Source: an uncultured Flavobacteriales bacterium
GTDB lineage: Bacteria; Bacteroidota; Bacteroidia; Flavobacteriales_D; Parvicellaceae
NCBI GenBank assembly: GCA_913064955.1
Contig: CAJYBK010000003.1
Span: forward strand, 1-37,697
Direction: 5' to 3'
Length of the DNA: 37,697 nucleotides
Shown here: positions 1 through 37,697 of the stretch, piece after piece
Layout: each line of letters starts with the position of its first letter
How positions within the stretch are numbered: the first letter of the stretch is position 1
The notes under the pieces: model-generated
What the model saw: the letters and a program-made list of their open reading frames with translations, nothing else
The model's database searches: none
What the model was told of the DNA's origin: nothing
Translations under genes and position numbers: made by a program

Positions 1-1084
1 TAATTGGAATGACATAAGAATTTTCAAAAAACAATGTATTTCTCTAGCAAAACATTTTGACAATGTTTCTTTGGTTGCTCCAAATGCACCAACTGAAAAA
101 GTCGATGGTGTGAACGTAATTGGTGTTTCTTTTCCTGAAATTAAAAATAGAAAAAAGCGTTTCTTAGAACTTCGAAAACTAATTATTGCTGCTGCAATTA
201 AGGTTGATGCCGACATCTATCAATTTCATGACCCAGAATTGTTACCCTACGCCAAAAAATTAAAAAAACTAGGTAAAAAGGTTATTTATGATTCTCATGA
301 GAATGTTCCTGCGGCAATTTTAACAAAAAACTGGATAAAATATAATTGGCTTAGAAAACTTGTTTCAAAGTCATACGACAAATTTGAGAAATCAGCATCA
401 AAAAGATGTGATGGTATCATTTCTGTTCTGCCTGTAATTACAGAAACATTCAATCATCCATGCTCAGAAACAATCTACAACTACCCTATTCTTGATTCCG
501 ATGTTCCTTCCGTAAAGTCTTTCTCTGGACAAGGTACGTTCAACATGGTTTACCATGGTGGATTAACCCGTCAGAGAGGTATAAAAGAAATTTGCGCAGC
601 AGTAAACCTTTTGGATGGACGAGACATTAAATTGCATCTTATGGGTGGATGGGAGTCCAAAGAATATGAAACAGAGTGTTTAAACATCATTGAGGACCAG
701 AGTAAAGTTAAATACTATGGTACTTTGAGCTTTGAGGATTGTCAGGTAATTTTAAAGGATGCTCATTTAGGTTTAGTTCTTTTTCACCATTCACCGAATC
801 ACCTTTACTCTTTACCAAACAAACTTTATGAATACATAATTAATGGAATGGCTGTAATTATGTCTGATATCCCTTATTGGATGGAGGAATTTAAGGATGT
901 GGTCGACTTTGTGGATCCACACTCTCCAAAAGAAGTAGTTTCAAAAATGACCCATGTAATGGATAATTACGAAAGCATTCAAAAAAATATTACCAAATTT
1001 CAAAAAGACATCATTGAAAATCAATCTTGGCAAGCTGAAGAAAAGAAACTAATTAAGTTTTACGAAAAAATTATTAACCAATAA
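1..1084 (+). CDS. Glycosyltransferase family 4-like, 5'-truncated by window edge
   Basis: The reading frame is open from position 2 (NWNDIRIFKKQCISLAKHFDNVSLVAPNAPTEK...), upstream of the TTG at 71 used by the ORF track. GT-B-like C-terminal region: LVLFHHSPNHLYSLPNKLYEYIINGMAVIMSDIPYW. Confidence 0.85.
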   Translation, partial: NWNDIRIFKKQCISLAKHFDNVSLVAPNAPTEKVDGVNVIGVSFPEIKNRKKRFLELRKLIIAAAIKVDADIYQFHDPELLPYAKKLKKLGKKVIYDSHENVPAAILTKNWIKYNWLRKLVSKSYDKFEKSASKRCDGIISVLPVITETFNHPCSETIYNYPILDSDVPSVKSFSGQGTFNMVYHGGLTRQRGIKEICAAVNLLDGRDIKLHLMGGWESKEYETECLNIIEDQSKVKYYGTLSFEDCQVILKDAHLGLVLFHHSPNHLYSLPNKLYEYIINGMAVIMSDIPYWMEEFKDVVDFVDPHSPKEVVSKMTHVMDNYESIQKNITKFQKDIIENQSWQAEEKKLIKFYEKIINQ

Positions 1085-2129
1085 TAGCCTTTTTCACAAA
1101 TTCTGTAATTGCTTGACTCCAAGCTTCATTTTGAATATTAACATCCAATAAGACATCTTCACTACCGATATAGAAAATTGAGCCAGAAGATTCAGATAGT
1201 TTAATTTTCCCTATCAATGCTTTGGTGTTTATTTTGCCATCAATTGAGATATCACCATATGCTTCAAACGTAGATTCATCATTATCGTTAACATAATTGC
1301 ACCAAGAGCCTGTTATTAAGTTGTACTTTTCTTGTCCTACTTGAGAATTGAAAATTGTAAGTACATTTGAAGACGCTATTCCTCCGTAACTTTCATGGAC
1401 GGGTATTTTATCTTTAAGACGAACCATATTCCCTTTCTCGTCTCTGGACTTTATGATTAATTTACTTTCAGCATCAAACTTCAAATCATACTCAGAGTAA
1501 GCACTTGAAATCAACAAAATATTTCCGCCTGCCATTACATAATCTCTTATTTTCTGAGTCATCAATGCAGAATAAAACTTTGTTTTCCCATAGAGAATAA
1601 CAATCCTGGAAGTATTCCAATCATTTGAATCTTGAAGATCTATTTCTGTTATTACATTAAAACTCTTAGCTGATTGTGTTAGGATGGAAAACATGTTCAA
1701 ATCGATTTCAGTAACCGAACTTTGATAATTCATTGATAAAGTATCACTCTTTTTGTTGATTACCAATTCACCGCCATCTTTAGAATAAAGCAGGTTATTC
1801 AAATAAGGAAATACTATCGTAATTTCTTCTGATTTATCTCCTTTTATTACTAGGGGATATTTATCATTAATGCTATACAAGCCCTTATCTAAACTTTGCT
1901 CTTTAAGTTTATCTGAAGGTCCGGTGTAAACAATTTCTTTATTGGTTTTGGCAACAACTATTTCAACTGGTTGATCTAACTCCAAATCAATTTTTGCTGA
2001 ATTAGCATAGGATAGTTTGTTCGTGAAAATAATCACACTATTTTGAATATCTTTGTTCCATTGCATGACAATGAAAATCAGCAGAATGACCGACAGAAAT
2101 AATTTCAAATATTTATATTCTTTAAACAT
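1074..2129 (-). CDS. Membrane-anchored conserved protein, weakly GldG/DUF4350-like
   Basis: N-terminal TM helix (YLKLFLSVILLIFIVMQW); IRDYVMAGGNILLISS segment resembles DUF4350/GldG-type proteins. ATG at 2129 preferred over TTG at 2144 because TATCTTTG lies at 2154-2147 on the minus strand. Confidence 0.55.
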   Translation of the reverse strand: MFKEYKYLKLFLSVILLIFIVMQWNKDIQNSVIIFTNKLSYANSAKIDLELDQPVEIVVAKTNKEIVYTGPSDKLKEQSLDKGLYSINDKYPLVIKGDKSEEITIVFPYLNNLLYSKDGGELVINKKSDTLSMNYQSSVTEIDLNMFSILTQSAKSFNVITEIDLQDSNDWNTSRIVILYGKTKFYSALMTQKIRDYVMAGGNILLISSAYSEYDLKFDAESKLIIKSRDEKGNMVRLKDKIPVHESYGGIASSNVLTIFNSQVGQEKYNLITGSWCNYVNDNDESTFEAYGDISIDGKINTKALIGKIKLSESSGSIFYIGSEDVLLDVNIQNEAWSQAITEFVKKAIIG

Positions 2130-2138
2130 AAAATCAGT

Positions 2139-3335
2139 TTGCAAGACAAAGATAGTTTAAAATATAAGTGTAATCTATACCTGATTCTAGCTACTGCCTT
2201 TATGATTCCGTTGCATAAGATGGCTATGAGTCCAGTGATAGGCCTATTATTTCTTAGTAGTTTATGGAATATCAAAAAGCCCGCTAAAGGGGACTTAAGT
2301 TATTTATGGGTTGTTGGATATTTTCTAATTCTTATGCTTGGCTACTTTTTATCAAGTAACAAAGACGGAGCGCTTTCTGAACTTGAAAACAATGCTTCAT
2401 TTTTACTGTTTCCCATAATATTTGCCTTTTCAAATCTCGACTTTAAGTCTATTTTCCATAAAATGATGCTGTACTTTGTTGAGGGAATTATTCTATCCAT
2501 TGTAATTGCCATTGTTTTTTCAACGATTAAATTCTTTGCCAATGCAGATATTCATTCATTCTTCTATGGAGAGATATCACCGTTTCATCACACTAGTTAT
2601 ATGGCTATGTATGTTTCCTTTGGAATAGCCTTTCTATATTATAATGGCTTCCACCCAAAGAAATCCACACTCCTATCCAGTTATTGGAACTTTACGTTGA
2701 TAACAGTTTTCTCCATTTATGTGCTCTTATTGTTATCAAAAACTGGCATACTGATTACTTTATCCATTCATCTATTCGCAATTTTCTATTGGATTATTAA
2801 ACACAAGAAGATTAAATATGGAATACTTTCTCTAGGTTTGATATCTACAATTATAATATTGAGTTTTACACTGAGCAACTCAGTAAGAAGCAGGTTTTCA
2901 GAGACATTTTCCGCATTAAACACTGAAGAAAGCACTGAGTCTTCTACAGGCATAAGACTCATCAGTTGGGAAGTAAGTTGGGAGTTATTCAATGAGCAAC
3001 CGGTATTGGGCACAGGAACTGGTGACATTAATCAAGCGATGACGGCAAAGTTTATAGAAAAGGGGCACAACCAATTAGCTTTTAAAAACTTCAATGCTCA
3101 CAACCAATACCTCACTACGCTTACTAAATCGGGTATTATAGGCTTTTTAAGTCTCGTTTTATTGCTTGTAATTCCCTCTTTTCGCGTCAAACAACAGCAA
3201 CATTTCATTTACGTTATTTTTGCAACCATTGTTGCTTTAAACTTTCTTACTGAGTCTGTACTTCAAACACAATCCGGCATTGTTTTTATCGCATTTTTTA
3301 CTACATTTTTCATCGCAACTCTATCCAAAAACTAG
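2139..3335 (+). CDS. O-antigen ligase/polymerase family membrane protein (Wzy/WaaL-like)
   Basis: Multi-TM protein with GTGTGDINQ...FNAHNQYLTTLTKSGIIGFLSLVLLL typical of Wzy_C; located in a polysaccharide cluster. Start codon uncertain (TTG). Confidence 0.8.
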   Translation: MQDKDSLKYKCNLYLILATAFMIPLHKMAMSPVIGLLFLSSLWNIKKPAKGDLSYLWVVGYFLILMLGYFLSSNKDGALSELENNASFLLFPIIFAFSNLDFKSIFHKMMLYFVEGIILSIVIAIVFSTIKFFANADIHSFFYGEISPFHHTSYMAMYVSFGIAFLYYNGFHPKKSTLLSSYWNFTLITVFSIYVLLLLSKTGILITLSIHLFAIFYWIIKHKKIKYGILSLGLISTIIILSFTLSNSVRSRFSETFSALNTEESTESSTGIRLISWEVSWELFNEQPVLGTGTGDINQAMTAKFIEKGHNQLAFKNFNAHNQYLTTLTKSGIIGFLSLVLLLVIPSFRVKQQQHFIYVIFATIVALNFLTESVLQTQSGIVFIAFFTTFFIATLSKN

Positions 3336-3415
3336 GAAAATAAACCATTGCAACAAGAATCACTCAGAAATTAGTATTAATTTCGTGGAACAATAATCTA
3401 TTTTAAACAACATCT

Positions 3416-4039
3416 ATGAAAACAGTACTTGTTTTAGCACCTCATACAGACGATGGCGAATTTGGTTGTGGCGGAACAATAAACAAACTTATTGAAGAAG
3501 GTAATGACGTCTATTACGCAGCATTTTCGGCTTGTCAACAATCGGTTTTAAAAGAATTCCCTTCAGACATACTTATAACTGAAGTGAAAGAAGCAACTTT
3601 AACTCTTGGGATAAAACCAGAAAACTTAATTCTGTTTGATTATGACGTTCGTACTTTCAATTACAGAAGACAAGAAATTCTAGATGACTTAATAAAACTT
3701 AGGACTAAAATTAATCCAGATATCATTTTCATACCTGCTTTAACAGACATTCATCAGGATCATAAAACAATCGCAGAAGAAGGGTTAAGAGCTTTCAAAT
3801 TTAAAACATTGTTATCTTATGAAATGCCTTGGAACAACATTACCTTCAGTACCTCATCTTTTTCAATACTGTCTGAAGAAAATATTAACACCAAAGTGAA
3901 AGCTTTAAAACAATATAAGTCTCAAGCACACCGTCCATACGCAAATGAAAATTTTATAAAATCATTAGCAACAACTAGAGGGGTGCAAATAGGTGCGCAA
4001 TACGCTGAAACTTTTGAAATTGTAAGAATTATCCTATGA
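3416..4039 (+). CDS. PIG-L family (LmbE-like) deacetylase
   Basis: MKTVLVLAPHTDDGEFGCGGTINKL and TDIHQDHKTIAEE motifs. Confidence 0.9.
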   Translation: MKTVLVLAPHTDDGEFGCGGTINKLIEEGNDVYYAAFSACQQSVLKEFPSDILITEVKEATLTLGIKPENLILFDYDVRTFNYRRQEILDDLIKLRTKINPDIIFIPALTDIHQDHKTIAEEGLRAFKFKTLLSYEMPWNNITFSTSSFSILSEENINTKVKALKQYKSQAHRPYANENFIKSLATTRGVQIGAQYAETFEIVRIIL

Positions 4040-4938
4040 TCGTAAATGACATCTTGTTAAATATTCCATTTATATCCTTTCAGGGAAATAAGAAAGAAGA
4101 AATCCAAGACATTCTTTCCATAGATGATGATATTCTTTCTAATCATATTTTGTCATGGTGCAACGATAAAAACTGGGAAAAACTTAAGTTAAAACAACAA
4201 GGAACTTTTATAGTCTCAGAGCATTCATTCGAACAATTATCCAAAAGTGGATTTTCAAGCCAAGCTAATTACATTATAACAAGTAATCCAAGACAATACT
4301 TTGCTAAATGTTTACTGCTGTTTCAGGATAACGATGTGGAGTATGGAATTTCACCTACTGCAGTAATCCACCCATCAGCGCAAATCAGTTCAAGCAAGGT
4401 TTCTATTGGTAACAATGTGGTAATAGAAAAAAATGTAAGCATTGCTGAAGGTGTACAAATTGGTCATAACACAGTCATAAAAAAGGACACAACAATAGAT
4501 GCTAACTCTAAAATAGGATGTAACTGCACCATTGGAGGAGTTGGTTTTGGATATGAAAAAGATGAATCAGGAAATTACCAAGTAATTCCTCACATTGGCA
4601 AAGTTGTCATAGGTTTCAATGTAGAAATTGGCAATAATGTATGCATTGATCGGGCTGTATTAGGCGCAACTGTACTGGAGGACAATGTCAAAGTAGACAA
4701 TTTAGTTCATATTGCACATGGCGTAACCATTGGGAAAAACTCACTGATCATTGCAAATGCTATGATTGCTGGAAGTGTAACTATTGGTGAAAATGTATGG
4801 GTAGCGCCTTCGTCTTCTATCATGCAAAAAAAGAACATTGGCACTAATTCTACCATCGGAATGGGAAGTGTAGTATTAAAAGACGTTGAAAATAATAGTG
4901 TTGTAGCAGGTGTTCCAGCTAAAAAACTTAACAAATAA
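4036..4938 (+). CDS. LpxD-like hexapeptide-repeat N-acyltransferase
   Basis: Left-handed beta-helix repeats (VSIGNNVVIEKNVSIAEGVQIGHN...), HIAHGVTIGKNSLIIANAMIAGSVTIGENVW. The N-terminal NPRQYFAKCLLLFQ resembles the LpxD N-domain. ATGA overlap with the deacetylase. Confidence 0.82.
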   Translation: MIVNDILLNIPFISFQGNKKEEIQDILSIDDDILSNHILSWCNDKNWEKLKLKQQGTFIVSEHSFEQLSKSGFSSQANYIITSNPRQYFAKCLLLFQDNDVEYGISPTAVIHPSAQISSSKVSIGNNVVIEKNVSIAEGVQIGHNTVIKKDTTIDANSKIGCNCTIGGVGFGYEKDESGNYQVIPHIGKVVIGFNVEIGNNVCIDRAVLGATVLEDNVKVDNLVHIAHGVTIGKNSLIIANAMIAGSVTIGENVWVAPSSSIMQKKNIGTNSTIGMGSVVLKDVENNSVVAGVPAKKLNK

Positions 4939-5951
4939 TGTTACTTAGCGTTATCATTCCAGCTAGAAATGAGGAAAGTGCGATTGAGAAATGTATTGAA
5001 CACATTTATGATAATCAACTACCTGAAGATACAGAATTAGAGGTCTTAGTAATTGATGGTCTTAGCACTGACCAGACTATTTCAAAGGTAGAACAATTGC
5101 AAACTAAATACCTATCCCTTCGTATTATTAGTAATGATGCTCAAACAACACCTACTGCATTTAATATTGGTATTAATAACGCCAAAGGGGAGTACATTCA
5201 AATAGTAGGTGCTCGCCAGTTTCTTTCACAAAATTACTTGAGCGAAGCTCTGAAGTCTTTTCAAATAGATGCTAGTATTAAATGTGTTGGAGGTGGAGTG
5301 GAGAATGTTTATCTAAATGAAAAAAGTAAAATCATTGCTTTAGCAATGGACAGTCCTTTTGGCGTTGGTGGTGGCAACTTTAGAATTGCCAAATCTTCCG
5401 GATATGTAGACACAGTAGGCACTCCTATGTATCCTAAATCCGCATTTGAAGAGTTTGGACTTTTTGATGAAAAACTTGTTCGAAATCAGGATGATGAGTA
5501 TAACTATCGTATTACATCTCAAGGTTATAAAATTTACCAAAACAAAGATGCTGTAATTCAATATATGGTCCGAGCTAGTTTTGGAAATCTAAAAAAGCAA
5601 TATTATCAATATGGCTATTGGAAAGTTTACGTCAATAAAAAAGTAAAAAGCATTACAACAATAAGACAGTTATTCCCGTTTGCTCTAGTAAGTTATACAA
5701 TTTTGGGTCTCCTGTTGTCATTATTCAATTCATATATAGCCATTGCTTTTGGGGCAACGATGTTGCTTTACATTGGAATAAGTCTATTTTTTGCCTTTCG
5801 TAAATCAAAGAACCCAAAAGAAATAGCAATTATTACCTGGACCTTTTGGATTTTACATTATTCATATGGCCTTGGATACTTAAAAGGGATTCTAGACTTT
5901 TTCATTTTATCGAAGGGCCCAACCAGTCAAAACACAACCTTAAGTCGTTAG
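4938..5951 (+). CDS. Glycosyltransferase family 2 with C-terminal TM segments
   Basis: LLSVIIPARNEESAIEKCIEHI...EVLVIDGLSTDQT; C-terminal hydrophobic helices. Confidence 0.88.
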   Translation: MLLSVIIPARNEESAIEKCIEHIYDNQLPEDTELEVLVIDGLSTDQTISKVEQLQTKYLSLRIISNDAQTTPTAFNIGINNAKGEYIQIVGARQFLSQNYLSEALKSFQIDASIKCVGGGVENVYLNEKSKIIALAMDSPFGVGGGNFRIAKSSGYVDTVGTPMYPKSAFEEFGLFDEKLVRNQDDEYNYRITSQGYKIYQNKDAVIQYMVRASFGNLKKQYYQYGYWKVYVNKKVKSITTIRQLFPFALVSYTILGLLLSLFNSYIAIAFGATMLLYIGISLFFAFRKSKNPKEIAIITWTFWILHYSYGLGYLKGILDFFILSKGPTSQNTTLSR

Positions 5952-5953
5952 TT

Positions 5954-7225
5954 TTGGATAAAAATTCAAAAAATAATCTACTTAAGCATGTTGCTACATT
6001 AATGTCTGGAACAATATTAGCTCAGATCATTTCTTTTGCAACTTTCACTTACTTAATTCGGCAATATTACTCTCCTTCTGACTTAAGTAATTTCATGTGG
6101 TTTTTCGAATTCGTTTCAATCTTTGCTGCCATTGGAGCATTGAGATTAGAAACTGCCATAATTCTTGAAAGAGATAATAATTTAGCCTATCATCTCATAA
6201 AACTGTGTATTAAGTTTTTATTCCTTTTTAGCCTAATAGGCGGAGTTATTGCGTTGATTGGGATATTCATTAACCAATCTTTTAAAATTGTTCTGGATAG
6301 TCCCTTATTATTAATAACTGTTCCAATTGCTATTTTTTCATTAGGAATGGTTCAAATCTTTACTTCTTGGTTTACTAGAGAGCAGAAGTTCAAAACAATA
6401 GCTAGCAATAAAATCATTCAAAATTCTGGAAGTGCTTTGGGACAGTTCACATTTGCAATATCCAAATTTACTTCAGCTGGGTTAATATTGGGCAAAGTAT
6501 TTGGAAGTATCGTGGCGGCTTTATTACTTTTCAAACAGTACTACTCATCCAAGCCGAAGTTGGACAAAAGCATTGCAGTTAATAATAGAAGTTTGATTCA
6601 AAAAAACAAGGATTTTATTCTTTACTCCACACCTGGAACCTTGATTGGGACCTTTATTAATTTTCTTCTAATTCACCTTTTTCTTACCTATTATAGTGAA
6701 GATATCTCAGGAGAGATTGGTGCTGCCAAATACTATTTAGGCATCGGTTTCTCAATTATTTCCTCTGCTTTTGCGCAAGTATTTTTTAGTAATATTGCCA
6801 AAATCAATGATAAGCAGCAATTAAAAAAGTACTACACTTATTGGCTATTAAGGCTTATTGGAATTGCCGGCCTAGTTTTAATTACTCTTCACCTTGTGCC
6901 AAACTCACTAATTGTTGCAGTTCTTGGTTCTAAATGGACCAATCTTCTACCTACTGTAAGAATTATGTCTATATGGATGTCCATTATGTTTGTCTCATCA
7001 TCCTTGTCATACATTTACATCAAAGTAAATCAGCAGAGAACGCTTATCTTTTTTGACATTATACACTTGTTATTTATTTGGTTGAGCATTTTCATTTCCT
7101 ATCGTCTATATGCTGATGCTGAAACTTCTTTGATTTGGTTTACTGTTACCCAATCCTTGTATTATATCATTGCTATTGTTGCAGCATATTATTTTATTGA
7201 AAGATTTAAACCTGCTGAAAATTAA
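5954..7225 (+). CDS. Wzx/oligosaccharide flippase-like polysaccharide biosynthesis protein
   Basis: Multi-TM, LLKHVATLMSGTILAQIISFATFTYLIRQYYSP N-terminus typical of polysaccharide export flippases. TTG at 5954 chosen; the ORF-track start at 5846 overlaps the upstream GT2 gene. Confidence 0.8.
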   Translation: MDKNSKNNLLKHVATLMSGTILAQIISFATFTYLIRQYYSPSDLSNFMWFFEFVSIFAAIGALRLETAIILERDNNLAYHLIKLCIKFLFLFSLIGGVIALIGIFINQSFKIVLDSPLLLITVPIAIFSLGMVQIFTSWFTREQKFKTIASNKIIQNSGSALGQFTFAISKFTSAGLILGKVFGSIVAALLLFKQYYSSKPKLDKSIAVNNRSLIQKNKDFILYSTPGTLIGTFINFLLIHLFLTYYSEDISGEIGAAKYYLGIGFSIISSAFAQVFFSNIAKINDKQQLKKYYTYWLLRLIGIAGLVLITLHLVPNSLIVAVLGSKWTNLLPTVRIMSIWMSIMFVSSSLSYIYIKVNQQRTLIFFDIIHLLFIWLSIFISYRLYADAETSLIWFTVTQSLYYIIAIVAAYYFIERFKPAEN

Positions 7226-7254
7226 CTATCTTCACATTACAAACGACACATCTT

Positions 7255-8466
7255 ATGATTCCATTCTCACCTCCCAGAATTGACCAGAAAACAATTTACT
7301 CTGTAACAGAAGCTTTGAAATCTGGATGGATCTCTACTGGTCCGAAAACCAAACTTTTTGAAGAAAATTTGGCGACCTATCTGGAAACTGACCATGTGGT
7401 TTGTTTGAATAGTGCTACTGCAGGAATGCAATTAATATTAAATTTTTTAGGCGTAAAAGCAGGAGATGAAGTAATTGTTCCGGCTTATACTTATTGCGCA
7501 ACAGCTAATGTTGTAATTCACAGAGGAGCTACACCTGTGCTTGTTGATGTTAATAAAGATGATTTCAACATTAATGCGGAAGCAGTAAAAAAAGCAATTA
7601 CCAAGAATACTAAGGCGATCATAGCTGTAGACATCGCAGGTTTTCCTGCAGATTACGACAGTCTAAAGGCTATTGTAAATGATGAAGAAATAAAAAGTCT
7701 TTTTCAACCTAGCAATGATGTTCAAGAGAAAATAGGCCGGATTATGATTGTAGCCGATGCAGCACATAGCATTGGAGCAAAGTACAACAAACAATTTACC
7801 GGACATCAGGCAGACATGACCTCCTACTCATTTCATGCTGTAAAAAACCTTACTACGGCAGAGGGTGGTGCTGTTTGTTTTAACGTTGCTGACCTTTTTG
7901 ACCATGCCACTTTAAAACAACAATTTAAAGTTTCTTCTTTACATGGCCAAACAAAAGATGCCTTTAGTAAAGTTCAGATTGGAGCTTGGCGATATGACAT
8001 CATAGAAGCAGGTTTTAAATGTAACATGACAGACTTGCAAGCAGCAATAGGATTAGTAGAATTAGAGAGATACCCAGACACATTATCACGTAGAAAGTCA
8101 ATTTTTGACCAATACACAAAGGGATTTAATGACCAAGACTGGGCAATTACACCTACTTATCAAAACTATAATGCTACATCTTCTTATCACCTTTATATGC
8201 TTCGTATCAAAGGCATTAATGAAATTCAAAGAGATGAAATCATCAATGAAATTGGAAGACATCAAGTGGCGGTTAATGTTCATTATATTCCTATCCCAAT
8301 GCTTACTTACTATAAAAACTTAGGATACTCGATAGATCAATTTCCTAATACCTATCATAATTTTGAAAGAGAAATAACACTACCTGTATTTTATAATTTA
8401 ACTGATGAACAAGTTGAAACAGTTATTAGTACTGTCATTAATGCCGTTAATAAAGTAATAGGGTGA
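7255..8466 (+). CDS. DegT/DnrJ/EryC1/StrS family PLP-dependent aminotransferase
   Basis: SGWISTGPKTKLFEENLATYL, VADAAHSIGAKY, SFHAVKNLTTAEGGAVCF (candidate PLP lysine). Confidence 0.93.
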   Translation: MIPFSPPRIDQKTIYSVTEALKSGWISTGPKTKLFEENLATYLETDHVVCLNSATAGMQLILNFLGVKAGDEVIVPAYTYCATANVVIHRGATPVLVDVNKDDFNINAEAVKKAITKNTKAIIAVDIAGFPADYDSLKAIVNDEEIKSLFQPSNDVQEKIGRIMIVADAAHSIGAKYNKQFTGHQADMTSYSFHAVKNLTTAEGGAVCFNVADLFDHATLKQQFKVSSLHGQTKDAFSKVQIGAWRYDIIEAGFKCNMTDLQAAIGLVELERYPDTLSRRKSIFDQYTKGFNDQDWAITPTYQNYNATSSYHLYMLRIKGINEIQRDEIINEIGRHQVAVNVHYIPIPMLTYYKNLGYSIDQFPNTYHNFEREITLPVFYNLTDEQVETVISTVINAVNKVIG

Positions 8467-9209
8467 GGTTTTTTGTAATCATATTATCGCTTGCAGTTTT
8501 AGGGCATTCATTTGCTCAAATAGATTCTACGGCATACTATACCAATGACACTGTTATTCCTCAAGAGGAATTCCCACATTGCCTTGGATTAAACATTACG
8601 CCATTAGTAACGAGTATTGTTGGAAATGACAGCAAGGACATCAAACTTTCCGCTATTTATAAGTATAATTTGGGAGAGAAAAATCTTAGAGTAAGCATTA
8701 ACAATGTTACACAATCTAACATTTTACCTTTTAATTATTTTAAAATCGTGAATTCAACGGACACTAGTTACGATGCCCGATTTTTTAATAACAGTTATAA
8801 AACATTTGACATAAGATTTGGGTTCGAAGAATTAAAGGGATACAGATTCTCTCGACTCCACGTAGGCGCTGACGTAATTATAGGCTATGGCGAATACAAT
8901 CAAAGCTACTTCAGTAGAAACTACTTGAAGGATTCATCCAACACATACAGATTAAATGGTGACATCCCAACCTTTGACATTGGTAGAACGGAGGGTAAAT
9001 ATCTTGATTTAGGATTAGACGTTTCTTTCGGATTTGATTGGTTTATGAGCGACCACTTCTTATTCACTTTTCAACTTACTCCTCAGTTTAATTACTTCAT
9101 TTTAACCAGCAGCATTTTGGAAGATCCGCTTGAAGAATTACCGGAGCCAAAAAATTTCCCAGAATTTAAAATTGGATTATTTGATGTTTACTTGGTCTAT
9201 AAATTTTAA
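8463..9209 (+). CDS. Secreted hypothetical protein, probable beta-barrel
   Basis: Signal peptide (MRFFVIILSLAVLGHSFAQ), alternating beta-like C-terminus ending VYLVYKF. GTG start overlaps previous stop (GTGA). Confidence 0.6.
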   Translation: MRFFVIILSLAVLGHSFAQIDSTAYYTNDTVIPQEEFPHCLGLNITPLVTSIVGNDSKDIKLSAIYKYNLGEKNLRVSINNVTQSNILPFNYFKIVNSTDTSYDARFFNNSYKTFDIRFGFEELKGYRFSRLHVGADVIIGYGEYNQSYFSRNYLKDSSNTYRLNGDIPTFDIGRTEGKYLDLGLDVSFGFDWFMSDHFLFTFQLTPQFNYFILTSSILEDPLEELPEPKNFPEFKIGLFDVYLVYKF

Positions 9210-9216
9210 AAGTAAC

Positions 9217-10308
9217 ATGAAGTTTATCTTAGTTTTTAACGCATTTTTACTCTTGCTTTTCACACAGTGCATTACTGAAACAAAAGAACAACCACAGCCT
9301 AAAAACACCAGCAAAGATACCTCTCAATCAAATTCGGTTGAAGAATACCAACTCACTTATCAAGACATCATTTCCGATACCAGTTTAAACAACGAACATT
9401 TTAGAGGATTATTTATTCAAGACAATGACGCGTTCATCGCTGGATCTAAAGGTACGGTCATGACCTATAATTTTCAAAATCAAACAAACATTAAAGATAG
9501 TCTGGGTTTCCAATACCATTTTAGAGATATTCACTTCATTAACGAAACATTGTACCTTATGAGTATCCAAAGTCCTGCAGCCTTGATAATTCAAGACCAA
9601 AATAATGATGTTCGGATAAATCAAGAAGAAGATTCTTTGGCATTTCTTGATGGAATGGACTTTTGGGACAATGGAGAAGGAATACTCTTTGGCGACCCTG
9701 TCGACTTATATCCTTATGTAACTAAATTAACGGCTGATCAGAAATTCATGAGAGCACCCTCTTCAAAATTACCGGAACTAGCCCTCAACGAGGCTGGTTT
9801 TGCCGCTTCAGGAACAAGCATTGACTGTATAGGTAACGGTGTAGCCTATATAGGATGGGGAGGAGACGAAGTAAGAGTGTTTAAAACAACGGATTACGGA
9901 GAGTCATGGACAAGTCAAAATACTCCGATGCCCAAACACCAAACAGGAACAGGCATTTACTCATTGGACTTCAAAGATGAAATGAATGGTGTTGCAGTTG
10001 GTGGCAACTGGGAGTATCCGGAATGCGACAGCAGCAAAATATACACTAATGACGGAGGAAAGACGTGGCTACTTTCTAAAGGTATTCAAGGCTATCGAAG
10101 TTGTGTAACACATGTAACTGAAGACACATATATATCCACCGGAACCAATGGAACAGACATCTCCTATGACGGAGGTAAAAACTGGCAAATGCTCGACACA
10201 ATAGGTTTCAATGCTATTCAATTTAGCGAAATAACTGATGGAAATATAAATGGTATAGGCGTTGGGAATTACGGTCTTATTAAATTAGTACAACTGAAGA
10301 AAAAGTGA
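9217..10308 (+). CDS. Lipoprotein with YCF48/Asp-box beta-propeller repeats
   Basis: MKFILVFNAFLLLLFTQCITE lipobox; Asp-box-like TTDYGESW, TNDGGKTW, SYDGGKNW. ATG 9217 preferred over 9130. Confidence 0.75.
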   Translation: MKFILVFNAFLLLLFTQCITETKEQPQPKNTSKDTSQSNSVEEYQLTYQDIISDTSLNNEHFRGLFIQDNDAFIAGSKGTVMTYNFQNQTNIKDSLGFQYHFRDIHFINETLYLMSIQSPAALIIQDQNNDVRINQEEDSLAFLDGMDFWDNGEGILFGDPVDLYPYVTKLTADQKFMRAPSSKLPELALNEAGFAASGTSIDCIGNGVAYIGWGGDEVRVFKTTDYGESWTSQNTPMPKHQTGTGIYSLDFKDEMNGVAVGGNWEYPECDSSKIYTNDGGKTWLLSKGIQGYRSCVTHVTEDTYISTGTNGTDISYDGGKNWQMLDTIGFNAIQFSEITDGNINGIGVGNYGLIKLVQLKKK

Positions 10309-12416
10309 AAACCTTTATCAACTGGAAGAATGTACCTTTTGTTAGAATCATTTTACCAATGATTACAGGAATTCTTTTGGCTATTTATAACGACTTCACC
10401 CATTCGTTTTGGACTCTATCATTTGTAATTTCCCTTTTAGCATTGTCAGTTTCCCTTTTTCTTACGAAAAGAAAGCCTTCACTTAATAAAGAACTGTTTT
10501 TTGGAGCGATTTTCTATTTTACTATATTTCTAGCAGGCGTCAACATTGTGATATTCAACACTGCTAAAAATGACACGCTACATTATCAAAAACACAATCA
10601 AAACTCAGTCAAATACATTGTTGAAGTAGTTGATTTACCAAAGGAAAAAGAGAACTCCATTCAAATAGTTGCAACTATAGAATCATGCATAGACTCTAAT
10701 CAAAATCAGGTTACTACTAATGGTAAAGCACTTCTTTATTTCGCTAAAGACAGTGCTAGTTCGTCCTTGATACAAGGGGACAAACTTATCATTAAAAGTA
10801 ACTTGGCTACTATCTCTCCCCCTATTAATCCGGGTCAATTTAACTACCAACAATACCTTTCTTTTAACCAAATCTATCAACAAGGGTTTGTCCAGCATGG
10901 TGACTTTTTAAAAATAGAAAATGGTAAGTTTGGTCTAATCAAATTCGCCTCTCAGTGCAGAGACCAACTTTTACTAATCTTAAAACAAAATGGATTATCT
11001 GGCAACGAGCTAGCGGTTGCTTCTGCACTTATACTTGGCTACAAAGATGATTTAGGAGAAGAGTTAAAACATTCCTATTCTAGTGCCGGTGCTACTCATG
11101 TACTTGCTGTATCTGGACTACATGTAGGGATTATTTTTTTGGTACTCAATTTCATTTTAAACCTTTTTGACAAAAAGGACAAATTTAAACTCAGCAAAGC
11201 GATAATTCTGATTTTGGCATTATGGTCTTACGCAACAATTACAGGATTAAGTCCTTCTGTGGTGAGGGCTGCTACGATGTTTAGTTTTGTTACTGCCGGA
11301 GGTGCTTTCCAAAGAAAAGCAAGTATCTACAATACACTTGCTGCATCTGCCTTTGTGCTACTTTGTATTAACCCCTATCTTATAATGGAAGTTGGTTTTC
11401 AACTCAGTTATTTAGCCGTTTTAGGAATTGTTTATTTTCAAAATTTGATCTACAAACGAATTTATGTGAAGAACAAATATCTAAATTACATTTGGATGAT
11501 TACCTCTGTATCAATAGCAGCACAACTAACCACATTTCCATTAGGACTACTCTACTTTCATCAATTTCCAACTTATTTTTTCATTTCTAACCTTGTCGTA
11601 ATTCCAGCCGCAATGCTTATTATTGGAATGGGTATTTTGCTTTTTATTTTAGGATGGATTCCATTCGTAGGAAGTGGTATTGGCTGGTGCCTAAGTACAT
11701 TCATCATGGGAGTAAACTCCTTTATTATTTATATAGATAAGTTGCCTTATTCCTTAATCGAAGGTATTAGCATAAGTATATTTGAAAGTTGGTTAATCTA
11801 CCTAATCATTTTATTATTTGTTCTAAGTTATGAAACGAGAAAAATGAAATACTTAGTCCTTTCTTTAGCCACAATCATAGCATTCATTTCAAATGATATT
11901 GGGGAGGATTATCAACTTAAAGACCACAAGGAAATAACTATATATCAAATAAAAGGCGAGCCCAACATCGACTTCATTTCTCAAGAAAATCATTACTTCA
12001 TAGCAGACAGCACCTTAATCAATAACAGAAGTGCTATGCTATTCAACGTACACCATCATTGGTTTGACCTTGACCTGAAACCACCAAAAACACACCCAAT
12101 TCATGCAACTTTTGAAACTCCCAATCTATTAGCTAACAGTGGAGTTTATCAATTTTACAACACCAAAATATACCACATTACTGAATCAAAGTCACACTAT
12201 TTTAAAGGAGAAATAGACATCTTATATTTAGACGTTAAAGATCAAATAAACATTTCTCCCATTATTGAAAATTTGAAGCCTACATACATAATCGTAGGAA
12301 ATCAGTGCAATTATAAATTGAGAACAGAACTAAAAAACCTAGTTTCCATGAAAGGAGCTAATGGATGTACTATTCACTTCTTGAGAGATTCCGGAGCATT
12401 TACTTTAAACATCTAA
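10305..12416 (+). CDS. comEC: ComEC/Rec2-family DNA internalisation channel protein
   Basis: DUF4131-like N-terminus; HSYSSAGATHVLAVSGLHVGIIFLVL and GLSPSVVRAATMFSF are ComEC signatures. Confidence 0.9.
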   Translation: MKTFINWKNVPFVRIILPMITGILLAIYNDFTHSFWTLSFVISLLALSVSLFLTKRKPSLNKELFFGAIFYFTIFLAGVNIVIFNTAKNDTLHYQKHNQNSVKYIVEVVDLPKEKENSIQIVATIESCIDSNQNQVTTNGKALLYFAKDSASSSLIQGDKLIIKSNLATISPPINPGQFNYQQYLSFNQIYQQGFVQHGDFLKIENGKFGLIKFASQCRDQLLLILKQNGLSGNELAVASALILGYKDDLGEELKHSYSSAGATHVLAVSGLHVGIIFLVLNFILNLFDKKDKFKLSKAIILILALWSYATITGLSPSVVRAATMFSFVTAGGAFQRKASIYNTLAASAFVLLCINPYLIMEVGFQLSYLAVLGIVYFQNLIYKRIYVKNKYLNYIWMITSVSIAAQLTTFPLGLLYFHQFPTYFFISNLVVIPAAMLIIGMGILLFILGWIPFVGSGIGWCLSTFIMGVNSFIIYIDKLPYSLIEGISISIFESWLIYLIILLFVLSYETRKMKYLVLSLATIIAFISNDIGEDYQLKDHKEITIYQIKGEPNIDFISQENHYFIADSTLINNRSAMLFNVHHHWFDLDLKPPKTHPIHATFETPNLLANSGVYQFYNTKIYHITESKSHYFKGEIDILYLDVKDQINISPIIENLKPTYIIVGNQCNYKLRTELKNLVSMKGANGCTIHFLRDSGAFTLNI

Positions 12417-12454
12417 TAATAGTTTGGTCCTAACTTCTTTTCATTTAAATAGAC

Positions 12455-12462
12455 TAAATTTG
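12455..12462 (+). promoter_or_regulatory. Bacteroidota-type -7 element TAAATTTG
   Basis: Matches TAnnTTTG; four nt before GTG at 12467. No well-spaced -33 TTG seen. Confidence 0.5.
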
Positions 12463-12466
12463 CAAC

Positions 12467-12877
12467 GTGAAATCGAGAAACAAAAACATAGAGGATTTTG
12501 ACAATATCGCGGATGAGGACTTGACCAGTTTGGAACAAGCCGGTCAACGTGAATTCGTTAATCGATTAAAAGCGAATCGTAAAAAGGCGGCCAAGGCAAT
12601 GAAAGTATTTGCAAAAGACCTTGGTAACGAAGCCAAAGAAACTAGAGAAGCTTCAAAAATATTGGTTAAATTCCTTGCAGATGGAAGTGTCACACCTGAG
12701 GAGGAGAAAGAGTTGAAAACTCAGATTTATGATTTATTCAAAATGGTTGGTATTGGTATTCCCTTTTTTATGATTCCAGGTTCTTCCTTACTCCTTCCAT
12801 TTCTAATCAAAATCAGCGCTAAATATGGTGTTAATTTACTTCCAACCTCATTCGATCACAGTAAAGAAGAAGAGTAA
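12467..12877 (+). CDS. Small LETM1-like domain protein
   Basis: ETREASKILVKFLADGSVTPEEEKELKTQIYDLFKMVGIGIPFFMIPGSSLLLPFLIKISAKYGVNLLPTSF follows the LETM1 pattern (helix, xLTxxE, DLFxLVPF...P...LLP...LPS/TF). Confidence 0.72.
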   Translation: MKSRNKNIEDFDNIADEDLTSLEQAGQREFVNRLKANRKKAAKAMKVFAKDLGNEAKETREASKILVKFLADGSVTPEEEKELKTQIYDLFKMVGIGIPFFMIPGSSLLLPFLIKISAKYGVNLLPTSFDHSKEEE

Positions 12878-12897
12878 TTATTTCTCTGTGAAATAAT
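12877..12897. terminator. Hairpin at convergent gene junction
   Basis: ATTATTTC-TCTGT-GAAATAAT, perfect 8-bp stem spanning the abutted stops TAA|TTA. Confidence 0.5.
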
Positions 12898-13324
12898 ATT
12901 TACTTCCAGCAAGTAACCATTTACCATTTTTAGGTTTCGTAAAATTGTAAGTAGCATAAGTCCATTTACCTTCAGTAGTTCTATCTCCTACTCTAGCCAA
13001 AATAACAGTTATTTCTCCCTTGGATTTACTAAACTTGCCCAGTTCAATTTTACCATAAGGTTTACCAGCCATCAATAGGTTACTTCCTAAATCAAAAGCA
13101 ACTCTAATCTTATCAAAATCATATACTGGAGCCCCCATTTCTTCATAATCCAATGTTAGAAAATTAAATGTTCTCAGAGAATCTCCTTCTTCCGTTTGTC
13201 CCAAAATCTGATCTACGCTGTCCAATTTACAAATCCTTGCAATCATTGTTGCCAACTCGTCATCACTTTGAGCATTGGCTCCAAAAGACAACAGAACGGT
13301 TAAAATAATTAATAAATGTTTCAT
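12878..13324 (-). CDS. Small secreted hypothetical protein
   Basis: Signal peptide MKHLLIILTVLLSFGANAQ. Confidence 0.65.
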   Translation of the reverse strand: MKHLLIILTVLLSFGANAQSDDELATMIARICKLDSVDQILGQTEEGDSLRTFNFLTLDYEEMGAPVYDFDKIRVAFDLGSNLLMAGKPYGKIELGKFSKSKGEITVILARVGDRTTEGKWTYATYNFTKPKNGKWLLAGSKYYFTEK

Positions 13325-13325
13325 T

Positions 13326-14264
13326 TTATTTTTCTTTTACTGATGTTAATACAAAATTTAAATCAAACAAGAACGAATAACCACTCTTGCTTACACTGTC
13401 TTCTTTTACAATATGATTTAATTGATATCCTGTTATAACATCAACTTCATCGACCTTACTTATAAATGGCGCCAGTTTCTCATATTTTCCAACGGAGACT
13501 ACTTCAGGAAGATTTACTTTCTCCCATTCTTGCACTACTTTAAGCGTAAAATCCTTTTCATTAAACTGATTGTTAGCACGTATATAATCAGTCATTCGAA
13601 TAATTGTTTTTAGCAATTCACCCTTATATTCTGTTTCACTTTCCAACGCTGCGTAACAAGTTGTGTAAAAACTACTATTCATTTCATTCGCCCACCCATA
13701 ATTACTGCTTTCATAAACGGGGCTTTGATTCATAAAGATCTTGAATGTGCTGTATTCTTTTTTACTTAAAGGTAACATCATATGCTGACGTGCCTCTTTA
13801 ATTGTGTAATTGGGGTATACCTCAAAATCATATTCATAAACAGTGGCTGAGTCACCTGTTACCGGCTGTATAGCAAAAATGTGATTAATTTCATACCATG
13901 GATAAATTCCTTTATCTTGAATCTCTTGCTTTTTAAAAGCTATTTTAACATCCTGAGCCTCTATAACTTGTTCTAAAGAGTCTCCATAATACTCATATAA
14001 CAATGGTAATTGATTCTTTTTTTCAATCATTTCATCTAACTCCAAAATTTCTTTTGGCTTTAGCATGTACAATTCTCCAAATTTAAAATTTTTGTATGAT
14101 CCCACACTAGCAAAAGCGGTTTTGACATGATTCGATACTCCTTCTTTTACTTTTTCTTCTTTCGATATTTTACTTACATTTGAAGAAGAGGGAGTTGTGG
14201 TAGGATAATTACCTAAACAAGCGTTTAAAGAAATTAGTAAGATTAAATATAATGTAGTTCTCAT
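13326..14264 (-). CDS. Hypothetical lipoprotein
   Basis: MRTTLYLILLISLNACLGNY lipobox from the internal ATG at 14264; the upstream extension to 14357 lacks signal-peptide logic. Confidence 0.65.
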   Translation of the reverse strand: MRTTLYLILLISLNACLGNYPTTTPSSSNVSKISKEEKVKEGVSNHVKTAFASVGSYKNFKFGELYMLKPKEILELDEMIEKKNQLPLLYEYYGDSLEQVIEAQDVKIAFKKQEIQDKGIYPWYEINHIFAIQPVTGDSATVYEYDFEVYPNYTIKEARQHMMLPLSKKEYSTFKIFMNQSPVYESSNYGWANEMNSSFYTTCYAALESETEYKGELLKTIIRMTDYIRANNQFNEKDFTLKVVQEWEKVNLPEVVSVGKYEKLAPFISKVDEVDVITGYQLNHIVKEDSVSKSGYSFLFDLNFVLTSVKEK

Positions 14265-14319
14265 GAATTGTATAAAAACAATGATAATAAATGCTTTCGT
14301 AGAAAAGACTGCAAAAACT

Positions 14320-15177
14320 ATGCGCAAATTTAATCTTTTGCTGTGGTTTATCCTCATCTTCTCTAACTATATTTCTCAATCGCCCCCGACAGACACCACT
14401 CACAAAGAAAACTACCTTTCCGACAGAGATGCCAAATTTGCCGTTTCTCAAATTGTTTATTACTGTGGATTAGAGCCCAATTTTGAAATTGTAGAGGATT
14501 ACAATATTAAAAATGCCAATGCTTTCATAAAGAGAAGAAAAAGATTTATCAAATACAACCCACTCTTTCTAAAAAGAATTACAGACTCTCTGCACACAGA
14601 TTGGGCAGCGTGGAGTGTACTTGCACATGAGTTAGGACATCATTTATTAGGTCACACCATCACCAAGTTCACCGTTTCATATGAACATGAAATTGAAGCG
14701 GATAAGTTTTCTGGATTTATACTCTATCAAATGGGTGCATCTCTGGATGAAGCATTAATTTGTATTGAAAGTGAAGGCAATCCGCATGGTTCTCATTCAC
14801 ACCCTCCTTTGGAAAAAAGAGTTTTTGCGATTTCTGAAGGTTGGAATCAAGCCAAAAACCTTAAAAACAAAAGTATTACTAACTTCAAACAAACCGACAA
14901 CACCAATATAAACGAAGAACTCACTCACCGAATAAGATTCAATAACGAGTTAACTAGTTATTATGTGAATGTGGAGCGACAATTGATTTGGTATGACAAT
15001 TATGCCAATGCTATTTTAATTAGCACATTAAAAGACAGTGAGAACAAGAGTTTTAAATGGGAGTTTTTCTTAGAAAAATCAAAATACGCCATTGATTTCA
15101 AAGGAGGAATATGGCTATTAAGTACTCATGGCAACAATCTTTCTGTGGGTGATACCGAAGCAATTGAAAACAATTAA
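14320..15177 (+). CDS. Secreted M48-family metalloprotease with extra C-terminal domain
   Basis: HELGHH (HExxH) plus EIEADKFSGFILYQMGA (ExxxD); signal peptide MRKFNLLLWFILIFSNYISQ from ATG 14320. Confidence 0.85.
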   Translation: MRKFNLLLWFILIFSNYISQSPPTDTTHKENYLSDRDAKFAVSQIVYYCGLEPNFEIVEDYNIKNANAFIKRRKRFIKYNPLFLKRITDSLHTDWAAWSVLAHELGHHLLGHTITKFTVSYEHEIEADKFSGFILYQMGASLDEALICIESEGNPHGSHSHPPLEKRVFAISEGWNQAKNLKNKSITNFKQTDNTNINEELTHRIRFNNELTSYYVNVERQLIWYDNYANAILISTLKDSENKSFKWEFFLEKSKYAIDFKGGIWLLSTHGNNLSVGDTEAIENN

Positions 15178-15554
15178 ATAAAACTTTTCATCCACTTTCT
15201 AGCTTCATTCTCTGATTTAAACATTCTAATTGGAACTTTAGGTCTATAAATTGCAACAAATGTATGAGTCAAAAACCTTAAGACGGCTGAATCCTCCATT
15301 ATTGCACAGGCAGAAACGTATTTATGCATATGGTCATTAATATACTTTTTTGAGTCATTGTCCATATATCTTTGCTTCCCTCTTTCATCACTCATATATG
15401 GTAATAGTTGCCCATTAGAAAGTTCTTTGATGGATTCCAATAACTCTTCGTAATTCTCTAGGCTAAATTGTTCTACGCTAGAAGACAAGACTAAAAATCC
15501 TTCTTCATCATATATCAAATCTCCAAAACTACATTCCTTTTTACTCCCCTTCAT
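15174..15554 (-). CDS. STAS-like protein (DUF7793-like), member 1 of 3
   Basis: C-terminal signature VLRFLTHTFVAIYRPKVPIRMFKSENEARKWMKSF shared with ORFs at 25355 and 25765. Confidence 0.6.
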   Translation of the reverse strand: MKGSKKECSFGDLIYDEEGFLVLSSSVEQFSLENYEELLESIKELSNGQLLPYMSDERGKQRYMDNDSKKYINDHMHKYVSACAIMEDSAVLRFLTHTFVAIYRPKVPIRMFKSENEARKWMKSFI

Positions 15555-15720
15555 TCCTTCTCATTTTTTGTCTTAGTATAAGAACGTAAGTGAATCTAAT
15601 AAAGTTATAATCATTGGACAGAAATAAAAGAAACAAGGTTAAAAGTATTTATTAGTATTATGAATTTTATTTTTTAGGTCAATAAAGTACAAAGGCTTTA
15701 TGGTTCTAGTATTAAACAAG

Positions 15721-15728
15721 TATATTTG
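15721..15728 (+). promoter_or_regulatory. -7 element TATATTTG upstream of patatin gene
   Basis: TAnnTTTG match 24 nt before ATG 15753. Confidence 0.5.
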
Positions 15729-15752
15729 CAATAATAAATCAGTTCAAAAAAG

Positions 15753-16670
15753 ATGAATGCTTTAGTAATATCAGGAGGGGGAAGTAAAGGTGCATTTGCT
15801 GGTGGTATTGCGGAATACTTGATGAAGAATTGCGGTGCAGAATACGATTTATTTGTTGGTTCTAGTACAGGCAGTTTACTTATTAGTCATTTAGCATTGG
15901 GTGAAATTGATAAAATCAAAGAGGTATATACCAATGTAACTCAAAAAGATATTTTTCATATAAACCCATTTAAGATAAAGGAAAGTAAAGAGTCTAAAGA
16001 TGGATTTTCGGTATCCATTAATCACTGGAACATGATTAAGTCGTTTATATGGAAAAAACAAACTTTCGGTGATTCAATCAATTTAAGAAGATTGATAAAA
16101 GAAGGACTTTCTAAAAAGGACTACGAAAAACTAATTGAAAGGAGAAAGCAAGTGGTTGTATCAGTATCTAATTTAACAAAGTTTAGAACTGAATTTAAGT
16201 CCAACACTGATTATTCTTACACCGATTTTATTGACTGGATATGGGCTTCAGCTAACTACGTACCCTTTATGAGCATTGTCAACAAGCATGGATCTGAATA
16301 TGCAGATGGAGGTTTCGGCAGCCATACACCCATACAAGCGGCAATTGATTTAGGAGCCAAGAACATTGATGTTATTATATTAGAACCAGAAACGTTAGAT
16401 AGAAATTTTGAACCAACTACCAATGCCTTTGGCTCTTTAATGCGTGTATTTGGGTTTATGACGGAACAAATCTACTATGACGACCTGATTATCGGAAAAT
16501 TAAAAAGTAAAGCCAGAAACGTGCAAGTGCGAACTTTTCACACTCCATATATGCTAACCGACTTTCCATTTGTATTTAGACCTGAGTTAATGAAAAAATG
16601 GTGGCAAGAAGGATTTGAACATGCCCGTAAGTCCAATCCATCTTGTAGAATAATAAGTAAAGAAATATAG
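15753..16670 (+). CDS. Patatin-like phospholipase
   Basis: ISGGGSKGAFAGGIAEYL (oxyanion loop), GSSTGSL (GxSxG), YADGGFG (DGG). Confidence 0.92.
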   Translation: MNALVISGGGSKGAFAGGIAEYLMKNCGAEYDLFVGSSTGSLLISHLALGEIDKIKEVYTNVTQKDIFHINPFKIKESKESKDGFSVSINHWNMIKSFIWKKQTFGDSINLRRLIKEGLSKKDYEKLIERRKQVVVSVSNLTKFRTEFKSNTDYSYTDFIDWIWASANYVPFMSIVNKHGSEYADGGFGSHTPIQAAIDLGAKNIDVIILEPETLDRNFEPTTNAFGSLMRVFGFMTEQIYYDDLIIGKLKSKARNVQVRTFHTPYMLTDFPFVFRPELMKKWWQEGFEHARKSNPSCRIISKEI

Positions 16671-16677
16671 AGATTTC

Positions 16678-17442
16678 ATGTTGCGTTGCGTTCCTTTTTT
16701 TATCGTTTTAATTATAGTTCAATCTATTTCCGTTACTGTCAATGCACAATTAATCAACATTGAAGAAAAACGACTTAACTCCAACGAAGAAGGCTGGAAA
16801 GGCAACATTGATTTTAATGCAAAGTACACTCAAAACACACAAATGGTTTGGCAGCTTTCCAACAAGGTGAGTATTCAATACAGAAAAAAAAATCACACCC
16901 ATTTGTTTCTAAATGACATCTCCTTGGTTCGAAGTAATCAAAGCGATTTAGTCAATTATGGATTTGCGCATTATAGGTACAGCAATCTAGTTATTCCAGA
17001 CAAAGATCTTAAATGGGAATCCTACGCACAGATTCAATACAATAGCGTGCAGAAAATCCGACAAAGATTACTTCTAGGATCTGGATTTAGGTTTAAAATA
17101 ATCAACACAGATTCAGTCTATTTGAGTTATGGATGGTCTTTGATGTATGAATATGAAGAAACAACCATTCCGGAATACAGTAACTTGATTAGAAACTCGA
17201 ATTACCTTTCCTTTGATTGGAAAATTAGTAAAATATGGGAATTGAAAACAATAATGTATTATCAACCATCTATCGGAGATTTTTCAGACTTTAGACTTTC
17301 CAATGTTTCAAATATTACCCATAATCTTACTGAACACATCTCTTTGGTCTTTAATTTAAATATCCAATACGATTCTAATCCTCCGATTGAAGTTCCTGTC
17401 AATTCGTTTCAAACAGGTATCTTAATACGATTTAAATTTTAA
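16678..17442 (+). CDS. DUF2490-like predicted outer membrane protein
   Basis: Signal peptide, beta-rich sequence with alternating YRY/QY segments, terminal GILIRFKF aromatic residue. Confidence 0.7.
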   Translation: MLRCVPFFIVLIIVQSISVTVNAQLINIEEKRLNSNEEGWKGNIDFNAKYTQNTQMVWQLSNKVSIQYRKKNHTHLFLNDISLVRSNQSDLVNYGFAHYRYSNLVIPDKDLKWESYAQIQYNSVQKIRQRLLLGSGFRFKIINTDSVYLSYGWSLMYEYEETTIPEYSNLIRNSNYLSFDWKISKIWELKTIMYYQPSIGDFSDFRLSNVSNITHNLTEHISLVFNLNIQYDSNPPIEVPVNSFQTGILIRFKF

Positions 17443-17448
17443 CGATAA

Positions 17449-19566
17449 ATGCAAAACTTTTTTATTTCTGAGATATCCCGGTCTGAACAATTAAAAGATT
17501 GGCAGGTATCCAAAACTTTAGAACTTCTTAAAGAAGGTGGAACAGTTCCTTTCATATCCAGATATCGTAAAGATGCCACTGGAAATTTAGATGAAGTGCA
17601 AATCGAATCCATCCAAAAAGAGTATGCTCGATTTGAAAATATTGCTAAACGAAAAAGCACCATTCTTGAAGCCATAAAACAAGCAGAGAAGTTAAGCACT
17701 GAACTAACTAAACAAATAAATGATTGCTGGAATGAGACGCTTTTGGAGGATATTTACCTTCCTTATAAAACAAGACGAAAAACCAAAGCGGATGTTGCCA
17801 TCGAAAATGGATTAGAACCCCTAGCTAAAATACTCATGGCGCAGCATAATGAATCTTTGGAAGTTGCGGCCAGCAGATTTAAAAATGCAAATATTCAAAA
17901 TATTGAAGATGCCATTTCTGGAGCACAAGACATTGCCGCACAATGGATAGCAGAAAGAATTTATATCAGAGAAAATCTAAGAAGACTGTTTCAAAGAGAA
18001 GCCATTATTACTTCAAAAATAGTTAAAGGTAAAGACGAAGAAGCAGAAAAATACAGTGATTACTTTGACTACAAAGAACCTGTTTCTAAAGTTAAATCTC
18101 ACAGAACATTAGCGTTACTCAGAGGTTCAAAAGAAGGATTGTTAAAGGTTAAAATAGAGCCTAACAAAGAGGCCGCGCTGCAAATATTGGAAAAAGGAAT
18201 AGTAAAAACTAACAATCCAGACGCTTTCTTAATTGAAGCTATCAAAGATGCATACAAAAGGTTGCTCAAGCCTTCTTTGGAAAATGAATTAACGAAAGTA
18301 CTCAAGCAAAAAGCAGATGAAGAGGCTATTAAAGTTTTTGCACAAAACCTTCAGCAATTGTTACTTCAGCCTCCGTTAGGTTCGTACAGAGTATTAGCAA
18401 TTGACCCAGGCTTTAGAAGTGGATGCAAAGTAGTGTGCTTAGATAGCAATGGTGATTTATTGCAAAACGAAACTATATTCCCACACGCACCTCAACGAGA
18501 GACAGCCATGGCCAAGAAAAAACTTTCTACTATTGTAGAGCAATATCAAATTGAGGCTATTGCAATTGGAAATGGTACAGCAAGTAGGGAGACAGAATCA
18601 TTTGTTAAAGCTATTCACTTTGATAGAGAAGTAAAAGTATTTGTCGTAAATGAAGCAGGAGCGTCTGTTTATTCGGCTTCTAAAGTTGCGAGAGAAGAGT
18701 TTCCTCAATATGATGTGACCGTAAGAGGTTCAGTTTCTATTGGCAGAAGATTGATGGACCCATTAGCAGAATTGGTCAAAATAGACCCAAAAAGCATTGG
18801 TGTGGGACAATACCAGCATGATGTGGATCAGAAACATCTGCAAGAGAACTTAGATAATGTAGTGATTTCTTGTGTAAATAAAGTTGGAGTGGATTTAAAC
18901 ACTGCCAGCAAATATTTACTTACTTATGTTTCCGGAGTTGGACCATCATTAGCTGAAAACATCGTAAAATACAGAAGTGAAATAGGTCAATTTAGTTCCA
19001 GAAAAGAACTTAAAAACGTGGCTAAACTAGGTCAAAAAGCATTTGAACAATCTGCAGGATTCTTAAGGGTGAGAAATGGCGAAAATCCTTTAGACAATAC
19101 TTCTGTTCATCCAGAAAACTATGGATTAGTCAAAAAAATGGCAAAATCGATTGGCAAGCAAGTTGACGAAATAATTGGTGAATCTGAAATTCTGGAAAAT
19201 ATAGAACTACAAAAATTTGTGGATAATGAAATCGGGATGCATACACTTACTGACATTATCAATGAATTGAAGAAACCTGGACATGACCCGCGTAAAATGG
19301 TCAAAGTATTTGAGTTTGATAAAACAATCCGAAGTATGGATCACCTAGAAGTTGGAAAGGAACTACCAGGGATAGTTAATAATGTAACCAATTTTGGTGC
19401 CTTCGTTGACATTGGAATTAAAGAAAATGGATTGATTCACATTTCTAATTTGGCAGATGAATATATAGCTAACCCTGCGGATGTAATCTCGCTTCACCAG
19501 CATGTTATGGTCAAAGTGATCTCCATAGACAAAGTCAGAAAACGAATCGGATTAAAACTATTGTAA
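17449..19566 (+). CDS. tex: Tex family RNA-binding transcription accessory protein
   Basis: YqgF-like region (VLAIDPGFRSGCKVVCLD), helix-hairpin-helix, C-terminal S1 domain (LPGIVNNVTNFGAFVDIGIKENGLIHISNLAD). Confidence 0.95.
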   Translation: MQNFFISEISRSEQLKDWQVSKTLELLKEGGTVPFISRYRKDATGNLDEVQIESIQKEYARFENIAKRKSTILEAIKQAEKLSTELTKQINDCWNETLLEDIYLPYKTRRKTKADVAIENGLEPLAKILMAQHNESLEVAASRFKNANIQNIEDAISGAQDIAAQWIAERIYIRENLRRLFQREAIITSKIVKGKDEEAEKYSDYFDYKEPVSKVKSHRTLALLRGSKEGLLKVKIEPNKEAALQILEKGIVKTNNPDAFLIEAIKDAYKRLLKPSLENELTKVLKQKADEEAIKVFAQNLQQLLLQPPLGSYRVLAIDPGFRSGCKVVCLDSNGDLLQNETIFPHAPQRETAMAKKKLSTIVEQYQIEAIAIGNGTASRETESFVKAIHFDREVKVFVVNEAGASVYSASKVAREEFPQYDVTVRGSVSIGRRLMDPLAELVKIDPKSIGVGQYQHDVDQKHLQENLDNVVISCVNKVGVDLNTASKYLLTYVSGVGPSLAENIVKYRSEIGQFSSRKELKNVAKLGQKAFEQSAGFLRVRNGENPLDNTSVHPENYGLVKKMAKSIGKQVDEIIGESEILENIELQKFVDNEIGMHTLTDIINELKKPGHDPRKMVKVFEFDKTIRSMDHLEVGKELPGIVNNVTNFGAFVDIGIKENGLIHISNLADEYIANPADVISLHQHVMVKVISIDKVRKRIGLKLL

Positions 19567-20355
19567 TTGAATTTTGATTGCATCATATTGGCCGGTGGCA
19601 AAAGCACTAGACTTGGAGTAGACAAAGCCATGATTCACTTTCAGGGTGCTACCCTTTTGAACAATCTAGTGAAAACTGTTTCTCAATTCTCGAATCATGT
19701 TATTGTCGTTTCTAAAGACACCAATCACCACAAACCAAATACTAATAATGTTCAGGAGGAAAGTGCTCTAGGACCTCTCAATGGATTACTGAATGGACTA
19801 AAGAAAAGTAATAACGAATGGTCACTTGTACTTTCCGTAGATATGCCATTTTTAGATTTAAGTAAGTTAGTCGAGGATCTTGAAAAAACACTAAATGATA
19901 ATATCATAGCAGCAATTCCGATTAATAACAATAAGAAGCAGTTTCTAGCAGGTTTCTATCATAAACGAGCAATTTCGATTATTGAATACCTCATTGCATC
20001 TCAACAGTTCGCTATGAAATCGTTATTCGAAACTAACAATGAATTCGTGGAACTAGTTGATAGTTCAAATAACTTTGCCAATCTTAATCAAATCCAAGAC
20101 ATTCATAATGAAAATTTAAGTTTAGTTGAAGTGATGTCTTTTGGGAGAATTCAAGAATTATTCAAATTACACAAACAATCGGTCCTTACCTTATCTAGAA
20201 CTGTGCATGATTTTCAAATCGAACTTGAAAAAGATTATCCTTTTCTAAAAGACACTACCTACTCTATTGCAGTAAATCAAAATATTGAGAACCCAAATCA
20301 CGGCATAAAATCGGGTGATGTTATTGCTTTACTGCCTCCTTTTGCTGGAGGTTAA
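19567..20355 (+). CDS. MobA-MoaD fusion: molybdenum cofactor guanylyltransferase-like domain plus molybdopterin synthase sulfur carrier
   Basis: N-terminal CIILAGGKSTRLGVDKA and SVDMPFLD (MobA). C-terminal EVMSFGRIQELF...YSIAVNQNIENPNHGIKSGDVIALLPPFAGG (MoaD, terminal GG). TTG start abuts the tex stop. Confidence 0.87.
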   Translation: MNFDCIILAGGKSTRLGVDKAMIHFQGATLLNNLVKTVSQFSNHVIVVSKDTNHHKPNTNNVQEESALGPLNGLLNGLKKSNNEWSLVLSVDMPFLDLSKLVEDLEKTLNDNIIAAIPINNNKKQFLAGFYHKRAISIIEYLIASQQFAMKSLFETNNEFVELVDSSNNFANLNQIQDIHNENLSLVEVMSFGRIQELFKLHKQSVLTLSRTVHDFQIELEKDYPFLKDTTYSIAVNQNIENPNHGIKSGDVIALLPPFAGG

Positions 20356-20786
20356 AAATCATCGTCTATAAAATGTAATTTGACCACTGCCTTGTCAGTG
20401 CCTTCCAGATGCTTCACCGCTTCTTTGATATCTACCCAAAGGAAATCATAAAATTTATGAACTTCTTTTAACTCATATGGTTTATTGTGATTATTCAACA
20501 GGTAGTAATACTTCACCAAGTTCTTATCTTTTTTTCCTCTAATCTTAGAAAGCAAATACAATTCTTCCGTGTCTATTTCCATTCCCACTTCCTCGAAGGC
20601 TTCGCGTACTAATCCTTCCCTAGGAGTTTCACCTTCATCCACAAAACCGCCAACCAAAGAATACTTAGTCTTGGCACCGTGCTTTTTTAAAAGCAATATT
20701 TTTGGCGGTTGATAGACCACCAATCTTGATTTGTATTTATCCTTGTTCTTTTTCACTTCAAAATAAAATGAGTAAAATTGTGGCAC
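20352..20786 (-). CDS. Nudix hydrolase
   Basis: Nudix box GGFVDEGETPREGLVREAFEEVGMEID. Confidence 0.92.
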   Translation of the reverse strand: MPQFYSFYFEVKKNKDKYKSRLVVYQPPKILLLKKHGAKTKYSLVGGFVDEGETPREGLVREAFEEVGMEIDTEELYLLSKIRGKKDKNLVKYYYLLNNHNKPYELKEVHKFYDFLWVDIKEAVKHLEGTDKAVVKLHFIDDDF

Positions 20787-20841
20787 AAAATAAATTGGAT
20801 TTCTTTAATATTCTATATATTCTCCAAAAAAAATTACAACC

Positions 20842-21270
20842 ATGAAAAATATTTTTGTAGAAGGCCCTATTACTCCTGATAAAATTGCCACTTCAATTGC
20901 CCATCACCAGGTCAAAACAAACATAGGCGCCCATGATATTTTTCTTGGACAAGTACGTGCAGATGTAATTGATAATAAAACTGTTGTTGGTATTGACTAT
21001 TCCTGTTACCAAGAAATGGCTAACAAAGTAGCGCATGAAATAAGAGAAGCGGCATTTGAAAAGTTTGACTTGACTTGCATGCATATCTACCATAGTATTG
21101 GACCAGTAAAAGCAGGTGAAATTTGCCTTTTTGTATTCACTTCATCTGCACATAGAAAACCTGCCATGGATGCTTGCAAATATTTAGTGGAAGAAATTAA
21201 AAAGAAACTTCCTGTTTTTGGCAAAGAGGTATTTGAGGATGATACACATGTATGGAAAGTGAACAAATAA
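20842..21270 (+). CDS. moaE: Molybdopterin synthase catalytic subunit MoaE
   Basis: GQVRADVIDNKTVVGIDYSCYQEMA..., HSIGPVKAGEICLFVFTSSAHRKPAMDAC...LPVFGKEVFEDDTHVWK. Confidence 0.93.
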   Translation: MKNIFVEGPITPDKIATSIAHHQVKTNIGAHDIFLGQVRADVIDNKTVVGIDYSCYQEMANKVAHEIREAAFEKFDLTCMHIYHSIGPVKAGEICLFVFTSSAHRKPAMDACKYLVEEIKKKLPVFGKEVFEDDTHVWKVNK

Positions 21271-21306
21271 AAAAAGCATCTATTGAACTAACAATAGATG
21301 CTTTTT
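21271..21306. terminator. Bidirectional Rho-independent terminator
   Basis: AAAAAGCATCTATTG-AACTAA-CAATAGATGCTTTTT, perfect 15-bp stem, A-tract/T-tract flanks, between convergent genes. Confidence 0.93.
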
Positions 21307-21321
21307 AACTATAAAATCAAA

Positions 21322-23046
21322 TTAATAATTGGCAGCCAACTGCTTGTCCTTGTGATATTTCATTGAGTAAGAAAACGAAAGTTTCTTGGTTTCTTTTGCT
21401 CCTATTTCATACTTCCAAATTAGGAATCCTTCATCTTTGTTGTACTCTGCTTTTGAACTCGAAAGTAACTCGACCTTAATATCTTCATTAGTTGTAATTG
21501 GTAGCTGGTCTTCAATCGTCAAATTAATACTCCCTGCTTTGTAGTTTTTAACAGCAATTTCATAAGTCACAGTTTTAATTTTCTCATTGGAAAGTGCTTT
21601 CACCTTTTCCTCATCATCTGTTTTCTTTCTTGTTACATAGATACCATTATCTCTTCCTAAAGACAGATCCAATGTATCACTCATTACAGATGGGTTAATT
21701 CTTGTTTGGCCAACATAAGTACCATCATAATAAATATTAGCAACAGCAGGTAATAAATTCATCTCTTCCCATCCTGTCAAGTGAGCAATTAAGAAGGCAT
21801 CTTTATCTAACTTTGGTACAATAAAGTGCTCATATGAGGAGGCAATATTTTCGCTTTTAACAGCCATCATATGATATTGACCATCACTAGGAATTGACTG
21901 TTTTAGTTTTAAATCAAACTCAACCATAGCCATGTTTTCGCTCATTTGCGTATAATTTGCTATTTGTTGGGCTTCTGGTAATTTAGATGCATAATCCTTT
22001 TTGTTTGCCGCTCTCATTGTTGTTGGTGCTGCGTCCGTAACTAATTCCTTTAAATCATAGGAATCGTCCATTGTTGGTTGAGCATATGCATTTCCAGAAT
22101 AAACCGGCACTTGTACAGGTCTGTAAAAATCAACATACCAAGGAGCCAAGACAGGCTTTACGTTACTTCTGTTTGGGTTTATGGTAGACAGTTTAACATT
22201 TACATTATCCCAATTAACTCCAGTACTTTGATATACGTTTGCTTTATAGGTTAATTTTACTGGTGAAGTGATATCATCCGCACGTAAATCATAAGCAGGA
22301 GACCATCCAGCATCCGGAACCATATAACTCAATTCAATATAACCGCTAGTTGCATAATCAGCAGAAACGGTTACAATAACTTGTTGTACAGGAGCTAACG
22401 GCTGAACTTGTTGGTTCTGATTACGTTGATTAACAGAGTAATTATTTAACTCTGCCAAACGATTGGACATTCTAGATTGATCTTGAGTTAAGTCTGATTT
22501 TTTTCTTTGTGACTTCAGTAATAAGTGATTAATATCTGACAATTTTAATCTTAAATAATCCATAGCCTCTTTAAGCGCAGGAATGGAATCATTGGATACT
22601 TGTCCTTTTATTACGCCACTATTCAATAGAATCTGCTTTTCAGAAGTGTAAGATTGAATATCGTTTTCTATATCTGCTAGGATCCAAGACACATCATTTA
22701 AAGAGTCTTTTATCAATCTTATTTCACGCAGCACTTTATCAGGCACCTCAGTAGAAACTGCAATTTGTTCCGGAACTGGATAATGCATTTTAGACGAAAC
22801 ATCCATGATGATAAATTCTCCTTTACCCTTCACCTGTATTGAGTTTTTATTAAAGTTTTGTGGCATTCCTTCAATAATGACCTTCGTCACTCCTTTGGGA
22901 ATAGAGGCTTTACCTGATCGATGAATCTGAGCACCCTGTAAAAACACGGTTACTTCATCTATATCAGTCTTAACTTTCTTTTCAGATTCGGCATAGGTTG
23001 ATCCTATCAGCATTACGGATAATGCCGCTATAAATAACTTTTTCAT
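21322..23046 (-). CDS. DUF4139 / mucoidy inhibitor MuiA family protein
   Basis: VKTDIDEVTVFLQGAQIHRSGKASIPKGVTKVIIEGMP N-terminus; ELSYMVPDAGWSPAYDLR; signal peptide. Confidence 0.88.
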   Translation of the reverse strand: MKKLFIAALSVMLIGSTYAESEKKVKTDIDEVTVFLQGAQIHRSGKASIPKGVTKVIIEGMPQNFNKNSIQVKGKGEFIIMDVSSKMHYPVPEQIAVSTEVPDKVLREIRLIKDSLNDVSWILADIENDIQSYTSEKQILLNSGVIKGQVSNDSIPALKEAMDYLRLKLSDINHLLLKSQRKKSDLTQDQSRMSNRLAELNNYSVNQRNQNQQVQPLAPVQQVIVTVSADYATSGYIELSYMVPDAGWSPAYDLRADDITSPVKLTYKANVYQSTGVNWDNVNVKLSTINPNRSNVKPVLAPWYVDFYRPVQVPVYSGNAYAQPTMDDSYDLKELVTDAAPTTMRAANKKDYASKLPEAQQIANYTQMSENMAMVEFDLKLKQSIPSDGQYHMMAVKSENIASSYEHFIVPKLDKDAFLIAHLTGWEEMNLLPAVANIYYDGTYVGQTRINPSVMSDTLDLSLGRDNGIYVTRKKTDDEEKVKALSNEKIKTVTYEIAVKNYKAGSINLTIEDQLPITTNEDIKVELLSSSKAEYNKDEGFLIWKYEIGAKETKKLSFSYSMKYHKDKQLAANY

Positions 23047-23222
23047 AACTAAATTTTTGTATTTTTTAAATGAGTCTTATGTAAATAAGCGTTCTATTTT
23101 TTTGATATCTAATGTGGCCTTTATTAGACATTTTTGTTTTGGTTTCTATACTCCTTATTACATCGCAAAATCCAATTGGTTCAATTGAAGATAAAAAAAA
23201 GGAACTTTTCTTTTAAATAACC

Positions 23223-23230
23223 TAACTTTG
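23223..23230 (+). promoter_or_regulatory. -7 element TAACTTTG
   Basis: TAnnTTTG match 18 nt upstream of ATG 23249. Confidence 0.5.
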
Positions 23231-23248
23231 TAACCATACTTAAGCAAA

Positions 23249-24055
23249 ATGAAAACAATTACTTTAATACTTACAAGTCTGTTGGTTGCACAGTCTTTCG
23301 CACAAACAACCCTTTTACAACAAGACTTTAATGGAGGAATGCCTGCAGGATGGCAATTAATCAACAACGATAATTTAACACCCTATAATGACCCTTCAGT
23401 TAGTTTTATCACTGATGCATTCGTCATTGCAGAAGACAATGACTTTATTGGAACAGCAGATAGTGTTTTGGTTGCAACCTCTTGGCATGAAACTGAAGGT
23501 GAAGCAGATGATTTTCTTATTCTTCCTAAATTAACAATGGGATCAATTGGAAATTATATTTCTTTCGATGCAAAATCTTTAGATGCATCTCACCCAGATG
23601 GACTGGAAGTAAGAATCTCTAGAGGAGGCGTTAATATTTGGGACTTTTTTAATGATGAGCCAGTATATAACAATCCCGCTGTAAATCCTTACTGGACTAA
23701 TTATGTTGTTTCTTTGGATAGTATCTCTGTTGCAAATGAAGACATTTTCATCACTTTCAGACATACTGGTAATGATCAATTTATCTTAGCAATAGACAAT
23801 ATCAAAGTTTGGATAGAAGATCCAATTAGTGTTTCGGAAAATAATCTAGAATCACTGAAGATATTTCCAAACCCTTCAAATTCAACTATCAACTTAAACA
23901 TTCCGAACAATACACCGTATCAAATTTTAGATATCACAGGAAAAGTTATTACAACTGATAGTTATGTCGGAAATATTAATGTTTCAGAATTCTCAAACGG
24001 GATTTACTATTTAAAAGTAAAAGGATACCAAGTTGAGAAATTAGTTAAAAATTAA
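23249..24055 (+). CDS. Secreted protein with choice-of-anchor/cleaved-adhesin-like domain and T9SS type A sorting domain
   Basis: Signal peptide; LLQQDFNGGMPAGWQLINND...; C-terminal SLKIFPNPSNSTINLNIP...NVSEFSNGIYYLKVKGYQVEKLVKN. Confidence 0.88.
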   Translation: MKTITLILTSLLVAQSFAQTTLLQQDFNGGMPAGWQLINNDNLTPYNDPSVSFITDAFVIAEDNDFIGTADSVLVATSWHETEGEADDFLILPKLTMGSIGNYISFDAKSLDASHPDGLEVRISRGGVNIWDFFNDEPVYNNPAVNPYWTNYVVSLDSISVANEDIFITFRHTGNDQFILAIDNIKVWIEDPISVSENNLESLKIFPNPSNSTINLNIPNNTPYQILDITGKVITTDSYVGNINVSEFSNGIYYLKVKGYQVEKLVKN

Positions 24056-24058
24056 TAG

Positions 24059-24131
24059 TTCCGAAAGGAATGTCCTAAAAGAAATACTCGTATTTCTCCC
24101 TAACAGCGAAGCTGTCCTTCAAGCAAAGGAC
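24059..24131. repeat. Cluster of four short inverted repeats (hairpins) in convergent intergenic region
   Basis: TTCC-GAAA-GGAA (24059-24070); AGAAATAC-TC-GTATTTCT (24080-24097); ACAGC-GAA-GCTGT (24103-24115); GTCCTT-CAAGCA-AAGGAC (24114-24131). Confidence 0.8.
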
Positions 24132-24138
24132 CTCACTC

Positions 24139-25308
24139 TTAACCCTTTCGTCTTTTCCTTTCTTTCTGAATTAATGACAACTCTCTTCCAGTTTGCCCCG
24201 CCACTGAGGTATTCTCTTGTGCTCGTCTAATCAGATATGGCATTACTTCTTTTACCGGACCATATGGCACATACTTTGCCACATTGTATCCGTTAGAAGA
24301 TAAGTTAAAACTAATATGATCTGACATTCCCAACAACTGCGCAAAATAAAGTCTAGTATCAGTTGCATCCAATCCTTTTTCTTCAATCAAATCGACCAAT
24401 ACATTGGCGCTATCTTCATTGTGAGAACCTGCGCAAATAGAAATTACATCCAAATTTTCTACACAAAAAGCCAATGCCCTGTTATAGTCATCATCAGTAG
24501 CCTTTTTATTTGGCTGAATAGGATCCTTATAACCTTTTTCCTGGGCTCTGTCGCGTTCCTTCTCCATATATGCTCCTCGAACCAACTTCACGCCTATTTT
24601 AATATTTTCTCTTCTCGCTTTTTCGCACAAAGTCTTTAGATATTCAAGTCTATCCCAACGATACATTTGAACAGTTGTGTATACTATCGCAGCATCTTTG
24701 TTGTATTTGGACATCATGACTTCACACATTCGATCGATTGTATCCTGAATCCAACTATCTTCGGCATCTACAAAAACTGGAACTCCCAAATCATATGCTT
24801 TTTTGCATATTTTATTCATTCGCTCTACAAACTTCAAATAATCCGCCCTTTCTTCACCATTAAGTCCATCAATGGACTCATTAGACTTTTCAAGAATCGA
24901 AAATTTGGAAATGCCAGATGGCTTAAAAACTGAAAAAGGAATTGCATTGTCCGCCTTAGCCCTTTCAATAGTTGCTATGATTTCTTGAGTGGTGGCATCC
25001 AAATCAGCATTGGTTTCTTTGCCCTCCAATGAGTAATCGAGAATTGTACCGACTTTGTTATCGTCTAGGTTTTTTATGGTTGAAGCACATTCATCGATGT
25101 TTTCACCCCCACAAAATTGTGAGAATATCGTTTTTTTGATAAGCCATTTCACCGGTAAGTGTAGCTTAAGTGATATAGTCATTGCCCACTTACCAAAGTT
25201 TACCAAGCCAGGCTTGCTCACCATCTTAAACAACCAGTAAGCCTTCTTTAGTTCAGCGTTATTCTTACTTCGAAAAGCTACTTCGGTATTTGAAAAATCT
25301 ATTGCCAT
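24139..25308 (-). CDS. Proline dehydrogenase family protein
   Basis: PRODH signatures: SVFKPSGISKFSILEKSNE, VDAEDSWIQDTIDRM, GVKLVRGAYMEKERDRA, YGPVKEVMPYLIRRAQENTSV. ATG 25308 preferred over TTG 25317. Confidence 0.93.
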   Translation of the reverse strand: MAIDFSNTEVAFRSKNNAELKKAYWLFKMVSKPGLVNFGKWAMTISLKLHLPVKWLIKKTIFSQFCGGENIDECASTIKNLDDNKVGTILDYSLEGKETNADLDATTQEIIATIERAKADNAIPFSVFKPSGISKFSILEKSNESIDGLNGEERADYLKFVERMNKICKKAYDLGVPVFVDAEDSWIQDTIDRMCEVMMSKYNKDAAIVYTTVQMYRWDRLEYLKTLCEKARRENIKIGVKLVRGAYMEKERDRAQEKGYKDPIQPNKKATDDDYNRALAFCVENLDVISICAGSHNEDSANVLVDLIEEKGLDATDTRLYFAQLLGMSDHISFNLSSNGYNVAKYVPYGPVKEVMPYLIRRAQENTSVAGQTGRELSLIQKERKRRKG

Positions 25309-25314
25309 TTTCCT

Positions 25315-25322
25315 CAAAAATA
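25315..25322 (-). promoter_or_regulatory. -7 element TATTTTTG upstream of PRODH gene
   Basis: Minus-strand TAnnTTTG, 6 nt from ATG 25308; overlaps the TTG used as the ORF-track start. Confidence 0.5.
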
Positions 25323-25354
25323 ATAGCGAAGATAATCAATGAAATAAATGTGAA

Positions 25355-25768
25355 TTAACAATTATGAGAATATAATTCCTTTTGCTGAAGCAACCACTGA
25401 ATTGCCTTTTCTTTATTTGTAAAAACTTTGGTTGGTTTTACTGGCTTATTAAACTTTAAATAAAAATTAGACAGTATCCTATGTGCTTGACTAGTCATTA
25501 CCATTCCATCAGCAATTGTATACTGATTCTGATTATTACTGGATGCAAATGCGCGCACTTCAGCATCAACTTCAGAATTTGGTTCCGCCTCCATCAGGTT
25601 AACGTACTTACGATCCGAGCCTAAAGTTCCTACCCAATCTACAACCTCTTTTACATCATCAATCTCGACAAAACAGTCCTTTTTAAATAATACGTGCATT
25701 ATACCATTGACATATAATGTCATTCTTATTTTTTCAAAATCTTGTGCTATTTCAACTTCCAAATTCAT
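25355..25768 (-). CDS. STAS-like protein (DUF7793-like), member 2 of 3
   Basis: NQYTIADGMVMTSQAHRILSNFYLKFNKPVKPTKVFTNKEKAIQWLL, near-parallel to the neighbouring ORF. Confidence 0.7.
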   Translation of the reverse strand: MNLEVEIAQDFEKIRMTLYVNGIMHVLFKKDCFVEIDDVKEVVDWVGTLGSDRKYVNLMEAEPNSEVDAEVRAFASSNNQNQYTIADGMVMTSQAHRILSNFYLKFNKPVKPTKVFTNKEKAIQWLLQQKELYSHNC

Positions 25769-26238
25769 CTAAAAGACATTAACCAAAAAGCAGCACTTTC
25801 TGATTCTGAAAAAATTCTTGTTGGTTTAACCGGCTTATTAAATCTTAAATAAAAATTAGCGATAATTCTCTGAGATAGATTCTTAACAACAATAGCATCC
25901 GCAATGGTATGCATATTCTGACCGCCAGATGCAGATGAAGATCGCATACTATCCTCAACCTCTGTTTTGGTACCTGCCTCAATTAAATTCAAATACCTCC
26001 CTCCTCCAATTGACTCTGTCCACTTTCTCGACATGCATAAATCTTCAGCTGTTAAGGTTTCTCCATCATGCATTACGAAATGAAGGATATTACTATCGTA
26101 AATGGTAATCGTATGCTTTTCAAACCTATTAAAATGCACCACTTCTCCCAAAAGAACTTCAAATGTAGATTGCGTTTTATATGTGGATTCTTCGACCAAA
26201 CTTAAATTTGTTTCGATAAAGTTAATTAAAAACATCAT
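25765..26238 (-). CDS. STAS-like protein (DUF7793-like), member 3 of 3
   Basis: NMHTIADAIVVKNLSQRIIANFYLRFNKPVKPTRIFSESESAAFWLM. ATGA overlap with the next gene. Confidence 0.7.
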   Translation of the reverse strand: MMFLINFIETNLSLVEESTYKTQSTFEVLLGEVVHFNRFEKHTITIYDSNILHFVMHDGETLTAEDLCMSRKWTESIGGGRYLNLIEAGTKTEVEDSMRSSSASGGQNMHTIADAIVVKNLSQRIIANFYLRFNKPVKPTRIFSESESAAFWLMSFR

Positions 26239-26279
26239 TAAATCAAAAATTTATTTTCACTTTTTGATTCAACTCAGTA

Positions 26280-28385
26280 CTAACTTATTCTACTCCAATG
26301 AGTTTTGCGCTTCATTTGTAGCATCAACTCTTGACGAATGTCCAAGTTTTTCTTATGTGTCAAATCAGGATCTTCTTCTAGCAATTCCGTTGCACAAATT
26401 CTTGCCAAATTTAATAACTGGTTATCTTTTGCTAAATCTGCAATTTTCAAATCCAAAATGCCACTTTGCTGCGTCCCCATAATATCTCCTGGTCCCCGCA
26501 TACGCAAATCCACTTCAGCAATTTCAAATCCATCACTGGTCCGTACCATTGTTTCCATCCTAGTCTTGGCATCTTGGGACAATTTATATCCTGTCATCAA
26601 AACACAATAAGACTGTTCCGCACCTCTCCCCACTCTGCCCCTTAATTGATGCAGTGTGGACAGCCCAAACTTTTCGGCACTTTCTATTACCATTACAGAT
26701 GCATTAGGCACATTCACTCCCACCTCAATCACTGTAGTTGCTACTAGTATTTGAGTTTTACCCTTGGCAAATAAATCCATTTCGTAATCTTTGTCAGCAG
26801 GCTTCATACGACCATGGACAATAGATATTTGATATTCCGGCCTTGGAAACCTCCTTGAAATACTTTCGAACCCATCCATTAAATCTTTATAATCTAACTT
26901 CTCACTTTCTTCAATTAATGGGTAAACAATATAAACTTGTCTTCCTTTCTTAATTTCATCTTCCAAAAACTGGAATAAAAGTAATCGCTTACTATCAAAA
27001 TAATGAATCGTCTTGATTTCCTTTCTTCCAGGTGGCAACTCATCTATTACTGACACATCTAAATCACCATAAAAGGTCATCGCCAATGTTCTAGGAATAG
27101 GTGTTGCTGTCATTACCAAAATATGAGGTGGTTGTACATTTTTTCTCCACAACCTTCCTCTTTGTGCTACACCAAACTTATGCTGCTCATCAACTATAGC
27201 AATTCCCAAATTCTTGAACCTTACCTTTTCTTCGAGTATGGCATGTGTTCCAATTAAAATTTGCATTGACCCATCTTCCAAAGCTTCGTGAATCACCTTT
27301 CTCTCTGCAGTTTTAGAACTACCAGTGAGCAATCCAATTTTGACCCCCATTGGTTCCAAAAACTCTAATGCTGATTGCAAATGTTGATTAGCCAATATTT
27401 CCGTAGGAGCGACCATGCAGGCTTGAAACCCATTATCCAGCGCTACTAACATCGACAATATGGCTACCAAAGTTTTACCGCTTCCAACATCTCCTTGCAA
27501 CAAACGATTCATGTGGTGACCAGTTGCCGTATCTCTTCTAATTTCCTTAACCACTCTTTTCTGAGCACCGGTCAATTCAAATGGCAAGTGATTGTTATAA
27601 AACGTATTAAAATGAATTCCAACTTCTCCAAAAACATAACCTCTTGTCTTCCGTTGCGTAATCAGTTTCTGTTTGATCAAAGCCATTTGCATGAAAAAAA
27701 GTTCTTCAAACTTCAACCTCATTTGTGCTTTTTTCAACAATTCATTACTCTCTGGAAAATGAATTTGTCTGAACGCCTCTTCCCTATCCATCAAATTATA
27801 CTGCTCGATAATATCAGCAGAAAGTGTTCTATGAATTTTCCCGGGAATAAGAGCAATCAAAGTCCTTAAAATCTTCTCTATTCCCTTCGTATGCAATCCT
27901 TTGGCTGATAACTTTTCTCCAGAATTATAAACAGGCTGTAAATTCCCCACTCTAGACAATGTCTTCTCATAAGGCTCTACTTCTGGATGAGCTATATTAT
28001 ATTTGGCACCAAATCTAGTCACCTTACCAAACAAGGTAAACTCTTTATCAGATTGAATAATTGGCTTCACCCATTTCACACCAGTAAACCAAACTAAATC
28101 TATTGACGCGGAATCATCAGTAAAAACAGCAGTAAGTCTTTTTTTTCTGCCGGCACCAACTTCAGAAACTTTTGTAATTTTTCCTTTCATTTGAACTGGA
28201 CCTGTGATTGCAAAAGATTCTCTCACTGTTGTAAAAGAAGATTTATCTACATACCGGAAAGGAAAATAATGAATCAAGTCATTGTAAGTAAGTAGTCCTA
28301 ATTCTTTAGACAAAAGTTCTGCTCTTTGAGGCCCAACTCCTTTAAGGAATGTTATTTCTGTTTTTAAGAATGAATCAGAAGCCAT
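26280..28385 (-). CDS. recG: ATP-dependent DNA helicase RecG
   Basis: FLKGVGPQRAELLSKELG, LLQGDVGSGKTLVAILSM, DEQHKFGVAQRGRL, MTATPIPRTLAMTFYGDLDVSVIDELPPGR, HQLRGRVGRG. Confidence 0.97.
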   Translation of the reverse strand: MASDSFLKTEITFLKGVGPQRAELLSKELGLLTYNDLIHYFPFRYVDKSSFTTVRESFAITGPVQMKGKITKVSEVGAGRKKRLTAVFTDDSASIDLVWFTGVKWVKPIIQSDKEFTLFGKVTRFGAKYNIAHPEVEPYEKTLSRVGNLQPVYNSGEKLSAKGLHTKGIEKILRTLIALIPGKIHRTLSADIIEQYNLMDREEAFRQIHFPESNELLKKAQMRLKFEELFFMQMALIKQKLITQRKTRGYVFGEVGIHFNTFYNNHLPFELTGAQKRVVKEIRRDTATGHHMNRLLQGDVGSGKTLVAILSMLVALDNGFQACMVAPTEILANQHLQSALEFLEPMGVKIGLLTGSSKTAERKVIHEALEDGSMQILIGTHAILEEKVRFKNLGIAIVDEQHKFGVAQRGRLWRKNVQPPHILVMTATPIPRTLAMTFYGDLDVSVIDELPPGRKEIKTIHYFDSKRLLLFQFLEDEIKKGRQVYIVYPLIEESEKLDYKDLMDGFESISRRFPRPEYQISIVHGRMKPADKDYEMDLFAKGKTQILVATTVIEVGVNVPNASVMVIESAEKFGLSTLHQLRGRVGRGAEQSYCVLMTGYKLSQDAKTRMETMVRTSDGFEIAEVDLRMRGPGDIMGTQQSGILDLKIADLAKDNQLLNLARICATELLEEDPDLTHKKNLDIRQELMLQMKRKTHWSRIS

Positions 28386-28388
28386 TGT

Positions 28389-29303
28389 CTAGATAACACT
28401 TTTCAAAGTAATCGTGAAAACACCAGGACTATAGTTTAACTCTACGACTTCGTTATACCCCTTTATAAACCATCTTAATGCATGAAAATTATGATAACCG
28501 TATTGATTGTCTGCTGCCTTAATATTGAATGGCTCTCCAAACTCATCTACACAACTAGACACCAATGACTTATAATAGAACTGTAAATCTTCCTCACTTA
28601 AAATATTGACTTTACAGACAAATGTTTCCAATGTCCCGTAATCCAAATTGTAATTCCTTACAAACCTTAAGCTATCTAGAACTACCTCACTATCCACAAA
28701 GTAATTATCTGAATCCTTGACATTCTCATCAATCTGCTCTATCTGATTAATATCAGTATGCCCCATGACCAACTGATTTGAGTTGATCATTTTAAGCAAT
28801 TTCAAAACATACTCATTAGAAGCAGGTTTAAAATTCAAATGATTCCACTTTCCTTCTCCTTTAAAAGGTTTACTGGAATAATCATATAAAAAGATATTAT
28901 CAAAATTCTCATCTAATATAAAATGAACTAGCCACTCCTTTTTGTATTTCTTCAATACTAAAGTTTGTTTAAACTCATTTGAACTATAATCCTCATAAAC
29001 ACAAACACATTCTGCTGTATTTTTGGCAATAATGCAAGTGTCAATTTTCTTGAAATAAACATTCCTAAAATCATACTTAAAATTGGCTAATTTTCTAACC
29101 GAATTCTTCGAAGCGTTATCGCAAAAGGACTCCGCACGTTTAAAGTTTTTGGTAAACATATTCTGCAAAAACTCTTCACCTGTATAAACTAACTCTTCAT
29201 ATTCTGAAACCTTCTCCTCTTCTTTACTACTACAATTTGTCAAAAACAAAGTGAAAATAAAGGAGAGAATGACGACAACTCTGCACTGGCTAAACCTATT
29301 CAT
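28389..29303 (-). CDS. Hypothetical lipoprotein
   Basis: MNRFSQCRVVVILSFIFTLFLTNCSSKEEE lipobox. Confidence 0.6.
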   Translation of the reverse strand: MNRFSQCRVVVILSFIFTLFLTNCSSKEEEKVSEYEELVYTGEEFLQNMFTKNFKRAESFCDNASKNSVRKLANFKYDFRNVYFKKIDTCIIAKNTAECVCVYEDYSSNEFKQTLVLKKYKKEWLVHFILDENFDNIFLYDYSSKPFKGEGKWNHLNFKPASNEYVLKLLKMINSNQLVMGHTDINQIEQIDENVKDSDNYFVDSEVVLDSLRFVRNYNLDYGTLETFVCKVNILSEEDLQFYYKSLVSSCVDEFGEPFNIKAADNQYGYHNFHALRWFIKGYNEVVELNYSPGVFTITLKSVI

Positions 29304-29395
29304 AAAAGTATTTTTACAATTACAAGTTTAAGGAATTTTGAGTTGGGTTTAATTATATGCTTGTGATTTTTTGAAACACAGGCCAATATTTACCT

Positions 29396-29403
29396 TATTT
29401 TTG
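29396..29403 (+). promoter_or_regulatory. -7 element TATTTTTG upstream of lpxK
   Basis: TAnnTTTG 6 nt before ATG 29410; TTTG at 29370-29373 sits 22 nt upstream as a candidate -33 box. Confidence 0.55.
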
Positions 29404-29409
29404 CAACCT

Positions 29410-30486
29410 ATGAATCCACTGAGATACTTATTTTTTCCAATCACGGCTGTTTACGGAAGTATCGTTTCTGCCCGTAATTTCCTGTATCAGAAAAACATTT
29501 TCAAAAGTTCATCATTCGACATGCCTATCATTTGTGTGGGCAATTTATCCATGGGTGGAACAGGAAAAACACCACATACCGAGATGCTCATTAGATTGTT
29601 ACAAGATGAATTTAAGGTCTCTACCTTGAGTAGAGGCTATGGTAGAAGAACTAGTGATTTTCAATTGGCCAATGCAGAAAGTTCCGCTTTAACAATTGGT
29701 GATGAACCATTTCAATATTACAGAAAATTTCCAAAGATCAAGGTAGCAGTTGAGAAAAAACGTGTATTGGGTGTGCTTTTCATTCTAAATCAAGAAATTG
29801 AAACAGAAGTCATTTTACTAGATGACGCTTTTCAACATAGGTCACTTTCTGCAGGACTTAACATATTGCTTACTGACTACAACAAACCTTTCTTTGAAGA
29901 TTTGCTTCTTCCCATCGGAGAGTTAAGGGAAACTAAAAAAGGAAGCAAAAGAGCAGATATAGTAATTGTAACCAAATGTCCCAATGAACTTTCAGAAAGT
30001 GAGTCTCAACGTTTTTACGACAACATCCCTTTCGAAAAGGAAAACATCTTTTTCACTAAAATATCCTATAAGAGAATTTACAAAGGAATAGACTTTAGTG
30101 AGTTAGAGGGTGAACTTTCAGCATATCAAGTATTACTTGTGACTGGAATTGCCAAACCGAAACCTATAGAAAACTACCTGGATGAACAAAATGTAAATTT
30201 TGAAGCCATCCACTTTGGTGACCATCACAAATTCACTAAAAAAGATGTAGCCTCCATCTCCAAAAAATTTGGTACTTTTACCAATTCGAAAAAAATCATA
30301 CTCACAACAGAGAAAGACTTTTCTAGGATGCTAGTTTTAAAAGAGTTCAGTGAGTTTCCTATCTTTTGCTTAGAGATAGAAGTAGAGTTTTTACGAGATC
30401 AAAAAAAGTTTAATAATAAAGTATTAGAATATGTTAGAGCAAATAAAAGAGACAGCGAAATTCCTTCAGGAGAAAACGAAATGTAA
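29410..30486 (+). CDS. lpxK: Tetraacyldisaccharide 4'-kinase
   Basis: MNPLRYLFFPITAVYG..., CVGNLSMGGTGKTPHTEMLIRLL, LSRGYGRRT, VILLDDAFQHRSLSAGLNILLTDY. ATG 29410 preferred over TTG 29371. Confidence 0.95.
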   Translation: MNPLRYLFFPITAVYGSIVSARNFLYQKNIFKSSSFDMPIICVGNLSMGGTGKTPHTEMLIRLLQDEFKVSTLSRGYGRRTSDFQLANAESSALTIGDEPFQYYRKFPKIKVAVEKKRVLGVLFILNQEIETEVILLDDAFQHRSLSAGLNILLTDYNKPFFEDLLLPIGELRETKKGSKRADIVIVTKCPNELSESESQRFYDNIPFEKENIFFTKISYKRIYKGIDFSELEGELSAYQVLLVTGIAKPKPIENYLDEQNVNFEAIHFGDHHKFTKKDVASISKKFGTFTNSKKIILTTEKDFSRMLVLKEFSEFPIFCLEIEVEFLRDQKKFNNKVLEYVRANKRDSEIPSGENEM

Positions 30487-31243
30487 GCCATCTGTTGGAA
30501 TTATATTAGGTACCGGATTAGGTGCTTTGGTAGATGAAATAGAAACGGAACATGCCATTCCTTATGAAGAGATCCCAAACTTCCCTGTAAGTACAGTAGA
30601 AGGCCATAGTGGAAAATTAATTTTCGGAAAATTAGGAGGCAAAGATGTGGTAGCAATGGCGGGTCGTTTTCATTTTTATGAAGGCTACTCAATGAATGAA
30701 GTTGTTTTCCCAGTTAGAGTGATGAAATTCTTAGGAATAGAAGCGCTATTCGTAAGCAATGCTTCAGGAGGTGTTAATAGAAAATTTGAAGTGGGTGATA
30801 TCATGATTATCGATGATCACATTAACTTATTCCCTACAAATCCTTTGATTGGGAAAAACTACCCAGAATTGGGCCCTCGTTTCCCTGATATGATGGAGCC
30901 TTATGACCATAAAATGATTGCCAAGGTGGAAGCAATAGCTTTGGCTAACAATATCAAAGTGGTAAAAGGAACTTATGCAGGACTTTCAGGACCATGTTTG
31001 GAAACTCCAGCGGAATACCAATGGATCTATAACACAGGTGCAGATACTGTAGGAATGAGTACTGTTCCGGAAGTAATTGCTGCAAGACATATGAGTATTC
31101 CTTGTTTTGGATTCTCGATCATTACAGACTTAGGTGTACCTGGGAAAATAATTGAAATGACACATGAAATTGTCCAAAGTGTGGCTGAAAATGCTACGCC
31201 TAAAATGACTTTAATGGTCAAGGAGTTATTGAAATCAATGTAA
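30431..31243 (+). CDS. punA: Purine nucleoside phosphorylase
   Basis: GIILGTGLGALVDEIE, FPVSTVEGHSGKLIFG, AGRFHFYEGYS, NASGGVNRKFEVGDIMIIDDHIN, GADTVGMSTVPEVIAARHM. Confidence 0.95.
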   Translation: MLEQIKETAKFLQEKTKCKPSVGIILGTGLGALVDEIETEHAIPYEEIPNFPVSTVEGHSGKLIFGKLGGKDVVAMAGRFHFYEGYSMNEVVFPVRVMKFLGIEALFVSNASGGVNRKFEVGDIMIIDDHINLFPTNPLIGKNYPELGPRFPDMMEPYDHKMIAKVEAIALANNIKVVKGTYAGLSGPCLETPAEYQWIYNTGADTVGMSTVPEVIAARHMSIPCFGFSIITDLGVPGKIIEMTHEIVQSVAENATPKMTLMVKELLKSM

Positions 31244-31264
31244 AACAAGTTTAAGTATCCACTA

Positions 31265-32728
31265 ATGACTTTAGAAGAAGTATTAAAAAAATACGAAGTA
31301 GTAATTGGTTTAGAAGTTCACGCCCAACTGAACACGAAAAGTAAAGCCTATTCTGCAGATCCGAATGAATTCGGCTCTGTGCCGAATACCAATGTGAGTC
31401 CTGTTAGTTTAGGTCACCCAGGCACTCTTCCAAAACTCAACAAGGAAGTGATCAACCATGCTATCAAGTTAGGTTTGGCTTGTCATTGTGATATCACGAG
31501 AGAAATGCACTTTGATAGAAAAAATTACTTCTATGCAGATTTACCAAAAGGATATCAAATCACACAAGATAAAACTCCAGTTTGCAGACATGGTTATGTT
31601 TTGATTAAAGATGCTGACGGGAATGAAAAAAGAATTGACCTGACCAGAATTCATATGGAAGAAGATAGTGGTAAAAGTATTCACGATCAAGATCCATTTG
31701 ACACCTTAGTAGATTTAAACAGGGCCGGTGTACCGCTATTAGAAATAGTAACTGAACCGGTCATTAAAAATGCAACAGAAGCCTACAATTATTTAATTGA
31801 AGTAAGAAAACTCCTAAGATACTTAGACGTTTGTGACGGCAACATGGAAGAAGGTAGCATGCGATGTGATGCCAACATTTCTATAATGCCCATTGGAAGC
31901 AAAACATACGGAAATAGAGTGGAGGTAAAAAATATGAACTCAATTAGAAACGTATATCGAGCAATTGAATTTGAAATAGTTCGTCACGCAGAAATATTAG
32001 AAAATGGCGGAGAAATTTATCAAGAAACAAGAAATTTTGACGCACCTAGTGGAAGCACTATAGGCATGAGAGGTAAAGAAAATGCTCATGATTATAGATA
32101 TTTTCCTGAACCAGACCTTGGAGGTATTACTATTGAACAAGCATACATCAATCAAATTGAATCGATGCTCCCGCCACTCCCTAACTTTTTGTACAAAAAG
32201 TACATTAACGAATTAGGACTTTCTGACTACGATGCAACCAACATTGTTGAAAATAGAGACATAGCCTTATACTTTGAAGAAATCATCAAACATACTTCAA
32301 GTTATAAAAATGCAGCCAACTGGTTGATGGGAGCTATAAAATCCTATCTCAATGAGATGTCCATTGAAATCTCCGAATTCCCTATTGGCGCAGACAAAAT
32401 AGCTCAATTGATTACTTTGATAGAAAGCGGTAAAATCAATAATACGATAGCTACTCAAAAAGTTTTCCCTGAAATGCTAGCCAACCCAACTGCCAACCCT
32501 CAGGACATTGCCACTAAAAACGACTGGATTGTACAAGGAGACAGTGGAGAAATAGAAGCCATTATTAAAGGAGTGTTTGAAAAAAATCCTGATGAAACGA
32601 AACGCTTTAAAGACGGGGAAAAGAAACTTGCTGGATTCTTCATGGGACTAGTAATGAGAGAATCAAAAGGTAAGGCTGACCCAAAAACTACGACTCAGTT
32701 GTTAAACAAAATAATAGAGACACTATAA
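31265..32728 (+). CDS. gatB: Asp-tRNA(Asn)/Glu-tRNA(Gln) amidotransferase subunit B
   Basis: YEVVIGLEVHAQLNTKSKAYS, HFDRKNYFYADLPKGYQITQ, EEGSMRCDANISI, DYRYFPEPDL. Confidence 0.97.
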   Translation: MTLEEVLKKYEVVIGLEVHAQLNTKSKAYSADPNEFGSVPNTNVSPVSLGHPGTLPKLNKEVINHAIKLGLACHCDITREMHFDRKNYFYADLPKGYQITQDKTPVCRHGYVLIKDADGNEKRIDLTRIHMEEDSGKSIHDQDPFDTLVDLNRAGVPLLEIVTEPVIKNATEAYNYLIEVRKLLRYLDVCDGNMEEGSMRCDANISIMPIGSKTYGNRVEVKNMNSIRNVYRAIEFEIVRHAEILENGGEIYQETRNFDAPSGSTIGMRGKENAHDYRYFPEPDLGGITIEQAYINQIESMLPPLPNFLYKKYINELGLSDYDATNIVENRDIALYFEEIIKHTSSYKNAANWLMGAIKSYLNEMSIEISEFPIGADKIAQLITLIESGKINNTIATQKVFPEMLANPTANPQDIATKNDWIVQGDSGEIEAIIKGVFEKNPDETKRFKDGEKKLAGFFMGLVMRESKGKADPKTTTQLLNKIIETL

Positions 32729-33939
32729 TGAGAATAATTAAATCAAGTATAATACTTCTTGCAGCAATTAGTTTTGTTTCCTGTGGAGAAAAATCGGAGG
32801 AAAACAATACGAAACCAAGTAAAGTTGAAAACACAACAGAAACTATAAACACTCTAGCAACAGAAACACTAACCATCAATGGATCTATGCAAAACGGTGC
32901 TGGATCAATGATCAAAATGTACCTCTATTCTGGCAACCAGCCAATGGCTATTGATAGTGCTCAGGTAGATGACAATGATCAATTCATTTTTAACAAATCG
33001 CAAAATGGATATGAATTTATCGGGATTGGTGACTCACCAATGAATGCCGCTCTACTTATTGCAAACGGAGGCGAAGCCATAACCATTAGTGGTACTAAAG
33101 AAAATTGGGTGCAGGATTTTTCCATAGAAGGATCTGAACATTCAAAAATAATGAAAGAATATTTCGGTAAAAGACAAGCATATAGCACCGGTATTCAAGA
33201 ATTAAAAATGCAAATGCAAGCCATCGGAAAAACTGATCAATCCGCTTTGGATAAAATCAATGAAGAAGGTATGGCTATGCAAGTAACTTTCGAAGAGTAT
33301 AAGTACAATTTTATTAAGAAAAACATCAACTCACCTGCAGTTTATGCTGCTTTTCAAGATATCTATGACCTTTCGAAAGATGAGAACATCTTGAAAGACA
33401 TGTCTGCAACCATGAGTAAATTTATGCCAAATACTGTTTTCGCACAAGCGGTAGAACAAAAATACCTTCAAGCGAAGCAACAAAATGCGCAACCAGCACC
33501 TGCTCCTGCAGGAGCATTATCAGTAGGGTCTGTTGCACCTGAGTTAAACTTTCCTGGATTAGATGGAAAAAACGTTTCACTTAACAGTTTAAAAGGAAAT
33601 GTAGTTCTTTTAGACTTTTGGGCTTCATGGTGTGGACCATGCAGAAAGGAAAACCCAAATGTGGTAAAACTTTACAACCAATACAAGGATAAGGGCTTTA
33701 CCGTTTATAGTTACTCTCTCGATCAAGATAAAAACAAGTGGGCTAACGCGATTCAAAAAGATGGTCTTATTTGGCCCAACCACGTAAGTGACTTAAAAGG
33801 GTGGAATGCAGCTGGCGGAGCCATTTATGGTGTAAATAGCATCCCTCAAACCTATTTAATAGGTGCCGATGGCAAGATAATTGCAGTTGGGTTAAGAGGA
33901 GTAGAATTAGAAAATAAACTTAAAGAAATTTTAGGATGA
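32728..33939 (+). CDS. TlpA/ResA-like thiol-disulfide oxidoreductase lipoprotein with DUF4369-like N-domain
   Basis: Lipobox AAISFVSCGEK; VVLLDFWASWCGPCRKENPNVV; cis-Pro SIPQTYLI. Confidence 0.9.
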   Translation: MRIIKSSIILLAAISFVSCGEKSEENNTKPSKVENTTETINTLATETLTINGSMQNGAGSMIKMYLYSGNQPMAIDSAQVDDNDQFIFNKSQNGYEFIGIGDSPMNAALLIANGGEAITISGTKENWVQDFSIEGSEHSKIMKEYFGKRQAYSTGIQELKMQMQAIGKTDQSALDKINEEGMAMQVTFEEYKYNFIKKNINSPAVYAAFQDIYDLSKDENILKDMSATMSKFMPNTVFAQAVEQKYLQAKQQNAQPAPAPAGALSVGSVAPELNFPGLDGKNVSLNSLKGNVVLLDFWASWCGPCRKENPNVVKLYNQYKDKGFTVYSYSLDQDKNKWANAIQKDGLIWPNHVSDLKGWNAAGGAIYGVNSIPQTYLIGADGKIIAVGLRGVELENKLKEILG

Positions 33940-35105
33940 TCAAATCAATTAAACTTATTACCTTAATATTATTACTAACAACTCATTTCATTGCTCAAGA
34001 CAAAGAAATTCAAATCACTGGTGTTATTGAAAATGGCGCTGGTAAAACTTTAATTTTAACTGCTTTCGTAAACAACCAACAAATTGTAAAAGACAGTGTT
34101 GTTATTAATAAGAAAAATAAGTTCAAAATGGAATTGACCGTTTCAAAACCGGACTTTTTCGCCATAAAAATCAGCCCTGAAGAATACGCACTACTTACAC
34201 TTGACAACACAGACAAAACAAGTAAAAAAATTACTTTTAATGCTAATGCTGACAATTTCATCAAATCATATTCTATAAATGGAAGTGAAGGTTCTGCTGC
34301 AGTCGCTGCGTTCACAAAAAACATCTATGAATATCTAGAAACTACGAATGCACCGAATGGCAAGAAATTTTCAAAAGATGCAACTTTCGAAGCAAAGAAT
34401 ACTGCTCAAACCTCTATGGATAGTTTGGATAAATCTTTTCTCTCCATGAGAAATCAATACATCAATGACAATTATAAATCCATTGGAGTAATCGTAGCAG
34501 TAGGCTACCTAAATCCAATGGAAGATTTAGATCTATTGAAAAAAATCGAAGGTGGTCTGGCAGAAACAGTTCCAGAGAGTGATTATCATTTAGGCATCAA
34601 AACTCAACTAACTCAAATTGAAACACAGATAAAAATACAAGAAGAACAAGCCGCTGCTCAAGCCGCTCGTGAAGCTCAAACGGCTATTGGAGCAGTAGCA
34701 CCTGAACTAAACTTCAAATCACCTACTGGCGAAATAATAACATTAGAGTCCTTAAGAGGAAACTACGTTTTGATTGATTTCTGGGCATCTTGGTGCAGAC
34801 CTTGTAGAATGGAGAATCCAAACGTTGTAAAAATGTATAACAAATATGCTAAAGACGGTTTTACAGTTTACAGTGTTTCGCTTGATAAAAACCCTGCAAG
34901 TTGGCAAAAAGCAATTCTTGATGATGGCTTGATTTGGCCAAATCATGTTAGTGATTTGAAACAATGGCAAACGGAGGCAACCAAGATATACGGGTTTAAC
35001 GGAATACCTTACACTGTTCTAATTGATAAAGAAGGTAAAATTATAGGCAAAAAACTGAGAGGGCCAGCTTTGGAAGAGGAACTAAAAAAGATTTTCGGTT
35101 ACTAA
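33936..35105 (+). CDS. TlpA/ResA-like thiol-disulfide oxidoreductase, tandem paralog with CRPC motif
   Basis: YVLIDFWASWCRPCRMENPNVVKMYNKYAKDGFTVYSVSLDK; parallel to the upstream gene along its length. ATGA overlap. Confidence 0.9.
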   Translation: MIKSIKLITLILLLTTHFIAQDKEIQITGVIENGAGKTLILTAFVNNQQIVKDSVVINKKNKFKMELTVSKPDFFAIKISPEEYALLTLDNTDKTSKKITFNANADNFIKSYSINGSEGSAAVAAFTKNIYEYLETTNAPNGKKFSKDATFEAKNTAQTSMDSLDKSFLSMRNQYINDNYKSIGVIVAVGYLNPMEDLDLLKKIEGGLAETVPESDYHLGIKTQLTQIETQIKIQEEQAAAQAAREAQTAIGAVAPELNFKSPTGEIITLESLRGNYVLIDFWASWCRPCRMENPNVVKMYNKYAKDGFTVYSVSLDKNPASWQKAILDDGLIWPNHVSDLKQWQTEATKIYGFNGIPYTVLIDKEGKIIGKKLRGPALEEELKKIFGY

Positions 35106-35272
35106 TAGAACTTTCTTAATTAGTTTTGTAGGCTTATGGAAACTACCCTATCAATAAGCAAAGTAAAAATTGTTGAACTTATTAAGAACTATTATTCCAC
35201 ATTTGTGGGAGTGAATTGAGGAATTTTATAAAGACTTTTATCACCACATCATGATACCTAACTCCTATTAAA

Positions 35273-35893
35273 ATGAAACATATTCTAAATATATTTTTGA
35301 AAAAAATTGGTTTTGCTTTATTCTTAATATCGGCAATCTCAAGTTGCGCAATTCCCGTTAATCTAAATTATGAATCGTCAAAAATGCTAGAGAAAGGTGA
35401 TTTTGATGTTCAAGGCAATGGATCCTTGTATATTAGCCCAGACGACCAACTAGATATGGAGCAGGTAAACTTTGGTTTGAAATGCGGCATGGGAATCACA
35501 GATAAATTCAACCTCAAATTACGAACGGAGGGGTTATTTTCTGTAAATGGAGATGGTTTTGTTTTTATAGAAATTGATAACAAATTAAAACTTAGTGAAA
35601 TGACCGCATTGTCACTACCTTTAGGCGTATACACGTCCTTTGATGGGGCGTCATTACAATTTGATCCAAGATTTTATTTCACTCCTATACAAACCGATAA
35701 ATTTGATTTAACCTTTATTCCAAAATGCCACATTTATGGTTTTGACCTAGATGAAATATACCCAGGCATAAGTATCGGAGCAGGTTTCTCTTCGGATTTT
35801 AACAAATGGGTAATTCGACCTGAAATTGGTTATGACAGGCTGTCATTATCTGCAGGAATCTCTTTTACATATCGCCTCAAAAATGAAGAATAA
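35273..35893 (+). CDS. Lipoprotein/outer-membrane beta-barrel-like hypothetical protein
   Basis: Signal/lipobox FALFLISAISSCAIPVNLN; beta-rich, ends GISFTYRLKNEE. Confidence 0.6.
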   Translation: MKHILNIFLKKIGFALFLISAISSCAIPVNLNYESSKMLEKGDFDVQGNGSLYISPDDQLDMEQVNFGLKCGMGITDKFNLKLRTEGLFSVNGDGFVFIEIDNKLKLSEMTALSLPLGVYTSFDGASLQFDPRFYFTPIQTDKFDLTFIPKCHIYGFDLDEIYPGISIGAGFSSDFNKWVIRPEIGYDRLSLSAGISFTYRLKNEE

Positions 35894-35902
35894 GAATATT
35901 TA

Positions 35903-36025
35903 ATGATCAGAAAATCCTAACTTACACTTATCGCATTAGTAATTGATAGAGAAGGTGAAATCAGTAGTAAAAAACTAAGAGATCCAGCTATAGAAGAAGA
36001 ATTAAAAAAGATTTTTGGCTACTAA
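35903..36025 (+). pseudogene. Internally deleted remnant of a third TlpA-like paralog
   Basis: In-frame translation MIRKS*LTLIALVIDREGEISSKKLRDPAIEEELKKIFGY*, versus MIKSIKLITLILLL and LIDKEGKIIGKKLRGPALEEELKKIFGY* of the gene at 33936-35105. Confidence 0.85.
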
Positions 36026-36154
36026 TAAATATTCAACCCTTGCAAGCTAAAGGTCATTTTTCGATAGGATGCAAACACTTTTCTCAACCCGGCAAGGAAA
36101 GAGAAGGTCGATGGAATAACTCTCCAAAAACGGAATGCGGATTACACCTGAAAT

Positions 36155-37697
36155 TCAATAAACAACTAATGGCAGATAATTAACGCCTCCATCCATTCCT
36201 AGAAAGCGTAACCTATAAGTGCCTGATGCGAGTGATTTAACATTGTTAATCTCTACTTTATTTTTACCTGGATAAACTGTAAAACTAAAGTCATGGACTA
36301 CTCTACCCAATTCATCAATAATAGAAATAATTACTTGTTGTTCTATATGGCTACTCAACATAACAGTCAATGTACTTTCATTTTGAAACGGATTGGGATA
36401 AATATTATGTATTTTCAAATTAGTTGAAAGCATATAACTCAAACCTGTCTCGCTTTGATAAGCCCTGTACACATCTGGAATTCCATATCCCATTAAAGAA
36501 TCTGGATTATTGTATTGATGACTACTTTCTTCAATCAATGTTTTCAATTGCATGTTACTCAATTCAGGCAAGGCTTGCCAAAGTACCGCAGCCATTCCCG
36601 CCATCATTGGAGAACTAAAAGAAGTGCCATTGGCTCTGATTATTGTTCCATCCCATGGGGCTATTAAGTAGCAATTATGTCCAACAGACATAACATTTGG
36701 TTTGACATCTCCATCACTTGAATATCCATAACTACTAAAAGATCCTCGGACACCCAAACTGTCCACAGCACCCACAGTTAAAGTTGAATCTGCATCTGCA
36801 GGCGTACTAATTCTTCCCCATGCATTGTCTCCTGAATTTCCCGCACTAGAGCACAAAAACATTCCTTTGGATGCGGCAATATCCGAGGCTACAGCTATCA
36901 CTGTTGTATTGCCATCTAACTCGGCATAAACATGATTGGTTGTGGAGTCGTCAAAAGTGGTATAACCCAAACTCGTATTAATAATATCTGCGCCAATAGA
37001 GTCGGCATATTCCGCTGCACTCACCCAAAAATCTTCTTCCAAAATATACTCCGCATCAGCATCTTCGCTTCTCAATAAATGAAAACTTGCCAAAGGTGCA
37101 GTACCATGAAACTCTCCTTCAATTTCTCCCGCAATAACTGAAAGAACAGCCGCCCCATGAAAATGATCAGCATACACATCGTTATCATGCGTCACAAAAT
37201 CCTTAGTCGATAACACCCTCCCCTCTTCAAACAACCTTCTTAAAGCATTTAAAGTATTCGCATTCTCAAATCCCGCATCTATTATCGCTATATGCAATCC
37301 CTGCCCTTTAAACCCTAAATCGTGTAAATAATCCACTTTATGTATATGATTTTGGTTGTAAGTAACTCCATATGGATAATGAGCATTAACATCAATAATC
37401 TCTTTTTCAGCAACAACCAAATTGTCAAACTTGCTTGATATTTTAGGACGGGCCATTTTGGTTGCATTTAAGTCAGCAACAAATGACCAATTTTTAATCA
37501 CGTTTACATCAGTAGTATCATGATAGGTTACAATTAACGTATTGAACCATTTAGAGTGATTTACCCAATTCACAGAATTAAGAGACAGCACACTAACCAC
37601 ATATGTTTGACATACTGGCAAATCCTGATCAGTCACGGGGATACTCTCATGTGCTCTGATAATCAAGGCCCTTGCAGCAAGAAATTGAGAGGGATTA
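36155..37697 (-). CDS. S8 subtilisin-like serine peptidase with T9SS sorting domain, 5'-truncated by window edge
   Basis: Asp IAIIDAGFENA, His DHFHGAAVLSVIAG, Ser NGTSFSSPMMAGMAA; C-terminal IHNIYPNPFQNESTLTVML. Frame stays open upstream of 37666 (NPSQFLAARALIIRAHESIPVTDQDLPV). Confidence 0.92.
   Translation of the reverse strand, partial: NPSQFLAARALIIRAHESIPVTDQDLPVCQTYVVSVLSLNSVNWVNHSKWFNTLIVTYHDTTDVNVIKNWSFVADLNATKMARPKISSKFDNLVVAEKEIIDVNAHYPYGVTYNQNHIHKVDYLHDLGFKGQGLHIAIIDAGFENANTLNALRRLFEEGRVLSTKDFVTHDNDVYADHFHGAAVLSVIAGEIEGEFHGTAPLASFHLLRSEDADAEYILEEDFWVSAAEYADSIGADIINTSLGYTTFDDSTTNHVYAELDGNTTVIAVASDIAASKGMFLCSSAGNSGDNAWGRISTPADADSTLTVGAVDSLGVRGSFSSYGYSSDGDVKPNVMSVGHNCYLIAPWDGTIIRANGTSFSSPMMAGMAAVLWQALPELSNMQLKTLIEESSHQYNNPDSLMGYGIPDVYRAYQSETGLSYMLSTNLKIHNIYPNPFQNESTLTVMLSSHIEQQVIISIIDELGRVVHDFSFTVYPGKNKVEINNVKSLASGTYRLRFLGMDGGVNYLPLVVY

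Follow-up and report, generated by a model that had tools for sequence, protein, structure and literature searches.

The locus analysed here raises the question whether an open reading frame that joins a MobA-like nucleotidyltransferase to a MoaD-like sulfur carrier encodes a working protein of Moco biosynthesis, and how the two genes became one. The window, i.e. the whole stretch of DNA analysed, comprises 37,697 nucleotides. We consider it probable that the frame encodes a functional two-domain Moco-biosynthesis protein, born when adjacent mobA and moaD genes, a pair that typically overlaps, lost the stop/start junction separating them. The features concerned are:

17449-19566, + strand: tex, encoding a Tex/S1 RNA-binding protein, directly upstream of the fusion (Pfam Tex_YqgF 1.9e-49 and others)
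19567-20355, + strand: mobA-moaD fusion gene, 262 aa, TTG start
19567-20118, + strand: MobA domain, residues 1-184 (NTP_transf_3; PDB 1e5k/2e8b by sequence and fold; end points from the alignment)
19588-19629, + strand: nucleotide-binding motif LAGGKSTRLGVDKA, residues 8-21 (GGKS.R.G.DK invariant in 11 of 11 fusions)
19840-19851, + strand: DMPF motif, residues 92-95 (Asp invariant among the fusions)
20080-20088, + strand: N-x-N motif, residues 172-174, close to where the MobA domain ends (invariant among the fusions)
20119-20352, + strand: MoaD domain, residues 185-262 (ThiS, TIGR01682 moaD, PDB 2q5w_D; begins where stand-alone MoaD starts)
20347-20352, + strand: C-terminal Gly261-Gly262, putative thiocarboxylation site (invariant in 11 of 11 fusions; flexible in the model)
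20352-20786, - strand: antisense Nudix hydrolase gene (Pfam NUDIX 3e-14), sharing 4 bases with the 3' end of the fusion gene
20842-21270, + strand: moaE, molybdopterin synthase catalytic subunit (Pfam MoaE 2.5e-27; PDB matches), presumably encoding the partner of the fusion's MoaD domain

A sequence-only reading of the window had described the frame as a MobA-like domain followed by a complete MoaD-like one and had predicted matches to NTP_transf_3/MobA and ThiS/MoaD. Both Pfam domains were found above their curated cut-offs, and the PDB matches agree. NTP_transf_3 (PF12804) covers aa 5-154 (1.6e-24, 87.3 bits versus a cut-off of 27). In a PDB sequence search, aa 4-179 matched E. coli and Aquifex MobA, with MobA proteins as the best matches, and the top nine fold matches of the model in the PDB were MobA or MobA-like, ahead of IspD/GlmU (TM 0.81 to 1e5k, target-normalised). 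With E. coli MobA (1e5k; TIGR02665, PF12804) the first 184 residues share the fold, GGKS.R.G.DK, the conserved Asp and the terminal N-x-N, but the fusion carries a C-terminal MoaD domain and scores below the TIGR02665 equivalog cut-off. MobA is the best NCBIfam model for the N-terminal part, with equivalog scores of 95.0 versus 179 and 77.4 versus 151.85 bits; three other fusions stay below the cut-offs, too. The GTP-binding motif, the conserved Asp and N-x-N are all present in the window protein and invariant in the 11 fusions known to us, although the fusion of the same-genus genome G001 has DMLF in place of DMPF. The MobA domain would act as a guanylyltransferase forming bis-MGD.

The MoaD fold announced for the end of the protein was confirmed in the C-terminal 78 aa or so. 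ThiS (PF02597) matches aa 192-262 (4.1e-10, 40.5 bits versus a cut-off of 22.5) and is aligned to the last profile position (76/76); the protein ends in a free C-terminal Gly-Gly. The best NCBIfam model here is TIGR01682 moaD (5.8e-11, 43.1 versus a cut-off of 66.15), and in the PDB search aa 188-262 matched S. aureus MoaD (2q5w_D, 8.7e-7) through the final glycine. Since this model is the best one and all PDB matches are MoaD proteins, the domain is, by sequence, MoaD rather than ThiS. It belongs to the same family as MoaD (PF02597, TIGR01682) and ends with PPFAGG, but differs in that its N-terminus is joined to MobA and in scoring below the TIGR01682 cut-off. The Gly-Gly would be thiocarboxylated and pass its sulfur to MoaE.

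In the alignment, stand-alone MobA proteins stop at about residue 184 of the window protein and stand-alone MoaD proteins start at about residue 185, indicating that no linker was added at the join. The AlphaFold2 model of the fusion (86 aligned sequences) reached a pLDDT of 93.3 and a pTM of 0.88. In this model a helix (176-181) leads on to the initial MoaD strand at 185, and apart from the last two residues or so (pLDDT about 60) no part is flexible.

The genome of the window consists of 372 contigs and is 97.8% complete. Family searches across these contigs found one ThiS/MoaD domain and detected one MobA, both in the fusion, and one MoaE, the copy in the window; neither a stand-alone moaD nor a second mobA, which might have replaced the fusion, was found. 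Besides the fusion, NTP_transf_3 gave matches on contigs C42 and C122, the two that were inspected and judged to be sugar nucleotidyltransferases of the RfbA/KdsB type, and three weaker ones. MoeA, MoaC, MoaA and a MoeB with a rhodanese domain are encoded on other contigs, the latter on C134 (ThiF 1.1e-75, rhodanese 1.3e-19). At the edge of contig C122 lies an incomplete gene for an oxidoreductase of the FdhF/YdeP family (1.4e-62), with one ORF between this fragment and kdsB, and in G001 an intact FdhF/YdeP gene adjoins kdsB. The nucleotide form of the cofactor would accordingly have a candidate user in the window's genome, an FdhF/YdeP-type bis-MGD enzyme. An ORF on contig C154 (L124:265-1677) starts with about 58 residues of a ThiF domain and runs into an FAD-linked oxidase; either a remnant of moeB or a join made in assembly could account for it.

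The TTG start codon of the fusion abuts the stop codon of tex, whose reading frame it shares, and the fusion ORF contains no in-frame ATG upstream of the nucleotide-binding motif. The junction is equally tight in the same-genus genomes G001 (TAG then ATG) and G002 (TAATG overlap), which suggests coupled translation of tex and the fusion. A single stop separates the two frames (TAA then TTG), and its read-through would give a Tex-MobA-MoaD protein. We rejected tex, which is adjacent and in frame but set apart by the stop codon, as a member of the system; we know of no functional link of tex to the fusion. The antisense Nudix gene separates the fusion from moaE, as described in the sequence-only reading. 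A Nudix gene is found at the corresponding place in G002, with moeB between it and moaE, but G001 carries another gene pair there. We consider the Nudix gene incidental for these reasons and rejected it as a functional partner. The pair in G001 (L009:931-1529, between fusion and moaE) consists of a ParE-type toxin gene and a small upstream gene of unknown type, which is likely its antitoxin.

The same-genus genomes show the fusion in different states. G001, a single contig, contains an uninterrupted fusion of 261 aa between tex and moaE. The gene order in G002 is tex, broken fusion, Nudix, moeB, moaE; the fusion there is a pseudogene with several stops and frame changes (contig C64, L040:7908-8711) between intact tex and Nudix genes, and the end of MobA and the start of MoaD share one frame across the join. 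Matches to moeB, moaE, moaC and moaA remain in G002, a genome 82% complete, in which no bis-MGD enzyme with PF00384 or PF01568 was detected. One such molybdoenzyme was detected in G001. In G003 mobA and moaD are separate as usual, with an 11-base overlap, and belong to a moeA-mobA-moaD-moaC cluster. Between window and G001 the fused protein has diverged strongly (27% identity in MobA, 34% in MoaD) compared to MoaE (76%), MoaC (74%) and Tex (68%); separate MobAs of relatives at comparable MoaE distance share about 50%. For two genomes of one genus, this divergence (window versus L038:7296-8081) is unusually fast relative to tex and moaE. A low bis-MGD demand in the genus could be the cause of both the fast divergence and the loss in G002.

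Related loci were found with a profile of five fusions; the window protein, used as the sole query, gave no related locus. A search of a plasmid collection gave no full fusion and one partial match, restricted to the MobA part. Altogether we found 11 distinct MobA-MoaD fusions in Bacteroidota and Verrucomicrobiota: those of the window, G001, G202 and G231 (the latter two from one other genus), Litoribacter ruber, Aestuariibaculum suncheonense, a Flavobacterium MAG and four further MAGs. These four, three of them labelled Verrucomicrobiota, group together in the tree. The window fusion shares 18-27% identity with the other ten. MoaD is last and Gly-Gly invariant in all 11. Among 395 genomes of the window's class, an uninterrupted full-length match was present in the window's genome and in three others among the matches listed; the fusion is rare in this class.

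In Bacteroidota the common gene order is moeA ... mobA-moaD-moeB-moaE-moaC. Among the loci gathered here, a few of which represent one genome twice, 37 of 53 separate adjacent mobA-moaD pairs overlap, most commonly by 4 or 17 bases. On the MobA plus MoaD tree a single fusion clade was rejected for all fusions (p-AU 2.1e-6) as well as for those of Bacteroidota (1.4e-5). The fused state needs six changes on this tree and its starred branches force at least three, the exact number being uncertain with the long branches of the tree. Fusion of overlapping neighbouring genes took place on several occasions. In the mostly verrucomicrobial MAGs (L212, L219, L220, L233) the fusion is followed directly by moaE; their clustering in one supported group suggests that fusion took place earlier there. 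The MoaD-last arrangement had been taken as the order that keeps MoaD functional, with its C-terminus free. Since the order mobA-moaD of the Bacteroidota operon already gives it, the arrangement is by itself no evidence of selection for a free C-terminus.

MoeB activates MoaD, and the MoaD thiocarboxylate donates sulfur to cPMP bound by MoaE (PMC7759655). Mog (adenylation) and MoeA (metal insertion) precede MobA, which converts Mo-MPT to bis-MGD (PMC2997495). For the fusion we infer expression, both activities and a Moco traffic of the following kind. The MoeB-rhodanese protein encoded on C134 would adenylate and thiocarboxylate Gly262 of the MoaD domain. The thiocarboxylated tail would enter MoaE, which would make molybdopterin (MPT) from cPMP. 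After insertion of molybdenum by Mog/MoeA, the MobA domain of the same polypeptide would use GTP to form bis-MGD for the FdhF/YdeP-type oxidoreductase. Thereby the tether would mainly set a 1:1 co-expression, the fixed stoichiometry being its clearest consequence, and it may also keep two partners in a loose Moco complex close to each other. A direct hand-over of MPT from MoaE to MobA would not occur. Such channelling, proposed in the sequence-only reading, is unlikely, given the intervening steps of Mog and MoeA, and we rejected it. Its alternative suggestion, a co-regulation of the two steps, fits better, as most separate mobA-moaD pairs already overlap. Counting against the functional reading are the fast divergence, the pseudogene in G002, the TTG start, the missed NCBIfam cut-offs and DMLF in G001.

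Several of these points would be expected if the fusion was a tolerated by-product of a falling need for bis-MGD, working poorly and heading to loss. The divergence is fast against the neighbouring genes, the decayed copy belongs to a genome in which no PF00384/PF01568 enzyme was detected, and the single such enzyme of G001 points in the same direction. We nevertheless regard this as unlikely, albeit well worth considering and partly compatible with the functional two-domain protein. Window and G001 both retain an intact ORF and the motifs, and the pathway genes looked for were found; G002 is incompletely sampled at 82%, and elsewhere fusions (L114, L115) adjoin genes for molybdopterin oxidoreductases. 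Conversely, the fusion might be a convergent selected device anchoring MobA on molybdopterin synthase, so that MPT synthase, Mog/MoeA and MobA form one unit and both separate proteins are replaced in some lineages, which we hold to be rather improbable. In its channelling form, MoaD docked on MoaE would hold MobA, and via MobA also MoeA/Mog, and unstable pterin intermediates would be passed on without release. The repeated origin and the retention of both motif sets agree with that, a MoeA/MogA/MobA complex has been suggested in other bacteria (PMC2997495), and the domain fusion of gephyrin has been linked to channelling (Belaidi and Schwarz 2013, according to the citing article PMC11489736). 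We still judge it improbable: overlapping genes predict repeated origin as well, MoaE and MobA are separated by the steps of two other enzymes, the fusion in G002 is decaying, and full-length uninterrupted matches occur in four of the 395 class genomes among the matches listed.

A post-translational cut into free MobA and MoaD has a precedent in MoaX, the MoaD-MoaE fusion, which needs cutting to work (PMC4326299). That cut follows an internal Gly-Gly, whereas the Gly-Gly of the window fusion is already terminal. As the junction has no linker and is ordered in the model, and the alignment contains no conserved junction motif, such processing appears very improbable. An assembly or sequencing error joining separate genes might be suspected in a genome of 372 contigs, and a frameshift or missed stop between the domains was a concern raised with the first description of the ORF. 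The uninterrupted fusion at the same locus of the single-contig, same-genus G001 disposes of both, and the fusions of G202 and G231 agree with each other, leaving the chance of such an error practically negligible. The functional two-domain protein remains our preferred reading.

Fusions of Moco enzymes are already known. MoaX of Mycobacterium tuberculosis likewise joins MoaD to another Moco enzyme, but there MoaD occupies the N-terminus, its Gly-Gly is internal and cleavage is required (PMC4326299); the window fusion, with MoaD at the end, needs no cleavage. A fused MPT synthase of the MoaX type does not apply here, moaE being a separate gene and the Gly-Gly terminal. The ubiquitin-like sulfur carrier is also last in an Azoarcus aldehyde ferredoxin oxidoreductase-MoaD and an actinobacterial sulfite reductase-ThiS (PMC1779556); unlike in the window fusion, their partner is not a cofactor-synthesis enzyme. 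The NCBIfam families MobA-MobB (PRK14489/14490) and MoaC-MobA (PRK14500) join MobA to a Moco-biosynthesis domain, too, with MobB or MoaC in place of MoaD. No match was obtained to an NCBIfam model for MobA-MoaD, and no published description of this fusion was found in the literature searched, outside of which most subscription journals lie; automatic domain databases may list the architecture. The MobA-MoaD fusion is real and recurrent but mechanistically ordinary.

Should both activities prove real, a single small protein found in nature would join the sulfur-carrier and nucleotide steps of Moco synthesis, offering a ready tool for testing whether the late Moco enzymes act as a complex. The fusion further suggests that an N-terminal partner of about 20 kDa does not prevent a MoaD domain from serving MoeB and MoaE. 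Furthermore, the repeated fusions present a clean case of gene fusion from overlapping genes.

The MoaE proteins of the window and of other Bacteroidota mostly have (F/W)GKE where several solved MoaE sequences have WKKE; Bacteroidota MoaE may lack one lysine in the active-site region or have it displaced. The motif is alike with fused or separate MoaD. Pfam-confirmed MobA-MobB fusions were seen in a Selenomonadaceae MAG (L164:3965-5065) and a Lachnospiraceae MAG (L190:3980-5035).
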